The notes beneath the pieces are model-generated. The model was given only the letters and a program-made list of their open reading frames with translations, did not search any database and had not been told where the DNA came from. Below are positions 1 to 64,000 of a stretch of DNA of 64,000 bases, piece after piece. Location: assembly GCF_004209755.1 (NCBI RefSeq), contig NZ_CP035913.1, positions 868,001-932,000 of the forward strand. The letters run 5' to 3'. A program made the position numbers and the translations under genes. Source of the stretch: Pseudoduganella lutea (GTDB lineage: Bacteria > Pseudomonadota > Gammaproteobacteria > Burkholderiales > Burkholderiaceae_D). How positions within the stretch are numbered: the stretch's first letter is position 1; the number at the start of each line of letters is the position of its first letter.

Positions 1-153
1 GCCCTGTGTATCAATGATTACGGTGAACGGCCTGTCCCAAACGACAGTTTCGATTTCCCAATACGGTCCTGACTTCGTCTCCATGAGCAATGCCGTGCCG
101 AACAATGGATGCTCAATGCGTTTTGGGTGAGCGCCGAAGGAAAATCGTTTCAA
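1..153 (-). CDS. possible partial small protein, N-terminal part only
   Basis: A frame on the minus strand stays open from the left edge up to about position 180 and reads like real protein, with segments such as HPLFGTALLM and YWEIETVVWDRPFTVIID. The pattern 'hP-x-FG ... W-E-x-E ... v-I-D' recalls small immunity-like DUF proteins, but I cannot name a family. No ATG is available. A TTG at 153 could be the start, although the best purine-rich site (GAGGAA at 171-176) lies about 17 bases upstream, too far to be convincing. The C-terminus lies outside the window. It could also be chance coding. Confidence 0.35.
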   Translation of the reverse strand, partial: MKRFSFGAHPKRIEHPLFGTALLMETKSGPYWEIETVVWDRPFTVIIDTQG

Positions 154-585
154 AAAGTTTAGGTTTATATTTCCTCGCGAGGAATGACCGCTGGTGGCCG
201 AAAGCGCCCTGTCACATCGCTAAAGTGTACTTGGTTGTTGCCTCCAGGACAAGCTAGTGGTCTTGTCAGGCGCTCCAAGTGATTACAATAGTCCGTACGA
301 TTTGCCGGAGCAGGCGAGTTTGTAGAGAGCCTTAGACGCATGGCGGTCGAGTCGTGCCCTGTTATTGGAAACGGGTGCGCCAGCAGAGGGCGCGCCTTTG
401 CGAGCCAGCGGACTGCTTTCAGCTCGTTGCGGTGCACTATTTCGCTTGAAGGATTCACAGCTGTTCAACTCTGTCGGTGCTGCATTGCAATGCACGTGCC
501 GGAAATTGACTGTCTCGTTTGATGGATATCGATACCTGGCGAGCCATCGTCAGAAGGCCCGCCATCGCTGGACGCAGGGTCCCGG
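154..585. other. intergenic region with no supported gene
   Basis: About 430 bases separate the possible left-edge gene from the 3' end of the RTX gene. Several short open frames exist on both strands, but none has a convincing ribosome binding site, protein-like composition or recognisable motif. I see no clear U-tract terminator for the RTX gene in it. Confidence 0.5.
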
Positions 586-3500
586 TTACATTACCACATC
601 CCCCACATTGAGCTCCACGATCCCGGTCAGCTTGATCGCGAACTCCGCCGCGCTGTCCGCGTTGGTGTTCCCGTACAGGACACCACTGGTAAAACGCAGC
701 TGTCCCGCCGCGGTGAAGGCGGCGGCGCTGGCGATGAAGCCGGTGAACGTGTCGTTGACTGACGTGGCCGTGTTGGCGTCCAGCGTGGCGAGGTCGATCT
801 TGTCGGTCCCGCGCACGAAGTCGGCGATCACGTCCCACGTGCCGGCCGTGGTGCCCGAATCGGCCAGGGCGTTGATGTCGAAGACGTCCATACCCGCCCC
901 GCCGGTCAGCAGGTCGGCGCCGCCGGCGCCGGCGATGACGTTGCCGGCGCCATTGCCTGTGATCGTGTTGGCCTGGGTGTTGCCGGTGCCGTTGATCGCG
1001 GCGTTGCCGAGCAGCGTGAGAGTTTCCACGTTCGCTTCGAGCACGAAGCTGGCGGTGCTGTACACCGTGTCGTTGCCGCCACCGGTGAACTCGATCGCCC
1101 TGTCGGCACTGCTCTCGACGAGGTAGAGATCATTGCCCGCGCCGCCGGCCAGGTAGTCGGTGTGGGCGCCGCCGTCGAGGGTATCGTCGCCGTCATCGCC
1201 GTACAGCATGTCGTTGTCCGCGCCGCCTTCGAGCTTGTCGTTGCCGGCGGCGCCGTACAGCGTGTCCTCGCCACCCTGGCCAGACAGCACGTCGGCCGTT
1301 GCGTAACCATGGCGCACGTCGTTTTCCGCCGTCGCGGCCATGACCTTCGTCTTCACGTCCGCCACGCTCCACAGGGTGTTGTCGGCGAACCTGATGAACT
1401 CGACCTGGTAGCCGCCCGCGCCGTCACCGCTGAAGTAGCTGGCAACGCGCAGTTCGTCGGCGGTGCCGTTGATCTTCACCACGAGGGCCGTGCCATCGCG
1501 CAGAAGGGTCACGTTCGTCGCCACGATACCAGCGCCGAGCTGGATCACATCGACCTTGCCCGCCGTGGCGTCGTAGGCGCTGATCGTGTCCTTGCCCGCA
1601 CCCAGGCCGAACAGATAGGTATCGTTGCCCGTGCCGCCGTCCAGGGCGTCGTCGCCCGTGCCGCCATCGAGGACATCGTTGCCGGCGTAGCCGTACAGCG
1701 AGTCCCGGTCCGCGCCGCCATTGAGGTTGTCGGTGCCGATACCGCCGTCGAGCCGGTCGTCGTGGGCGCCGCCCGACAGGGTATCGTCGCCGTCTTCGCC
1801 GTACAGGTAGTCGGCGTCCGTGCCGCCATCGAGCCTGTCGTTGCCGGCGGCGCCGTACAGCGTGTCGGCGCCACCCAGGCCGGACAGCACGTCGGCCGCC
1901 GCATAGCCGTGGCGCACGTCGTTCTCCGCGGTGGCGGCCTGCACTTTCGTTTTCACCGTGCCCACGTCCCAGATGGTGCCGTCGGCGAACTTCACCTGCT
2001 CGACCTGGTAGCCGCCCGCGCCGTCGCCATTGAAGTAGCTTGCAATGCGCAGCTCGTCGCCGGTGCCGACGATCTTCAGCACGAGGGTCGAACCATCGCG
2101 CGTGGCCGTCACGTTGGCCGCCGTGATGCCGGCGCCCAGCACGATCGCATCCACCTTGCCCGCGGTCCCGTCATACGCGCTGATCGTATCCTTGCCCGAT
2201 CCCACGCCGAACAGGTACGTGTCGTTGCCCGCGCCGCCGTCCAGGTAATCGTCGCTGGCGCCGCCGTCGAGCTGGTCGTTGCCCGCATGGCCATACAGCG
2301 TATCGCGGTCGGCCCCGCCCTGCAGCGTGTCGTTGCCGTTGCCGCCATCGAGCCGGTCGTCGTGGGCGCCGCCCGCCAGGCTGTCGTCGCCATCCTCGCC
2401 ATACAGGGTGTCGCCATCCGTGCCGCCATCGAGCCTGTCGTTGCCGGCGGCGCCGTACAGCGTGTCCGCGCCACCCAGGCCGGACAGCACGTCGGCCGTC
2501 GCATAGCCGTAGCGCACGTCGCTCTCGGCCGTGGCGGCGATGACCTTCGTCTTCACCGTGGCCACGTCCCAGCTGGTGCCGTCGGCAAACCTGATCTGTT
2601 CGACCTGGTAGCCGCCCGCGGCGTCGCCCGTGAAATAGTTGGTGACGCGCAGCTCGTCGGCGGTGCCGTGGATCTTCAGCACGAGGGTCCAGCCATCGCG
2701 CGTGGCCGTCACGTTGGCGGCCGTGATGCCGGCGCCCAGCACGATCGCATCGACCTTGCCCGCCGTGGTGTCGTAGGCGCTGATCGTATCGCGGCCCGAG
2801 CCGATGCCGAACAGGTAGGTGTCGCTGCCCGCGCCGCCATCCATGTGGTCGTTGCCCCCGCCGCCATCGAGGCGGTCGCCGCCCGCGTAGCCATACAGCG
2901 AGTCGTTGCCGGCGCCGCCCGCGAGGGTATCGGCCAGCGCCGTGCCCGTGAGCGTTTTCGGCGGCACGACGGCCGGGGTGGTGAGCTTGGTCTTGACCGT
3001 GGCCACGTTCCACACGGTGCCGTCGGCAAACTGGATCGTTTCGACGGCCGACGCCGTGGTGGCTTCGCTGGTGAAGTAGCCCTGGATGGTCAGCTGGTCG
3101 TCCGTGCCGTTGATCTTGAGGACCAGGTCGCTGGACGAGCGCAGCAGCGTGACCCCGGCCGGAGTGACGCCGGTGCCGAGCAGTACCTTGTCGGCATCGG
3201 TGCCCAGCGCATCGCTGTCGTAGTTATAGACGGTATCCTGGCCGCTGCCCTTGCCGAACGTGTAGACGTCGGCGCCGGTGCCGCCAGCCAGGTAATCCTT
3301 TCCCGCGCCGCCGTCGAACAGGTCCGCGCCCGCGTCGCCATGCAGGTCGTCGTCGCCGCTGCCGCCCGCCAGCGCATCGTTGCCGGCGCCGCCCCAGGCG
3401 CGGTCGTTCCCCGCGTCGCCCGCCAGGCTGTCGTTGCCTTCGTCGCCATACAGCGTGTCGGCGCCCGTGCCCCCCGCGACCGTGTCGTTGCCGCCGGAAC

Positions 3501-4810
3501 CCTGCACGGTATCGTTGCCGTCCTGGCCGGACAGGCTGTCCGCGCTGCCATAGCCGACGATCGCGTCATGGCCCGCTGTGCCCGCCGCGACCTTGCTCTT
3601 GACGGTTGCCACGTTCCATATGGTGCCGTCGGCGAACTGGATCGTTTCCAGCGCGGAGGCGGTGGTGCCGTCCGTGGTGAAGTAACCCTGGATCGTCAGC
3701 TGATCGCCCGTGCCGTCGATCTTCAGGACCAGGTCGCTGGACGAACGCAGCACCGTCACGCCGGCCGCGGTGATGCCCGCGGCCAGCAGCACCTTGTCGG
3801 CATTCGTGCCCAGGGCATCGCTGTCGTAGTTGTAGATGGTGTCGTGGCCGCTGCCCTTGCCGAACTGGTATACGTCGGCTCCGGCACCGCCGGTGAGGTA
3901 ATCCTTGGCCGCGCCGCCGTCGAGCCAGTCCGCGCCGGCGTCGCCGTACAGTTCGTCGTCGCCTGCGCCGCCGGACACGGCATCGTTGCCGGCGCCACCA
4001 TGGGCGCGATCGTTGCCCGCCTCGCCGGCCACCGTGTCGTTGCCGTCGTCGCCATACAGCACATCGGCCCCCGTGCCGCCCAGCACGGTGTCATTGCCGC
4101 CCTGGCCCTGCACGGTGTCGTTGCCGTCCAGGCCCGCGAGGCTGTCGGCGGCGGCATAACCGGTGATGGCGTCATAGCCGGCCGAGCCGGCCAGTACCCT
4201 GGCCTTCACCGCCGCCACGTCCCACGTGGTGCCGTCAGCGAACTCGAGCGTTTCGACCGCCGACGCGGTGGTGCCGTCGCCCGTGAAATAGCCCTGGATC
4301 GTCAGCTGGTCGCCCGTGCCGTTGAGCTTGAGTACCAGGTCATTGTAGGAGCGCACCAGTGTGACGCCGGCAGGGGCGATGCCGGCGGCCAGCAGCACCT
4401 TGTCGGCATTCGCCCCCACTGCATCGCTGTCGTAGTTGTAGACGGTATCCTGGCCGCCGCCCTTGCCGAACAGGTAGACGTCCGCCCCTGCCGCGCCCGC
4501 CAGGTAATCCTTGCCGGCGCCGCCATCGAGCCGGTCGGCACCAGCTTCACCGTACAGTTCGTCGTCGCCCGTGCCGCCGGCCAGTGCGTCGTCACCCGTG
4601 CCGCCGTAGACGCGGTCGTTGCCCGCATCGCCGCCGACGCTGTCGTTGTCGTTGTCGCCGTACACGATGTCGGCGCCCGTGCCGCCCAGGACCGTATCGT
4701 TGCCGCCCTGGCCCCGGATGGTGTCATTGCCGTCCAGGCCGGACAGGCTGTCGGCGGTGGCGTAGCCGCCGATCGAGTCGTGGCCGGCCGTGCCGGCCAC
4801 GGTCATTGCC
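586..4810 (-). repeat. tandem ~606-bp and 600-bp coding repeats in the RTX gene
   Basis: Equivalent sites recur at constant spacing. The gctgtc...gcatag-type segment lies near 3535, 4141 and 4747 (606-bp period). The block ending gcgcacgtc lies at about 1310-1320, 1910-1920 and 2510-2520 (exactly 600-bp period). Between them, around 2900-2990, lies a shorter divergent unit. The two families differ in sequence, so two separate amplification events are likely. Confidence 0.85.
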
Positions 4811-4857
4811 GCGTTCAATGTGGCGCTGGAATTGGCGGACGTACTATTTGAGGCCAT
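586..4857 (-). CDS. giant RTX (hemolysin-type calcium-binding repeat) protein
   Basis: This is a 1423-residue, acidic, Gly/Asp-rich protein made almost wholly of RTX nonapeptides (GGxGxDxLx, e.g. LDGGAGKDYLAG). These alternate with domains of the hemolysin-type calcium-binding related kind (YLFGxGxGxDTI ... LVLKI-x-GTxDxL ... FADGTxW). Three N-terminal modules repeat every 202 residues and three later ones every 200, with a shorter transitional module between. The C-terminal roughly 180 residues resemble the serralysin/M10 C-terminal region (NVETLTLLGN, VIADFVRGTDKIDL). There is no signal peptide, as expected for type I secretion, where the C-terminus carries the signal. I see no protease, lipase or adhesin catalytic domain, so it is probably a surface or extracellular structural protein. 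An AGGAG site eight bases upstream supports this ATG. No type I secretion genes are nearby. Confidence 0.93.
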   Translation of the reverse strand: MASNSTSANSSATLNAAMTVAGTAGHDSIGGYATADSLSGLDGNDTIRGQGGNDTVLGGTGADIVYGDNDNDSVGGDAGNDRVYGGTGDDALAGGTGDDELYGEAGADRLDGGAGKDYLAGAAGADVYLFGKGGGQDTVYNYDSDAVGANADKVLLAAGIAPAGVTLVRSYNDLVLKLNGTGDQLTIQGYFTGDGTTASAVETLEFADGTTWDVAAVKARVLAGSAGYDAITGYAAADSLAGLDGNDTVQGQGGNDTVLGGTGADVLYGDDGNDTVAGEAGNDRAHGGAGNDAVSGGAGDDELYGDAGADWLDGGAAKDYLTGGAGADVYQFGKGSGHDTIYNYDSDALGTNADKVLLAAGITAAGVTVLRSSSDLVLKIDGTGDQLTIQGYFTTDGTTASALETIQFADGTIWNVATVKSKVAAGTAGHDAIVGYGSADSLSGQDGNDTVQGSGGNDTVAGGTGADTLYGDEGNDSLAGDAGNDRAWGGAGNDALAGGSGDDDLHGDAGADLFDGGAGKDYLAGGTGADVYTFGKGSGQDTVYNYDSDALGTDADKVLLGTGVTPAGVTLLRSSSDLVLKINGTDDQLTIQGYFTSEATTASAVETIQFADGTVWNVATVKTKLTTPAVVPPKTLTGTALADTLAGGAGNDSLYGYAGGDRLDGGGGNDHMDGGAGSDTYLFGIGSGRDTISAYDTTAGKVDAIVLGAGITAANVTATRDGWTLVLKIHGTADELRVTNYFTGDAAGGYQVEQIRFADGTSWDVATVKTKVIAATAESDVRYGYATADVLSGLGGADTLYGAAGNDRLDGGTDGDTLYGEDGDDSLAGGAHDDRLDGGNGNDTLQGGADRDTLYGHAGNDQLDGGASDDYLDGGAGNDTYLFGVGSGKDTISAYDGTAGKVDAIVLGAGITAANVTATRDGSTLVLKIVGTGDELRIASYFNGDGAGGYQVEQVKFADGTIWDVGTVKTKVQAATAENDVRHGYAAADVLSGLGGADTLYGAAGNDRLDGGTDADYLYGEDGDDTLSGGAHDDRLDGGIGTDNLNGGADRDSLYGYAGNDVLDGGTGDDALDGGTGNDTYLFGLGAGKDTISAYDATAGKVDVIQLGAGIVATNVTLLRDGTALVVKINGTADELRVASYFSGDGAGGYQVEFIRFADNTLWSVADVKTKVMAATAENDVRHGYATADVLSGQGGEDTLYGAAGNDKLEGGADNDMLYGDDGDDTLDGGAHTDYLAGGAGNDLYLVESSADRAIEFTGGGNDTVYSTASFVLEANVETLTLLGNAAINGTGNTQANTITGNGAGNVIAGAGGADLLTGGAGMDVFDINALADSGTTAGTWDVIADFVRGTDKIDLATLDANTATSVNDTFTGFIASAAAFTAAGQLRFTSGVLYGNTNADSAAEFAIKLTGIVELNVGDVVM

Positions 4858-5020
4858 TGCTGCATCTCCTGAATGATGTGGTGTCGGATAAGGCCGGGGT
4901 TATTGCCGATACGGGTAATAAACCTGGCCGGTTTGCGGCTGATAACCTCGAATGAAACCAGCGCCCCGATTCATGCGCGCGCACCGCACGGCAACCACAT
5001 TGCATTTCGTCGCCGCATCA

Positions 5021-5060
5021 CGTATCCGGATCACGTCATCGAATTACATTACCGGATACG
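5021..5060. promoter_or_regulatory. inverted repeat CGTATCCGG-N21-CCGGATACG
   Basis: A 9-base arm at 5021-5029 is matched by its reverse complement at 5052-5060. The dyad lies about 165-205 bases upstream of the RTX start in an AT-rich stretch. It could be an operator or part of an upstream activating site. No regulator in the window can be linked to it. Confidence 0.35.
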
Positions 5061-5409
5061 TCATTCGTTATCAGCGTGGTCGCCCTCGCCAGCCTCTGGC
5101 AGAGTGCGCATACCGTCGAGAACCGGATTTAATCCGATACAGTCCAGACCGTCAACGAAGGATGCCGTATTAATAATATTTCAATACAAATTGAAAGAGT
5201 TGGCGACAAATTGAGACATTTGACGGGAATAACCTGACAAATAGGATTTATTCAATTGGCGGTCATTGAAAAGGTGGCCAGAGTAATGGTCGGCGCGTTG
5301 CAGAATGCAGATCGTCAAGCCGTGCAATGCCGATGCGGTGAAGACAACCGCATCACGCCTGTCGCATTCCTGTCCGAGCTACGCTCCAGGGTCTTGCCGA
5401 TCTCGCAAA

Positions 5410-5421
5410 ATTGTATACAAT
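5410..5421. promoter_or_regulatory. perfect palindrome ATTGTATACAAT, GntR-type operator candidate
   Basis: The 12 bases are a perfect dyad containing TTGTATACAA, a core typical of binding sites for GntR-family (FadR/VanR subgroup) repressors. It lies about 255 bases upstream of the carbonic anhydrase start. The link to GntR is inference from motif shape; no GntR gene is visible in the window. Confidence 0.4.
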
Positions 5422-5675
5422 CCTTGTATGCGATCTGTTCGCACGACCGCGTGGACCGGCTGGCGCCTGCTTGCCCGTACCACGCCATCGGCCCGCGGCC
5501 CGGCCTCCCACACGGGGCAAGGCGATGCGGCGCGATGATGGGTGGCCATCGCCACTTTCCCGGCTCGCTCCTCCTCTGTTCGAAGCATCCCTGGCGACCT
5601 GTGCGCGCCAAGGGCCGCTGTCGCGCCCGGGCGGGCGAACGTCAAGCAGGCATCAACTCATTGAACAGGGTGTCC

Positions 5676-6428
5676 ATGGAATCGAAAGTCAAGTTGGTGG
5701 TAGCGGCATTGGCGGCATTGACCGTCACGACAAGCGCGGGGGCGGCCGACAAGGGCGCTCACTGGGAATACGAGGGCAAGGCGGGCGCCGCGCACTGGGG
5801 CGAACTGGCCCCCGATTTTGCCGCCTGCCGGCAAGGCAAGGCGCAATCGCCGATCGATATCCGTGCTTCCAAGGCGGGCACGGTGGCGCCGATCAGTTTC
5901 GACTACCGCGCGAGCAGCGCCGATATCGTCAATAACGGCCACACGGTGCAGATCGACCTGGCCGATGGCGGCGCGATCGACGTCGGCGGCACGTCCTACC
6001 GGCTGGTGCAGTTCCACTTCCACACGCCGAGCGAGGAAGCGTTCAACGGCCGGCGTTATCCCCTGGTAGCCCACCTGGTCCACAAGAGCGACGCGGGCGA
6101 GCTGGCCGTGGTGGCCGTGCTGTTCAAGAAGGGCCGGGAGAATGCCGCGCTGGCCCCCGTGTTCGCCGGCCTGCCGGCGACGGCGGGCGAAAAACATACG
6201 ACCGACGACGACTTCGATCCCGCCTCCCTGCTGCCCGAGCAGCGCAGCTACTACGGCTACACCGGTTCGTTGACGACGCCGCCGTGCAGCGAAGGCGTGC
6301 GCTGGCATATCCTGAAGCAGCCGGTGGAAGTCTCGCCCGCGCAGCTCGCGGCGTTTCGCAAGCTGTACCGCATGAATGCGCGGCCCGTGCAGCCGCTGAA
6401 CGGGCGCGTGGTGGGCGTCGCTCCCTGA
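5676..6428 (+). CDS. periplasmic alpha-class carbonic anhydrase
   Basis: This 250-residue protein starts with a Sec signal peptide (MESKVKLVVAALAALTVTTSAGAA). It carries the alpha-carbonic anhydrase signature: QSPIDI near residue 70, the zinc ligands in QFHFHTPSEE and LVHKSD, and the substrate-pocket segment GSLTTPPCSEGV near residue 200. It would hydrate CO2 to bicarbonate in the periplasm. The frame stays open upstream to 5256, but the ATG at 5676 gives a proper signal peptide directly followed by the mature domain, so it is preferred. Length matches bacterial family members. A strong hairpin follows the stop. Confidence 0.95.
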   Translation: MESKVKLVVAALAALTVTTSAGAADKGAHWEYEGKAGAAHWGELAPDFAACRQGKAQSPIDIRASKAGTVAPISFDYRASSADIVNNGHTVQIDLADGGAIDVGGTSYRLVQFHFHTPSEEAFNGRRYPLVAHLVHKSDAGELAVVAVLFKKGRENAALAPVFAGLPATAGEKHTTDDDFDPASLLPEQRSYYGYTGSLTTPPCSEGVRWHILKQPVEVSPAQLAAFRKLYRMNARPVQPLNGRVVGVAP

Positions 6429-6435
6429 GTAAATG

Positions 6436-6460
6436 CCTGCCCGGCGCCATGCCGGGCAGG
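6436..6460 (+). terminator. hairpin after carbonic anhydrase
   Basis: CCTGCCCGGC (6436-6445) pairs perfectly with GCCGGGCAGG (6451-6460) around a five-base loop, directly after the carbonic anhydrase stop. There is no T-tract after it, so it may only stabilise the 3' end. Confidence 0.5.
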
Positions 6461-6529
6461 CTGCTGGCGACGGCATAGTGGCGCCGGCACAGCCACCTGC
6501 ATTTCATACGCTGTTGCTCCGCGGTGCCG

Positions 6530-6970
6530 TCATTGACCGACAGGCCAGACAAACGTGCCTTGCCCCGCGCGTTTCAGGCAATCAAATCCTTCCAATAGTC
6601 GTGACAACGCGTTCTCGTCACCGGCTTCGAAGCTTATCCCTTCGCTGGCTGCTCCACGCCACGACGGTTCGAATGCTTTACATGCCAGCAGAATCGATTC
6701 CCCCGGGCCCGCGCTGAACGCGAAAGCGACGTGGCGCGCATCGTTTTCCGAAAACCCGAAACGAATAGTCCGAGGCAAGGTGATGGACCGGGCGAGCATG
6801 TTCGCCAGCGTGTGGGCTTTCACTTCAAAGATGTCGTTCTCCACGCAAATCCCGTCGACCAGATAGGCCTTTTCATTCATTGAAATGAATGAAAACCCGA
6901 TGTCGATCGTGTACGCGTCACGTTCAGTGCATGTAATTTCCATGCGATGGATATCGTCGGACCTGGACAT
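6530..6970 (-). CDS. hypothetical protein of unknown family
   Basis: The product has 146 residues, no signal peptide and no membrane segment. The ATG at 6970 is chosen because GGAGA lies eight bases before it; an upstream in-frame start at 7042 would add 24 basic residues. The sequence is mixed and protein-like (ITCTERDAYTIDIGFSF, AFAFSAGPGESILLACKAF), with an alternating hydrophobic pattern suggesting a beta-rich fold, and it ends in VWPVGQ. I do not recognise the family. The gene is convergent with the carbonic anhydrase gene and divergent from the NTF2-like gene. Confidence 0.65.
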   Translation of the reverse strand: MSRSDDIHRMEITCTERDAYTIDIGFSFISMNEKAYLVDGICVENDIFEVKAHTLANMLARSITLPRTIRFGFSENDARHVAFAFSAGPGESILLACKAFEPSWRGAASEGISFEAGDENALSRLLEGFDCLKRAGQGTFVWPVGQ

Positions 6971-7169
6971 GGATGCGTCTCCGGTTACCTTCCCGATGAT
7001 GGCACGTTTCACATTACCACGGGTTTCCTTATCGGCTCGCATGCATGCATACCGCTACTGTTTTGCAAGCCGGTCACCTGTCCCGGCCCTCCCCTGAAAT
7101 AACGGAAAATTGCCAAAAAAATCACACGCACAGGTATGATAAAAGACCAATAACGATGGAGACAAACCG

Positions 7170-7943
7170 ATGACCTACCGCATTTCATTGTTTTCCCTGC
7201 TGGCCGCGGCACCGCTGCTTGCCGCCGCCCAGTCCACGCCCCAATCGCAGGTCGAAACCGCCGAAGCGGGTTTCTGGCAGGCATATAACGCCTGCGATCA
7301 TGCGGCAATCGGGAGCCGGCTGGCGAACGACGTGGAGTTCTACCACGACATGGGCGGCAGCCTGAAAGGCAAGGATGCCCTGGCCGGCGCCGTGCGCAAC
7401 AATATCTGCGGCAACCCACAGCAGAAGACGCGCCGCCAGGCGGAGAAATCCCAGGTCTTCCTGCTCAAGCAGGGAGAAAAGGTGTACGGCGCCCTGGTCA
7501 CCGGTGAGCACATCTTCCATGTGAAGCGCGGCACTGCTGCGGAAGTGACGGAAGGCCGCGCGCGTTATTCGCACGTGTGGCTGCAGAAGAGCCCCGGCGC
7601 GTGGGAACTGTCGCGCGCGGTCAGCTACGACCACCAGCCGTTCGGCGCGCCGCCGGCCACCGCGGCCGCCAGCTCGGCGCTGACGGCGGCGCAGATCGAC
7701 CGCTATGTCGGCGAGTTCACTGGCAAGGGCATGCCGCCCCTGGCATTCGCGCGCACGGGGAACGAGCTGACCGTGGCTTATGAAGGCAAGAACCTCGTGC
7801 TGCATCCGCTGGACAAGCCGCATACCTTCGTCGTCAAGGAAAATAATGCCGAGGTCGAGTTCCGCGCGGGCGCCGCGGGCCCTGCCACGGCGCTCGTGGT
7901 ACGCATGAACGGCAACGAGATCGGCGAAGCGCAACGCAAATAG
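7170..7943 (+). CDS. secreted NTF2-like (DUF4440/SnoaL-type) protein
   Basis: A 257-residue protein with a cleavable signal peptide (MTYRISLFSLLAAAPLLAAAQ). Residues about 30-155 look like the NTF2-like/DUF4440 cone fold: a first helix (EAGFWQAYNACDHAAIGSRL), then ANDVEFYHDMGG, and a final strand with YSHVWLQKSPGAWELSRAVSYDH. A second domain (about 175-257) of short strands resembles the small beta domain attached to some DUF4440 proteins. GGAGA before the ATG supports the start. Such proteins may bind or turn over small hydrophobic molecules; no substrate can be inferred. Confidence 0.8.
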   Translation: MTYRISLFSLLAAAPLLAAAQSTPQSQVETAEAGFWQAYNACDHAAIGSRLANDVEFYHDMGGSLKGKDALAGAVRNNICGNPQQKTRRQAEKSQVFLLKQGEKVYGALVTGEHIFHVKRGTAAEVTEGRARYSHVWLQKSPGAWELSRAVSYDHQPFGAPPATAAASSALTAAQIDRYVGEFTGKGMPPLAFARTGNELTVAYEGKNLVLHPLDKPHTFVVKENNAEVEFRAGAAGPATALVVRMNGNEIGEAQRK

Positions 7944-8261
7944 GCAAGGCCTGCCGGCCGGCACCGCCCCGCGGCACGGCCAGCGCCGGCTGGCAAAAAA
8001 ACATGCCGGACATGCCCTTGGTCCCGATCCCGGTCCGCCCGCGGCACTCGTTGCCGCGAAGCCACAACCTGCGGCAACCTGGTGTATATGTTGCCCGTAA
8101 GCATTAATCATGGTAACGTCACGATCCTGCTCCCACCGCGGCCCCACCCCTGCCCCGCCCGTCACCAAGGTACGTGAGCTACCGGCCCCCATCGTTTCAC
8201 CGGCCTGGCCATTCTTCCGATGATCAACCAGCATTGAGCAAGGCGCCTTCGCGTCCGGCTC
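7944..8261. other. intergenic region, no gene recognised
   Basis: This 318-base stretch lies between two rightward genes. It contains a short stem (GCCAGC/GCTGGC near 7979-7994) followed by A residues, not a U-tract, and a C-rich tract around 8130-8160. I looked for a GEMM-type c-di-GMP riboswitch ahead of the downstream GGDEF-EAL gene and could not find its conserved segments. Confidence 0.5.
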
Positions 8262-11057
8262 ATGACACAAGGCAGCCCTACCATGATTCGCGAACGCAGC
8301 TCGACCCGGGAACCGCTTCTTCACCTGGCATGGTCCACCGATGCCGAAGGCGTCTGCGCGGCCCCGCTGGAATGGTGCCCCGGACTGCTGCCGGCGATGG
8401 CCGGCATACCGCTGGCGGACTGGATGGCCACGGTGGCCGTGAACGATGGCGCTGCCGTGGCGGCGGAACTCGGTGACGTGATGGCGCGGCGCCAGGCCTT
8501 CGACTGCGAGCTGGAAATCGCCTGCGGCGACGGCCGGCACCGGCACGTGCTGGTCACCGGCCTGCCCCGGCAACAGGGGGATGGCTATACGGGCGCACTG
8601 GTGGACGTGACGGAACGGCAGGATGCGCTGGACAACGCCACGCGCGCGGCGGCAACGCTGCGGCTCATGGTCGACAACGCAACCGACCTGGTTGCCTTCT
8701 GCGGCCTCGATGGGCGCTACATCGACATTTCGTCGTCCTTCACGCGCAGCCTCGGGTGGACCAGGGAACAGCTGGTCGGGCAGCCCGCGATCGACTTCGT
8801 GCACCCGGACGACCACGCCCATGCCAACGACGACATGGGCCGCATCCTGGCCGGCGAATCGCGGCCTGATGCGATCGAACTTCGCAAGCGCGACACGAAC
8901 GGCCGCTATCTCACGCTGGCATCGAAGACGCGCATGGTGATCGAACCGGCGACGGGCGAATGCCTGGGCGCCGTGTTCGTGTCGCGCGACATCGAACGGG
9001 AAAAGGAAATGCTGGGGCGCCTGGAACGCATGGCCGAGCAGAACCTCACCCTGATCGAGAGCATCAACGACGGCTTCTTCTCGGTCAATACGGATTGGGA
9101 AATCGTCTACGCGAACAACCGGGCGGCCGACTTCGTGGGTGTCGACCGCGACGCGGCGATCGGCAAGGTGGTGTGGGACCTGGCCAAGGGACTTGCGGGA
9201 TCGGTGGCCGGCGAGCATCTGCGCACGGCCATGGCGCGCCGCGAGAGCATCAGCTTCGAAGCGTTCTATGAACCCGTGGGCGCCTGGATCAGCGAGCGGA
9301 TCTATGCGCACGAGGACGGCCTGTCGGTGTTCTTCCACGATATTTCCGAGCGCGTGGCGCGCGAACAGCAGATCCGCGACAGTGAACGGCGCTTCCGCGA
9401 AACGATCCGCATCACGCCGGCCGGCTACGTGCTGGTCAACGGCGAGGGCATCGTCGAGGACATCAATCCCGCCCTGTGCCAGCTGTCCGGCTATTCCCGC
9501 GAAGAGCTGGTCGGCAAGCCGGTGGCGGCGATCCTCGCCGATGGCGGCGCCGGCGCGGCGCTGAACATCGGCCACACCGGCCACCATGACCATGCGCTCG
9601 AAACGGTGCTGCTGCATCGCCAGGGCCATCGCATGGTGGCCCTCGTGAACCAGACCGTCGAACGCGATGCGCAGGGCAGCCCCCTGTCGCTGACGGCATT
9701 CATCACCGATATCACGGAGCGCAAGCGTGCCGAGGCGCGGCTGGAAGAACTGGCCACGCGCGATACGCTGACGGGCTTGCCGAACCGGGCCTGGATCAAC
9801 CGGCGCGTGTCGGACATGCTGGGCCAGGGCCACGGCGAGACGACGGTGTTCTTCATCGATTTGAACCGGTTCAAGGAGGTCAACGATTCGCTGGGCCATG
9901 CCACCGGCGACCGCCTGCTCCAGCTGGTGGGCAAGCGCCTGCAATCGTGCATGCGGCCGGGCGACGTGGTGGCCCGGCTGGGCGGCGATGAATTCGTGGT
10001 CGCCGCCAGCTGCGCGGGCCGCGAGGCGGCGACGGCCATCGCCCGGCGCCTGCTCGCCACGATGAAGCTGTCATTCTTCATCGACGGCATGGAGATGCGC
10101 GTGGGTGCGTCGATCGGCATCAGCCTCGCCGGGATGGACGTCACGTCGACCGAAGCCCTGTTCCAGAAGGCCGATACGGCGATGTACAAGGCCAAGGCGC
10201 TGGGCGATGGTTCGTTCCAGTTCTTCGAGCCGGCAATGTGGCTGGAAGCGAAGCGCCGCCTGCACATCGAGGCGGCACTGCACCGCGCGCTGGAATACGG
10301 GCAGTTCGCGGTGCACTACCAGCCGCGCGTCGACTTGCGCTCGCTGCGCACGCTCGGCGTGGAAGCGTTGCTGCGCTGGGAGCACCCCGAGTTCGGCCGC
10401 GTACCGCCGCTGGAGTTCATTCCGCTGGCCGAGGAACGGGGCCAGATCGGCACCATCGGCCGCTGGGTGCTGGGCGAGGCATGCCGCGAGGTCAAGCACA
10501 TCAATGAACGGTTCGGCCTGGCCCTGCACGTGTCGGTCAATGTCTCGGCGCGCCAGTTGCGCTCGCCCGACCTGATCGGCCAGGTGCGCAGCGTGCTGGC
10601 CGAGTCGGGCCTGCCGGCGGCGGCACTGGAACTGGAACTGACGGAAAGCGCCCTGATCGAGGATCTCGACCAGTCCGTGCTGGTACTGCAAGGCCTCAAG
10701 GCGCTGGGCGTGCGGCTGTCGATCGACGATTTCGGCACCGGCTATTCGAGCCTCTCCTACCTGAAGCGCCTGCCGATCGACGTGCTGAAGCTGGACCGCT
10801 CGTTCGTGGCCGAGAACCCGGCCGGCGACGGCTTCGTGCGGGCGCTGATCGACATGGCGCACGTGCTCAATCTCTCCGTGGTGGCCGAAGGCATCGAGAC
10901 CGGTGTGGCGATGGAAGCCCTGCGCGACGCCGCATGCGACGAAGGCCAGGGCTACCTGTTCGCGCGGCCGATGCCGCTGGCCGAGCTGGAAGCATTCCTG
11001 GTGCGCGAAGGCGAAGGCCATGCCGGCGACACGCAGTCCGGGGCATTGCCCGCATGA
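8262..11057 (+). CDS. multi-PAS GGDEF-EAL c-di-GMP signalling protein
   Basis: A 931-residue soluble protein. After a degenerate N-terminal sensor come three PAS-like domains at about 125-245, 265-370 and 375-490 (for example VDNATDLVAFCGLDGRYIDI). The GGDEF domain spans about 500-655 with an intact RLGGDEF near 572. The EAL domain spans about 670-915 with EALLRWEHP near 700 and DDFGTGYSSLSYLKRLP, the metal-binding loop. Both catalytic signatures are intact, so it may make or degrade c-di-GMP, with PAS input deciding. An alternative ATG at 8283 is seven codons downstream. It converges with a second GGDEF-EAL gene 45 bases away. Confidence 0.93.
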   Translation: MTQGSPTMIRERSSTREPLLHLAWSTDAEGVCAAPLEWCPGLLPAMAGIPLADWMATVAVNDGAAVAAELGDVMARRQAFDCELEIACGDGRHRHVLVTGLPRQQGDGYTGALVDVTERQDALDNATRAAATLRLMVDNATDLVAFCGLDGRYIDISSSFTRSLGWTREQLVGQPAIDFVHPDDHAHANDDMGRILAGESRPDAIELRKRDTNGRYLTLASKTRMVIEPATGECLGAVFVSRDIEREKEMLGRLERMAEQNLTLIESINDGFFSVNTDWEIVYANNRAADFVGVDRDAAIGKVVWDLAKGLAGSVAGEHLRTAMARRESISFEAFYEPVGAWISERIYAHEDGLSVFFHDISERVAREQQIRDSERRFRETIRITPAGYVLVNGEGIVEDINPALCQLSGYSREELVGKPVAAILADGGAGAALNIGHTGHHDHALETVLLHRQGHRMVALVNQTVERDAQGSPLSLTAFITDITERKRAEARLEELATRDTLTGLPNRAWINRRVSDMLGQGHGETTVFFIDLNRFKEVNDSLGHATGDRLLQLVGKRLQSCMRPGDVVARLGGDEFVVAASCAGREAATAIARRLLATMKLSFFIDGMEMRVGASIGISLAGMDVTSTEALFQKADTAMYKAKALGDGSFQFFEPAMWLEAKRRLHIEAALHRALEYGQFAVHYQPRVDLRSLRTLGVEALLRWEHPEFGRVPPLEFIPLAEERGQIGTIGRWVLGEACREVKHINERFGLALHVSVNVSARQLRSPDLIGQVRSVLAESGLPAAALELELTESALIEDLDQSVLVLQGLKALGVRLSIDDFGTGYSSLSYLKRLPIDVLKLDRSFVAENPAGDGFVRALIDMAHVLNLSVVAEGIETGVAMEALRDAACDEGQGYLFARPMPLAELEAFLVREGEGHAGDTQSGALPA

Positions 11058-11102
11058 CCGGCCACGCCGGATAAAGCTTTCGACTGCCAGGCACGTTCGC
11101 CG

Positions 11103-13796
11103 TCAATGCGCGGCGGACAAGCTGTCCAGATGCAGGCTCCCGGGCAACTCCTCCGCCGGCACGGGCCGGAACAGGTAGAACCCCTGCAGCTCATCGCATT
11201 GCAGCGCTTCGAGAATGCGCGCCTGCTCCGCGGTTTCGACGCCCTCGGCCACCACGCGCATGCCCAGCGAATGGGCCATCGTGATGATGGCCCGGAAGAA
11301 GACTTCGCCGCTCTCGTCGATGCCGAGCCGGCTCGTGAACGACTTGTCGACCTTCAGCACGTCGAACGCCATGTTGTGCAGCATGGAGAGCGACGAGTAG
11401 CCGGTGCCGAAGTCATCCACCAGCAGCTTCACGCCGAGCGCGTGGATGGCCCGCAGGTTGTCGGCCGTGCGGCGCGGGTCGACGACCATCGACGATTCCG
11501 TCAGCTCGATTTCCACGCACGAGCCGTCGATGCCGTGGCGGGCCAGCGCGCTGGCGATGCTTTCGCGGATGTCGCGCTCGTTGAACTGCCGGCTCGACAC
11601 GTTGATCGACACCGGCACGCAGGCATACACGCCATGCGCCCACTGGGCGATCTGCGTGCAGACCAGGTCGATCACCAGTTCGCCGAGGTTCAGGATCAGC
11701 CCCGTTTCCTCGGCCAGGCCGATGAATTCGTCAGGCCCCAGCATGCCCTCGGTCGGATGGTTCCACCGCACCAGCGCTTCCAGGCTCGTCACCTTGCTGG
11801 TCTTGCAGTCGACACGTGACTGGTAATGCATGACGAACTGGTTTTCCGCGATCGCCGCGCGCAGTTCTTTTTCGCGTTTCGTGCGCTGGCGCATCGCATC
11901 GTAGAACGCCGAGTTGAACAGGTGGTAGCGGTTCTTGCCCGACGTTTTCGCTTCATACATGGCGATGTCGGCATGCTGGTACAGCGTGTCCATGTCCTTT
12001 GCATCGACCGGATACAGGCTGATGCCGATCGACGTGCCGACGGAAGCGGTGCCGGCCGACGTGGAAAACGGCGCGTGGAATGCGTGCAGGATGCGTTCGG
12101 CCACATGCTCCGCCTCCGACTGGTTGCCGACCAGCTCGAGCACGACGACGAACTCGTCGCCCCCCAGGCGCACCACGTGATCGTTCGGCCGCACGGCCAC
12201 CTTCAGCCGCTTGCCCACATGCTGCAACACTTCGTCGCCGGCGCCGTGGCCGAAGGTGTCGTTGACCAGCTTGAAGCCGTCCAGGTCCACGAACAGCACG
12301 GCCACCTTGGCATTGGCCTTGTCCGCGCGTTCGAGCATGGTGGGCAGGTTGCGGCGGATCCAGGCGCGGTTCGGCAGGCCGGTCAGCATGTCTTCGTTGC
12401 TGCGCCGTTCCAGGTCGGCGACGTGCGATTTTTCCAGCGTGATGTCGCGCACGGTGATGGCAAGCACGTCGTCGGACTTGACGACGCCAACCCGCAGGTG
12501 CTGTTCCTGCCTGCTGCCCCCTTCGAGCTGGAAGTCGTCTTCGGCCGATCCCTGCCGGAACGCCTTGTCGAGCAAGGCCTTGATCGACGATGCCCCGGCG
12601 AGGCCGCCGCGCATGCCGGACAGGTGCGCGCCGATGACCGCCTGCCGCGCCGTTCCCAGGAAACCGGCGCCGCGGTCGTTGCAATCGACGACCCGGTAAT
12701 CGGCGATTGCCTTCGCATCGCCGCGCACGGGCTTGCAGATGAAGAAGCCTTCCGTGCCGCCTTCGGTGGCCTTGCGATAGGCGGCCTGCGACAGCGCCAG
12801 CTGCCGCCGCTCGCGGTGGAAGCGGATCGACATCGTGGTGGCGATCACCACGAACACGGCCAGCACGAAGTTCGCCCCGGCGGCCACGCGGATCGAGCCG
12901 ATGCGCCGCTCGTTCAGGGCCACCTGCGCCTCCGTCTGGTCGGCGGCGGCCACCACCACGATGGGAAAACCATCCACGCGACGCCAGGAGATGAAGCGGC
13001 TGACGGTGTCGCCGAAATCGCCGCCGGCCACGTAGATGTTGCCGGCCGAACTATCGAGCGCAAAGCGCAGCGATGACGGAATGGCCGGCGGCTGCCGCCC
13101 TCCCCCGTTGATGCGGAACGCTTTCGTGCTGCCGTCGAGCCCGACCGAGGTAACGAAGCCTTGCGTGCCGAGCACGCCACTGTCATAGGGTGCGATGAGG
13201 GCCTCGCTGTCGAGCGCGACGACGACGACGCCGGCCAGGCTGCCCGCGGCATCGAGGATCTTGCGCGAAAACCGGATGAAATACTGGTCCTGCCCCGCCA
13301 TCTTCCTGGGCATGCCGATGAACATCGTGTCCGTGGTGCTGCGCTTCTGTTCGGCGAAGAACGGCAGGCCCGTCACGCTGTCCAGCTCGTCGCGCGGCCA
13401 GGCTTCCGGGCTGTTCGTGAACAGCATGTCGCCTTCCGCGCCGAACACCGAAATGTTGAGGATGGCCTTGTCCGGACCCACCACTTCATCGAGCGCCTTC
13501 TGCTCCGGCTTGCCGCCGACGGCCTGCCAGTGAGAGCCGGCCAGCACGAGGATCTGGTCGATCATCGTGAGGTCGCGCGAGAGCTGGGCGGCCTGGCTTT
13601 CCGCAACGCGGCTCGACGCTTCGTAGGTGCGGCGTTCGAACTGCACGCGCTCGGCATCGAGCACCTGGATGAGGTAGACCCAGCAGGTACAGGCAACGAT
13701 CAGGCCGAAAAAAGGCCAAGCGAAAATTGGCAGCGCGGCCGCCCGCGTCGTGCGCAGGGCACGAGATGCGAGCGCCATGCTCTTCGGCCCGTCCAT
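11103..13796 (-). CDS. membrane-bound GGDEF-EAL protein with periplasmic sensor
   Basis: With the chosen start the protein has 897 residues. The ATG at 13796 is preferred over longer in-frame starts because GGGAG lies five bases before it. A membrane helix (AAALPIFAWPFFGLIVACTCW) is followed by about 250 extracytoplasmic residues that look like a dCache/PDC sensor (SQAAQLSRDLTMIDQILVLA near the first helix). A second helix (FVLAVFVVIATTMSI) leads to a PAS-like linker, then GGDEF with LGGDEFVVV near residue 545, and EAL with EALVRWNHP and DDFGTGYSSLSML. Both active-site motifs are intact. It senses a periplasmic ligand or state and alters c-di-GMP; the ligand is unknown. Confidence 0.92.
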   Translation of the reverse strand: MDGPKSMALASRALRTTRAAALPIFAWPFFGLIVACTCWVYLIQVLDAERVQFERRTYEASSRVAESQAAQLSRDLTMIDQILVLAGSHWQAVGGKPEQKALDEVVGPDKAILNISVFGAEGDMLFTNSPEAWPRDELDSVTGLPFFAEQKRSTTDTMFIGMPRKMAGQDQYFIRFSRKILDAAGSLAGVVVVALDSEALIAPYDSGVLGTQGFVTSVGLDGSTKAFRINGGGRQPPAIPSSLRFALDSSAGNIYVAGGDFGDTVSRFISWRRVDGFPIVVVAAADQTEAQVALNERRIGSIRVAAGANFVLAVFVVIATTMSIRFHRERRQLALSQAAYRKATEGGTEGFFICKPVRGDAKAIADYRVVDCNDRGAGFLGTARQAVIGAHLSGMRGGLAGASSIKALLDKAFRQGSAEDDFQLEGGSRQEQHLRVGVVKSDDVLAITVRDITLEKSHVADLERRSNEDMLTGLPNRAWIRRNLPTMLERADKANAKVAVLFVDLDGFKLVNDTFGHGAGDEVLQHVGKRLKVAVRPNDHVVRLGGDEFVVVLELVGNQSEAEHVAERILHAFHAPFSTSAGTASVGTSIGISLYPVDAKDMDTLYQHADIAMYEAKTSGKNRYHLFNSAFYDAMRQRTKREKELRAAIAENQFVMHYQSRVDCKTSKVTSLEALVRWNHPTEGMLGPDEFIGLAEETGLILNLGELVIDLVCTQIAQWAHGVYACVPVSINVSSRQFNERDIRESIASALARHGIDGSCVEIELTESSMVVDPRRTADNLRAIHALGVKLLVDDFGTGYSSLSMLHNMAFDVLKVDKSFTSRLGIDESGEVFFRAIITMAHSLGMRVVAEGVETAEQARILEALQCDELQGFYLFRPVPAEELPGSLHLDSLSAAH

Positions 13797-14252
13797 CGTT
13801 TCTCCCAACGCCATCCCTGCTTCTTCATGCGATGTGTGCCGCCGAGCGAAAATCTCGACGGTGCTGCCTAGCCAGCATACGCGAGGGCCTAGCACGCCGC
13901 AAGCGAATCGCCAGCGGGGCCGGGGTTCGGCTTGACGGATGCGCGACAGCGGGGTACGGGTTCGGCATTGTCGATGCGTTCAAGCACGATCCAGGGCATC
14001 GCAAGAAAGTTTTCTTTGTTGCTTACTCCTCTTAAAAGCTTTCATCGTGCAATTAAAAATAATAAATTTACTTTAATTTATCGTCATCATGTCAAACGCC
14101 TGTCACATAGCGGGCCTACCTTAACGAACGCGCCCCCTGTGATGGGGGGCCGGACTAGCGCAGCAGTTATGGTTGCGCGCTTCGTGGCCCGTTGGATGCG
14201 GTCGTGATCCGATGTGCTCGCCCTGTGATCTTTCACTTTTACGAGGTATGCC
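13797..14252. other. divergent promoter region, partly AT-rich
   Basis: This 456-base stretch lies between the leftward GGDEF-EAL gene and the phasin gene. 14020-14100 is very AT-rich (runs such as taattaaaaataataaattta) and is the likely promoter area for the phasin. GAGG seven bases before 14253 is the phasin ribosome binding site. No gene is evident. Confidence 0.6.
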
Positions 14253-14855
14253 ATGTTCCCGTTTTCCCATTCCGTGACGCCTGCCGTTCGCTCCCACCTG
14301 AATGCCCAGGCAGCTTTCCTGAACGATATGTCGAAATCGCTGTCGCGCTCCTTCCAGAACCTGTGCCAGCTGAACATCCAGCTGGGCCAGACGCTGATCG
14401 AGGAAAGCACCATTGCCGGTCACCAGCTGCTGACCACCGATCGTCCAAACGACGTGATCCAGGTGGCCGCTTCGCGCGCCCAGCCTGCTTCGGAAAAACT
14501 GCGCGCCTACCAGCAGCACGTCTCGCGCGTCGCCGCAGATGCCCAGGTTGAACTGGCTCGCGTGGCCGAGCAGCACGTGCAGGAAACCTCGCGCACCGCC
14601 CGCGCCCTGGCCGACCAGGTCGCCCGTACGGCTGCCGAGGAAACCGACCGCAATGTGCGCCACCAGGAAGAAGCGCTGAAGAACTTCCGCGACCCGTTTG
14701 AAATCCCGGGCGCACAGCGTGGCAATGGCGCCAGCTATCAAGGCAATGTGCAGTCCGCCGGCGACCGCGACCACGACAGCGCTTCGTCGAAAGGCAATGT
14801 GCAAGGTGAAACGGTTGCCGCTACCCAGGCAACCGGCGGCAAGTCGCGCCAGTAA
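14253..14855 (+). CDS. phasin family protein (PHA granule-associated)
   Basis: A 200-residue, mostly helical protein with no signal peptide. Residues 15-150 have the amphipathic, Ala/Gln/Glu-rich helical pattern of PhaP-type phasins (NAQAAFLNDMSKSLSRSFQ, NLCQLNIQLGQTLIEEST, then long helices ending FRDPFEIPGAQ). The C-terminal 45 residues are hydrophilic and low-complexity. Phasins coat polyhydroxyalkanoate granules and control their number and size. No PHA synthase gene is close by, which is common for phasin genes in this group. Confidence 0.85.
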   Translation: MFPFSHSVTPAVRSHLNAQAAFLNDMSKSLSRSFQNLCQLNIQLGQTLIEESTIAGHQLLTTDRPNDVIQVAASRAQPASEKLRAYQQHVSRVAADAQVELARVAEQHVQETSRTARALADQVARTAAEETDRNVRHQEEALKNFRDPFEIPGAQRGNGASYQGNVQSAGDRDHDSASSKGNVQGETVAATQATGGKSRQ

Positions 14856-14864
14856 GGTAATGGG

Positions 14865-14935
14865 GGTGGTGGCGGCGGGCGCCGCTGTTGCCACCCCGTA
14901 GCAGTGCTGTGCGCAAGCCGATCGTGGCTTGCGCA
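14865..14935 (+). terminator. two hairpins after the phasin gene
   Basis: The first hairpin pairs GGGGTGG and its extension with a segment ending CCACCCC (about 14865-14897). The second is a perfect 10-base stem, TGCGCAAGCC (14910-14919) with GGCTTGCGCA (14926-14935), and a six-base loop. A short T-rich tract follows about 15 bases later. Together they probably end phasin transcription before the glycosidase gene. Confidence 0.6.
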
Positions 14936-15054
14936 CCGTTGGGCTTCCCCGTTTTGTTTGCCGTTCCGCTCAAGTCCGTGAGAATCTCCGCTGCCGGCCA
15001 TGGCCGATTGGCCCTTGCTATATTCTGGGCACTGGTCAACCAACGGTGCTCGGC

Positions 15055-18000
15055 ATGGACGAACGAACAGGCTGGACCCGCCGCGCCTTCCTGGCGACGG
15101 CCGGCGCATCGCTTGCCTTTACGCTCATCCCCCAAGCTGCCCATGCTGCCCGGCATGGCGATCCCTACCCCGGCTTTGCCGATCCGCCCATGCCCGCGCG
15201 ACCACGCATCTGGTGGTTCTGGGGCGAGTCCGTGACGACCGATGAAGGCATCACCCGCGATTTGCAAGCCTATCGCCAGGCCGGCTTCGGCGGCGTGGTG
15301 CTGTACGAGCAGGTGTTCAAGGCCGCGCCGGATTCACTCGCCAGCCTGTCGCCCGAATGGCTCGCGCGCGTGCGCTTCGCCGCCGCGGAATGCGCACGCC
15401 TCGGGCTCGCACTCGAAGTCAATGCCAGCAATGGCTACGTGGCCGGCGGGCCGTGGATCACGCCGGCACTGGGCATGCAGCGTCTCGTGGCCAGCGAGAC
15501 GCACGTAACGGGCGATGCGCGCCGCGTGCTGAAACTGCGGCAGCCGGAAACCAACCTCGATTACTACCGCGACGTGGCCTGCCTCGCCTACCGCACCGTC
15601 GACGGCGGCGCGCCGCTGCCGCTGCCCACGATCACCAGCAACGCCACGGACATCGACTTCGATGCAATGATGGCACGCCCCCCTGTCGCCGGGGAGGCGG
15701 ATGCCGGCCGCCGCAAGGCGCGCATCCGGCCGCGCGCCGATGGCCAGCCAGTGCTGGTCGCTTTCGATTACGGCCACGCCGTCACGGTGCGCAGCCTGAC
15801 GTTCACCCAACGCAAGAATTCCAAGGCCCCCGTCATCGCCACGCAGGTGCCCGGCCGCTGGGGCCCGGATGCGCTCGGCCAGGGCATGCGGCGCAACCCG
15901 CCGCTCGGCATGCTGGAAGCCAGTACCGACGGCCAGCGCTGGGCGGCGGTCGCCGAGCTGCCGGCGATGGGTTACCAGCATGGATGGTGGGACCGGCTTA
16001 CCGTGTCGTTCGCGGCGGTCACGGCGCGCCATTTCCGGCTGAACCTGCACGGCTGGGGGCGCAATGTTCCGGCAGGTGACGACGACCTGCTGCTCGGCGG
16101 CCTGACGCTGCGAGGCTCCGCCCGCGTGGACCGGTGGGAAAGCAAGGCCGGCAACCTGGCCGATTTCGCCGACCCGGACCGCACGCCGCGCTACAGCCAT
16201 GGCGAAGTGGTCGATCCCACCACCGTGGTCGACGTGACAGCGCACCTGGCGCCGGATGGCTCGCTCGACTGGACACCGCCGCCGGGCGACTGGACGATCC
16301 TGCGGCTAGGCCACACGCCCACCGGCGCGCGCACGAAACACGGCTATCCCGGCGCGCTGGGACTCGAATGCGACAAGCTGAGCGCGCACGCCACCGGCGT
16401 GCAGTTCGAACACTACATCGGCCCGATCCTGGCAGCGGTGCGCACGGTGCCAGGCGGGCGCATCGAAGGCATCGGCATCGACAGCGCCGAACACGGGTCG
16501 CAGAACTGGACGACGGATTTCCCGGCCCAGTTCCGCAAGCGGCGCGGCTACGACCTGCTGCCATGGCTGCCCGCGATGATGGGCATTCCGGTCGCCAGCG
16601 CCGAAGCAACGGACCGCGTGCTGTTCGATGTGCGCCGCACGATCGCCGACCTGATGAGCGACGAATACTTCGGCACCTTCACGCGCCTCGCCAATGCGGC
16701 CGGCATGACGGTCACCGCCCAGGCGCCCGGCATCGCCACCTGCCTGCCGGGCGACAACATCGGTGCCAAGGGCCGGGTCGATATCCCGATGGGTGAATTC
16801 TGGGTCAACCAGTTCGGCGGCGAGGGCCAGCCCGAAGGCACGATGGATTGCCGCGAGGCCGCCAGTGCCGCGCACCTCTACGGCAAGCCGATCGTGGCCG
16901 CCGAAGCATTCACGGGCAGCCCGGCGCACATCCATCCCGCCATGCTCAAACCCTTCGCCGATGCCGCTTTCGCGAATGGCATCAACCGCATGGTGGTCCT
17001 GGCCGGCAACCACCAGCCGTATGGGGACCGGCGCAAACCCGGCGTCACGGAGGATAAATTCTTCCTGCCCTACCAGCGCAACAACACGTGGTGGAAGCAA
17101 AGCACGCCGTTCTGGCACACGCTGGGCCGCGCGTCGTACCTGCTGGGCCTGGGCCGGCCGGTGGTGGACCTGCTGTACCACCTGGGCAGCGACACGCCGC
17201 TGAAGATCGCCACCGCGCGCATGCGGCCCGCACCGCCGGCCGGCCACGACTGGGACGTGTGCGGCGACGAGGAACTGCTGCGCGCCACCATCGACGACGG
17301 CTGCCTGGTCATGCCCGGCGGGATGCGCTACCCGGTGCTCGTGCTGGCCGGGGGCGAAGCCATGACGCTGGCGGCCGCGCGCCACGTGCTCCACCTCGTG
17401 CGGCACGGCGCACGCGTGATCGGCCCCGTGCGGGCACGCCGCACGCCCGGCTTCGCCGATGCCGCCGGCCAGCCCGAACTGCTGCGCATCGCGGATGAAC
17501 TATGGGGTGTGGCACCGCAGCCAGCACGGGGCGAACGCCGCGTGGGTGCCGGCGTCGTGATGTGGGGCGAGGAACCGGCGGTGCACCTGGCGCGGCTCGG
17601 CATCGGCACGGATTTCCATGCCGCGGGGCTGGACCCGCTCGATATCCTGTTCGTGCACCGTAAGGTGGACGGCATGGACCTGTATTTTGTCGCCAACCAT
17701 CGGCCGGGGCCCCTTGCCGTCGACGCGCTGTTCCGCGATGGCGCCGGCGCGCCGCAGGCGTGGGACCCGGGCACCGGCCAGCGTTGCACCTTGCCCGGTG
17801 CGCGCGCCACGCCGCGCGGCACGACGGTACCGCTGCGGCTGGAGCAGCATGCGTCATTGTTCGTGGTATTCGGCGCGCCCGCAGCGCCAGCAGCAGCAGC
17901 CGGGCCGCTGTCGCTGATCGGCGAGCTGCCCGTGCGGCACACGCTGCGCGGGCCGTGGCGGGTCGCTTTCGATCCGGCCTGGGGCGGCCCCGCATCGCTC

Positions 18001-18414
18001 GTGCTGCCGGAACTCGCCTGCTGGACGGCGCATGCACTGGAAAGCGTGCGCCATTACTCGGGCACGGCGATCTATCGCACGCAGTTCGACCTGCCACGCC
18101 TGCCGCGGGACGCCGTGTGGCTCGACCTCGGGCAAGTGGAAGTGGTGGCGACCGTTTCCGTCAACGGCACGGAAGTGACCACCCTATGGAAAGCGCCCTA
18201 CGCGGCCGATATCGGCCGCCACCTGCGCAAGGGCCGGAACCGGCTGGAAGTCCGGGTCGCGAACCTGTGGGCGAACCGGCTGATCGCCGACGCGGGTTTG
18301 CCTCCCGAACAACGCATCGCCTGGGCCACGTTCAATCCTTACCAGCCGGGCGACGTGCTGTTTCCATCGGGCCTGCTGGGGCCCGTGACGCTGCGGTACG
18401 ACGGCGCAGGGTGA
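15055..18414 (+). CDS. Tat-exported glycoside hydrolase, GH106 alpha-L-rhamnosidase type
   Basis: A 1119-residue protein. The N-terminus has a twin-arginine signal (WTRRAFLATAGASLAF, cleavage near AHAA). It continues with the GH106-like opening (PRIWWFWGESVTTDEGITRD, GFGGVVLYE) and NLDYYRDVACLAYR. A GH2-type sugar-binding beta-sandwich lies at the C-terminus (about 970-1119: YSGTAIYRTQFDL, VSVNGTEV, NLWANRLIADAGLPPEQRI). This order fits alpha-L-rhamnosidases that trim plant or bacterial polysaccharides. The ATG at 15055 is chosen because it places the Tat motif at the very N-terminus; the frame stays open to 14929. It stands alone, with no TonB-dependent receptor or other glycosidase beside it, so the substrate is uncertain. 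Confidence 0.82.
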   Translation: MDERTGWTRRAFLATAGASLAFTLIPQAAHAARHGDPYPGFADPPMPARPRIWWFWGESVTTDEGITRDLQAYRQAGFGGVVLYEQVFKAAPDSLASLSPEWLARVRFAAAECARLGLALEVNASNGYVAGGPWITPALGMQRLVASETHVTGDARRVLKLRQPETNLDYYRDVACLAYRTVDGGAPLPLPTITSNATDIDFDAMMARPPVAGEADAGRRKARIRPRADGQPVLVAFDYGHAVTVRSLTFTQRKNSKAPVIATQVPGRWGPDALGQGMRRNPPLGMLEASTDGQRWAAVAELPAMGYQHGWWDRLTVSFAAVTARHFRLNLHGWGRNVPAGDDDLLLGGLTLRGSARVDRWESKAGNLADFADPDRTPRYSHGEVVDPTTVVDVTAHLAPDGSLDWTPPPGDWTILRLGHTPTGARTKHGYPGALGLECDKLSAHATGVQFEHYIGPILAAVRTVPGGRIEGIGIDSAEHGSQNWTTDFPAQFRKRRGYDLLPWLPAMMGIPVASAEATDRVLFDVRRTIADLMSDEYFGTFTRLANAAGMTVTAQAPGIATCLPGDNIGAKGRVDIPMGEFWVNQFGGEGQPEGTMDCREAASAAHLYGKPIVAAEAFTGSPAHIHPAMLKPFADAAFANGINRMVVLAGNHQPYGDRRKPGVTEDKFFLPYQRNNTWWKQSTPFWHTLGRASYLLGLGRPVVDLLYHLGSDTPLKIATARMRPAPPAGHDWDVCGDEELLRATIDDGCLVMPGGMRYPVLVLAGGEAMTLAAARHVLHLVRHGARVIGPVRARRTPGFADAAGQPELLRIADELWGVAPQPARGERRVGAGVVMWGEEPAVHLARLGIGTDFHAAGLDPLDILFVHRKVDGMDLYFVANHRPGPLAVDALFRDGAGAPQAWDPGTGQRCTLPGARATPRGTTVPLRLEQHASLFVVFGAPAAPAAAAGPLSLIGELPVRHTLRGPWRVAFDPAWGGPASLVLPELACWTAHALESVRHYSGTAIYRTQFDLPRLPRDAVWLDLGQVEVVATVSVNGTEVTTLWKAPYAADIGRHLRKGRNRLEVRVANLWANRLIADAGLPPEQRIAWATFNPYQPGDVLFPSGLLGPVTLRYDGAG

Positions 18415-18493
18415 ATGCGCCCCGTCGCGGGAACGTCGGCATCGGCTTGCGCGGCGACGACGGCCCCGCAACGTTCCGGTGTCGACATCGGCC

Positions 18494-19297
18494 TCAGCGG
18501 ATCTTTTCCAGCTTGTCGCGCAGCGTCGCCTGCGACAGCTCGCCCACGTGGCGCAGTACCAGCCGCCCGGCGCCATCGTAGAACAGCGTGGTGGGATAGG
18601 CCACGGAGCCGGTACTGGCCGCCAGCCGGCCGGCAGGGTCGGTCACCACGTTCTGCAGATGCAGGCCCTGGCCTGCGAGGTAGCGCCGCACGGTGTCGGC
18701 CGATTCGCGCTGGTTGACGAACACGAAGCCGATCTCCGGATTGGCCGCCTGCGCGGCATGCAGCACCGGCATTTCGCGCCGGCAGGGCGGGCACCACGTG
18801 GCCCACAGGTTGACCACCAGCGGCTTGCCGGCAAAGCGCGCCAGCGCGATCTCGGTGCCGTCGAGCTGGCGCACCGTCACATCCGGCATCGGCGCACGCG
18901 CCGGCGTCATCCACTGCACGGCCAGCGTGCCACCACCCCACAGCGCCAGCCCGGCCAGCGCGGACACCAGCAGCGGGCGGCGCAGCGCATCGCTGCGCCG
19001 CACCAGCTCGATACCGACCACGCAGGCTGCGAGCAGGCCGATCGCCGGCTCGAAACCGCCATCGCGGATATCGAACGCGGTCCATGGCGCGCCTGCATAG
19101 ATATCGCGGTGCTTGAACACGAACATGAGGCGTGCGGCGAGGAAGCCGACGACGATCATCTTCCACAACAGCGGGCCGGCATCCACGCCGCGCCGGCGGT
19201 GGAACCAGTCCGCGATGCCGGTGGCAAGCAGGATCGCCAGCAGGGACAGCACGGCACTCGTCGGCAGCACGACGGGGCCCAGCGTGATCGAGTCCAT
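18494..19297 (-). CDS. membrane protein with C-terminal TlpA-like thioredoxin domain
   Basis: The 267-residue product has about four membrane helices in the first 125 residues (LPTSAVLSLLAILLATGIA, LLWKMIVVGFLAARLMFVF). This arrangement resembles a shortened prolipoprotein diacylglyceryl transferase-like domain. A periplasmic thioredoxin fold follows, with WATWCPPCRREM as the redox site and VAYPTTLFYD carrying the cis-proline. It would reduce or isomerise periplasmic disulfides. The start ATG overlaps the stop of the upstream CGNR gene by one base (TAATG), so the two are translationally coupled. Longer in-frame starts run into that gene and are rejected. Confidence 0.85.
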   Translation of the reverse strand: MDSITLGPVVLPTSAVLSLLAILLATGIADWFHRRRGVDAGPLLWKMIVVGFLAARLMFVFKHRDIYAGAPWTAFDIRDGGFEPAIGLLAACVVGIELVRRSDALRRPLLVSALAGLALWGGGTLAVQWMTPARAPMPDVTVRQLDGTEIALARFAGKPLVVNLWATWCPPCRREMPVLHAAQAANPEIGFVFVNQRESADTVRRYLAGQGLHLQNVVTDPAGRLAASTGSVAYPTTLFYDGAGRLVLRHVGELSQATLRDKLEKIR

Positions 19298-19914
19298 TAT
19301 TCCCCCACCGAGCGTTGGCGGAACCGGGCCGCCTTGTGGCGGTTGCCGCACAGGGCCATGCTGCACCAGCGGCGTTTGTGCGCCTTCGTGCGGTCGTAGA
19401 ACCATAGCACGCAGTCGGGGTGCTCGCACTGCCTGACGAGCGTGAAATCGCCGTCGGCCAGCAATTGCGCCACCGCTTCCGCGACGGGCCCCAGCATCGC
19501 CGCGATCGCGTCGCCACGCGGCTCGCGCTTCACCACCAGCTTGCCATGGCCGTCGTGGACCAGTTGCGGCGCACTGACATGAGTGGCGAGGATGGCATTC
19601 AACGGGCGGGGATCAGCCGTCTTGCCGGCCTTGCGGCGCGTGACCAGCCCGCGGGCCAGCGTGCGCAGCGCCGTGGCCTGCGCCAGCAACGCGGCACCAT
19701 CGGCCGCCTTCGCGCCTGCCGGCGCAACGATACCCTGCCGCTCGAGCCAGCGCCGCACATCGTCGCCACTGCGCCAGAAATCGACGGCCGCGCCATCGTC
19801 GCGCGCCTCGGTGTTCAGCAGGTCCAACGCCAGGTGATCGGCCAGCACCGGGGCCTCGTCCGGCGCATGTTTCGCAGTTGCCGCGGTTGTCGCAGTTGTC
19901 GCAGTTGCCATCAA
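19297..19914 (-). CDS. ABATE / CGNR zinc-finger transcription regulator
   Basis: A 205-residue protein. The N-terminal part (about 20-140) matches the ABATE domain layout (LADHLALDLLNTEARDD, DVRRWLE). The C-terminal zinc finger has ligands in CEHPDCVLWFYDRTKAHKRR and CSMALCGNRHKAARFR, which includes the family-defining CGNR. CGNR proteins are regarded as stress- or metabolite-responsive regulators. The gene is divergent from the alpha/beta hydrolase gene across 124 bases that hold two matching dyads, so it probably controls itself and the hydrolase. Codons 3-14 come from an Ala/Thr microsatellite-like run. A second ATG is one codon downstream. Confidence 0.88.
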   Translation of the reverse strand: MMATATTATTAATAKHAPDEAPVLADHLALDLLNTEARDDGAAVDFWRSGDDVRRWLERQGIVAPAGAKAADGAALLAQATALRTLARGLVTRRKAGKTADPRPLNAILATHVSAPQLVHDGHGKLVVKREPRGDAIAAMLGPVAEAVAQLLADGDFTLVRQCEHPDCVLWFYDRTKAHKRRWCSMALCGNRHKAARFRQRSVGE

Positions 19915-20003
19915 ATAACCCCTGAAAAATACGTTGACAGGTTACGGAAGGCGGCGCACACTCCGGTTCAAGTAACCCAATAAATTTGATTATACAGGTT
20001 ATC
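19914..20003. promoter_or_regulatory. two matched dyads RTAACC-N19-GGTTAY in a divergent promoter
   Basis: ATAACC (19915-19920) pairs with GGTTAC (19940-19945), and GTAACC (19972-19977) pairs with GGTTAT (19997-20002). Both pairs have a 25-base start-to-start spacing, and the right-hand half-sites share the longer ACAGGTTA. A TTGACA hexamer (19934-19939) abuts the first dyad. The placement between the CGNR regulator gene and its divergent neighbour makes these likely operators for that regulator. Confidence 0.6.
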
Positions 20004-20038
20004 AAGCCATCCCACCGACCCGCCTACCAGGAGCCACC

Positions 20039-20944
20039 ATGACCGCACCCACCGCAAGCGCAACCGCCCATGCCGAAACAGCCCATGCCGGGCAGGTCCA
20101 TTACCGCACGATGGACATCAACGGTGTCGATCTCTTCTATCGTGAAGCCGGCGCACCGGCGGCGCCGGCCATCCTGCTGCTGCACGGCTTCGGCGCTTCA
20201 TCCCACATGTTCCGCGAGCTGATCCCGCGACTGGCCGGGCGCTACCGAGTGATCGCGCCCGACCTGCCGGGCTTCGGCCAGACCACCGCCCCGGCGGGTT
20301 TCGACTGGACGTTCGACAGCCTCGCATCGGTGATCGACGCCTTTACCCGCGCGAAGGAACTGGATCGCTATGCGCTCTATGTGTTCGACTACGGCGCCCC
20401 GGTGGGCTGGCGCCTGGCGGTGGACAATCCGGAAAGGATTACCGCGATCGTGACCCAGAACGGCAATGGCTACGAGGAAGGCCTGAGCACGGGCTGGGCG
20501 GAAATGCGCAAGGCGTGGGCCGAGCCGACCGCCGCCAACCGCGAAGCGCTGCGCAAGTTCAATACGCTGGAGATGCTGCGCTGGCAGTACACGGAGGGCG
20601 TCAGCGATACCTCGCTGCTGGCACCGGAGAGCTGGCAGCTGGCTCACGCGTCGATCGAGCGGATCGGCGTCGACGTGCAGATGGACCTGCTGGTCGACTA
20701 TGGCAGCAATGTCGCCCACTACGCGCGGCTGCATGAATTCTTCCGCAGCCACCAGCCGCCCACCTTGGCGATCTGGGGCTGGAACGATCCGTTCTTCCTG
20801 CCCGCCGGCGCCGAAGCCTTCCAGCGCGACAACGGCAACGCGGAAGTGCGCTTTTTGGACACGGGCCACTTCGCCATCGAAACGCATGGCCGGGAGATCG
20901 CGGCGGCCATGCTGGATTTCCTGGGCCGCAGCCTGCCGGCATGA
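20039..20944 (+). CDS. alpha/beta hydrolase with aspartate nucleophile
   Basis: A 301-residue cytoplasmic hydrolase. LLHGFGASSHMF near residue 48 supplies the oxyanion segment. The nucleophile elbow near 117-122 is YVFDYGAP, with Asp instead of Ser, as in haloalkane dehalogenases and epoxide hydrolases. The acid is likely in WGWNDPFF near 247, and the base is His in DTGHFAIETH near 280. The Trp that follows the nucleophile in classical dehalogenases is Tyr here, so I do not assign a substrate. AGGAG six bases before the ATG supports the start. It is divergent from the CGNR regulator gene, its probable controller. Confidence 0.85.
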   Translation: MTAPTASATAHAETAHAGQVHYRTMDINGVDLFYREAGAPAAPAILLLHGFGASSHMFRELIPRLAGRYRVIAPDLPGFGQTTAPAGFDWTFDSLASVIDAFTRAKELDRYALYVFDYGAPVGWRLAVDNPERITAIVTQNGNGYEEGLSTGWAEMRKAWAEPTAANREALRKFNTLEMLRWQYTEGVSDTSLLAPESWQLAHASIERIGVDVQMDLLVDYGSNVAHYARLHEFFRSHQPPTLAIWGWNDPFFLPAGAEAFQRDNGNAEVRFLDTGHFAIETHGREIAAAMLDFLGRSLPA

Positions 20945-21000
20945 TGGGAAGAGTGAAGCGGTGATAGCATCGGGCTTTCATCGACACCGACGGAGTTGCA

Positions 21001-21387
21001 ATGATCTTCGATCCCCGCGACACGTATCTCCACCTTGCTGAAGACGGCACCGCGCGACAATTGGCCGGCGACGCCTTCTGGCAGATGCCCGAATCCGAGG
21101 CCGGCCGCTATGACCGGGGCTGGCTGGTCACTGCGTTCGATTTCGATGACGACTGGCCGAACTGGGAGATGCATCCGCACGGCGACGAATTCGTATACCT
21201 GCTGTCGGGCGATGTCGAGCTGCATCTCGACCGGGAGGAAGGACTCGTCACCGTTGCGCTGTCGGGCAGTTGTGCAGTCGTGGTGCCGCGCGGCGTGTGG
21301 CATACCGCTACGGTACGTTCACCGAGCCGGATGATGTTCGTCACCCGGGGCGCCGGCACGCAAAGCCGGCCTGTATCGGCTCGGTAA
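21001..21387 (+). CDS. small cupin-domain protein
   Basis: A 128-residue single-domain cupin. The first cupin motif is MHPHGDEFVYLLSGDVELHL, with H-x-H-x3-E metal ligands. The second is VPRGVWHTATV, which supplies the last His. The fold likely binds Fe, Mn or Zn and may act as an isomerase, dioxygenase or small-molecule binder. The role is not visible from sequence. It follows the hydrolase by 56 bases and may be co-transcribed with it. Confidence 0.82.
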   Translation: MIFDPRDTYLHLAEDGTARQLAGDAFWQMPESEAGRYDRGWLVTAFDFDDDWPNWEMHPHGDEFVYLLSGDVELHLDREEGLVTVALSGSCAVVVPRGVWHTATVRSPSRMMFVTRGAGTQSRPVSAR

Positions 21388-21487
21388 TTGCCTGCGCCAG
21401 GCTGCCCCCGCAGGCTGCAATTATCGGTGAAGGCGTGCGGGGAAGGTGTCGCGATATGCAGCATCTCGCCGCCGGTAACGCCGCCGG

Positions 21488-23206
21488 TCAGTGTGACAAC
21501 TGCGGGCGACGTTGCGCGGCGATTGCGTGACGCGCCACGGGAACCTCGCGCAGGCGGAACGTGCCGACGGCCTGTGACAGGCTGGCAGCCTGGTCGCGCA
21601 GGCTTTCGGCCGCCGCCGCGGCCTGCTCGACGAGCGCCGCATTTTGCTGGGTGATGTCGTCCATCATCGTGACGGCCTGGTTGATTTCCTGCAGGCCCGT
21701 GCTCTGCTCGGCGCTGGCGCTGGTGATGCCGGCCATGATGGTTTCCAGCTTGCGCACGGCGTCGACCACCTGGCCCATCGTCTGGCCGGCCTGGTCGGCC
21801 ATGCGGGCGCCCTCTTCCACCGTGCCCGCCGAGTCGCCGATCAGTTCCTTGATTTCACGGGCCGCCGCCGCGCTGCGCTGCGCCAGGTTGCGCACCTCGG
21901 ATGCCACCACGGCAAAGCCGCGGCCCTGTTCGCCGGCGCGGGCCGCTTCCACCGCGGCATTGAGCGCCAGGATATTGGTCTGGAACGCGATGCCGTCGAT
22001 CACGCTGGTGATGTTGCCGATGCGGGTCGAGCTTTCGCGGATCGCGCCCATCGTGCCGACCACCTTCGACACCACTTCGCCACCCCGCGCGGCGATCGAC
22101 GAGGCATCGGCCGCCAGCCGGTTCGCTTCGCTGGCGTCGCTGGCGTTGCGCTGCACCGTATGGGTCAGCGTTTCCATCGACGATGCGGTTTCCTGCAGCG
22201 AACTGGCCTGCGATTCCGTGCGTGCCGACAGGTCGGCGTTGCCGCGCGCGATCTCGCCGGTGGCCACGGCCATTTCGTCGGTACTCGCGTGGATCTTGCC
22301 GATCATGCCGGCAAGGTTGGCGTTGATGGTGGCGATGGCGCGCATCAGGATGCCCACTTCATCGTCGTGCGTCACGCGGATATCCTCGGTAAGGTCGCCT
22401 TGCGCGATCCGCGCGGCGGTGGCCGTGGCGTTGGCCAGGTTGCGCGCGATGTAGCGGTACACGAGCAGCAGGCACAGCACGGTGCCGCCCACGGACAGGG
22501 CCAGCAATACGACCGCCATGGCGAACGCCGTGCGCGTTTCGCCTTCCGCCTTCTCCACCGCCGCGGCCGTGCGGCCATCGAGCATGGCCAGGAATTCGTT
22601 CAGCGGCTGCATGATGCGCGCCTTGTTCTGGTGATACGTGGTGTCGTGCATGATGCGGCGCGCCAACTCCAGGTCCGGCTCGCCCTTGCGCGTAAAGCCG
22701 CCCTTGCCGTCGTCGAACAGGCCCTTCACGGCATTCATCGCGATCACCTCGGTTTTCACGAGGCCGTCGGAATTGGCCTGGGCTTCCTTCAGCTTGCCGA
22801 ATTCCTGCTCCGTGAAGCCGGCCTCCTGCATCAGCTGCTGCAGCGAGACGCTCTTGCCGGACGACGGCGGCACGGGCAGGCCGCCCGCCACGAAGTCCCA
22901 GTAGATCCGCCCGTAGTTTTCCGGGCGTGGCTTGCTGCCGTTGCGAATGTCGAGGATGTCCATGTACTGCCGCTCGTACGACGCATCGCCGGACACGACA
23001 TAAGTACGCGCCAACCGGGTCAGGTCGTCCGAGCTTTGCCGCAGTTCATCGGCCAGCAGGTAGGACTGGTAGCGCGACTGACTGGCCGCCGTGGCGGAGG
23101 CCTGCTTCTCGGAGACGCGCAGCATCGCCCACAGCGTGGCGGCCGCGAGCAGCACGGTCAGTAAGAAGGTGGCGATGAATGCTTGCTTGATGGACAAATG
23201 GCGCAT
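21488..23206 (-). CDS. methyl-accepting chemotaxis protein
   Basis: A 572-residue transducer. A first membrane helix ([21 protein letters not shown]) is followed by a helical periplasmic ligand domain of about 170 residues containing [15 protein letters not shown], and a second helix ([21 protein letters not shown]). Then come HAMP (about 210-265) and a cytoplasmic signalling domain. The signalling hairpin tip has [22 protein letters not shown] and the CheA/CheW contact segment [16 protein letters not shown]. There is no CheR-binding pentapeptide at the C-terminus. No che genes are in the window. The ligand is unknown. It is divergent from the AsmA gene. Confidence 0.95.
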
Positions 23207-23479
23207 GGCTGGCTCGCTGAAAGGAAAGATATTTAATACCTAGTGGCAACAGTAGCTTTACTCGCGGAAGCATGTCCAGCAAATGGTGAGAATTCGCGTA
23301 TATTGCCGCGACTTTGTCGGTCGAGGCGCACACAGTTGGCAGGTCGTCATGGCCGATGTGCATGCAAGGTTGTGTGTCTAACAAACAGCAGGCGCCATCG
23401 AAGGTAGGCTTGTGTTTTCTGGCGTACAAAGCGGGGTCTGGTATTCGTCCGCAAGCGCCTTCAACCAGGTGGCGAGGCT

Positions 23480-25504
23480 ATGAAAAAAAATTCCAAGGCT
23501 CTCAAGATAAGCGGAGCCATACTCGCGGCAATCGTCGGATTGCTGATCCTCTTTGCGCTGTTCGACTGGAACATGCTGCGCCCTTACATCAACCGCAAGG
23601 TTTCCGAGACCACGGGGCGCGAATTTGCCATCCAGGGCAACCTGGACGTGAAGTTCCACCGCGGCCTCGACAGCGAAACGGGCTGGCGGCGCTACGTGCC
23701 GCGGCCCTATGTCAGCGTCGAGGACATCCGCATGAGCAACCCGGCATGGAGCACCGTCGGCAATCAGATGGCCACGGCGAAGCGCGTTGATGTGGGCTTC
23801 CGCATCCTGCCCTTGCTGGGCAAGGAATTCGTCATCACCGACCTGCGGCTGGCCGAGCCCAACGTGGCACTGCAGCGCCGCAAGGATGGCAGCAATTCGT
23901 GGACGCTGAAGGACAATGGCCCTTCCGAATGGGAAGTCGATATCCAGCGCCTGGCCTTCTCGACCGGCAGGCTGCGCTACCTCGACGAAGCGATCGACCT
24001 CGACCTGCGGGCGGACGCGAAATCGATCAACGGCAACACCACCCCGGCCGCGCCGGGCGCGCAGCCCTACGGCCTGGCCTTCACGCTGAGCGGCAAATAC
24101 AACAAGGCGCCCGTGACGGGCGGCGGCAAGGCCGGCGCGGTGCTGACGCTGACGGGTTCGGACATCAAGTTCCCAGTCGAGGCCAATGCGGACATCGGCG
24201 GCAACAAGATTTCCGTGAAGGGCACGCTGGACGATCCGAAAACACTGTCCGGCATGGACCTGCAACTGAAGCTGGCCGGTCCCAGCATGGCCGACCTGTA
24301 TCCGCTGACCGGCGTGCTGCTGCCGGAAACGCCGCCCTATTCCACGCATGGCCGGCTGCTCGGCGAGAAGAACGATGCCGACGCGTGGACGTTCACGTAC
24401 CAGAAATTCTCAGGCAAGGTCGGCGCCAGCGATATCGCCGGCACGCTGTCGTATTCGCAGCGCAAGCCGCGGGCGCTGCTGCGCGGCGAGCTCACATCGC
24501 AGCAACTGCGCCTCGCGGACCTGGGCCCTTCCGTGGGCGCCGACACGGGCGCCGGCACGAAGCAGGCCGGCAAGGTGAAGGCGCCGCCCGCCGGCAAGGC
24601 ATTGCCGGTGGACGAATTCGATACGTCGAAATGGGGCGCGCTCGATGCGGACGTGAAGTTCACCGGCAAGCGCATCGTGCGCACCAACGACATTCCCTTG
24701 CAGGACATCGTGGCCGACCTCCACATGAAGGACAAGGTACTGCGGCTCACGCCGCTGCAATTCGGCATGGCGGGTGGCCAGGTGATTTCCAATATCTCGC
24801 TGGACGGCCGCCAGAAAGCCATCGATGCGCAGGCCCGCGTGGCGGCGCGGCACCTGAAGATCAACCGGCTGTTCCCGAAACTGGAATCGATGCGCGGCAG
24901 CTTCGGCGAAATCAACGGCGACGCGGCGCTGGCCGGCAAGGGGAACACGGTGGCTTCGATGCTGGCGTCGTCGAACGGCGAAATGAATGCCGTGGTGACC
25001 GAGGGCTCCGTGAGCAAGTTCGTGCTGGAGCTGGCGGGCCTGAACGTGGCCAACGCGGTGTTCGTGAAGGTATTCGGCGACAAGCAGATCAACATGAACT
25101 GCCTGGCCGCCGAGGCGGCCGTGCGCAATGGCCGGGCGAACGTGCAGCGCTTCGTGCTGGATACGGATGAAGCGGTGGTCGACGTTTCCGGCTACGTGGA
25201 CCTGGCCCAGGAACAGCTGAACCTGGACGTGCGCCCGAAAACCAAGGGCACCCGCATCTTCTCGCTGCGCACGCCGCTGTATGCGAAAGGCACGTTCGCC
25301 GATCCCGACGTGGGGCCGTACAAGGGTCCGCTGGCACTGAAGGCCGGCGCCGCCGTGGCCCTGGCCGCCGTGTCGCCGCTGGCCGCCGTGCTGCCGCTGG
25401 TGAACGTGTCGAAGGTGCCGGACACAAACTGCAAGGCCGCGATCGCCGAAGCCGAGAAGAAGCCGCAGGTGCGCGAGCTGCCGAAGTCCGTCGGCAAGAA
25501 ATAA
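23480..25504 (+). CDS. AsmA family envelope protein
   Basis: A 674-residue protein with one N-terminal membrane anchor (ISGAILAAIVGLLILFALF). The AsmA opening follows: a segment around YINRKVSETTGREFAIQGNL, then EDIRMSNPAWS and VGFRILPLLGKEF. The C-terminal AsmA_2-type part includes GQVISNISLDGRQ and FVLDTDEAVVDVSGYVDLAQE. AsmA-like proteins are periplasmic bridges or modifiers affecting phospholipid transport and outer-membrane assembly. A GAGG just before the ATG supports the start. An intrinsic terminator follows the stop. Confidence 0.92.
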   Translation: MKKNSKALKISGAILAAIVGLLILFALFDWNMLRPYINRKVSETTGREFAIQGNLDVKFHRGLDSETGWRRYVPRPYVSVEDIRMSNPAWSTVGNQMATAKRVDVGFRILPLLGKEFVITDLRLAEPNVALQRRKDGSNSWTLKDNGPSEWEVDIQRLAFSTGRLRYLDEAIDLDLRADAKSINGNTTPAAPGAQPYGLAFTLSGKYNKAPVTGGGKAGAVLTLTGSDIKFPVEANADIGGNKISVKGTLDDPKTLSGMDLQLKLAGPSMADLYPLTGVLLPETPPYSTHGRLLGEKNDADAWTFTYQKFSGKVGASDIAGTLSYSQRKPRALLRGELTSQQLRLADLGPSVGADTGAGTKQAGKVKAPPAGKALPVDEFDTSKWGALDADVKFTGKRIVRTNDIPLQDIVADLHMKDKVLRLTPLQFGMAGGQVISNISLDGRQKAIDAQARVAARHLKINRLFPKLESMRGSFGEINGDAALAGKGNTVASMLASSNGEMNAVVTEGSVSKFVLELAGLNVANAVFVKVFGDKQINMNCLAAEAAVRNGRANVQRFVLDTDEAVVDVSGYVDLAQEQLNLDVRPKTKGTRIFSLRTPLYAKGTFADPDVGPYKGPLALKAGAAVALAAVSPLAAVLPLVNVSKVPDTNCKAAIAEAEKKPQVRELPKSVGKK

Positions 25505-25512
25505 AGTCGATC

Positions 25513-25548
25513 CAGCGCGCGCGGTCTGCGACCCGCGCGCTGCCTTTT
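25513..25548 (+). terminator. intrinsic terminator of the AsmA gene
   Basis: CAGCGCGCG (25513-25521) pairs with CGCGCGCTG (25534-25542), followed by CCTTTTCC. It lies nine bases after the AsmA stop. Confidence 0.75.
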
Positions 25549-25602
25549 CCGAAGCGCCGGGCCCATGGTAGAGTCGCCCTTTCCGCCAGCGCCGATGCGT
25601 TC

Positions 25603-26268
25603 ATGACCAATCCCCACCAGCACAATCCGCACTCGTACGACAGCGATGCGATCGACGCCGTCTACCGCGCCATCCGCGAGCGCCGCGACATGCGTCACTT
25701 CCGTCCCGATCCGATCGACCCGGTGCAGCTGGCGCGCTTCATCGAAGCCGCGCACAGTGCGCCCAGCGTGGGCTACATGCAACCGTGGCGCTTCCTGCGC
25801 ATCACCGACGCGGCGCTGCGGCGCGAGCTGCATGCCCACGTCGACGCCGAGCGCGCCCTTACCGCCGAAGCCATGGGCGAACGGGCCGACGAATTCATGC
25901 GCCTGAAGGTGGAAGGCATCCTCGCGTGCGGCGAGCTGCTCGTCGTGGGGCTTGTCGAGGGCCGCGAGCGCTACGTGTTCGGCCGCCGCACCATGCCGGA
26001 CATGGACCTGGCATCGGCTTCCTGCGCGATCCAGAACTTCTGGCTTGCTGCGCGGGCCGAGGGCTTGGGCGTTGGGTGGGTGTCGCTGTTTGATCCGGAG
26101 CACGTGCGTGTTCTGTGTGGAATGCCTGAAGGCAGCCGTCCTATTGCGCTGCTGTGCGTTGGCCACGTGGACGCGTTTTATCCGGAGCCGATGCTGCAGA
26201 CCGAGCGGTGGGACAGCCGGCGCGAGTTGGGCGGGATCGTTTATGAGAATACGTGGGGGACGCCATGA
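25603..26268 (+). CDS. bluB: 5,6-dimethylbenzimidazole synthase BluB
   Basis: A 221-residue flavin-dependent nitroreductase-fold protein of the BluB type. It shows the FMN-binding start AIRERRDMRHFRPDPI, the BluB-like SAPSVGYMQPWRFLRI, FGRRTMPDMDLASASCAIQN, and AEGLGVGWVSLFDP, with ALLCVGHVDAF near the end. BluB cleaves FMNH2 with oxygen to make dimethylbenzimidazole, the lower ligand of cobalamin. It points towards the cobalamin operon but is separated from it by a 5.2-kb AT-richer insert, so the two were probably neighbours before the insertion. No riboswitch is seen before it. Confidence 0.9.
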   Translation: MTNPHQHNPHSYDSDAIDAVYRAIRERRDMRHFRPDPIDPVQLARFIEAAHSAPSVGYMQPWRFLRITDAALRRELHAHVDAERALTAEAMGERADEFMRLKVEGILACGELLVVGLVEGRERYVFGRRTMPDMDLASASCAIQNFWLAARAEGLGVGWVSLFDPEHVRVLCGMPEGSRPIALLCVGHVDAFYPEPMLQTERWDSRRELGGIVYENTWGTP

Positions 26269-26341
26269 GTTCAAAAAGCATCGATCACGTAATGTGTTTT
26301 GACTTCGGACTTTCGCTCTCCTGAATGCATGGCCCCCTTTA

Positions 26342-26665
26342 CTATCCCGAACTGCAATTACGGCGGCTTAGAATATTTAACAAAACCGGCTGATTAACCT
26401 GAGCGCAACAATATTGTACGCTCCAGGCAATAGATTTTTCACCCTGACGCACCTCATCCAAGTGATTGCCGAAAAGCGCACTCGTCACCATGCGCCCGAT
26501 GTATTCCTTGGATAGTGTATTCATCTTCATGATGTGGCTTAGCGCGATGTCGGCTGACAGTCCGTCGTAGTGCCAAGCCAGCCACAAAGGATCGATGGCA
26601 AACTTAGAGCTGCTAATACAACTGGACGGGCGGTCATGGTCTGCGTTCTGTAGCGGGCACGGCAA
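26342..26665 (-). CDS. doubtful small hypothetical protein or gene fragment
   Basis: An open frame of 107 residues from a TTG; from the internal ATG at 26530 it would be about 62 residues. The text is protein-like in places (HIMKMNTLSKEYIGRMVTSA) but shows no domain, signal or membrane segment. It lies between bluB and an IS5 remnant and overlaps scar DNA, so it may be a gene fragment left by rearrangement. Confidence 0.25.
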   Translation of the reverse strand: MPCPLQNADHDRPSSCISSSKFAIDPLWLAWHYDGLSADIALSHIMKMNTLSKEYIGRMVTSALFGNHLDEVRQGEKSIAWSVQYCCAQVNQPVLLNILSRRNCSSG

Positions 26666-26670
26666 GAAGA

Positions 26671-26871
26671 AAAGTTAGCAATGATTCGTGGGCGGTGCTG
26701 GAGCCGTTGATACCGAAATTTGTCCCGTCGCTAAAAAGAGGCCGTCGGCGTTCGGTCGATGACCAGGCCAATGTGGCCGCACCGAGGCGCTACGAAACGG
26801 GTCCAAACCCGACAGATCGTGGAAAACCAAACCCCAAACGGCATATCGTCGTCGACGCGAGTCATCCATAA
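26671..26871 (+). pseudogene. internally deleted IS5-family transposase remnant
   Basis: The frame read from 26701 gives LEPLIPKFVPSLKRGRRR then SVDDQANVA, which matches the N-terminus of IS5-family transposases (W-x2-LEPLLP ... GRPRxVDDR). It jumps directly to TGPNPTDRGKPNPKRHIVV, the start of the catalytic domain, where family members have 'GPNPTDRGKPG-x-K-x-H', and ends at a stop (26869-26871). About 60-80 residues of the usual N-terminal half and the entire C-terminal catalytic part are missing. No start codon or terminal inverted repeats were found. It is a scar marking past insertion next to the KAP gene. Confidence 0.75.
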
Positions 26872-26938
26872 AGCGCTGCTCTCACCGGCTGCTGCAATCA
26901 TAACTTCTCGCCTCGTAGACGACTTGTGTAAGCGGCTC

Positions 26939-29900
26939 TTAGTCCGCGAGCACTAGGCGCTCGATCAAACGCCCCGTGGCGACTGACGGAAGCCAGTTAC
27001 TCGCACCATCGCCGGCCGCTTGCTCGCCATTGTGTTGAGCGAGCGTGACTACCAGTTCGCCATACACCTCATCGAACGTCTTGGTCTCAGGAGTGAACGA
27101 CTTTTGCAGTCTTGCACGAAGCTCTGGTTCATCGACAAGTATGCCTTGGCCGGCAAAACATTCCCGGCGCCAGCCTGGCTGCCGCGACAGGATTGCCGCA
27201 TAGGCAACGATGGCAGGACTGGCGATATCATGCGATTCGTTTTGCGCCGCCGCACGCCGACGGCGGTCTTTTCTGGTGCGCTTGCGTGCCTCGGCAACCT
27301 GGGGAGCCGCGCGTTCCAGCATCGCCAGGAACCGCACCTTGTTCACGAAGCGCTTGAAACTTCGGGGCGTCGTATAGGTTTCGCTGAGCCATTCGCTCCA
27401 CGTTTCGAGGGCGCGGAGAAAATCAACCGAATCCCGATGGACGAACCGTGGAAGCCGGACCGCCGCGCCAAATGCAGCGGCGATCAGAAGGGCGAGCGGA
27501 ACCACCACGTACCATATCGGGAACGGCGAGTCGTCGGCTAGCGCCGGGCGGTGCAGTTCTCTCAAGGGGGCGTTATCCTGTTCCTCGGCTTTTGCCCTCT
27601 CCTTGTCGCTTTCGCGACACTTTTCCGGATCTCCCTCACAGCGCTGCCGCTTCGTTCCGGACACGTCCTTCACGGCTTCGATGACCGGCAGAGGCTGGAA
27701 TGACGCCTTTTCACGTGCATTTTCGGAGTTGCTGCCAACATGAAAGCCCAGCCATGCCAAGAGGATGATCACTCCAATAGACAGTACAGCAGGTGCCAGC
27801 CGCCTGCCCAAGGTCACCAGCGTTCCGGCAATGTTTGGCTTGCTTTCTTCCGTTGGCCGGTCATTTGCCAACATGGCCTTGATGACATTGTCTCCGCTTG
27901 CAGTCACTGGAACTTCCAGGTTGAAGAGCTTTTCCAGATAACGTTCGGCGAATTCTCCCTGGGCATCGGCAGTGTGCTGGCCATTCCCTTTTGCTACCTG
28001 CTCCGCCAGATCCTTGTAAGCGTTGGCGACCGCACCACATACCCATGATTTCTCGGCACCCATCACGACGAAGCAGCGCCCGGAACTCATCAGGAAATTG
28101 ATTAACTCTAGGACCTCCGGTACGACAGCGGGATCGCATCGGTCGATATCGTCGACGAACACGACCAGCCTGCGAATGCCATAGGCATTGCATACTTCCC
28201 CGAAGTCTTTTGCAAACTGGTAACGTGCCGCCGCGGCGGATGCCAGGCTGCCCGGCCTTAAGGCTGCCGTGGCGGAAAGCAGCATCTTCGGGGTTACACC
28301 GAATGCCGTGACGATGCCCATGAAATTCTTGGCGATCAAGACGAGGCCGAGTGTCCCGCCCGCAGCGATTGCGGCCTTCCACGAGGTCGCGCTGAGTAAT
28401 CCTTCCTGCTTGTTGCCGCCCTCGTTATCGACCGCTTTCTCTTTCAGTGTTTCGGCAAGCGCAGCAAGGCTGGCCTGATCGGTGAAATACCACGCGCCAA
28501 AAAACACAAGCAAGCCAGCCAATGCGAGCAGTGGCAAGCCATCCCGCCAACGATCGGCAATCAGCCGCATGCGAAAACCCAGGCCCTGTTTGGTGTACCA
28601 GGGCAGCAGTGCCTGTTCGCGGATATGTGCGAACAGCGATGCAAGGATCTGCTCGCTTTTCTGGTGATGCCAGGCGTTGAACCATACGATCGGAAAATGC
28701 CATTCATCGAGGCGACGCCGCAGCAGCGACATGATCGAACTCTTGCCCTTTCCCCAAGGCCCCGTAATTGCGATGGAAAATGGTGGTGCCGTGGCCGGAT
28801 TTGATATGAATGCGGCCAGGCCATCCGCAATGCGGCTGTATCCGAGCTGATCTTCCTGCGGTGATGTAATGGGAACATCGGGCGAGAGCCTGTCCTCGAT
28901 CGAGGCGGGGCGCGGCAATTGGCCTGGATCGATGGTGACCGCCAGGCCTGACATGGCAAGTGCGAGCGCCGCGGTCAGCCACCACCACGGCGCAAAATAT
29001 TTTCGATACTCACCGCTCGGTGACCAATGCTGCCCGTAATCGCTGGTTTCATAGCGTTGATCATTGGTGCCTATCCAAAAACCGGCTCCGGAAAGCGGCG
29101 GGTGCCATGCGGCCATGGTACCGGTGACTCCGGTGGCGAACGAGACAGGAGACCAGGTCGTTCCACTATCCTCGGTCCGATATAGCGTTCCGGCAGCATC
29201 TACCCATCCATTTTTAGCGTCGGTAAACTGCATAACGCCGATTGGGCCATTGCTCTGGGGGACGATTTTCAGTGGCGCCCATTTATCGCCGCCATCTGAC
29301 GTACGTAATGCACGGCCTGTCCTGTCAGAAACCCATGCATGGTCAGGATCCGGCGCCGAGAGGCGAAGCAACAGATTCGCGCTGGTGAGACGGGAATCTT
29401 TGACCGGACTCACGACCATCGAAAAAGCATCGATTTTGGTCCACGCGCGTCCACCATTGACGGTTTTGTATAGCTGACCAATGTCCCCATTCATCGCCAA
29501 CAGCCACCCGTTGGCGACATCGGAAAAACTGCATGTTGCAACGTCCAAATCCATCACATCCGGCGCCAGGTGCCAGTTCGTTCCACCATCCCATGTCATG
29601 TAAAAATTCGACCCACGATTTCTTTCACTGCCAACGCGGACCCATCCGGTCGTCTCAGTCATGAAATGCATATCGTGTACATGGGAGAATGGAATTCGAG
29701 GAGGCTTGGAAGAATAACTCCATGACTCGCCTCCATCCATAGTGTGGGCGAGCGCGAGTTTCCGGGTGCTGTCGTTCGTCACGAAGGCCCACCCTCTGTC
29801 AGGCGTCATGAAAAAAATCCTGCGAATACGACCATTTGGAAGATCCAGGCCTTTCCAGCTGGCGCCCCCGTTATCTGTTCGATAGAACTCGTTTGCCAAG

Positions 29901-31216
29901 AAGGAATATACCCATCCGCGCCTGTCATCCGTAAAAAGAGTTCTTAATCGGAACGCAATCTCGGGTAACGAAGAGAACTGCCAGTTGCGCCCCCCATCCT
30001 TGGTTGATGCAAGGATGTGCTGCCCGTTTTGCGCCAGGATAAACCTGCCCGTGCCAAGCGGTCTCAAATGCAAGGCTTGCAGCCGAGGTCGCTCCAGTGA
30101 TAATGTTGCGGGCTGCCACCCCTTGCGAATATCGGTGGTGAGCCAAATCGAACCGTCGCGCGATTTGCTCCATCCTCTACCGTCTTCCGATATCTGTAGG
30201 TCTTCCGTCAGTGCAGGTACTTTATGACGGGTCCAACTGCCTCCATCGACATTTCCAGTGAATAGCTGGCCACTGTCATTGAATACCCAAATTCGATCTT
30301 TCTGAAGAGAACCAGCTTTGATTTCACCTTGAAAGTTTTCTGGCAATGTTACCGCCTGCCACTTTCCCTGATTTTTCTTGACATACAGTGCAGGCTGTGG
30401 ATTATCTAAGGTAATGGAATCGGCTCGGATTGTTATCAATAAACTTGTTGAGTTATTCTCGATTACAAATTTTTTTTGAGTAACAGGCAATGCGTTTGGT
30501 ACTATTTCCGTGTTCCAGGTTTTCCCACCATCGGAAGAAAATTGAACAATTCCTCCGTCGTTTTCCGTGCTCATCCATCCAGTTCTTGAATCGGAAAATT
30601 CAAGTGCGGTTATTCTAGGCGAATCAGGTCTTCCGAAGACTAATTTCCAAGTCTGCCCGCCATCCATTGTCTCGAATAATTGGCCCTTCATGCTTGCCCA
30701 ACCATGCTTCGGATCGATAAAGTCGATAATGGGTTTCTCGTCGTCGAGTTCGACCGGCGGGAGTGCAAGTTGTGTCCAGTTACGCCCTGCATCATTGGTC
30801 GAGAATAAGTTTGGCTCGCTACCGTAGGATATGTCGTGGATCCAGCCATGCACTGGATCTACGAACTGCATTTGCCATTCGGCAGTCGAAAGAGGAAGTC
30901 GGGCCTTTTCCCATGTGCTGGCACGATCCTTGGTCCACGCGATGGAATTTCCTTCCACGATCCACATGTGGGTACCTTCGCGCAGCGCGAAAATATCTCC
31001 CGGAGCGGTCAGCGCAAAGCGCTGCAAAGGCGAACTTTCTACAGGCGAGATCCACCATTGGCGAGACCATCGCTCGGCACGCTCAAGAGGATTTGCAAGA
31101 GGTTGCTGCAGCCAGGCAGCAATGGTCGAGAGAATCAAGATTGCAAAGCTGGATACGATCAGAAACGATCGAAGTCCGCTGAATGCCATGGCTGGCCGGG
31201 AGCGTGCCTTTATCAT
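26939..31216 (-). CDS. Asp-box beta-propeller / KAP P-loop NTPase fusion membrane protein
   Basis: A 1425-residue protein. A membrane helix (about 12-33) leads into some 690 extracytoplasmic residues with at least eleven Asp-box motifs (S/T-x-D-x-G-x-x-W: STNDAGRNW, ETMDGGQTW, SSDGGKTW, KDGGRNW, MTWDGGTNW). These are typical of Ycf48/BNR and sialidase propellers. A second helix (about 734-756, WWWLTAALALAMSGLAV) precedes a cytoplasmic KAP NTPase, with Walker A ITGPWGKGKSS near 815-825 and Walker B LVVFVDDIDRCDP near 1014. KAP-style inserted helices lie at about 890-910 and 945-970, and more helices at 1135-1157 and 1229-1252. DNA encoding the propeller is AT-rich (19 G/C among 30421-30480), unlike the surroundings, suggesting transfer. 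AGAGGG before the ATG supports the start. KAP NTPases are membrane-linked, some in phage exclusion; the role here is unknown. Confidence 0.88.
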   Translation of the reverse strand: MIKARSRPAMAFSGLRSFLIVSSFAILILSTIAAWLQQPLANPLERAERWSRQWWISPVESSPLQRFALTAPGDIFALREGTHMWIVEGNSIAWTKDRASTWEKARLPLSTAEWQMQFVDPVHGWIHDISYGSEPNLFSTNDAGRNWTQLALPPVELDDEKPIIDFIDPKHGWASMKGQLFETMDGGQTWKLVFGRPDSPRITALEFSDSRTGWMSTENDGGIVQFSSDGGKTWNTEIVPNALPVTQKKFVIENNSTSLLITIRADSITLDNPQPALYVKKNQGKWQAVTLPENFQGEIKAGSLQKDRIWVFNDSGQLFTGNVDGGSWTRHKVPALTEDLQISEDGRGWSKSRDGSIWLTTDIRKGWQPATLSLERPRLQALHLRPLGTGRFILAQNGQHILASTKDGGRNWQFSSLPEIAFRLRTLFTDDRRGWVYSFLANEFYRTDNGGASWKGLDLPNGRIRRIFFMTPDRGWAFVTNDSTRKLALAHTMDGGESWSYSSKPPRIPFSHVHDMHFMTETTGWVRVGSERNRGSNFYMTWDGGTNWHLAPDVMDLDVATCSFSDVANGWLLAMNGDIGQLYKTVNGGRAWTKIDAFSMVVSPVKDSRLTSANLLLRLSAPDPDHAWVSDRTGRALRTSDGGDKWAPLKIVPQSNGPIGVMQFTDAKNGWVDAAGTLYRTEDSGTTWSPVSFATGVTGTMAAWHPPLSGAGFWIGTNDQRYETSDYGQHWSPSGEYRKYFAPWWWLTAALALAMSGLAVTIDPGQLPRPASIEDRLSPDVPITSPQEDQLGYSRIADGLAAFISNPATAPPFSIAITGPWGKGKSSIMSLLRRRLDEWHFPIVWFNAWHHQKSEQILASLFAHIREQALLPWYTKQGLGFRMRLIADRWRDGLPLLALAGLLVFFGAWYFTDQASLAALAETLKEKAVDNEGGNKQEGLLSATSWKAAIAAGGTLGLVLIAKNFMGIVTAFGVTPKMLLSATAALRPGSLASAAAARYQFAKDFGEVCNAYGIRRLVVFVDDIDRCDPAVVPEVLELINFLMSSGRCFVVMGAEKSWVCGAVANAYKDLAEQVAKGNGQHTADAQGEFAERYLEKLFNLEVPVTASGDNVIKAMLANDRPTEESKPNIAGTLVTLGRRLAPAVLSIGVIILLAWLGFHVGSNSENAREKASFQPLPVIEAVKDVSGTKRQRCEGDPEKCRESDKERAKAEEQDNAPLRELHRPALADDSPFPIWYVVVPLALLIAAAFGAAVRLPRFVHRDSVDFLRALETWSEWLSETYTTPRSFKRFVNKVRFLAMLERAAPQVAEARKRTRKDRRRRAAAQNESHDIASPAIVAYAAILSRQPGWRRECFAGQGILVDEPELRARLQKSFTPETKTFDEVYGELVVTLAQHNGEQAAGDGASNWLPSVATGRLIERLVLAD

Positions 31217-31448
31217 CCTGCCCTCTTGTCATCAGGTACGCGCCTGTCAATGCAGTGCAGGCATTGGTATAGGCTTCAACTTATACGTTTTTGCCTGTCG
31301 TTCCGGGTGCCCATGACCTACGTTAATTCCATATTACGCGGCAATGCGATGACAAGATATCGACGATCATGATGCACGTTGTAAAACGACAAATCCCACT
31401 CTGCCTGCAGGCAGTGCAAGCGATCAGGCCATAGCAACGCATGGGGGA
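31217..31448. other. AT-richer gap between the KAP gene and cobalamin operon
   Basis: This 232-base gap contains the promoter area for the leftward KAP gene and the 3' end of the cobalamin transcript. A 14-base perfect palindrome, CTGCCTGCAGGCAG (31401-31414), lies 35 bases after the last cobalamin gene and may form part of a terminator, but no U-tract adjoins it. Confidence 0.4.
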
Positions 31449-31805
31449 TCACTCCTCGCCAGCCTGGTGGAACACCAGTTCCTCCACACGCCGCCCATTG
31501 CACAGGTGCTCGCCGATGATGCGGTCCATGTTTTCCGGCGTGACGTTGTAGTACCACGTGCCGTCCGGCTGCACGCACACGATCGGACCGCCCTTGCAGG
31601 CGGCGAAGCAGCCGACCCGGCTGCGCTTGACGCGCAGGTCGCCCGTCGTCAGGCCAGCCGCTTTCAGCTTGTCGCCCAGGCTGTCGAACAGTGCCTGCGA
31701 TGCGTCGTCCGCGCTGCAGCGCGGGCCCGTGCACACCAGCAGGTGGCGGCGGTAGCTGCCGATCTTTGGTTTCACCACTTCGGCGGTTTTGCTGACTTCG
31801 CTCAT
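31449..31805 (-). CDS. thioredoxin-like [2Fe-2S] ferredoxin of the cobalamin operon
   Basis: A 118-residue protein with cysteines in LLVCTGPRCSAD and GCFAACKGGPIVCV. This is the spacing of thioredoxin-fold [2Fe-2S] ferredoxins, like the subunit of complex I. YYNVTPENMDRIIGEHL near the C-terminus is also typical. Small ferredoxins of this kind recur in cobalamin operons and may supply electrons to a ring-modifying enzyme or a cobalt-reduction step; the partner is not established. Its ATG overlaps the cobJ stop by four bases (ATGA). It is the last gene of the operon. Confidence 0.85.
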   Translation of the reverse strand: MSEVSKTAEVVKPKIGSYRRHLLVCTGPRCSADDASQALFDSLGDKLKAAGLTTGDLRVKRSRVGCFAACKGGPIVCVQPDGTWYYNVTPENMDRIIGEHLCNGRRVEELVFHQAGEE

Positions 31806-32812
31806 GCTTCCCCCTCCCCTGCCGGCACGGCTTCGTCGGCCCACGGCTCGGCCAGCGTGGCGGCGATGTAGTCGGCCGGCAGGCGGTGGCGGGCCGCCAG
31901 CGCCGCGATGCTGGCACCGGCCGCATGCTCCGCCTGCAGCGTATCGAGCCAGCCCAGCAGGCCCGTCGACAGCGAGCGGCCGGCCTTTTCGCCGGCGCGC
32001 GTGGTGCCGCCTTCTTCCATGTCGTATTTGTTGGCGTAGCCGCGTGGCGTGACCATCAGGCCATTGCGCACGAACGTGTTGCTGTTGCCGATCAGGACGG
32101 TGCTGAGCATGCCGATGTCCGCGTCGGCCATCCGGTCGAGCGTGGTGAACACGATGTTCTCGCGGCGCCGGTAGGCGCTCTTGACGATCGCCACCGGCGT
32201 GTCGGCCCGGCGGTGGCGCAGGAACAGGCGCTGCGCCTCGACGATCTGGCGCGTGCGCCGGCCGCTCTTCGGGTTGTACAGCGCGACCACGAAGTCGGCC
32301 ATCGCCACCGCGTCGAGGCGGCGCGCGATCGTGGGCCATGGCGTGAGCAGGTCCGACAGCGAGATCGCGCAGAAGTCGTGCGTCAGCGGCGCGCCCACCA
32401 GCGCGGCGCAGCTGTTCAATGCCGACGCGCCTGGCACGATCTCCACCTGCACGGGATCGTCGGGTGTCCAGCCGGACTGGAACAGCACCTCGTAGGTGGG
32501 CCCGGCCATGCCGTACACGCCGGCGTCGCCCGACGAGATCAGCGCCACCTTCTTGCCGGCGCGCGCGGCTTCGAGCGCGCTCACGGCGCGGTCGAGCTCC
32601 TCGGTCATCGACTTGCGGATGATCTCCTTGCCCTCGAGGAGATCCGCCACAAGCTTGATGTAGGTGACGTAGCCGATCACCACGTCGGCTTCGGCGATGG
32701 CCGCGCGGGCCCTGGCGGTCATGTGCTCCACGCTGCCGGGGCCGATCCCCACCAGCATGATCTTGCCGGCGGTGGCCGGCGGCATTTCAGGTAATGCGGA
32801 CAAATCGTTCAT
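31802..32812 (-). CDS. cobJ: precorrin-3B C17-methyltransferase
   Basis: A 336-residue SAM-dependent tetrapyrrole methylase. Motifs are LVGIGPGSVEHMT at the N-terminus, SSGDAGVYGMAG near 95-110, EIVPGASALNS, and VALYNPKSGRRT, which is typical of CobJ/CbiH. It methylates C17 and drives ring contraction. The last 60 residues (after GYANKYDMEEGG) form an extra helical tail. The ATG at 32812 (MNDLSALPE) is chosen; it overlaps cobE by 26 bases. A longer in-frame start at 32851 would overlap more. Confidence 0.92.
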   Translation of the reverse strand: MNDLSALPEMPPATAGKIMLVGIGPGSVEHMTARARAAIAEADVVIGYVTYIKLVADLLEGKEIIRKSMTEELDRAVSALEAARAGKKVALISSGDAGVYGMAGPTYEVLFQSGWTPDDPVQVEIVPGASALNSCAALVGAPLTHDFCAISLSDLLTPWPTIARRLDAVAMADFVVALYNPKSGRRTRQIVEAQRLFLRHRRADTPVAIVKSAYRRRENIVFTTLDRMADADIGMLSTVLIGNSNTFVRNGLMVTPRGYANKYDMEEGGTTRAGEKAGRSLSTGLLGWLDTLQAEHAAGASIAALAARHRLPADYIAATLAEPWADEAVPAGEGEA

Positions 32813-33236
32813 GGTTCTTCCTGGCGATCGAGACGGTGGCATGACGGCCATCGGCGCCCCGGTGTTTGTGTTTTTCGACGATGAGGGCCGTCATCGGCGT
32901 GCCCGCCCCGGCGGCCAGCAGCGCGGCCGCTTCACTGACGGACGGCGTGCCCGTGTAGCGCAGCACCGTGGCCGACGGGTGCGGCACCGGCACGGCGGCC
33001 AGCGCCGCGGCTTCATAGAAACGCAGAGGCCAGCCGTATTCGCTGGCGATGGCCAGCAGCGCCGCTTCATCCTGCTTGAGCGTGATCGACGCCGCCGCCG
33101 TCACCTGCGAGGGCATCGCGCCAGCCTCGCGCAGCGCGGCCTGCACGGCTTCGCGCACCGTCTGCAAGGCCACGCCGCGGTCGCAACCGAGGCCCACGGT
33201 GTAGGTGTCCACGGCGGGGTCCACCGCGGTGCTCAC
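32787..33236 (-). CDS. cobE: CobE / CbiG C-terminal domain protein
   Basis: A 149-residue protein equivalent to the C-terminal domain of CbiG (CobE fold). It begins DTYTVGLGCDRGVALQTV, where GLGC-x-RG is the family hallmark, and includes ITLKQDEAALLAIASEYGWPLRFY and PSVSEAAALLAAG. A GTG start at 33236 overlaps the cbiG stop in a GTGA arrangement, so translation is coupled. CobE is required in cobalamin synthesis, but its exact function is unsettled. Confidence 0.88.
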   Translation of the reverse strand: MSTAVDPAVDTYTVGLGCDRGVALQTVREAVQAALREAGAMPSQVTAAASITLKQDEAALLAIASEYGWPLRFYEAAALAAVPVPHPSATVLRYTGTPSVSEAAALLAAGAGTPMTALIVEKHKHRGADGRHATVSIARKNHERFVRIT

Positions 33237-34018
33237 GGCGCGGCGTCCACCGGCGGGCGGTACACGACGAGGCGCTCGTGCAGCGCATCCCACCGTTCGG
33301 CCGGCACCTGCTCATGCGTGACCCACAGCAGCGCCGCATAGCGGTCCAGCGGCACGTCGGCGAAACGCGCGAAGCGGTGGATGTTGTCCGGCAGCGGCGT
33401 GGGCCGGGTCCACCAGTGCGGGCTGCCCGCTTCCTGCACGAAGGCGATCGGCTCGCCGTTGACGACGTGCGCGGAGACACGCGTGATGTTGATCTTCGGC
33501 GCTTCCACGCGCCAGCCCAGGTGGCGGCCCAGGATGTCGACGGGGATCGTGCGGCCCACGTCGGAAGCCGTGGTCAGCACCGGGGCTGCGCCGAGCAGCG
33601 TGGCGAGGCGCTCGCTCCATTCGTTGGCGCCGCCCACGTGCCCGGACAGCACGGGAATCACGTACTGGCCCGCGTCGTCGACGACGATCACGCCCGGATC
33701 TTCATCCTTGCTGCGCAGGTGCGGCGCGATCAGGCGTACAACGGCGCCCAGCGAAACAAAGAACACGAGCTGGTCGTAGCCGGCGAACAGCGGGGCCATC
33801 TCGTCGCGCAGCGCGCCGCCATACGGGTGGAGGCGGTTCGGCAGCCCGGCGAAGGTGGCGGCGAATTTCGCGGCCGTGCAGATGTCGGCTTCCGGCAGGT
33901 CGGCGGCCAGGCGCGCGGCCTGCGCGGCGCCATGCTTCGTGATCGCCACGAGGCACAGGCGCGGGGTGGCGTCCGCCTTGATGTCGACGCCGGCATTGGC
34001 ATTGGGTGAATCGGTCAT
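33233..34018 (-). CDS. cbiG: cobalt-precorrin-5A hydrolase CbiG (N-terminal and central domains)
   Basis: A 261-residue protein with the CbiG N-terminal domain (LCLVAITKHGAAQAARLAADL, FVSLGAVVRLIAPHL, VDDAGQYVIPVLSGHVGGAN) and the central domain (about 145-260). It opens the delta-lactone of cobalt-precorrin-5A, releasing acetaldehyde after ring contraction. In many bacteria CbiG carries the CobE domain at its C-terminus; here that domain is a separate overlapping gene. The start overlaps the cobI stop by four bases. Confidence 0.9.
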   Translation of the reverse strand: MTDSPNANAGVDIKADATPRLCLVAITKHGAAQAARLAADLPEADICTAAKFAATFAGLPNRLHPYGGALRDEMAPLFAGYDQLVFFVSLGAVVRLIAPHLRSKDEDPGVIVVDDAGQYVIPVLSGHVGGANEWSERLATLLGAAPVLTTASDVGRTIPVDILGRHLGWRVEAPKINITRVSAHVVNGEPIAFVQEAGSPHWWTRPTPLPDNIHRFARFADVPLDRYAALLWVTHEQVPAERWDALHERLVVYRPPVDAAP

Positions 34019-34806
34019 GCGGTCTCCGTATAAGGGGTAAGGGGGCCGCTCTTGCGCAGGCAGCCCTTGATGCGTTCGCCGCGGATGCGGTGCCCGTGCT
34101 TCACGATCAGCAGCGACAGATAGCTGACCTTCGTGCCGCGCAGCGCCAGGATGGCGTCGCCGCTGAAGCGCCGCTCGTCCGGTGCGCCCACCCGTTCGAT
34201 GAAATGGGCGCCGGCCAGCAGCTCGCGCCGCGCCAGCCAGTCGATCAGCTCATCGAGGATCGGTTTCACCTTCATCAGCACCAGCGTGTCGAAGTCGGGC
34301 AGCAGCCGGTCGACCGCACTTACGCCATATGCGGCCGGCACAATGGCCACCGTGTCGTCCTGCTCCGCGAACGGCACGTCGGCCAGCGCGCAGGCGGCCG
34401 TGAACGCGTTCACGCCGGCGATGATCTCGACCGGCACGCGTTCGTCCAGCGCGCGCACGGTGCGCGCCAGGTGGCCGAACGTGGCGTACGTGCTGGCGTC
34501 GCCTTCGACGAGGAACAGCACGTCGCGCCCCGCCCGCAGCCAGGGCAGCACTGCCTCGGCGGCGCGCAGCCACGCGCGCGCCAGCTTCTCGCCATCGTGC
34601 GTCATCGGGAACAGCAGCAGCGCGTGCTCGGGCGGCGGCACCAGGCCGGCGCGGTGCGCGATGTCGAGCGCATAGCTGGGCGTCTTGCCGCTGCGCGCCG
34701 GATACACCCACACCGCGTCGCGCCGCTCCAGTGCCGCCCACGCGGCGCGCGTGATCAGGCCCGGGTCGCCGGGGCCCAGCGAGATGCCGAACAGCGTGCC
34801 GCTCAT
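34015..34806 (-). CDS. cobI: precorrin-2 C20-methyltransferase
   Basis: A 263-residue tetrapyrrole methylase. It begins GTLFGISLGPGDPGLITRAA and contains VLFLVEGDASTYATFGHLA, VEIIAGVNAFTAACA and IKGCLRKSGPLTPY. The long gap before the DAS motif is typical of CobI/CbiL. It adds the C20 methyl group, committing precorrin-2 to corrin synthesis. The ATG at 34806 fits the family N-terminus and overlaps the cobL stop by four bases. Confidence 0.92.
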   Translation of the reverse strand: MSGTLFGISLGPGDPGLITRAAWAALERRDAVWVYPARSGKTPSYALDIAHRAGLVPPPEHALLLFPMTHDGEKLARAWLRAAEAVLPWLRAGRDVLFLVEGDASTYATFGHLARTVRALDERVPVEIIAGVNAFTAACALADVPFAEQDDTVAIVPAAYGVSAVDRLLPDFDTLVLMKVKPILDELIDWLARRELLAGAHFIERVGAPDERRFSGDAILALRGTKVSYLSLLIVKHGHRIRGERIKGCLRKSGPLTPYTETA

Positions 34807-36131
34807 GCCGCGCTCCCGGCCCGCTGTGCGCACACGATCCACACGGGGTTCTCGGCCGCCATGCGGTGCATGTGCAGGATCGGTTTGCTGCGCGCGGCCT
34901 GCAGCTGCAGCACATCCCATGCAAAGTGCCCCCCTCCGCCCTCCTCTTCAAGTGCTGCCAGCGTGGCGGTCGCCGTGGCCAGGTTTTCCAGCGTGACGAA
35001 GTTCATCACCAGCGTGCCGCCGGGGCGCAGCCTGCCCATCACGCCTGCGATCAGGCCGGCCAGCTCGCCGCCCGAGCCGCCGATGAAGACGGCATCCGGG
35101 TCCGGCCAGGCATCCAGGCCGTCCGGCGCCTTGCCGAGGTGCAGGCTGTAGTTGGCGACACCGAAGGCGGCGTGGTTTTGCATGGCGATCGCGTGATCCG
35201 CCTCGTTCTTCTCGATGGCGTACACGTGGCCGCGCGGGCACAGGCGCGCCGCTTCCAGGCCCACCGAACCGGAACCGGCGCCGATGTCCCACACCACGCT
35301 GCCTGCCCGCAGTTGCAGCCGCGCCAGGCTCACGGCCCGCACTTCCTGCTTGGTGATCAGGCCCTTGTCGGGCTGGCGCTGCACGAACGCGGTGTCCGGC
35401 AAACCGAAGCGCACCGGTTGCGGTGCCGGCGCGACGCGCCAGAGCAGCACCACGTTCAACGCGGCGAAGCACGTGCCGGCTGCATCGGCCATCGACAGTT
35501 CGGCCAGCACGCGCTCTTCCGGTTGCAGCAGGTTTTCCGCCACCGCCATGAGGAAATCGTCGCCCAGGCCTTCTGCCAGCAGCAGCCGGGCAATGCGATC
35601 CGGGCTGTTGTCGGGGCTCGTCAGCACCAGCAGCCGCGCATGGGTGCGCAAGGCCTGCGCCAGTGCGTACAGGCCGTGTTCCGGCGTGGCGCCACGCCGC
35701 CATTCGCCGGCGTCCTTCGCATGCACGGAAACGATGGCGGCATCGTGCCATGCCAGCCCGATGCGCGCGCAGGCCAGCTGCAAGGTCGACAGATTGGGCA
35801 GGAGTTCGAGCGCCTGCACGCACAGGTGCTGCGCCAGGTATGGGGCGATGCCATGGCACAGCGGATCGCCGGTGGCCAGGACCACGCAGTTCAGGTGGTC
35901 GGCGCGCGCGGCGCGCACCCACGCCGGCACGTCCTTCAGGCGGCCGGTCAGGTCGTGCTGCACGGCGCCCGCTTTCAGCTCGCGCGCCAGCAGCGCCAGC
36001 GTGCGCGTGCCGCCGATCACCACGTCGGCGCCGCGCAGGTGCGCCAGCGCCGTGGCGTTCAGGCTGGCGACGCCGTCGTCGAGGACGCCGATCACGCGGC
36101 AGGGGTTGGGGTCTTTCAGATGAGTGTCCAT
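34803..36131 (-). CDS. cobL: CobL: fused precorrin-6B C5,15-methyltransferase and decarboxylase
   Basis: A 442-residue fusion. The N-terminal CbiE-type methylase (about 12-205) includes RVIGVLDDGVASLNATALAH, ATGDPLCHGIAPYL and LTSPDNSPDRIARLL. The C-terminal CbiT-type Rossmann methylase (about 255-420) includes LITKQEVRAVSLARLQL, WDIGAGSGSVGLEAA as SAM motif I, and FIGGSGGELAGLI. It methylates C5 and C15 and decarboxylates the C12 acetate. The ATG at 36131 (MDTHLKDPN) is 16 bases beyond the cbiD stop, the only real gap in this part of the operon. Confidence 0.93.
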   Translation of the reverse strand: MDTHLKDPNPCRVIGVLDDGVASLNATALAHLRGADVVIGGTRTLALLARELKAGAVQHDLTGRLKDVPAWVRAARADHLNCVVLATGDPLCHGIAPYLAQHLCVQALELLPNLSTLQLACARIGLAWHDAAIVSVHAKDAGEWRRGATPEHGLYALAQALRTHARLLVLTSPDNSPDRIARLLLAEGLGDDFLMAVAENLLQPEERVLAELSMADAAGTCFAALNVVLLWRVAPAPQPVRFGLPDTAFVQRQPDKGLITKQEVRAVSLARLQLRAGSVVWDIGAGSGSVGLEAARLCPRGHVYAIEKNEADHAIAMQNHAAFGVANYSLHLGKAPDGLDAWPDPDAVFIGGSGGELAGLIAGVMGRLRPGGTLVMNFVTLENLATATATLAALEEEGGGGHFAWDVLQLQAARSKPILHMHRMAAENPVWIVCAQRAGSAA

Positions 36132-36147
36132 GAGTGTTCGTCCAGAG

Positions 36148-37344
36148 TCAGGATTCGGCATCGGCAATGTGGGCGATGCCAGTGCGGCCGGCACTGGCCG
36201 GGCGCGCACGCGGCAGCGCCGGGGCCGACCACACGTCGGCCACCCGTTCGCCCGTGAAGTCGCACACCAGCACGCGCAGCTGGAAGGTGCGGCCATACCG
36301 GTCCGGCGCAGTCAGCGTGTCGATCGCGGCCTGCGCCAGCGCGCGGTGGAATGCCTCGCCCAGGCCCCGCTCGACCATCAGCTCGGCGCCGAAGCGGGCC
36401 GTCTCGGCGGCGGCCATGGCGGCGCAATCCTCGGCGCTGGCGCCGATGCGCCGCCCGATCTCCGCCACCAGGTCGGTATCGACTTCGCTGCGGTTGGCGT
36501 GGGTGATGGTTTCGCCCTGGGCGATCTTGGTCAGCTTGCCCACCATGACGGCCAGCACCACGAGGCCGATGCCCTGCGCCACAGCTTCATCGAGCGCATA
36601 GCGGAGGAAGTCGCCCATCTGCACGAAGCAGGCGGCCGGCAGGTCCGGCCGTTCACCGCGGAGGGTGGCCATCGCGAACGTTTCGGTGCGCCCGCCCGTC
36701 GTCAGCGCCACCATGCCGTGACCGGCCGTGGACGCCACCTGCACGCCCTGCACCACGCTGGCACGCCAGGCGGCCGTGGAGTACGGCTTGACGATGCCCG
36801 TGGTGCCCAGGATGCTGATGCCGCCCAGGATGCCCAGGCGCGCATTCGTGGTCTTCTTCGCCATGACCTGCCCATCGGGCACGCTGATCGTCACTTCCAC
36901 GCCATGGTCGGCCATCAGGTCCGGTGCCGCTTCGCGCAGGTTGTCGGCGATATTCTTGCGCGGCACGGGATTGATCGCCGGCCCGCCTACTTCCAGGCCC
37001 AGGCCCTTCATCGTGACCGTGCCGACACCGTCGCCGGCCACCCAGGCCACCGTGCCGCCCTGGCCCGGCAGCAGGCGCAGGTCGACCGTCATGTGTGCGC
37101 CATCGGTGCAATCCGGGTCGTCGCCGGCGAATTTCACCACCATCGCATGGGCGCGGCCTTCGCCGCAGCGGCCGTCATGCACGGCGAAGGTCACCCGGCT
37201 GCCGTTGGGCAGCAGCGCCTCGACCTGCTCCGGCACGCTGCCGGTGGCCAGGCCCAGCATCGCCGCGCGCGCGGCCGCGGCGGAGCAGGCGCCGGTGGTG
37301 AAGCCGGTGCGCGTGCCGCGTTCGGTCGCCGACTTTTCCTTCAT
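36148..37344 (-). CDS. cbiD: cobalt-precorrin-5B C1-methyltransferase
   Basis: A 398-residue CbiD. The signature RTGFTTGACSAAAARAA opens the protein. It is followed by HMTVDLRLLPGQGGTVAWVA, GLGLEVGGPAINPVPRKNI, LGILGGISILGTTGIVKPYS and MVGKLTKIAQGETITHA. It methylates C1 of the ring after CbiG action and defines the cbi-type (early cobalt insertion) version of the pathway. The start overlaps the cobH stop by four bases. Confidence 0.94.
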   Translation of the reverse strand: MKEKSATERGTRTGFTTGACSAAAARAAMLGLATGSVPEQVEALLPNGSRVTFAVHDGRCGEGRAHAMVVKFAGDDPDCTDGAHMTVDLRLLPGQGGTVAWVAGDGVGTVTMKGLGLEVGGPAINPVPRKNIADNLREAAPDLMADHGVEVTISVPDGQVMAKKTTNARLGILGGISILGTTGIVKPYSTAAWRASVVQGVQVASTAGHGMVALTTGGRTETFAMATLRGERPDLPAACFVQMGDFLRYALDEAVAQGIGLVVLAVMVGKLTKIAQGETITHANRSEVDTDLVAEIGRRIGASAEDCAAMAAAETARFGAELMVERGLGEAFHRALAQAAIDTLTAPDRYGRTFQLRVLVCDFTGERVADVWSAPALPRARPASAGRTGIAHIADAES

Positions 37345-38039
37345 GCGCGCGCCGCCTCCAGGTGGTTCCCGAGCTTCTGGCGTTCCTCGGCCAGCGCCAG
37401 CAGCGCATGCAGCGCCGCCACCACGAGCGTGGAGCCGCCCTTGCGGCCACGGATCACGATCCACGGCACGTCGCCCTGCTCCGCCATCAGGTCCTTTGAT
37501 TCGGCGGCCGACACGAAGCCGACCGGCATGCCCACCACCAGGGCCGGACGGACGCCTTCCTCGCGAATGAGCCGCACCAGTTCGATCAATGCCGTGGGCG
37601 CGTTGCCGATGCCGACGATGGCGCCGTCGAGCAAGCCCAGGCGATGGGCCTTGCGCATGGCCTGCACGGCGCGCGTGGTGTCTTCGGCCCTGGCCAGTTC
37701 GATCACGTCGGCATCGCTGATGAACTGGTGCGTGGCCATGCCGAAGTGCGCCAGACGCGGCCGCGACAGGCCCGAGCAGACCATTTCCACGTCGGCCACC
37801 ACCGGCGTGGCGCCGGCCAGCATGGCGCAAATGCCCGCCTCCACGGCTTCAGGATGAAATTCCGTGAGACCGTTGAAATCGAAGTCGGCGTTTGCATGGA
37901 TCATGCGGCGCACGATCGGCCACTGCGCGGCCGTGTAGGCGTGCGGGCCTGTCTCGGCATCGATGATGGCGAAGCTGTCATGCTCGATCGCCTGGCCGGC
38001 GCGGGTGAGCTGCTCGGTGACCGTGTTCACGCTGCTCAT
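37341..38039 (-). CDS. cobH: precorrin-8X methylmutase
   Basis: A 232-residue CobH/CbiC. The catalytic His is in RRMIHANADFDFNGL. Other family segments are DVEMVCSGLSRPRL, DGAIVGIGNAPTALIELVRL and ALVVGMPVGFVSAAESKDLM. It moves a methyl group from C11 to C12 to give hydrogenobyrinic or cobyrinic acid. The start overlaps the cbiX stop by four bases. Confidence 0.94.
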   Translation of the reverse strand: MSSVNTVTEQLTRAGQAIEHDSFAIIDAETGPHAYTAAQWPIVRRMIHANADFDFNGLTEFHPEAVEAGICAMLAGATPVVADVEMVCSGLSRPRLAHFGMATHQFISDADVIELARAEDTTRAVQAMRKAHRLGLLDGAIVGIGNAPTALIELVRLIREEGVRPALVVGMPVGFVSAAESKDLMAEQGDVPWIVIRGRKGGSTLVVAALHALLALAEERQKLGNHLEAARA

Positions 38040-39085
38040 GCGGGCACCCCGGTCGTGCCATGGTCGTGGCGATGTTCATGGTCGTGGTGATGGTCATGAC
38101 CATGCTCGTGCGAATGGCCATGCTCGTGGGTATGTCCGTGGCCGTGGTCATGCCCATGGGCGTGCGGATCGGCAGCCGCGGGAGCGTGCGCATGCGTATG
38201 CGCATGCGAATGGCCGTGTCCCAGCTCATGGGCGATTTCGCGGTAGCTGCAGCCGTCGCACGGGAGGCGGCTGTCCGGCACGCCCGCGCGCAGGTTTTCC
38301 ACACGCTCGTCCATCAGCCCGAAAATTTCCGCCTCGAAGCCGAAGTGTTCGGTGCACGCGAAGCGCACCTGCGGGTACTGCGCCCGCAGATGCTCGACCT
38401 GCCTGTGGATGCGCTGGATCAGCGTGCCTGTGTACAGGTAATACGGCAGCACGACGACCTGGCGCATGCCCAGCAGCACCTGGCGCTGCACCACCTTTTC
38501 CAGCCGGGGCCACGTGATGCCGGTGAATGCCAGGTCGACCAGCTCATGGTCGCCCTCCTCCAGCAGCCAGCGCGCCATCTTCGCCATGTCGCCGTTGGCG
38601 CCGCGGTCCGAAGAGCCTCGACCCAGCAGCACCACGCCGGTCGTGGTGGGGTCGGGCATGTCGAGCGTGGCCATCGCGCCGCGCAGGCGGCGGCGCAACA
38701 CCGCCAGCACCGGATCGCTGGCGCCCAGGTGCGGCGCGAGCAGAATGTCGACCTGGTGGCCGGCGGCCGGCGGGCAGGCGGCCCGCGCGGCTTCGATCGC
38801 CTCGGGAATTTCCATTTTCACGTGGCCGGCGGCGTTCAGGATCAGCGGCACCACCAGCACACGGCTGGCGGCGCGGGCCGCGGCCAGCAGCGCGGCGTTC
38901 AGTTCCGGCGGCGCGAACTCGATGAAACACAGTTCGATGCGCCAGCCAGGGCGGCGTGCGCGCCACTGTTCCGTGAATTCGCGGATCTCGCGGTTGCCCG
39001 AATCCTCGCGCGAACCGTGGCCGACGATGAGAATGATGTCAGTCGCCGGCGCTGGCGCCGGCCGCATCATGACTGGTCCGTTCAT
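38036..39085 (-). CDS. cbiX: sirohydrochlorin cobaltochelatase CbiX with Fe-S motif and His-rich tail
   Basis: A 349-residue long-form CbiX with two chelatase-like halves (about 15-130 and 145-265). The metal-binding His is in LIVGHGSREDSGN, and the second half contains VLLGRGSSDRGANGDM. A C-x-x-C in LPCDGCSYREIAHEL follows near 275, matching the Fe-S site described in long CbiX proteins. The last 60 residues are a His-rich tail (HGH, HSHAH, HDHGH repeats). It inserts Co2+ into sirohydrochlorin. The tail probably stores or buffers metal. The operon also encodes the cobalt importer. Confidence 0.92.
   Translation of the reverse strand: MNGPVMMRPAPAPATDIILIVGHGSREDSGNREIREFTEQWRARRPGWRIELCFIEFAPPELNAALLAAARAASRVLVVPLILNAAGHVKMEIPEAIEAARAACPPAAGHQVDILLAPHLGASDPVLAVLRRRLRGAMATLDMPDPTTTGVVLLGRGSSDRGANGDMAKMARWLLEEGDHELVDLAFTGITWPRLEKVVQRQVLLGMRQVVVLPYYLYTGTLIQRIHRQVEHLRAQYPQVRFACTEHFGFEAEIFGLMDERVENLRAGVPDSRLPCDGCSYREIAHELGHGHSHAHTHAHAPAAADPHAHGHDHGHGHTHEHGHSHEHGHDHHHDHEHRHDHGTTGVPA
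38042..38220 (-). repeat. low-complexity His-codon tract in cbiX
   Basis: The DNA is an irregular array of ATG/GTG/CAT-containing hexamers (catggtcgtggcgatg-type on the plus strand) encoding roughly 60 residues dominated by His, Gly, Asp and Glu. Such tracts vary in length between strains by slippage. Confidence 0.75.
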
Positions 39086-39873
39086 GCGCTTGCCTTTCTA
39101 TAACGATGGGTAAAAGTGGGGTCGTAAAGTTTCGAGCGGGCCAGCGTTTCCCAGTGCAGCGCCCCGAGCGTGGGGCTGGCCACGATCATCGCCTGGCTGG
39201 CTACGCCCGCTTCGCGGCAGCGTGCCTTGATGTCGGCCAGCGTGCCGCGCAGGATCTTTTCCTCGCCCGGCCAGCTGGCCTTGTGCACCACCAGCATCGG
39301 CGCATCTTCCGGCCAGCCGGCTGCGCGCAGCGCTGCTTCCACCTTGTGCAGCAGCGTGATCGACAGGAAGATGCACAGCGTGGTGCGGTGCGCGGCCAGG
39401 CTGGCCAGGTCTTCGCCTTCCGGCATCGGCGTGCGCCCTTCCACGCGCGTGAGGATCACGGTCTGCGTAACCTCGGGCAAGGTCAGCGATTCGCCGGCCG
39501 CCGCCATCGACGCCATCGCCGACGACACGCCCGGCACCACGGCCCATTCGATGCCCGCCGCGCCCAGCGGGCGGGCCAGCTCAATCAGCGCGCCGTACAG
39601 GCCCGGGTCGCCCGTCTGCAGGCGCACCACTGTGCGGTGCCGGGCCGCCTGTTCAATGAGCCAGGCGGTCATTTCTTCCAGTGTCATGTCCTTCGAATCG
39701 CGGATCGTGCAGCCAGGCGGTGCGTACAGCGTGACGGCGCGGTCGACCAGCGAACCGGCAAACAGCACGGCGCCCGCCTCGCCCAGAAGCCGGCGGCCCT
39801 TGACGGTGACGAGTTCCGGGTCGCCGGGACCGGCGCCGACGAACCATACCTTGCCGGGGTTTTCAACAGTCAT
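39082..39873 (-). CDS. cobM: precorrin-4 C11-methyltransferase
   Basis: A 263-residue tetrapyrrole methylase. Motifs are VWFVGAGPGDPELVTVKG at the start, VLFAGSLVDRAVTLYAPPG, VVRLQTGDPGLYGALIEL, WAVVPGVSSAMASMAAAG and MLVVHKASWPGEEKILRG, all typical of CobM/CbiF. It methylates C11. The start overlaps the cbiO stop by four bases and its stop overlaps the cbiX start by four. Confidence 0.94.
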   Translation of the reverse strand: MTVENPGKVWFVGAGPGDPELVTVKGRRLLGEAGAVLFAGSLVDRAVTLYAPPGCTIRDSKDMTLEEMTAWLIEQAARHRTVVRLQTGDPGLYGALIELARPLGAAGIEWAVVPGVSSAMASMAAAGESLTLPEVTQTVILTRVEGRTPMPEGEDLASLAAHRTTLCIFLSITLLHKVEAALRAAGWPEDAPMLVVHKASWPGEEKILRGTLADIKARCREAGVASQAMIVASPTLGALHWETLARSKLYDPTFTHRYRKASA

Positions 39874-40748
39874 TCGGTGCTCTCCAGGATGTTCGATATG
39901 GCGGAAGATGTGGCCAGATCCGCCTGCAGCGCCTCCAGCAAGGCCGGCACGCTGCGTGGCGCCGGGATGGCTGGCAACACGCCGCGCGCGGCCAGTTGCG
40001 CATGCAAGGCGATGGCCAGCGGCACGCGGTGACCGGCGGTATGCAGCAGGTCCGCGCGCGCCGCCAGCCGCTCGGCCGGCGCGGAGGCGATGCAGCGGCC
40101 GGCGGCCAGCAGGTGGATGTCGTCGGCCCACCCGAAAGCAAAGTCGACGTCGTGGGTCGTGAGCAGCACCGTCACGCCGCGCGCGGCGAGGCGGTCCAGC
40201 AGCGCCGCCAGGTCGACCTGCATCGGCGCATCGAGCCCGGCCATCGGCTCGTCGAGCAGCAGCACTTCCGGTTCCATCGCCAGCACGCCGGCGATGCACA
40301 CGCGCTTTTTCTGGCCAAAGCTCAGGTGGTGCACGGCGCGGCCCGCATAGCCGTGCAGGCCCACGGCATCGAGCGCGGCATCGACGCGGGCCGCCACCGT
40401 GGCGGCATCGAGGCCCAGGTTCAGCGGGCCGAACGACACGTCCTCGCCCACGTGCGCGGCGAACAGCTGGCGTTCCGGGTCCTGGAAGACGAGGCCCACG
40501 CGGCGCCGCAAGGCTGCCAGCGCGGCGCGGCTGCCATCGACGGGCTGGCCGTCGCTGCGCAACTGCCCGGCGCCCGGCCGCAGCAAGCCGTTCAGGTGGC
40601 GCAGCACGGTGGATTTGCCGGCGCCGTTCGCACCCAGCAGCGCATGGCGCCGGCCGCGGCCGAGCGCCAGCGTGCAGCCGCGCAGGCCGGTGCCGCCATC
40701 GGGGTAGACGTGATCGACGTCGACCAGTTCAAGCACGGGATGCGCCAT
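39870..40748 (-). CDS. cbiO: cobalt ECF transporter ATPase
   Basis: A 292-residue ABC ATPase. It has Walker A LLGANGAGKSTVLRHL, the Q-loop in VFQDPERQLFA, signature LSFGQKKRVCIAGVL, Walker B EVLLLDEPMAGLD and a switch His in LTTHDVDFAF. It powers Co2+ uptake with CbiMNQ. The ATG at 40748 (MAHPVLELVDVDHVYPDG) shares one base with the cbiQ stop. Confidence 0.94.
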   Translation of the reverse strand: MAHPVLELVDVDHVYPDGGTGLRGCTLALGRGRRHALLGANGAGKSTVLRHLNGLLRPGAGQLRSDGQPVDGSRAALAALRRRVGLVFQDPERQLFAAHVGEDVSFGPLNLGLDAATVAARVDAALDAVGLHGYAGRAVHHLSFGQKKRVCIAGVLAMEPEVLLLDEPMAGLDAPMQVDLAALLDRLAARGVTVLLTTHDVDFAFGWADDIHLLAAGRCIASAPAERLAARADLLHTAGHRVPLAIALHAQLAARGVLPAIPAPRSVPALLEALQADLATSSAISNILESTE

Positions 40749-41482
40749 CACCAGCGGTCTCCCAGCGCCAGCGCGACGAGCAGCGCACCGGCCAGCAGGG
40801 CGAGCGTATTCTGGCGCCGCGCCCGTGGAAACGCGGCCGGTAGGAAGCGCAGCGTGCCGGCATACGAGCGCGCGTCCGCGGCCGTCTGCAACGCCGCCGC
40901 GCGCAGCCATACCTGCTGGGCGACGTGGCCGGCCAGCAGCCCGGATGATCGAAAGCCATGGCGCCAGCCGCGATAGCCCAGGCGCGCGCGCTGCGCATCG
41001 ACCCCGTCGTCCCAGGCGCGGCGCAGCACGAACAGCATGCGGTAGCACAGCGCCATCAGGTCGAGCAGCGTTTCCGGCGTGCGCAGGCGGCGCAGCAGCG
41101 ACAGCAGGTCGGGCAGCGGCGTGGTCAACGTAAAACCCAGCAGCGCGGCCAGCACGGCCAGCGCGCGACACCCCGCCTGCGCCGCCACCGGCACCATCGC
41201 GGCATGCCAGTGCCAGTCGCCATGCGCGTCGGGTCCGATCGGCATGGTGGCGCACGCCAGCAACAGGAAACCGAGGGGCGCCAGCGCCGCCGCCAGCCAT
41301 GCGCGCAGCGGCACGCGCGCGCCAACCAGCGCGGCAAGGGCCAGCAGCAGCGCCAGCAATGCCAGCGTGCCGGGCCGCTGCGCGATCCATGCGGCGGCGA
41401 TGCCGGCCAGCGCGAACAGCGCCTTGGCCGACGGCGCCACGCCGCGCCAGCGGTTCGCATAGGCGGTCGTTTCGATCAGCAT
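40748..41482 (-). CDS. cbiQ: cobalt ECF transporter transmembrane (T) component
   Basis: A 244-residue membrane protein with four to six helices (ALFALAGIAAAWIA, LALLALLLALAALVGARVPL). The coupling region near 135-180 is LLSLLRRLRTPETLLDLMA, with LRRAWDDGVDAQRARLGYRG, the Ala-Arg-Gly-type motif that contacts the ATPase. It overlaps cbiN by seven bases. Confidence 0.9.
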   Translation of the reverse strand: MLIETTAYANRWRGVAPSAKALFALAGIAAAWIAQRPGTLALLALLLALAALVGARVPLRAWLAAALAPLGFLLLACATMPIGPDAHGDWHWHAAMVPVAAQAGCRALAVLAALLGFTLTTPLPDLLSLLRRLRTPETLLDLMALCYRMLFVLRRAWDDGVDAQRARLGYRGWRHGFRSSGLLAGHVAQQVWLRAAALQTAADARSYAGTLRFLPAAFPRARRQNTLALLAGALLVALALGDRW

Positions 41483-41799
41483 CGGCGATCACCATCGGAT
41501 TCACCGCCGGCGGCGCGGGCACGCTCGCGTCCTACCGACAGGCCGAGCCAGTAGCCGATCACGCCCGCGCCCAGCGCCGCCTGCAAGGCGAACAGCAGCG
41601 AGGCGATCTCGCCGCTGGCCGGCTCGAACACGGGCGCGAACCACGGTTGATATCCTGGCGCGATCGTGCCGATGGCCTGGCGCGCCAGCTCGTCCGCCCC
41701 GCCGAACGCCGCCTCGCCGGCAAGCCACAAAGGCAGTACCGACAGCAGCACGATCGCCGTCCATGCCAGCCACGTGCGCGGCCTCATTTGCCATCTCAT
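41476..41799 (-). CDS. cbiN: cobalt transporter accessory subunit
   Basis: A 107-residue protein with two membrane helices ([17 protein letters not shown] and [20 protein letters not shown]) flanking an extracytoplasmic loop that contains [21 protein letters not shown]. This layout is typical of CbiN, which with CbiM makes the metal-loading site. The C-terminus is charged. The start overlaps cbiM by four bases. Confidence 0.88.
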
Positions 41800-42476
41800 G
41801 TGCGCTCCCTGGCACAGTGCGCGAACACGGGGGCATTGCGCTGCTCAGGGCCATGGAAGCGGGCGATGGCATTCACCACCAGCACCGTCAACAGTCCTTC
41901 GCTGATGGCGATGGGTACCTGGGTCAATGCAAAGATGCCGGCGAACCTGGCCAGCGAAGCGGCCATGCCGCCCACCGGGTCGGGAAACGCCCAGGCCAGC
42001 TGCAGCGATGTGGTGCCATACGTGGCCAGGTCGCCGAGACAGGCGGCGGCGAACACGGCAACGGAACGCGACATGCCCAGCGCGGCGGCGGCGCGGAACA
42101 CGCCGTACGCAATGAAGGGGCCGACCACGGCCATCGAGAATACGTTGGCGCCCAGCGTCGTCACGCCGCCATGGGCGAGCAGCAGCGCCTGGAACAGCAG
42201 CACCACGAAGCCGACGGGCACCATCGCGGCGGGGCCGAACAGCAGTGCGCCGAGCCCCACGCCGGTGGGATGCGAACAGCTGCCCGTGACCGACGGCAGC
42301 TTCAGCGCGGAGAGCAGGAACGCGAATGCGGCGGCGACGCCGAACAGCATGCGCCGTTCCGGGTGCAGGCGCAGGTCGCGCGCCATCGCGCGCAGGCCCA
42401 CGGCCAGGAAACAGGCGGAGACGGCCGACCAGCCCAGCGCATGCGCAGGCGGCAGGAACCCTTCCATGATATGCAT
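41796..42476 (-). CDS. cbiM: cobalt ECF transporter substrate-binding (S) component
   Basis: A 226-residue membrane protein. The N-terminal [20 protein letters not shown] carries the His-2 that coordinates cobalt after the start Met. Further signatures are [20 protein letters not shown] and [21 protein letters not shown]. The ATG at 42476 with GGGAGG six bases upstream gives the exact family N-terminus; a longer frame to 42638 runs into the riboswitch and is rejected. It is the first gene of the riboswitch-controlled operon. Confidence 0.94.
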
Positions 42477-42599
42477 TCGAAACCTCCCGTCGAATGGTCC
42501 ATAAGAGCACCAGCGGGAGATGAAAAGACGGTCGAGACGGGGCCAGGCACGGCGCCGCTTCGACAGCGGCTTCCCGTCACCCCGGGGAATGGTGCTGAC

Positions 42600-42785
42600 T
42601 TGCTTGGGCCGGTATTCTGGCTCGCCGTCATCCTTCATCCGCGCCTTCCCGCGATTAATCGCAGTGGCTAATAGGCGGAATCCGTCAGGCTTACAGCAGC
42701 GGGGGCTGCACCGGAATGGCCGCGCGTGGCGGCTTCACCGGTTTCCCGTTTAACGCCCTCCCCGAACGGGAAGAGCGCACCCAAG
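42600..42785 (-). promoter_or_regulatory. cobalamin (AdoCbl) riboswitch
   Basis: On the minus strand the conserved elements occur in order: GGGAAACCGGTGAAGCCGCC (near 42725-42755), GGTGCAGCCCCCGCTGCTGT, GCCTGACGGA, the B12 box AGCCACTGC (near 42661-42671), and the 3' segment GAGCCAGAATACCGGCCC (near 42605-42622). It lies upstream of cbiM, so coenzyme B12 should repress cobalt uptake and corrin synthesis. The roughly 120 bases between it and cbiM contain a GCCGCT/AGCGGC hairpin without a U-tract, so control could be at translation (GGGAGG site) rather than termination. That last point is inference. Confidence 0.93.
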
Positions 42786-42883
42786 CGCGCATAGTAACCG
42801 AAATGCATTGCGATGGCATAGCATTTTGGTACCGCCGCTCGCGTGGTGCGAAGGCGGCGGGCACGGGGGGCGGTCGCCGCGCG

Positions 42884-44197
42884 TTATTTGGAAATGCGCA
42901 GGATGGCCGACGCCAGCTTGGAGAAGCATGGTGTCAGGTCGGCCTCCGTGGCCGCGTAGCAGTACATGCCGACGTTCTTGTTGGCGTTGTAGCAGCGCGA
43001 TGGGCCATCGGCCACGTTGGCCATGCATTTCAGCACGGCTTCGCCCGTTTCGCCATCGGCGTTCTTGTCCTTCAGTCCTTCGCCCATGCCCAGTGTGAAC
43101 ACGAAGATGTTGTCATCCCGTGCCTTGGCCGCGACAGCTTCGGCCAGGTTGCGCGCGGCGTTGCCGACGTTCTGCTTGAACTTCGTTGCATCGCCGATAT
43201 CCTCCACTACCGGGCGCGGCGACAGGGTCTGGACTTTCCACTCCGTGGAAGCCGTATCGACGGCGTTGTAGTACTTCGGCAGCTTCTTGAGCGTGTTCCA
43301 TGCCTGGCTGCTCAGCGTGCAGGCATTGCTGACATATTCGTACTGGGCGTCCAGCCGCAAGAGCCCCACCCCGACCGAGTCGACGACACCCGGCCTGTTG
43401 CAGGTGCCGAAAGGCAGGTTGACGCCGAACGACGTGGGTGCGCCGTCCGAGAAGAACACGATCACGCGCAGGCTGGATCGGTTAAGGGGCGGGATCGCGT
43501 TCAGGTCATCGCGCGCGCGTCGCATCCCTTCGAACGACGAAGTGCCGCCGTCGAAAACAAAGCCCGAAATGGTCGACAGCATCGCGTCGCGCTGGAAGCC
43601 ACGGGCCGACTTGAAGATCGGATAATCCATCACGGCACCGGAAGAAAAATGCACCAGCCCGACCCGGTCCTGCGTGACATTGAACTTGTTCAGGAAGCTC
43701 TTGGCCGATGTCCTGACCGTTGGACCTACATCGATCAGTGATCTGGACGTATCGATCACGAACGCCATGTCCAGGTCCCGGCGCACGGTCTGCGCAGAGG
43801 CGACGGGTGTCAACGATTTGAAACCCATCAGCTGCATGATCGACACGGGCATCGGCGCATCGGCCTTCACGTCGATCGTCACCTCGCCCGCGTTGAACAC
43901 GACCGAGGTGCTCAGCAGCTTCGGCCTGGACATCAGATATGACGCGGGAATGTTCGCTTCAAAGAACTGCTTCGCCGCCGCCTGCGCGCTGGCCGTCTGT
44001 TCCGACTGCGTGTTCCCGGCCGTGACGGCGCGCGCCCCGGCCAGCGCGGCCGAGTCGACGGCCGCGTTCAGGCGTGCCTTGACCAGGTAGGCCAGGCCCG
44101 TGTCGATGGCGAGACCGGCCACGGCCAGCAGCACCATCATGCCCAGCGCGACCATGATGGCAACGGCGCCGCGCTGCCGTTTCAGGAGTGGAGTCAT
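42884..44197 (-). CDS. tadG: TadG-like pilus protein with von Willebrand A domain
   Basis: A 437-residue protein. A TadG-type N-terminal segment (RQRGAVAIMVALGMMVLLAV) acts as membrane anchor, followed by GLAIDTGLAYLVKARLNAAVD and DSAALAGARAV, the usual TadE/G opening. A VWA domain from about 145 has an intact MIDAS start (AFVIDTSRSLIDV) and IVFFSDGAPTSFG. It probably anchors or tunes Flp pilus surface attachment. The ATG overlaps the stop of the preceding gene by one base (TGATG). Confidence 0.87.
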   Translation of the reverse strand: MTPLLKRQRGAVAIMVALGMMVLLAVAGLAIDTGLAYLVKARLNAAVDSAALAGARAVTAGNTQSEQTASAQAAAKQFFEANIPASYLMSRPKLLSTSVVFNAGEVTIDVKADAPMPVSIMQLMGFKSLTPVASAQTVRRDLDMAFVIDTSRSLIDVGPTVRTSAKSFLNKFNVTQDRVGLVHFSSGAVMDYPIFKSARGFQRDAMLSTISGFVFDGGTSSFEGMRRARDDLNAIPPLNRSSLRVIVFFSDGAPTSFGVNLPFGTCNRPGVVDSVGVGLLRLDAQYEYVSNACTLSSQAWNTLKKLPKYYNAVDTASTEWKVQTLSPRPVVEDIGDATKFKQNVGNAARNLAEAVAAKARDDNIFVFTLGMGEGLKDKNADGETGEAVLKCMANVADGPSRCYNANKNVGMYCYAATEADLTPCFSKLASAILRISK

Positions 44198-44814
44198 CAG
44201 AATATCGTCATCGAATACAGGTCAGGCCCGAAGGTGGGCACGTTGAACTGGCCAGTCAGCAGCATGTCGAAGTTGTAGAAGGTTTCAACCACGTACACCA
44301 CCTCGCCGTCGTCCAGCTGGCCGTTCATGATGGTGGTGCCCGGCCGCGACGTGCTGCTGATGCCGGTGCACGCCGCCGTGCTCCAGGCGTTGCACGTGTA
44401 CACCTTGCTGGCCGGGGCATACTGGCTGAAGTTGTAACCGAGCCCGCGTGCCTTGTCGTCCCAGCGGTACTGGTCCAGCACCACGCTGGACGCCACGCCG
44501 CTCTTGACCACGCCCATCACGCGGGTGATGTAGACCATGCCCCGCTTGTTCACGTCCAGCGGCGGCGCGCTCGCCATCAGTGCGTAGATGATGTCCTGGC
44601 TGTCCGTTTCCAACGGCATGTTGCCGCGCGCCACCAGGTTGGCCCCTTCGCGGCCGATGTTGACCATGATGATCTTGGCCTGCAGTGCGCGGGCGGCGTC
44701 GATCATGCAGAACAACAGCATCAGCAGCATCGGCAGGATCAATGCGAATTCGACGGCGGCGACGCCACGCTGGCGCGCGCGCAACGTGGCTGGGAGGTGC
44801 GGGCAAGGGATCAC
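44197..44814 (-). CDS. TadE/TadF-like minor pseudopilin
   Basis: A 205-residue protein with a pseudopilin-type N-terminus (RQRGVAAVEFALILPMLLML: Gly before the cleavage point, Glu at +5, then a hydrophobic helix). A soluble domain follows with cysteines at VYTCNAWSTAACTG. It belongs to the TadE/TadF group processed by the tad prepilin peptidase. The GTG at 44814 overlaps the upstream tadE stop (GTGA) and is preferred over a longer in-frame ATG that runs into tadE. Confidence 0.82.
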   Translation of the reverse strand: MIPCPHLPATLRARQRGVAAVEFALILPMLLMLLFCMIDAARALQAKIIMVNIGREGANLVARGNMPLETDSQDIIYALMASAPPLDVNKRGMVYITRVMGVVKSGVASSVVLDQYRWDDKARGLGYNFSQYAPASKVYTCNAWSTAACTGISSTSRPGTTIMNGQLDDGEVVYVVETFYNFDMLLTGQFNVPTFGPDLYSMTIF

Positions 44815-45275
44815 TCGAAGACCTCGTTGCGCATCGTTGCCGCCACGGCGAACCTGTATTTGCCGTCTGTGAATACCCGTGAGATCAGCGGTGTCGTCAC
44901 CGTCCACGTGCAGTCGAGCTTGAGCACGATGATGCTGCCGGCGCCACCGAACATGGCATTGCTGTAACTTTCAGATTTGTACGATGTGCCGTTGACGGAA
45001 ATGACCGGGCCCACTTTCTCGTACATGCCGAACGAGCTGTCGCGGATTTTCTGGATGACGGCCGCGTAGCGCTGCTGGCTGGCAGCGTTCGGGTCCAGGT
45101 TCTTTTGCCCGGTGATCGCATAGCGTGCGCCTTCGCGCACGGCGTACTGCATGGTCAGGGTGACGAAGAACATGAAGCCGAACTCGACCAATGCCAGCAA
45201 GACAAGAAGGAATACCGGCATCACGAACGCCATTTCGACGAGTGTGGCGCCAGATTGACGGCGTTTCGTAAACAT
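44811..45275 (-). CDS. tadE: TadE-like minor pseudopilin
   Basis: A 154-residue protein. The N-terminus KRRQSGATLVEMAFVMPVFL is a TadE pseudopilin signal with Gly before the cleavage site and Glu at +5. QYAVREGARYAITGQ follows the membrane helix, as usual in TadE. It is the first gene of the leftward tadE-F-G operon and is divergent from the tad sensor kinase gene. The ATG at 45275 is chosen because it leaves the usual short basic leader. Confidence 0.87.
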   Translation of the reverse strand: MFTKRRQSGATLVEMAFVMPVFLLVLLALVEFGFMFFVTLTMQYAVREGARYAITGQKNLDPNAASQQRYAAVIQKIRDSSFGMYEKVGPVISVNGTSYKSESYSNAMFGGAGSIIVLKLDCTWTVTTPLISRVFTDGKYRFAVAATMRNEVFE

Positions 45276-45412
45276 TTGGAAAGTTTGGCCGATGGAGTCG
45301 GTTGTATGCGGTAAGCTTGAGATTCTACAATGCAACTTTCCTTCTGGTAGAGCGAGATCGCCGGAGAAATGCGCCGCTGTCGGGCCAGAACAACGAAGAA
45401 TGATTTAAAGGC

Positions 45413-47071
45413 ATGCACGAAGAGACATTGCAGCAAGCAGCGACAATCCCGTCTTTCCGGCGCCCCGCCGCGCCCGACGCAGAGGCATGGATGGTGTTCG
45501 GCATGCGGATGCTGCTGGCCGTTTCCGCCCTGCTCACGCTGTATATCGGGCCGGCCGACCTCATCGCCACGGGAGTCTGGACGTGGCTGTTCTTCCATGC
45601 CTATGTGCTGCACAGCCTGGTCCTTCTGTGCGTGGCCAGGGTGCGGGCGGGCTTCTGGCATGGCCCCGTCATCTACTGGGTCGACATTGGCTGGTATGGC
45701 CTGATGATCTACGCCACGGGCGGTGCCCCGAGCCCGTTCTTTTCGTTCTTCTTCTTTGCGATACTGGCGGCATCGTTCCAGCGCGGGTTCGACGATGGCG
45801 CCCGGCTGACGCTGGGATCGGCTGCCATGGTGACGATCGCCGTGCTGGCGGCGCAGGGCCTGTCGTCCATCCAGCTGCTGCTGCTGCGCGCCACGTTCGT
45901 GCTCGCGCTGGGCTACATGATTGCCTACTGGGCCGGCCTGGCCATCGACCAGCGGCGCCGGCTGTCGCTGCTGCGCGATGTGAGCCGGCTGTCCAATCCC
46001 CGCTTCGGCGTGCAGCACACGCTCGACTCGCTGATGGAAAAGATCCTGCGTTTCTATGGCGGCACCACGTGCGTGCTGCTGATGCAGGATGCCGCCGGCC
46101 GCTGGACGCTCAATACCGTGCACCACCCCGCGGCCGGGCGCCCGGTAAACCGCAGCAGCATGCGCGAAGACGCAGTACAGCCCCTGCTGGCACTGGGCGA
46201 ACACGCCACGGTGCTGTATCGCGGCACGCCGGCCCGTGCCGAGCAGCTGCTTGCCGGCGAGCGCTGGGGCGATGTCGACCCGGGCGCCTGCGCCGGCGTC
46301 GCCGACCTGCTCGACACGGACTTCTTCATCAGCGCCGCACTGCCATTGCGCAAGGGCGCCGGCCGCATCTTCGTCACTGCGCCGCACCGCCTGCGCCGCG
46401 CCGATGCCACGTTCCTGAACCATATCGTGCAGCAGGCGTTCCCGGTGATCGAAACCATCGACCTGCTGGACCGGCTGGCATCGGAAGCGGCCTTTCGCGA
46501 GCGCCAAACCATCGCGCGCGACTTGCACGACAGCACAATCCAGCCCTATATCGGCTTGCGCAACGCGGTATCGGCTATCCGCAACGGCGCAGGCGACGGC
46601 AATCCCGTGACGCCCGAACTCGACCACCTCGTGGCGATGTGCACGGAAGTGATCGGCGACATGCGCCAGTTCGCGCACCGTTTCCGCAATGGCCGGCAGG
46701 AGGAACCGGAGCTGCAGATCGCGCTGAAGCGCCACTTGGCCAAGGTGCGCTCGTTCTTCGACGTGGACGTGACGCTGGATGCGCAGCACGCGCCGCTGAT
46801 CAGCGACCGCATGGCCGCCGAGGTGTTCCAGGTTGTCAGCGAAGGCATCAGCAATATCTGCAAGCACACCCACGCGCGCACCGCGCACGTGCAAATGAGC
46901 GAAGAGGCGGGTCACCTGGCGATCGACATCGTCAATCCGGCCGATGGCGGCACGCCCTGCGCGCCATTCCTGCCTGTGTCGCTGGCCGAGCGCGTGTTCT
47001 CGCTGGGCGGGCAGCTGGCGGTGGAACCGTCCCCGGGCGAAACCGTGATCCGCGTGCGCATGCCGCTTTGA
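45413..47071 (+). CDS. NarL-type membrane sensor histidine kinase
   Basis: A 552-residue kinase. Five or six helices in residues 28-180 (MLLAVSALLTLYIGPADL, FFAILAASF) form a membrane sensor. A GAF-like region spans about 200-345. The HisKA_3 phospho-acceptor is RQTIARDLHDSTIQPYIGL with His near 371. A HATPase domain follows (VFQVVSEGISNICKHTHAR), though the G-box region near the C-terminus is short. It is next to a LuxR-type regulator and sits between the two tad operons, so it probably controls Flp pilus expression. The ribosome binding site is weak. Confidence 0.88.
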   Translation: MHEETLQQAATIPSFRRPAAPDAEAWMVFGMRMLLAVSALLTLYIGPADLIATGVWTWLFFHAYVLHSLVLLCVARVRAGFWHGPVIYWVDIGWYGLMIYATGGAPSPFFSFFFFAILAASFQRGFDDGARLTLGSAAMVTIAVLAAQGLSSIQLLLLRATFVLALGYMIAYWAGLAIDQRRRLSLLRDVSRLSNPRFGVQHTLDSLMEKILRFYGGTTCVLLMQDAAGRWTLNTVHHPAAGRPVNRSSMREDAVQPLLALGEHATVLYRGTPARAEQLLAGERWGDVDPGACAGVADLLDTDFFISAALPLRKGAGRIFVTAPHRLRRADATFLNHIVQQAFPVIETIDLLDRLASEAAFRERQTIARDLHDSTIQPYIGLRNAVSAIRNGAGDGNPVTPELDHLVAMCTEVIGDMRQFAHRFRNGRQEEPELQIALKRHLAKVRSFFDVDVTLDAQHAPLISDRMAAEVFQVVSEGISNICKHTHARTAHVQMSEEAGHLAIDIVNPADGGTPCAPFLPVSLAERVFSLGGQLAVEPSPGETVIRVRMPL

Positions 47072-47102
47072 CATTTATACCGACAAGAGAACTGGAACAC
47101 AC

Positions 47103-47768
47103 ATGACCATCCGCATCATGCTGGTCGACGACCACAAGACCATGCTGTGGGGCCTGGAACGCCTGATCCAGGCCGAGGCCCCCGCGTTCGCGCTGGTGGC
47201 TTCCGCCAGCGACGCGCAGGAAGCCACGGCGCTGTGCGCCCGGCACACGCCCGACATGGTGCTGCTCGACCTGGACCTGAAGGGCAGCAGTTCGCTCGAC
47301 ATCCTGCCCGCCCTGGTGGCCAACGGCGTGACGAAAGTGGTGATCCTGTCCGCCAACCGCGATCACGCCACGCTGGCCGGTGCCGTCAAGCTGGGCGCGC
47401 GGGGCGTGGTCAGCAAGGAGTCGCCCACGGAGGACGTGCTGGCGGCCGTGCGCAAGGTGCATGGCGGCGAACTGTGGCTGGATCAGCCACTGATGCAGGC
47501 GCTGCTCGGGCAGCTCGTGGCGCCTGCACCGGCCGCCGCGAACCCGGAAGCGCAGCGCATCGCCTCGCTGACATCACGCGAGCGCGAGGTGATCGGCATG
47601 ATCGTGCAGGGCAACGGCGCGCTGAACAAGGAGCTGGCCGAGCGCGCGTTCATTTCCGAGCGCACGCTGCGCAACCACCTGACGGCCATCTACGCCAAGC
47701 TGGATGTGGCCAACCGCCTCGAGCTATATATGTACGCGACCCGGCACGGCCTGGGGCTGGAGGCATAG
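47103..47768 (+). CDS. NarL/FixJ-type response regulator
   Basis: A 221-residue regulator. In the receiver domain, acidic residues IMLVDDHK and the phospho-acceptor Asp56 in VLLDLDLKG are intact, as is the Lys in VVSKESP. The LuxR-type helix-turn-helix spans about 155-215 (LTSREREVIGMIVQG, KELAERAFISERTLRNHLTA, IYAKLDVANRLEL). It lies 31 bases after the kinase gene and is its likely partner. A palindrome overlaps its stop codon. Confidence 0.93.
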   Translation: MTIRIMLVDDHKTMLWGLERLIQAEAPAFALVASASDAQEATALCARHTPDMVLLDLDLKGSSSLDILPALVANGVTKVVILSANRDHATLAGAVKLGARGVVSKESPTEDVLAAVRKVHGGELWLDQPLMQALLGQLVAPAPAAANPEAQRIASLTSREREVIGMIVQGNGALNKELAERAFISERTLRNHLTAIYAKLDVANRLELYMYATRHGLGLEA

Positions 47769-47779
47769 GACATATGTCC
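47768..47779. promoter_or_regulatory. perfect palindrome GGACATATGTCC
   Basis: A 12-base perfect dyad begins at the last base of the response regulator stop codon, about 300 bases upstream of the Flp pilin gene. It could be a binding site for the adjacent NarL-type regulator, whose family often uses short inverted heptamers. This is inference from position. Confidence 0.35.
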
Positions 47780-47913
47780 CATGCCGGCATGCCGCAACCT
47801 CCTACGCAAAAGGGGAGCTTTGACGGATGTGCGGGAAAGGGGTGACCGGTACGATGCTGTTCATGCGCTGCGCCACATTCAAGCGGCGCGACGGCAACCG
47901 AACTGGAGCGAAC

Positions 47914-48048
47914 GTGCACGACAAGGAAGACTTCCCGGAACAGCAGTACGAACGTACGGCGAATCCGACCATGCCCTGCGTGGTGCTGTCGGTTCTCGTT
48001 GCGGTCGTCGGCCTCATCGCGGTCATGGCCGCCTGGGCTGGCGCATAA
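47914..48048 (+). CDS. small single-pass membrane protein before flp
   Basis: A GTG start with GGAG five bases upstream gives 44 residues: a charged N-terminal half (HDKEDFPEQQYERTANP) and one helix (CVVLSVLVAVVGLIAVMAAW). The frame is open further upstream to 47827, but that part reads poorly. It precedes the pilin gene by 32 bases. I do not recognise a family; it might be a minor membrane component or accessory of the Flp system. Confidence 0.5.
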   Translation: MHDKEDFPEQQYERTANPTMPCVVLSVLVAVVGLIAVMAAWAGA

Positions 48049-48080
48049 GCACCCACCAACATCATCGTCAAGGATACATC

Positions 48081-48248
48081 ATGCAATTCATCAAGAACTT
48101 CATCAAGGAAGAAGACGGCGTCACGGCAATCGAGTACGCACTGATCGCCGCAGTCATCGCCGGCGTCGTCATCGTCGCGTTCAACACGCTGGGCGGCAAG
48201 ATCTCGAGCCTGTTCGGCCGCATCGGCGCAACGGTCGACAAGGGCTGA
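48081..48248 (+). CDS. flp: Flp/Fap-type major pilin
   Basis: A 55-residue prepilin. A short leader ending in EEDG precedes the cleavage site, followed by VTAIEYALIAAVIAGVVIV, where Glu at +5 and Tyr at +6 form the Flp signature. The C-terminal half is LGGKISSLFGRIGATVDKG. It is exported and polymerised by the Tad machine encoded downstream. Only one flp copy is visible. An intrinsic terminator follows it, consistent with much higher expression of pilin than of the assembly genes. Confidence 0.95.
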   Translation: MQFIKNFIKEEDGVTAIEYALIAAVIAGVVIVAFNTLGGKISSLFGRIGATVDKG

Positions 48249-48282
48249 TTCCCGGCTGGCCCGCCACGGCGCCACCCCAGGT

Positions 48283-48316
48283 CCGGAACGGGTTCGCCCG
48301 TTCCGGATTTTTATTT
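48283..48316 (+). terminator. strong hairpin with T-tract after flp
   Basis: CCGGAACGGG (48283-48292) pairs perfectly with CCCGTTCCGG (48297-48306) around TTCG, and ATTTTTATTT follows. It lies 35 bases after the flp stop. The TTCG tetraloop adds stability. It probably attenuates read-through into the assembly genes. Confidence 0.88.
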
Positions 48317-48350
48317 GCAGCCCGCATTTTCCAAACCATCAAACTTGACG

Positions 48351-48917
48351 ATGCTTCCATCCCAGCTTCCGCTTCTCCTGCTGCTCGCCCTGCTCGCCCT
48401 CGCCGTGTGGCATGACGTGCGCGCGCGCCGCATCCCGAACGCCATCGTGTTCCCGGGTGCGCTGCTGGGGCTGGCGCTGCATGCGCTGCTGCCGGCCGGC
48501 GCGGGCCTGTTCGGCACGCCGATGGGCGGCCTGGGCATCGCCTCCGCGCTGGGCGGCCTGGGCATCGGCCTGGCCATCCTGTTGCCAATGTATGCGTTCG
48601 GCCTGATGGGCGCGGGCGATGCAAAGATGCTGGCGATGGTCGGTGCCTTCATGGGCGCCGGCGATATCGCCGCGGTGGGCATTGCCTCGCTGCTGGCCGG
48701 TGGCGTACTGGCACTGGCCGTGGCGGCCCGCCAGGGCATCCTGCGTCGCATCCTGAACAGTACGTACCAGACCGTGCTGCACGCCGGCCTGTCGCAAATG
48801 CAGGGTGGCCTCGCCCTGCCCACGCCGAGCGGGCGGCTGCCGTATGCCGTGGCGATCGCCGCCGGCACGGTGGCCTGCCTGGCATGGCTGCGCGCATTCG
48901 GGGAGCTGCCGCTGTGA
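48351..48917 (+). CDS. tadV: prepilin peptidase, TadV/CpaA type
   Basis: A 188-residue membrane aspartyl peptidase. The two catalytic aspartates lie in LAVWHDVRARRIPNAIV and FGLMGAGDAKMLAMVG (GxGD signature). It has several hydrophobic helices and lacks the N-terminal methylase domain of PilD, as usual for TadV. It would cleave the Flp and TadE/F leaders. The ATG at 48351 is preferred over a TTG at 48315, which falls in the terminator. Its stop overlaps the next GTG start. Confidence 0.9.
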   Translation: MLPSQLPLLLLLALLALAVWHDVRARRIPNAIVFPGALLGLALHALLPAGAGLFGTPMGGLGIASALGGLGIGLAILLPMYAFGLMGAGDAKMLAMVGAFMGAGDIAAVGIASLLAGGVLALAVAARQGILRRILNSTYQTVLHAGLSQMQGGLALPTPSGRLPYAVAIAAGTVACLAWLRAFGELPL

Positions 48918-50314
48918 GCGCACTGCCGCCCGCACCGGCCGAGGCGCGCGCGCCCCGCACGGTGGAAGAGACCGGCCTTCCCTTCCTGTTCCTTGCCGAA
49001 CTGGTGGCGAAGGTGCTGCACCAGCGCGGCCAGATGCGCCTGCCGGAACTGGCATCGCACCTGAAGCTGGGCGTGGGCGTCATCGATCCCCTGATCCATT
49101 TCCTGCGCGCCGAAAAGCTGTGCGAAGTGGCCCGCACGGGCAACAGCGGCACCGATGCCGACATTTCCTACCTGCTGACGGAAGGCGGCCGCCAGCGCGC
49201 CGCCGCAGCGCTGGGCCGCAATGCCTACGCCGGCCCGGCGCCGGTGACGCTGGCCGCCTACACGGCGCAGGTGCAGGCGCAAAGCGTGGCCGGCGTGCAC
49301 GTCACGCGTGCGCACATGGCCGCCGCGTTCGACGGCATCGTGGCCAATCCGCGCGTGCTGGCGCAACTGGGTTCGGCGATGAATTCCGGCCGCGCGCTGT
49401 TCCTGCACGGCCAGGCCGGCAGCGGCAAGACCTACCTGGCCGAGCGGCTGCGCGACCTGCTGACCGGCACGATCGCCGTGCCTTACGCCTTGATGGTGGA
49501 CGGCGAAGTGATCCCGTTCTTCGACAGCGTCCAGCACACGCATTGTGCCGATGCCACGGCCAGCGACGCCGTGGCCGCGAGCACGGGCATCGACCGCGGC
49601 ACGGCACCCGACATGCGCTGGGTGCGCGGCGTGCGCCGCCCCGCGGCGCTGGCCGGCGGCGAACTGACGCTGGACATACTCGATCTGCGCTTCGACCCGC
49701 ACACCCGCCTGTACCAGGCGCCACCGCACCTGAAATCGAATAACGGCATCTTCATCATCGACGACCTGGGGCGCCAGCGCTGCTCGCCCGAGGCGCTGAT
49801 GAACCGCTGGATCGTACCGATGGACCGCAACGTCGATTACCTCACGCTGCACACCGGCCACACCTTCCAGGTGCCGTTCGACGTGATCGTGGTGTTCTCG
49901 TCGAACTTCGTGCCGCACCGGCTCAGCGATGGCGCGTTCCTGCGCCGGCTGGGCTACAAGATCGAAGTGCCGCCAGCGTCGAACGACGAATACGCGCAGC
50001 TGTTCCGCCAGGCCTGCGCACAGGCCGGTATCGGCGCCGACGGCCAGGTATTCGCCGACGCATTCGCCTACCTGCTGGACTGCCACCGTGAACACGGCGT
50101 GCCCCTGCTGGCCTGCTACCCGCGCGACCTGGTGCGGCAGTTGCGCGACCTGGCCCGCTACGAGGACCGGGTACCGGAACTGAGCCGCCGCACGCTGGAC
50201 TGGGCCTGGGACAACTACTTTGCCGCGGGCAGCCAGCATGGCTGCCCGCTCGAACTCGAACGCCGCGACCGCGGCACGCATGAAACCCGACTGGAGAATC
50301 TCGATGCGAAATAG
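48914..50314 (+). CDS. AAA-type ATPase with winged-helix-like N-terminus inside the tad operon
   Basis: A 466-residue protein. Residues about 20-110 look like a DNA-binding winged-helix or related helical domain (LFLAELVAKVLHQRGQMRLP, ISYLLTEGGRQRAAAALG). The ATPase has Walker A LFLHGQAGSGKTYLAERL near 168-185 and Walker B FIIDDLGRQRCSPEALMNRW. VVFSSNFVPHRLSDGAFLRRLGYKI follows, resembling the sensor-1 and arginine-finger part of AAA proteins. It is not TadA or TadZ, which are both encoded downstream. The GTG overlaps the tadV stop (GTGAG). Its role in pilus function is unknown. Confidence 0.82.
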   Translation: MSALPPAPAEARAPRTVEETGLPFLFLAELVAKVLHQRGQMRLPELASHLKLGVGVIDPLIHFLRAEKLCEVARTGNSGTDADISYLLTEGGRQRAAAALGRNAYAGPAPVTLAAYTAQVQAQSVAGVHVTRAHMAAAFDGIVANPRVLAQLGSAMNSGRALFLHGQAGSGKTYLAERLRDLLTGTIAVPYALMVDGEVIPFFDSVQHTHCADATASDAVAASTGIDRGTAPDMRWVRGVRRPAALAGGELTLDILDLRFDPHTRLYQAPPHLKSNNGIFIIDDLGRQRCSPEALMNRWIVPMDRNVDYLTLHTGHTFQVPFDVIVVFSSNFVPHRLSDGAFLRRLGYKIEVPPASNDEYAQLFRQACAQAGIGADGQVFADAFAYLLDCHREHGVPLLACYPRDLVRQLRDLARYEDRVPELSRRTLDWAWDNYFAAGSQHGCPLELERRDRGTHETRLENLDAK

Positions 50315-51155
50315 CCGATCGCTGCTGATCGTTGGCGTGGCGCTGTTCCTGGCGCTGGCCGCCGTGCTGGTGGCCGCCAAGTGGATGAATGAACAGAGTA
50401 CGGTGGGCACGCGCGTGGCCGTGGCCGCCGCCGATGTCGGCCAGGGCAGCCGCCTGGAAGCCGCCAGCGTGCAGATGGTGGACTGGCCGCCCGGCTCCGT
50501 GCCGGCCGGCGCGGTCACCGACCCGAAGCTGCTGGCCGGCCGCGTCACCCGTGCCGACATCGCCAAGGGTGAACCCGTGCTCGAATCGAAGCTGGCGCCG
50601 CCGGGCACCACCGGCGGCCTGTCCGCCGTGGTCGCAGAGGGCAAGCGCGCCATGACGGTGCGCGTGAACGACGTGGTGGGCGTGGCAGGCTTCGCGCTGC
50701 CGGGCAACTACGTCGATATCCTCGTCAACCTGCAAACCGCGGCCAGCGATGCGGGCGCCCGCGAGCAGTCGATCTCGAAGATCGTGCTGGAACGCATCCT
50801 CGTGCTGGCCGTGGCGCAGGAATCGAACCGCGACGACACCAAGCCCCGCGTGGTCAACGCCGTGACGCTGGAACTGGCGCCGGACCAGGTGGAAAAGCTC
50901 GACCTGGCACGCAGCATCGGTTCGCTGTCGCTGGTGCTGCGCAACCAGGTCGACCCGCAGCCGGCCAACACGGCCGGCGCCACGCGCGAATCCGTGCTGG
51001 GCCTGCCGCCGCTGAAACCGGCGGCTCCGGCCCCTGCCCCCGTGCGTGCCGAGGCGCCACCGCGCACGGCCGCCCCCGCTCCCACTCCCGTACGCCGGAC
51101 CGAAGGTGTACTCGTGATCCGCGGCCTCGACGCCGCGCCGCAAGCCATTCATTAA
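50304..51155 (+). CDS. cpaB: Flp pilus assembly protein CpaB/RcpC
   Basis: A 283-residue protein. One N-terminal membrane helix (LLIVGVALFLALAAVLVAA) precedes a SAF domain (about 35-105: VAAADVGQGSRLEAASVQMV) and the RcpC/CpaB domain (about 110-225: AMTVRVNDVVGVAGFALPGN, YVDILV). The C-terminal 60 residues are Pro/Ala-rich. CpaB works with the secretin in the periplasm. GGAG precedes the ATG. It overlaps the AAA ATPase gene by 11 bases. Confidence 0.92.
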   Translation: MRNSRSLLIVGVALFLALAAVLVAAKWMNEQSTVGTRVAVAAADVGQGSRLEAASVQMVDWPPGSVPAGAVTDPKLLAGRVTRADIAKGEPVLESKLAPPGTTGGLSAVVAEGKRAMTVRVNDVVGVAGFALPGNYVDILVNLQTAASDAGAREQSISKIVLERILVLAVAQESNRDDTKPRVVNAVTLELAPDQVEKLDLARSIGSLSLVLRNQVDPQPANTAGATRESVLGLPPLKPAAPAPAPVRAEAPPRTAAPAPTPVRRTEGVLVIRGLDAAPQAIH

Positions 51156-51164
51156 GAGCCTGTC

Positions 51165-52625
51165 ATGAAACATCTTCCCCAAGTACGCAACAAGGCCCTG
51201 CTGGCCGGCGCCCTCGCGCTGGTCGCGGGCACCAGCCTGGCCGCGCAGGACTGCATCGACCTGCGCGGTGGCAGCGACGCGCAGACGCTGCAGCTGGTGC
51301 GCGGCAAGTCCACGCTCAAGCGCTTCTGCACGCCGGCGGCCCAGGTGACCGTGGGCGCCCCCGAGATCGCCAACGTGGTCGTGCCCAATGCCAGCGAAGT
51401 GGTGATCGTGGCGCGCAGCGTGGGCACGACGAACCTGATCGTGTCGGGTCGCGACGGCCGCTCCACCGTGTTCGACATCGCCGTGGCGATCGACACGGCG
51501 CCGCTGCGCACCCAGTTCGCCGCGCTGTTCCCGGCGGAGAAGGACGTGCGCATCGACAGCACCGGCAATGCGCTGGTGTTGTCCGGCATGGTGAGCGACT
51601 CCGCCGTGGCCAGCCAGCTCGTGGCGCTGGCCAGCGCGTTCCAGGAAAGCGCGCAGGCCTCGGCCGCCGGCGCGGGCAGCCCGCCCGCCAGCGGCGTGGG
51701 CGCGGCATCGGCGCCCGGTGCCGGCGCGGCGGCCGCATCGTCGTCGAACGCGTCGAAAGTGCTGAACATGCTGGCCGTGGCGGCACCGCAGCAGGTGCTG
51801 CTGGAAGTGAAGATCGCCGAAGTGTCGAAATCGCTGGTCGACCAACTGGGCGCCAACCTGGGCTTCACCAAGACCAACGGCAGCTGGACCTACGGCATCG
51901 CCTCCAGCCTGCTGGCGGACACGGGCAACGTGCTGGGCGCCATGAAGAACGCGACCACGCAGCTGGTGATCGACGGACAGAAACGCGATGGCCTCGTGAA
52001 GATCCTGGCCGAACCCACCGTGATGGCGATCAGCGGCCAGGAAGCCAGTTTCCTGGCGGGCGGCAAGATCTTCATTCCGGTGGCGCAGAGTTCGGCCACC
52101 GGCGGCAACACCATCACGCTGGAAGAAAAGGAATACGGCGTGGCCGTGAAGTTCATGCCGACCGTGCTGGCCGGCGGCCGTATCAACCTGCGCGTGGCGC
52201 CGGAAGTGTCGGAACTGAACCGCGAAGGCATCGGCATCAGCAGCAGCACGACGGGGGCCACGGCGATCCTGCCCGCGTTCACCACGCGCCGCGCCAGCAC
52301 CACGGTGCAGCTGCAGGATGGCCAGAGCTTCGCCATCGGTGGCCTGATCCGCAACAACGTGACGAGCAACATCAAGCGCTTCCCGTTCCTGGGCGACGTT
52401 CCCGTGCTGGGCACGCTGTTCCGCAGCAGCGATTTCCAGAACGACCGCACCGAGCTGGTCTTCATCGTGACGCCGCACCTGGCCAAGCCTCTGCCGGCCG
52501 CACCGCGCCTGCCGACGGACGACTACGTGCAGCCGAGCCGCGCCCAGTTCCTCATCGGCGGCCAGCACGAAGGCAGCGCCCGTCCGGCGCCTGCCGCCAC
52601 TCCCGCTTCGAAGGAGCAACCATGA
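51165..52625 (+). CDS. cpaC: Tad secretin CpaC/RcpA
   Basis: A 486-residue outer-membrane secretin. A signal peptide (ALLAGALALVAGTSLAAQ) comes first. Next is the pilus N-domain (QVTVGAPEIANVVVPNASEV) and a BON-like part (DVRIDSTGNALVLSGMVSD). An Ala/Gly/Ser-rich linker spans about 165-200. The secretin domain is about 210-455 (QVLLEVKIAEVSKSLVDQLG, VKFMPTVLAGGRINLRVAPE, NVTSNIKRFPFLGDVPVLGT, LVFIVTPHLAKPL). It forms the pilus exit pore. Its stop overlaps the next ATG (ATGA). Confidence 0.94.
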   Translation: MKHLPQVRNKALLAGALALVAGTSLAAQDCIDLRGGSDAQTLQLVRGKSTLKRFCTPAAQVTVGAPEIANVVVPNASEVVIVARSVGTTNLIVSGRDGRSTVFDIAVAIDTAPLRTQFAALFPAEKDVRIDSTGNALVLSGMVSDSAVASQLVALASAFQESAQASAAGAGSPPASGVGAASAPGAGAAAASSSNASKVLNMLAVAAPQQVLLEVKIAEVSKSLVDQLGANLGFTKTNGSWTYGIASSLLADTGNVLGAMKNATTQLVIDGQKRDGLVKILAEPTVMAISGQEASFLAGGKIFIPVAQSSATGGNTITLEEKEYGVAVKFMPTVLAGGRINLRVAPEVSELNREGIGISSSTTGATAILPAFTTRRASTTVQLQDGQSFAIGGLIRNNVTSNIKRFPFLGDVPVLGTLFRSSDFQNDRTELVFIVTPHLAKPLPAAPRLPTDDYVQPSRAQFLIGGQHEGSARPAPAATPASKEQP

Positions 52626-52894
52626 AGACCTTCCTTAATTTTTTCCGTACTGCCGCCGTGACCGTGGCATGCCTCGCGGCCATGAGCGGCTGCGCGACGC
52701 GGCACCCGGCCGGCACCGGCGCCACCGTGCGCGCCATCATGGCCAGCCAGGTGGTTCCGGCCCAGCCCCGGCCAGAGCGGGGAACGGATGCAGCGGCCGC
52801 GATGGCGGGCTATGCCAATTACCAGCGATCGTACGTGACGCCGACGCCGCAAGGCGACAGCGCAATGATCGGTTCGGGCCTCGGCGGAAAGTAA
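52622..52894 (+). CDS. small tad-locus lipoprotein
   Basis: A 90-residue protein with a lipoprotein signal (VACLAAMSGC, Cys near residue 24) and a short mature part (VRAIMASQVVPAQPRP, AMAGYANYQRSYV). It occupies the place of CpaD or a pilotin between secretin and TadZ but is much shorter than CpaD. It may help the secretin reach the outer membrane. The ATG overlaps the secretin stop. Confidence 0.8.
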   Translation: MKTFLNFFRTAAVTVACLAAMSGCATRHPAGTGATVRAIMASQVVPAQPRPERGTDAAAAMAGYANYQRSYVTPTPQGDSAMIGSGLGGK

Positions 52895-52903
52895 GGAAAC
52901 AAC

Positions 52904-54076
52904 ATGAAAATCGCAGTCCTGTCGCGTGACGACCGCCACCTGATCGAGGTGGCGCGCCAGTTGCGCAACCGCCCCGGCACCGACGAGGTAGACATGATCG
53001 CCGGCACGCCGGCACGCCTGACCACGCTGGCCGACGATGCCGTGCCCGACGTGCTCGTGGTGGACCAGCCGCGCGCCGACGAAGGGGAGCTGGACCAGCT
53101 CGAGCGCCTCGGCCACCTGTTCCCGCGAATGGCGTTCATCGTGCTGACGGGCGACCTGTCGCAGGAATTCCTGCTGCGCGCCATGCGCGCCGGCGTGCGC
53201 GAAGTGCTGCCGGCGAATCCGGCCGCCGCCGCGCTGGAACAGGCGCTCGACCGCGTGGCCGAGAAGCTGGGCACGCAGGGCGGCACGAACGGCAAGGTGC
53301 TGGCCTTCATTTCCTGCAAGGGCGGCAGCGGTTCCACCTTCCTGGCCACGAACCTGGCCTACGCACTCTCCGCCGGCGGCACCAAGCGCGTGGCGCTGAT
53401 CGACATGAACCTGCAGTTCGGCGATGCGTCGCTGTTCGTTTCCGACATCAAGCCGCTGGCGACCCTGTCGGACGTGGCCACGCAGATCCACCGTCTCGAT
53501 CCGTCGTTCCTCGCCTCGAGTATGGTCAGCGTGACGCCGAACTACAGCGTGCTGGCGGCGCCTTCGGACCCCGCCCACGCGAGCGACGTGAAGCCCGAGC
53601 ACATCGACGCCATCGTCAAGCTGGCACGCCGCCAGTACGACTTCATCGTGCTGGACGTGGGCCGCAGCCTGGACCCGGTGAGCATCCGCGCGCTCGACCA
53701 TGCCGACACGATCTACCCGGTGCTGCAGATGACGCTGCCGTACATCCGCGACGGCAAGCGCCTGCTGACCGTGTTCCGCAACCTGGACTACGGCAAGGAC
53801 AAGATCGAACTGATCGTCAACCGGCACGACAAGAACAGCGATATCCGCCTGAAGGATCTCGAGGATGCGTTCGAGACGAACGTGCTGCGCACGATGCCGA
53901 ACCATTACGACGCGGCCGCGAAGTCCGTCAACCAGGGCGTGCCGGTGACGCGCCTGGTGCCCGACAGCCCCCTGTCGGCGGCGCTCGAAGACATGGCCCG
54001 CGGCCTCACCGGGGAAGCCACACCGCAGCAGGCCGGCAGCCTGATCTCGCGCCTGTTCGGGCGCCGCGCCGCCTGA
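52904..54076 (+). CDS. tadZ: TadZ/CpaE pilus-localising ATPase-like protein
   Basis: A 390-residue protein. The N-terminal receiver-like domain (about 1-120, AVLSRDDRHLIEVARQLR) precedes a MinD/ParA-type ATPase (about 130-370). The deviant Walker motif is AFISCKGGSGSTFLATNLAY, in which the last Lys of the usual KGGxGKT is replaced by Ser. IDMNLQFGDASLFVSD and FIVLDVGRSLDPVSIRALDH follow. It sets the pole or site of Tad machine assembly. Confidence 0.93.
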   Translation: MKIAVLSRDDRHLIEVARQLRNRPGTDEVDMIAGTPARLTTLADDAVPDVLVVDQPRADEGELDQLERLGHLFPRMAFIVLTGDLSQEFLLRAMRAGVREVLPANPAAAALEQALDRVAEKLGTQGGTNGKVLAFISCKGGSGSTFLATNLAYALSAGGTKRVALIDMNLQFGDASLFVSDIKPLATLSDVATQIHRLDPSFLASSMVSVTPNYSVLAAPSDPAHASDVKPEHIDAIVKLARRQYDFIVLDVGRSLDPVSIRALDHADTIYPVLQMTLPYIRDGKRLLTVFRNLDYGKDKIELIVNRHDKNSDIRLKDLEDAFETNVLRTMPNHYDAAAKSVNQGVPVTRLVPDSPLSAALEDMARGLTGEATPQQAGSLISRLFGRRAA

Positions 54077-54099
54077 GCGGCACTTAGGAAAAGCACACG

Positions 54100-55458
54100 A
54101 TGAACATGCCCTCCTCTTCCCTGCGCGAACGCCTCGGCAATGGCGCGCCGCGCCCCACCGCGCAGCGCGGCGCGATCGACAACCGCGCCTATCACCAGCT
54201 CAAGAGCCGCATCCATGAAGCCCTGCTCGACCGGATCGACCTGGAAAGCATGCAGCGCCTGTCGCAGGACCAGATCCGCCAGGAGCTGCGCATCCTCGTC
54301 GAGCGCCTGCTCGAGGAAGAGATGGTGGTCATCAACGATGCCGAGCGCAAGACCCTCACGCGCGACATCCAGAACGAGATGCTCGGCTTCGGCCCGCTGG
54401 AGCCGCTGCTGGAAGACCCCACCGTGTCCGACATCCTCGTCAACACGCACAAGCAGGTGTACGTGGAACGGCGCGGCCGCCTGGAGCTGACCGACGTGAC
54501 GTTTACCGACGATGCGCACCTGATGAAGATCATCGACAAGATCGTGTCGCGCGTGGGCCGCCGTATCGACGAATCGAGCCCGATGGTCGATGCGCGCCTG
54601 CCGGACGGCTCGCGCGTCAACGCCATCATCCCGCCGCTGGCGATCGACGGCCCGGTGATGTCGATCCGGCGCTTCTCGGCCGACCCGCTGCGCCTGGCCG
54701 ACCTGGTCTCCTACGGCAGCATGACGGCCGACATGGCCGAGGTGCTGCAGGGCCTGGGCAAGGCCAAGGTGAACATCCTGATCTCGGGCGGCACGGGCAG
54801 CGGCAAGACCACGATGCTGAACGTGATCTCCGGCTTCATCAGCCAGAACGAGCGCATCGTCACGGTGGAAGACGCCGCCGAACTGCAGCTGCAGCAGCCG
54901 CACGTGGTGCGCCTCGAAACGCGCCCCGCCAATATCGAGGGCAAGGGCGAAGTCACGCAGCGCGCGCTGGTGCGCAATGCGCTGCGAATGCGCCCGGACC
55001 GCATCATCCTGGGCGAGGTGCGCGGCGCCGAGGCGCTGGACATGCTGGGCGCGATGAACACGGGCCACGAAGGCTCGATGGCGACGATCCACGCGAATAC
55101 CCCGCGCGATGCGCTGACGCGCCTGGAAAACATGGTGAGCATGGCGGCCGCCACGCTGCCGGCGAAGGCGATGCGCCAGCAGATCAGTTCCGCTGTCGGC
55201 GTCGTGGTGCAGGTATCGCGCCTGACCGACGGCAAGCGCAAGGTGCTGTCGATCTCCGAGGTGACGGGCATGGAAGGCGATGTCATCACGATGCAGGAGA
55301 TCTTCTCGTTCAAGCAGACCGGGGTGACCGACGACGGCGCCGTGCAGGGCCACTTCACGGCCAGCGGCGTGCGGCCACGGTTCTCCGAGCGGCTGCGCAC
55401 GTTCGGCGTGACGCTGTCGCCGGCCGTGTTCGAACCGCGCATGGAAATCGCGCGATGA
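54100..55458 (+). CDS. tadA: Tad secretion ATPase CpaF/TadA
   Basis: A 452-residue type II/IV secretion ATPase. It shows [40 protein letters not shown], Walker [18 protein letters not shown], the Asp-box-like [20 protein letters not shown], Walker [20 protein letters not shown] and the His box [19 protein letters not shown]. It powers Flp pilus extension. The stop overlaps the tadB start by four bases (ATGA). Confidence 0.95.
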
Positions 55459-56429
55459 ACACCACGTTCGCGCTGTTCGTGGTGCTGCTGTTCGCCGCCG
55501 TGGCGCTGCTGGTCTGGGGTGTCTACACGGGCTGGATGGCGCACCGCGACCCGGAGGCAGAGCGCGTGGCGCGCCGCCTGCGCGGCATCATCGGCGGCGA
55601 AATACGGGAATCCGACGTCACCATCGTCAAGGAGCGCCGGCTCAGCGAGAGCGCCGAGGTGGATGCGCTGCTGCGCCGGCTGCCCGGCATCCGCCTGCTG
55701 GACCGCATGCTGATGCAGGCCGGGGCGCGCTACCTGGCGGCGCGCCTGGTGGCTTACTGTACCGTGGGCTTCCTGGCCGGCGCGCTGCTTGCGGCCTGGC
55801 TGGCCTTGCCGCTCTACGCCCTGCCACTGGCCGGCGCGGCGGGCGCCAGCCTGCCGTTGCTGCACCTGGGGCGCGCACGCGAGCGGCGCCTTGCCCGTTT
55901 CGAGCGCCAGCTGCCCGAAGCGCTGGACATGATGAGCCGCGCCATGCGTGCCGGCCACGCGTTCCCCACCGCCGTGAAGCTGGTCGGCGACGAGATCGCC
56001 GCGCCGCTCGGCGAGGAATTCAAGGCGGCGTTCGACGAAGTGAACTTCGGCATCGGCATGGGCGACGCCCTGAACAACCTGGCCCAGCGCGTGCCCAGCA
56101 TGGACCTGCAGTATTTCGTCGTGGCCGTGCTGATCCAGCGCGAGACGGGCGGCAACCTGACGGAACTGCTGTCCTCCATCAGCGCCATCATCCGCGACCG
56201 CCACCGCCTGCTGGGGCAGGTGCAGGTGCTGTCGGCCGAAGGCCGCATGTCGGCCTGGATCCTGTGCCTGCTGCCGTTCGGCGCGGGCGCCATGATGTAT
56301 GCGGCCAATCCGGAATCGATGTCCGTGCTGGCCACCGACCCTGGCGGCCGCAAGCTGGTCGGCATTGCCGCGCTGATGATGGTCATCGGCGTGCTGGCGA
56401 TCCGCAAGATCATCCGCATCCGCGTGTGA
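55455..56429 (+). CDS. tadB: Tad inner-membrane platform protein TadB
   Basis: A 324-residue membrane protein with helices at both ends and in the middle ([40 protein letters not shown]). The T2SSF domain includes [20 protein letters not shown] and [19 protein letters not shown]. TadB and TadC form the platform on which TadA works. Confidence 0.94.
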
Positions 56430-56438
56430 GGCCTCGGC

Positions 56439-57389
56439 ATGACTAACGTACAGATCCTGATCCTGGCAGCCGTGTTCGTGCTGATCTTCGGCGCCGCCGT
56501 GCTGGCGATGCTCGTGCTGACGCGCGACCCCGTGAAGCACCGGCTCTCCGCGCTGGACGAGCGCGACAGTTCGGCTGCTTCATCAACCGGCTCGCCCGCC
56601 CGTGACTGGCTGCAACGCCTGTCGCAACTGGCCGAACCGCTGGCGAAGCTGTCCGTGCCGGCCGAAGGCTGGGAAAACTCGCCCGTGCGGCTGCGTTTCA
56701 TCAACGCGGGCTGGCGCGGGCCGTCCACGCCGGGCCTGTTCCACGCCGGGAAGACGGCGCTGGCCATCGGCCTGCCACTGGCGACATGGCTGCTGCTGGG
56801 CAGCGATCCGCAACACGACGGCAGCATGACTTTCCTGGGCGTGGCCCTGGCCGCCGCCTGCGGCTACTACGCGCCCGACCTCGTGCTGCGGCGCCGCATC
56901 GCCAACCGCCAGCGCGAGATCTTCGAGTCGTTTCCCGATGCGCTGGACCTGATGACCGTGTGCGTGGAAGCGGGCCTGGCGATGGATGCCGCGCTGGCCC
57001 GTGTAGGCGCGGAAATCGGCTTGAAGAGCGCTGTGCTGGCCGAAGAGCTGCAACTGGTGACGCTGGAACTGCGCGCTGGCAGCAGCAAGGACAAGGCGCT
57101 GCGCAACCTGGCCCTGCGCACCGGCGTGGAAGACGTTGACGCGCTGGCGAAGATGCTGATCCAGGCGGACCGCTTCGGCACGAGCATCGGCGTGGCACTG
57201 CGCATCCAGTCGGAGCAGCTGCGCACGCGGCGGCGCCAGCTGGTGGAGGAACGAGCCGCGAAGATCGCCACGAAACTGCTGTTCCCGCTGATCTTCTTCA
57301 TTTTCCCGGCCCTGCTGGTGGTGCTGCTGGGACCGTCCCTCATCCAGATCACGAAGGCGATCACGCCGGTGACCGGCCTGACGGGGTAA
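56439..57389 (+). CDS. tadC: Tad inner-membrane platform protein TadC
   Basis: A 316-residue partner of TadB. It has an N-terminal helix ([19 protein letters not shown]), T2SSF segments [20 protein letters not shown] and [20 protein letters not shown], and a C-terminal helix ([20 protein letters not shown]). It ends the visible rightward tad operon. TadD-type TPR proteins are not found next to it. A highly structured element follows. Confidence 0.94.
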
Positions 57390-57419
57390 TGTCAGGTAGG
57401 CCAAACCCAGAGGCGGATT

Positions 57420-57515
57420 CCGGGGGCAGGGAGGAGCGCTGGCCTGCAGGCCAGCACCGCTTTGCCGGCAAGGAGCGGTGCTCCTTGAAATCCCGGCAAA
57501 GCCCCGCCGGGTCTG
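57420..57515. repeat. nested-hairpin intergenic element after tadC
   Basis: Several perfect stems overlap. GCTGGCCTGCAGGCCAGC is an 18-base palindrome (57438-57455). AGCACCGCT (57453-57461) pairs with AGCGGTGCT (57474-57482). CAAGGAGC (57469-57476) pairs with GCTCCTTG (57480-57487), and TTTGCCGG (57461-57468) with CCGGCAAA (57493-57500). The segment GGGTCTGACCC (57509-57519) is a further dyad. The overlap means alternative folds compete. It looks like a REP-type or otherwise dispersed element, and could also end tad transcription. Confidence 0.65.
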
Positions 57516-57572
57516 ACCCCAGCCCTTTGCTTTTGTGGTGAATGCCTGCATTTCGAACTGCCGGAGTGGGCG

Positions 57573-58283
57573 TCAGATCGACGTCGGCAACTTCGCGACC
57601 TCGCGTTCGGCCGTCACGGTGAAATCGTCCAGCGAGACGGTTGCCTGCCTCAGGGCGGTGCCCCGCAGGAACAGCACGTTGATGTGCCGCCCGGCTTCTG
57701 CCTTGTGGGACAGCACCCGCGTCACGTCGCGCAACACGGGTTTCATGCCGGTGCCATCGGGCTTCGCCAGCGCGACCGTGACGGCGTTGCCCGCCTTGCC
57801 CGCGTCGTCGCCAGCCCGGCGCTCCGTGAATTCCAGATAGAGCGCCGCGGTGCGTCCGTCGCGCCGCCCCTCTTCTCCCTCGCGCAACTGCTCCAGCACG
57901 TGCACCTCGTTCCGGTGGGCCTTGAACAGCCAGCGGGCCGGCTGGCCCGCACCGCCGATGAACAGCACGTTCCTCGCTTCGCCGCTCCGCCCGGCAGAAT
58001 AAGCACGCTCCCGGTTCGTGACGACCAGCCGCACCATGTCGGTATCGGCACCGTGGACCTGTTCGGCGTCCGCGAAGCCGAGGATGACGGCGTTGCTGCT
58101 CTCCACCGTCTTTTCCTCCACCTTGGCCATGCCCGGTTCCTTGACCGGTCCCCCGTCCAGCGACAGCAAACCCAGCACGGCCGCGCCGGCAAACATGCCC
58201 AGCAGGGCAAGCAGCAGGAGCAGGCTGACAAGGCGGTTGATGACGATGAAATAGCGGTCGGTGCGGGAGATGTGGGCAGTCAT
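57573..58283 (-). CDS. hypothetical membrane-anchored protein
   Basis: A 236-residue protein with one N-terminal helix (LVSLLLLLALLGMFAGAAVL) and a soluble extracytoplasmic domain of about 190 residues rich in short strands (DMVRLVVTNRERAYSAG, NVLFIGGAGQPARWLF, HINVLFLRGTALRQATVSLD). I do not recognise the family. The ATG at 58283 puts the helix at the usual distance; longer frames upstream cross the next gene. It ends convergently with tadC and lies downstream of the M16 protease gene, so it may share that transcript. Confidence 0.7.
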   Translation of the reverse strand: MTAHISRTDRYFIVINRLVSLLLLLALLGMFAGAAVLGLLSLDGGPVKEPGMAKVEEKTVESSNAVILGFADAEQVHGADTDMVRLVVTNRERAYSAGRSGEARNVLFIGGAGQPARWLFKAHRNEVHVLEQLREGEEGRRDGRTAALYLEFTERRAGDDAGKAGNAVTVALAKPDGTGMKPVLRDVTRVLSHKAEAGRHINVLFLRGTALRQATVSLDDFTVTAEREVAKLPTSI

Positions 58284-58386
58284 GTTCGCGGCAGAAGTTA
58301 TGGATTTGTCACTACTGCCGCAGTGTATCAGCCTGGCGCCGCACGCCACGGCCCCCCCGTGGGCCGTGGCGTGCGCCTTACCAGTG

Positions 58387-61293
58387 TCAGCGCCTGGTTT
58401 CCGCCAGCAGGTCCACCACCGCCAGGCCGGCCAGATCCTGCTCCGTGTTGCCGGCAAACGCGGCGCGGCTGGCGGGGGTGCCCTGCAGCCAGGCGCGCAC
58501 GACCCGCTTGACGTCATCCTGCGTGCAGCCCAGCACCCCGCGCCGGAACTGCTGGCGGATCTCCGGGGTGACGCCGCGGCGCCCCATCTGCCACGCGGCC
58601 CGCACGCCGTCCCACGGCGCATCGGGCTTGTCGAGGCCCTGGATGACGCTGATGATGGCTTCCTCCACCTGCTCGTCCGTGTAGTCGGTGGCCAGCACCC
58701 GGTCCAGCGCGGCCTGGAAATCGGCGTAGGTGCCTGCCAGGCGCGGATCGCGGTACGACGACATCGAGAACACGCCCGTGTCGCCGGCATAGCTGGCGCT
58801 GCCGCCATACGCGCCGCCCTCTTCGCGCAGCAGCGTGTGCAGCGCCTGGTGCGTCAGCAGCTCGGCCGCCACGGCCAGCACGCCGGCATCCTCGTGGCCG
58901 ACGGCCGGGGTTGCCCAGGCGATGACGCAATGGTTGACCTGGCTGGCCGCGTGCAGCGCGGCATTGGCCAGCGGCCGCGTTTCCTTCGCCGTGGTACTCA
59001 ATGCGCCGGTGACGGACGGTGCGGCGGCAAACCCGGTGGTCGCCGGCACGGAAGTGGCTACCTGCTCCGCCACCAGGCCCGCGAGCACCTGCCCGTCGTC
59101 GCCGCTGCCGCCCGCCAGGATGGTGGACGGGCTGGCCACCACCGCGGCATGCACGCGGGCCAGTTCGGCGGCAATGGTGGCCAGGCCTTCGGCCGTCGCC
59201 GCCAGTTGCTCGATGCGGCCGATGAAGGGCAATGAACCGGCGCCACGGGTGGCGTCCAGGAACTGCCGTGCCGGCGCGAAGGGCGCGCCGGCGGCCAGCG
59301 CCGCATAGCCGTTGCCCGCCTGGGCCAATCCGTTCAGCGTATTCTCGACCTTGCTTTCGATGAGGAAGGCCAGCCGATCGTGCTCGTCGAAGCGCGGCTG
59401 CCCGATATAGGTCGCCAGCACGGTGGCGATGTTCGCATGTTCCTCGCGCAGGCCGCTGGCCGCGAAGGCCAGGTCGAGCAGCAGCGCGCCCGTGACGGAC
59501 TGCGTGGCCCGCAACTCGAGGCTGAACGACGGCACCATGCGCTGGCGCCAGGCGCCCGCGTCGGCGTAGGTGGACCCGACGATGCCCAGGTCGTCCCGCA
59601 GTTCCGCGTACAGCGACAGCCACGGCCAGTCCGCGGCGGGGAATGCCGACACGTCGAACGTGACGTTCGCATAGGAGATGCCGTTCGACGCGATGCTGCC
59701 GGCGAAGGCGCGTTCACCTGCCGGCACCAGCGCCTGCAGCGTGCGGGGCGCGGGGCTGACGTCGGACGGCCGGATGCGTGGCAGCAGGTGCGTTTCCACC
59801 GGTTGCTGCTGGCGCGCCTGCAGGGCTGCCGACTCGGCCTGGATGCGCGCGCGGTCCGCGTCGCCCAGCGCCGCTTCCGCTTCGGCCAGGCGCGCACGCT
59901 CGGCCTCGTCGCGCGCGGTGAAGTACGCGGCATCCGGCACGACGGTCGTCGTCAGGCGGGCGGACGACGCGAGCAGTCCACGCACGAGGTTCTTGAAATA
60001 GTCGGGATCGGCGATGTCGCGCTCCAGCCCCGCCACCACGGCTTCATTGTCGAAGGCGCCGACGACGTCGCCTTCGCGCATCGCCACGGGCAGCGCCGCC
60101 AGCAGGCGTTCCAGCACGTTCGGCACATAGCCGCCGCGCGTATCGCGCTGCTGGTATTTCAGGTCCCGGAGGGCCGCCTGCAGCGTGGCGGGCGGCACGC
60201 CGGTTTCGGCCACCCGCTCCAGCGCCGACCACATATGCGCCTGGGCCAGCGGCACTTCGTCCACCGTCAGGCCTTCCATGCCGAGGTGGAACAGCATCTG
60301 GCGGGCATTGTCTTCATGGCCGTTGAGCTGCGCCGGCCGGCCATAGCCGGCCGTTTCCATCGCCAGCGTCAGCGGCGCGGCGGCATCGCCGAGCAGGCCG
60401 GCCGTGAGCAGGCCGGCGTCGAGCGCCACGCGCGGGTCGGCCGATTCGCCCAGCAGCCAGGCCAGCTGGATGCCATATTCGTTGTCGCGCGCCTCCTGCG
60501 ACGGGATGCGCACCGTGTTGCTGCGCGGAGCCGCAGGGATCTCCGCCAGTTGCGGCACCCGGCGCGGGAAAGCGCCCGGCAGCTGCGCCAGCACGCGCTC
60601 GGCGATCTGGCGCTGGATGGCCTCGGCGGAGATCGGGCCGGCCGTCATGAAGATGGCCTGCGACGGGTGATAGTGGCTGGCGTGGAACTCCTTGAGCATC
60701 GCGTGGGTGAGTTCCGGGATCACGAGCGGGTCGCCGCCGGAGTCGAACGCATACGTGGTATCGGGCAGCAGGGTACCGGCGATGCCCTGGTACAGCGCGT
60801 GCATCGGATCGGTGAACGCGCCTTTCATTTCATTGAAGACCACGCCTTGGTAGGCGAGCTTGCCGTCTTCCAGCCCGTGGCGCCAGCCTTCCTGCAGGAA
60901 GTCCAGGTAGTCGAGTTTCGGGAAGAACGCGGCGTCCAGGTACACGTCGAGCAGATTGAAGAAATCGGGCTCGCTCGTGCTGGCGAACGGGTAGACGGTA
61001 CGGTCGGCATACGTGAACGCATTCATGAACGTGGCCGTGGAGCGCCGCATCATCGCGAAGAACGGGTCGCGCACCGGGTAGCGTTGCGAGCCGCACAGCG
61101 CCAGGTGTTCCAGGATGTGCGCGCGGCCATCGCTGGCGTCCGGCACGGTGGGAAAGGCCACCAGGAAGGCCATCTCCGCACCGGCGTTGGCCAGGTGGAT
61201 ATGGCGCGCGCCGCTGGCAGGGTCCAGGTATTCCTCTACCGAAGCCTGCAGGGAGGGGATCGCATGCTCGCGGATTTTCTTGAAATGGGTCAT
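58387..61293 (-). CDS. PreP-type M16C zinc metalloprotease
   Basis: A 968-residue insulinase-family protease. The inverted zinc site is RAHILEHLALCGSQRYPVRD (H-x2-E-H) near residue 50, with the distal Glu in VFNEMKGAFTDP near 150. The M16C-associated central domain (about 450-700) and the second peptidase-like half (about 700-960, HTLLREEGGAYGGSASY) are both present, so it is full length. There is no signal peptide, so it is likely cytoplasmic and degrades peptides. The ATG at 61293 is favoured over an in-frame start 20 codons upstream. Confidence 0.92.
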   Translation of the reverse strand: MTHFKKIREHAIPSLQASVEEYLDPASGARHIHLANAGAEMAFLVAFPTVPDASDGRAHILEHLALCGSQRYPVRDPFFAMMRRSTATFMNAFTYADRTVYPFASTSEPDFFNLLDVYLDAAFFPKLDYLDFLQEGWRHGLEDGKLAYQGVVFNEMKGAFTDPMHALYQGIAGTLLPDTTYAFDSGGDPLVIPELTHAMLKEFHASHYHPSQAIFMTAGPISAEAIQRQIAERVLAQLPGAFPRRVPQLAEIPAAPRSNTVRIPSQEARDNEYGIQLAWLLGESADPRVALDAGLLTAGLLGDAAAPLTLAMETAGYGRPAQLNGHEDNARQMLFHLGMEGLTVDEVPLAQAHMWSALERVAETGVPPATLQAALRDLKYQQRDTRGGYVPNVLERLLAALPVAMREGDVVGAFDNEAVVAGLERDIADPDYFKNLVRGLLASSARLTTTVVPDAAYFTARDEAERARLAEAEAALGDADRARIQAESAALQARQQQPVETHLLPRIRPSDVSPAPRTLQALVPAGERAFAGSIASNGISYANVTFDVSAFPAADWPWLSLYAELRDDLGIVGSTYADAGAWRQRMVPSFSLELRATQSVTGALLLDLAFAASGLREEHANIATVLATYIGQPRFDEHDRLAFLIESKVENTLNGLAQAGNGYAALAAGAPFAPARQFLDATRGAGSLPFIGRIEQLAATAEGLATIAAELARVHAAVVASPSTILAGGSGDDGQVLAGLVAEQVATSVPATTGFAAAPSVTGALSTTAKETRPLANAALHAASQVNHCVIAWATPAVGHEDAGVLAVAAELLTHQALHTLLREEGGAYGGSASYAGDTGVFSMSSYRDPRLAGTYADFQAALDRVLATDYTDEQVEEAIISVIQGLDKPDAPWDGVRAAWQMGRRGVTPEIRQQFRRGVLGCTQDDVKRVVRAWLQGTPASRAAFAGNTEQDLAGLAVVDLLAETRR

Positions 61294-61412
61294 GAAAGTG
61301 CTTTTCCAATGTCGTGTAACAGTGCAGACGTTCTGCGGCCGGAACCGGACCATGCCAGTTCCGGTTTCATTTTACAAGGCCCGGGTGCCGGCACGTGCCC
61401 AACCGTGCGGGC

Positions 61413-64000
61413 TCAGGCGGCGCAACGCGCCGGCACGCTGAACGACACCGTGCAGCCCTGCCCCGGCCCGCCATCGATGCGCAGCGTGCCGCCCAGCCGG
61501 GCGATCCGCTCGCGCATACCGACCAGCCCCCAGTGCCCCGCCCTGCCGGCCTGCGCCAGATCGGGGGCCATGCCACAGCCATCGTCGGTCACCGAGCCTT
61601 CGACACCGCTGGCCGAGGCATGCAGCGAGACGACGATGCGCGCGGCGCCGGAATGCCGGGCGCTGTTGACGATGGCTTCCTGGATCACGTAGAAAAGCTC
61701 GTCGGCGACGTCGGCACCGAGCAGCTCCACGCAGCCGGTGAACGCCAGCTCCACCCGCCCGCGCACCGCCGCTTCCAGCCCTTCGATGGCATGGTCCAGG
61801 CGCGCGACCAGCGCGGGCTTGATGGCCTCGCGCCGCAGGTTCATGACTTCGTCACGGGTTTCCTCGATCACGGCATCGGCCCGCGCCAGCGCGTTGCCCA
61901 GTGATTTTTCCTCGGGCGTGCCCTTCGGCATGCGCATCAGCACGGCATGGCAATTGAGGACCAGCGCGTGCACGCCCTGCAGCAGGTTGTCGTGCAGGTT
62001 GCGGGCAATGCGTTCGCGCTCCTCGATGCGGGCCGCCGTTTTCTCGGCGGCGCGGCGTGCCACCGCGGCGATGCGCCACCGATACAGCGCGAACAGCAGC
62101 GATGCGACGGCGATGGCGGCCAGGCCGCGGAACCACGTGGTTTGCCACACGGTGGGGGCAATATGGAAATCGAGGGTCGCACCCGCCTCGTTCCACACGC
62201 CATCCTCGTTGGCCGCCGCGACCTGGAAGCGGTAATCGCCCGGCCCCAGGTTCGTGTAGCGCGCCGCGCGCTCGGACTGCGGCTCCTGCCATTCCTGGTC
62301 GACACCGGAGAGGCGGTAGCGGAACCGCACCCGTTCCGGGATCGACAGCGCGGTGGCGGCGAAGCGGATCTCGACGCCTGTGGTGCCGGCCGCCAGCGTC
62401 ATGCCCGGCGTGGCTATCGTGTCGCCATCGCGCGTGCGCAGCGACCGCACCAGCACCGTCGGCGCCCGGGTATTGCGCCGGATCGCGGCCGGATCGATCC
62501 AGCCCACCTGCGACCCGGTTGCATAATAGACCTTGCCGTCCGCCGCCACGGCGAGCGAAGGCAGCGGGCGGATCTGCGCCACCTGGCCGCGCAGGCCGTC
62601 CTCGTGGTTGAACACTTCCCAGGGAAGGCGGTGCGCCGGGTCGGCCCAGAAACCCGCCAGCGCCGTGGCCGCCACGCGGAACAAGCCATCCGGCCCGTGC
62701 AGCCACAGGTCGCCGCGCCGGTCCAGGCCCATGCCCGAGATGCCGAGGAATGCGGGCATGTGCGCCGGCACCATCGGCTGCGCCTTTTCGCCGCGCAGCC
62801 ACACGATGCCTCGGTCGCCGCCCACAAGCAGCCTGCCATCGATCTCGAGCAGGCTGAGGATGTTGCCGACGGACCCGGCAAGACCGGTGGCGACGAGGCG
62901 CACGCCCGTGGCCGTGAGCTCGCCAAGCCGGCCATTCGTGAAGCCGAGCCACGTGCGCCCGGAGGCACCAGTGAGCATGCGGACCGGCGTGGCGTCGCCG
63001 CCCGGGAGATCACCGGGCAGCTTCGTCCACGTGCCGTTCGAGAACTGGAACAGGCCATGGCGCACGATGGCCACCCACAGTTTCCCGGTCTTGTCCGTCG
63101 TGATGCCCTGCACTTCGAAATCCTTGCCGATACGGGCAGGCAGCGGCCAGGCCGCCATGCCCGCCGGCGTCATGTGAAACAGGCCGGAAGGGCCGCCGAG
63201 CCATACGCTGCCGGCACTTTCGCGGTGCATGGCCGTGATGCCCGTCAGGCCGGGCAATCGCTTCCTGCCGGCCGCATGGATCTGCCAGACGCTGCCTTTG
63301 GCGCCGGTGGCCACGAGCATGCCGGTACCGAGGCCCTGCCCGGGCAGGAAGCCCAGCTCGGTGCCGGGGAACGGCACTTCGTGCAGGCGGCGCACGCGAT
63401 AGCGCTCGACGCCGTCGAGGGTGGTGACCCACAGGTTGTTCTCCCGGTCGACCAGCATGCGGTTGGCCATCCTCCCCGGCAGCCCTCCGCCTTCGAAGGT
63501 CTGGCCGGCATGCAGAACGCCATCGGCCCCATTGCGCAGCACCGTGGTGCCATGGTTGAGCCAGGCCCAGACGGTGGCATCCGGCCCCTCGAACAGCGTA
63601 TTCTCGCGGTTGTAGCCGACGGTATTGCGTATCGTCTCGGGCACGCCGCTGGACGAGAACCGCGTGAGCTGGCCATTGGCGGTATATACGGATGCCTGGC
63701 CGCGGACGATCGCCGGCCAGGAATTCTGCGGCAGTGCCGCTACATGGTGGAACCGGCCCGCTCCTTTCGGCATCGCATACAGGTTCGCATTCGCCACCGT
63801 CCACAGCGTGCCCCCGGCATCGAACTGCGTCCACATGATGAAGCTTGGCGAAGCCCCCAGCCCCGCCATCGCCGTCCACTTGCCGTGCCCGGCATCGAGT
63901 CGCGCCATGCCCGTGCTCGAACCCATGTACAGCGTGCCTGCGCCATCGACGGCCAGCGCGCCGACGGAACCGGCAGGCACGCCGTCGGCCGTGGTGTAGT
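61413..64000 (-). CDS. propeller-type sensor histidine kinase (5' end beyond the window)
   Basis: At least 862 residues are visible and the frame stays open to the right edge, so the N-terminus is missing. The visible part starts with Reg_prop-like blades (YTTADGVPAGSVGALAVDG, LYMGSSTGMARLD) forming two or more propellers. A Y_Y_Y domain follows (YTNLGPGDYRFQVAAANEDG), then a membrane helix (WFRGLAAIAVASLLFALYRW). HisKA_3 is RERIARNLHDNLLQGVHALV, and HATPase includes FYVIQEAIVNSARHSGA and GHWGLVGMRERIARLGG. There is no fused receiver domain. It senses periplasmic carbohydrate-like or redox signals in related proteins; here the signal is unknown. Confidence 0.92.
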   Translation of the reverse strand, partial: YTTADGVPAGSVGALAVDGAGTLYMGSSTGMARLDAGHGKWTAMAGLGASPSFIMWTQFDAGGTLWTVANANLYAMPKGAGRFHHVAALPQNSWPAIVRGQASVYTANGQLTRFSSSGVPETIRNTVGYNRENTLFEGPDATVWAWLNHGTTVLRNGADGVLHAGQTFEGGGLPGRMANRMLVDRENNLWVTTLDGVERYRVRRLHEVPFPGTELGFLPGQGLGTGMLVATGAKGSVWQIHAAGRKRLPGLTGITAMHRESAGSVWLGGPSGLFHMTPAGMAAWPLPARIGKDFEVQGITTDKTGKLWVAIVRHGLFQFSNGTWTKLPGDLPGGDATPVRMLTGASGRTWLGFTNGRLGELTATGVRLVATGLAGSVGNILSLLEIDGRLLVGGDRGIVWLRGEKAQPMVPAHMPAFLGISGMGLDRRGDLWLHGPDGLFRVAATALAGFWADPAHRLPWEVFNHEDGLRGQVAQIRPLPSLAVAADGKVYYATGSQVGWIDPAAIRRNTRAPTVLVRSLRTRDGDTIATPGMTLAAGTTGVEIRFAATALSIPERVRFRYRLSGVDQEWQEPQSERAARYTNLGPGDYRFQVAAANEDGVWNEAGATLDFHIAPTVWQTTWFRGLAAIAVASLLFALYRWRIAAVARRAAEKTAARIEERERIARNLHDNLLQGVHALVLNCHAVLMRMPKGTPEEKSLGNALARADAVIEETRDEVMNLRREAIKPALVARLDHAIEGLEAAVRGRVELAFTGCVELLGADVADELFYVIQEAIVNSARHSGAARIVVSLHASASGVEGSVTDDGCGMAPDLAQAGRAGHWGLVGMRERIARLGGTLRIDGGPGQGCTVSFSVPARCAA

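Follow-up and report, generated by a model that had tools for sequence, protein, structure and literature searches.

What is the function of a bacterial gene that joins a large Asp-box β-propeller part, through a predicted membrane span, to a KAP P-loop NTPase? Such a gene lies in the window analysed here, a stretch of 64,000 nucleotides from Pseudoduganella lutea (GCF_004209755.1, NZ_CP035913.1, positions 868,001 to 932,000). The gene occupies 26939..31216 on the minus strand and is a single open reading frame of 1425 codons with an ATG start, as described, without its strand, in an initial annotation that proposed a transmembrane receptor whose outer propeller senses a ligand, for example a phage or a neighbouring cell, and triggers an inner NTPase. 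Here, we dissect the fusion protein, its relatives and its genomic setting. We give an even chance to its being a one-gene inner-membrane sensor ATPase, and consider envelope surveillance to be its most likely biology. A search of the open-access literature, with subscription journals outside its scope, found no description of a propeller-KAP fusion.

Hydropathy analysis identified six hydrophobic segments in the protein, all coordinates lying on the minus strand. The first (TM1, residues 18-36; 31109..31165) is a predicted N-terminal anchor, and the 15 residues ahead of it include four Lys or Arg and no acidic residue. The second (TM2, residues 744-762; 28931..28987) is at the hydropathy threshold (1.55), corresponds to a helix in the model (9-26) and marks the junction between the propellers and the KAP core. 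These segments are the two membrane helices that the initial annotation had named; two further hydrophobic hairpins follow downstream. The first hairpin consists of TM3 (residues 893-911; 28484..28540) and TM4 (residues 950-968; 28313..28369), both also helices in the model, the latter again at the threshold of 1.55. The pair sits between Walker A and Walker B, where the initial annotation had noted KAP-style inserted helices and helices are predicted here. The second hairpin, TM5 (residues 1136-1154; 27755..27811) and TM6 (residues 1237-1255; 27452..27508), was assigned by hydropathy. A Cys pair in the loop preceding TM6 also occurs in P0002-P0005. Sequence and model together support a predicted order of N-terminal anchor, about 14 Asp-box repeats, second segment and KAP P-loop core, with Walker motifs intact, one predicted hairpin interrupting the core and another after it; the protein is predicted to span the membrane, one half being propeller and the other KAP NTPase.

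The predicted periplasmic domain (residues 38-742; 28991..31105, minus strand) was delimited from Pfam matches, Asp boxes, the model and a blade count. Nine boxes fit S/T-x-D-x-G-x-x-W strictly, and the claimed minimum of eleven is reached when Asn is permitted for Asp (11 boxes); when the protein was shuffled 2000 times, strict boxes averaged 0.03 and never exceeded 1. The Pfam families PSII_BNR (YCF48, PF14870; score 88.2 against a curated cut-off of 27) and Sortilin-Vps10 (80.9 against 33) were both matched. Structure prediction and blade counting, which had been suggested as checks, agree with the roughly 14 repeats here, and blade counts across the family peak at 14 and 7, for a profile derived from the family itself and rows that include near-duplicates such as L097/L098, L056/L057 and P0001/L001. 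Seven-bladed propellers, either a pair or a single one, are therefore the probable make-up of the outer part, and in this protein the repeats would fold into a tandem pair on the periplasmic side. At E 0.01, the sole matches in a PDB sequence search were the Ycf48 and HCF136 assembly factors. Ycf48 is a stand-alone protein with one seven-bladed propeller that holds proteins during photosystem II assembly; its chains among the PDB matches measure 326-347 residues against 1425 for the fusion protein, which scores 92.1 against the Ycf48 equivalog cut-off of 326.

The remainder of the protein belongs to the KAP family (KAP_NTPase, PF07693), with a Pfam score of 99.8 against a curated cut-off of 20, intact Walker A and B motifs and predicted membrane segments inside the P-loop domain. 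Both Walker motifs had been read correctly in the initial annotation. Within an alignment of 54 rows, K825 of Walker A (GPWGKGKSS, residues 819-827; 28736..28762, minus strand), D1022, D1023, D1025, R1026 and C1027 of Walker B (VVFVDDIDRCDP, residues 1018-1029; 28130..28165, minus strand) and P1284, R1285, N1292 and R1295 of a C-terminal motif (TPRSFKRFVNKVRFLAML, residues 1283-1300; 27317..27370, minus strand) are invariant. A sequence search of the KAP part against the PDB gave no significant match; the nearest solved fold to the modelled core is RdrA of the RADAR defence system, which points to an RdrA-like AAA+ fold. The published account of RdrA gives it an AAA+ domain and a helical C-terminal lobe, with the deaminase RdrB as its partner (PMC9994260). 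The fusion protein differs in that its first insertion consists of predicted membrane helices and its propellers lie N-terminal to the core; the window gene also has no adjacent RdrB deaminase, being flanked by bluB and a ferredoxin-like/cobJ pair. RdrA of RADAR is a heptameric ring ATPase. The nearest defence profiles for the KAP part were PifA (E 6e-23), aligned in two stretches of which the best covers just positions 4-98 of 720, and QatA (E 8e-20). The NCBIfam QatA model, from the qatABCD system, also matched (E 2e-25) at 89.5 bits, far under the equivalog cut-off of 600, and no match named Tmn appeared in the defence-profile search of the fusion protein. PifA/Tmn-type KAP NTPases resemble the fusion in the above-cut-off KAP score and in hydrophobic segments within and after the P-loop core; here, however, a 700-residue propeller part precedes that core.

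A search for homologues retaining both halves, another suggested check, found 17 other proteins with propeller and KAP parts, and the fusion is also present on contigs from nine phyla (the contig loci are the best 80 of 415); a scan of genome contigs with P0001 as sole query gave no match. Some relatives carry a different N-terminal module, WD40 or OmpA, on the same KAP core. In the family tree the window gene occupies a long branch (2.38) outside any starred set. The tree implies eight changes of N-terminal label, of which starred branches force four; the eight overstate module exchange, since the class labelled 'other' (n=18) mixes in a contig-cut locus (L047), a split gene (L024) and KAP proteins lacking such an outer part (L002, L099, L100 and L101). 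Since the fused gene turns up across many distantly related Gram-negative bacteria, as well as in a single lineage of phages, it seems to represent an undescribed family of envelope sensors encoded by one gene. The predicted membrane span agrees with the proposed transmembrane receptor, an idea strengthened by the varied N-terminal modules on related KAP cores; the suggested role in defence or competition is not established.

Flank comparison defined a segment at 26259..31447, its first 10 nucleotides being the end of bluB. The left flank is bluB (25603..26268, plus strand; NCBIfam BluB 249.9 against a cut-off of 150), and the right flank is a cobJ-type gene (31802..32851, minus strand; TIGR01466 320.9 against 246.35), overlapped by a 2Fe-2S ferredoxin-like ORF (31449-32339) with a Pfam ferredoxin match. 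In two same-genus relatives the flanks lie in the same order, separated by 28 and 33 nucleotides, so that the window copy is a 5.2 kb insertion adjoining bluB that these two genomes lack. By our reading, just three of 60 genomes of the genus (G031, G058 and G044) have the flanks near each other and ordered as in the window; they are adjacent with bluB reversed in G037, G048 and G009, and elsewhere one flank is missing or distant. A possible decayed IS4/5 transposase fragment (26680..26868, plus strand) matched weakly, under the cut-off. The fusion gene has a GC3 of 0.59 against 0.82-0.91 in seven other window genes measured. The insertion and the low GC3 uphold the earlier view that the gene sits on AT-richer, acquired DNA and support horizontal arrival of this copy. 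AT-richness is not general in the family, the mean GC of gene minus flank being +0.006 over 67 loci.

In the reading we prefer, a one-gene sensor ATPase of the inner membrane, two periplasmic seven-bladed propellers would bind an envelope ligand, and the KAP core would face the cytosol and act as an ATP-dependent ring by analogy with RdrA, its first membrane hairpin sitting roughly at the position of the RdrA 'crown' insertion. Ligand binding would alter ring assembly or ATP hydrolysis across the membrane, and the output would act at the membrane. When 976 ORFs neighbouring 82 loci, chosen greedily by length and so possibly including spurious ones, were clustered, no partner common to the whole family emerged; the largest clusters covered 18, 9, 8 and 7 loci at mixed positions. 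Without a conserved partner gene, sensor and effector would share one chain. If true, such a protein, its KAP ATPase coupled across the membrane to a large outer propeller, would signal from outside in as the product of one gene and could be tested directly; the RdrA match supplies a structural template for its ATPase. Recognition looks like the variable part, judging by the 7/14-blade pattern and by the differing N-terminal modules. A broader proposal, offered tentatively and as somewhat unlikely, is that these are widespread transmembrane immune-type receptors. Each would combine a conserved RdrA-like KAP ring ATPase of the inner membrane with an exchangeable, putatively periplasmic recognition module that drives it (an Asp-box propeller of 7 or 14 blades, a WD40 propeller or an OmpA domain); one gene would suffice to detect phage or envelope damage from outside, and at least one lineage of phages would use such a receptor too. 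Most of the bacterial immune NTPases described to date do their sensing within the cytosol.

The leading specific case of envelope surveillance is anti-phage or superinfection exclusion, a possibility whose chance we place clearly below even. Like PifA or Tmn, the protein would then act as a one-gene system of exclusion or abortive infection, its propeller sensing the incoming phage at the envelope. The PifA and QatA profiles and the RdrA fold argue for this, as does Tmn, a KAP family NTPase described as inhibiting T2, P1 and others (PMC11846954). Furthermore, on two phage contigs the fusion gene lies between tail genes, a natural starting point for seeking exclusion; the two encode identical proteins and therefore represent one lineage, which limits their weight. 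The Siccirubricoccus copy, which we read as surrounded by ORFs resembling recombinases and a transposase, also leans this way. Against exclusion, no match over both halves was found among the matches listed from 72,556 plasmid records or from 50,697 GenBank phage records. The 19 KAP relatives on viral contigs comprise the two fusion contigs already known and 17 others, of which 16 have KAP frames without an Asp box and one has no frame. Of one neighbour each of L068 and L082 compared with PHROGs, the former had no match and the latter matched nothing beyond a family of unknown function. The defence scan used PADLOC at 1e-15 on 260 near neighbours (the two nearest ORFs of at least 110 residues per side, 14 ORFs above 900 residues being dropped) from 75 of 82 loci, seven near-duplicates being omitted. 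Few specific defence matches appeared among the families listed (the best 25 of 44 and the best 25 of 26, in two sets; raw counts, taken around the homologues alone). These were mad3 (four and one members), DndA and SspA (three each) and, with one member each, RTasHel, a GajB/UvrD helicase and RtcR-like regulators; single members in the second set were GajA, MzaA, RtcR-like, DrmD, PDC-M72A, AriA, AbiLi and NsnB, several of which may be one protein. We read mad3, DndA/SspA and RtcR as broad families. The defence or competition role first suggested draws support from fold, profiles and the phage tail-module copy; the few specific defence matches and the ordinary Pfam families among those listed for the neighbours, the lack of a family-wide partner, the lack of plasmid or phage matches listed over both halves, the low omega given below and the base composition of the family speak against it.

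Rather unlikely, in our judgement, is a resident factor of envelope maintenance or assembly, in which Ycf48-like propellers would hold folding envelope proteins and the KAP ATPase would power assembly or release, with no immune role. The Ycf48 and HCF136 matches favour it, as does the host-like average base composition of the family. On the same 260 neighbours, Pfam listed ordinary families among the best 25 of 99 and the best 25 of 126, including ribosomal protein S6, LptF/LptG, peptide deformylase and RecA, and three Methylomonas loci have neighbours in common on both sides. Omega was below 1 for the outer half in 15/15 pairs and for the KAP half in all 14 computable pairs, averaging well below 1, with pairs of dS above 1 unreliable and some ectodomains shortened by starting at the first Met (leaving 165 codons to compare for the L029 pairs). 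As an average omega, then, no diversifying selection was found in the ectodomain; single sites could still differ. On the question of ectodomain exchange, dS was far higher in the outer half than in the KAP half for L035/L045 (1.84 against 0.40) and L079/L090 (1.94 against 0.82), but L079/L083 had the opposite pattern (0.10 against 0.24). The patchy distribution tells against a resident factor: the full fusion occurs in 3 of 60 genomes of the genus, the window genome included (at most five candidates per genome scored after a first look), and among 398 genomes of the phylum the window genome alone matched both halves at 1e-50 (at most two candidates per genome scored), a second match covering propeller positions only. 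The insertion that brought the window copy and the copy in a phage lineage also weigh against it.

Improbable is an outer domain that binds or cleaves glycans, of GH74 or sialidase type, feeding an ATP-driven process: tandem-propeller GH74 xyloglucanases head the Foldseek list for the outer part, a likeness of fold only, and sialidases and GH74 enzymes turn up in its profile search, but propeller folds serve many functions and the closest relative by sequence is Ycf48. That two separate genes were joined by a sequencing error, the refutation foreseen in the initial annotation, has a negligible chance, since the frame is open on a single-contig genome and independent full fusions recur in distant bacteria; nothing was found in its favour. 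The protein is split over two ORFs in L024, L043 and L084, which we read as frameshifts or assembly errors confined to those contigs.

The propeller-KAP fusion gene runs from 31216 to 26939 on the minus strand as a single open frame of 1425 codons. In its product Pfam recognizes a KAP NTPase, a YCF48-type propeller and a Sortilin/Vps10-type propeller, all above curated cut-offs, and hydropathy analysis reveals six hydrophobic segments (residues 18-36, 744-762, 893-911, 950-968, 1136-1154 and 1237-1255). Together these data confirm the one-frame fusion of propeller, membrane segments and KAP NTPase described in the initial annotation, and this anatomy is well supported. The protein possesses 9 strict Asp boxes, versus a mean of 0.03 in shuffled versions of the same sequence; counting Asn for Asp raises the number to 11, which bears out the earlier count of at least eleven. 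A cysteine pair in the second predicted periplasmic loop, between TM5 and TM6, is kept in the five closest proteins (P0001, the window protein, through P0005), and among the other 13 proteins only P0007 has two cysteines in this loop, at different positions.

A search for homologues retaining both halves, suggested in the initial annotation, found KAP and YCF48 domains together in 18 of 41 database proteins, the query included and some of them fragments. Scanning GTDB species genomes yielded 415 relatives, and the titles of the best 80 are, in our reading, all from diderm groups. Full fusions are present in Pseudomonadota, Acidobacteriota, Planctomycetota, Gemmatimonadota, Verrucomicrobiota, Spirochaetota, Myxococcota, Thermodesulfobacteriota, Tectimicrobiota and KSB1. 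Within the genus, at least 3 of the 60 genomes searched, including that of the window (G000), encode a full fusion; those of two congeners, G018 and G022, share 29% identity with the window protein over the KAP part. Across 398 genomes of the phylum, a match to both halves at E 1e-50 occurred in G000 only, among the candidates scored, and the match in a second genome was confined to propeller positions; few candidates per genome were scored in either the genus or the phylum search. The fusion is thus rare and patchy and, judging from its wide spread, probably old. G000 holds a second KAP protein (L002, G000:C1:7091711-7092103; 840 aa in the stretch examined), which lacks Asp boxes.

The window corresponds to G000:C1:868001-932000 of a single-contig genome of 7.5 Mb. 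In two congeneric genomes, G031 and G058, the bluB and cobalamin-cluster flanks are separated by 28 and 33 nt, versus the interval 26259-31447 between the matched flanks in the window. NCBIfam names these flanks BluB and CobJ, and a ferredoxin-like ORF lies at the junction; by our reading, the majority of the remaining genus genomes (60 in all) do not have both flanks together in the window's order. The GC3 of the fusion gene is 0.59 versus 0.82-0.91 in seven other window genes, and within the insert, adjoining the 3' end of the fusion gene, a plus-strand stretch (26680-26868) bears a weak likeness to an IS4/5 transposase (E 0.007, below the cut-off), possibly a decayed fragment. We conclude that the window copy was acquired, in agreement with the earlier proposal of acquired, AT-richer DNA. 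Another genus member, G044, carries a different insert of ~1.4 kb (GC 0.59; L114, about 1025-2451) at the same bluB/cob junction, and the junction may therefore be an insertion hotspot. Elsewhere, a Siccirubricoccus fusion lies amid ORFs (L068, 3312-15338) that we read, without a profile match, as recombinase-like and transposase-like.

Two metagenomic IMG/VR contigs carry a 14-blade fusion, identical in protein sequence (L098, 6985-10911, on the same contig as L117 and L118; and L097, 5935-9861). PHROGs identifies three genes upstream as encoding a head maturation protease, a major head protein and a minor tail protein; the gene two places downstream is assigned to a tape-measure protein (E 4.5e-8), and all of them are on the same strand as the fusion. 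A 202-aa ORF without assignment ends 692 nt upstream, and a 163-aa ORF, likewise without assignment, begins 58 nt downstream. The phage fusion is located within the structural module, between the minor tail and tape-measure genes, a slot typical for phage accessory genes. A search of 50,697 GenBank phage records yielded nothing for the window protein and 6 records for the phage copy, these over propeller parts only; phage carriage was seen in one lineage only. Coverage reached 80% for none of three queries in 72,556 plasmid records, and among the matches listed (40 of 59 in one search) none spanned both halves.

Clustering of neighbouring ORFs revealed no partner gene common to the whole family, and a same-strand neighbour within 60 nt was present upstream in 7 of 71 cases and downstream in 15 of 78. 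We infer that the fusion may act as a sensor ATPase, a reading consistent with the topology predicted for the protein, with the variety of N-terminal modules and with the organization as a single gene. Roles in defence, raised as a possibility in the initial annotation, and in envelope maintenance are both close rivals. In scans restricted to the 260 near neighbours from 75 loci, PADLOC matched chiefly broad families, plus single specific matches, and Pfam matched ordinary housekeeping, signalling and transport families, among the families listed (25 of 99 and 25 of 126). The propeller-KAP architecture is recurrent, is not described in the open-access literature searched, and is easy to test.

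Omega ranged from 0.13 to 0.46 for the outer half (15 pairs) and from 0.06 to 0.52 for the KAP half (14 computable pairs). Between loci of related genomes, L035 versus L045 and L079 versus L090, the outer half shows far more synonymous divergence than the KAP half, and this excess looks as though ectodomains recombine. The comparison of L079 with L083 displays the opposite pattern, with greater synonymous divergence in the KAP half.
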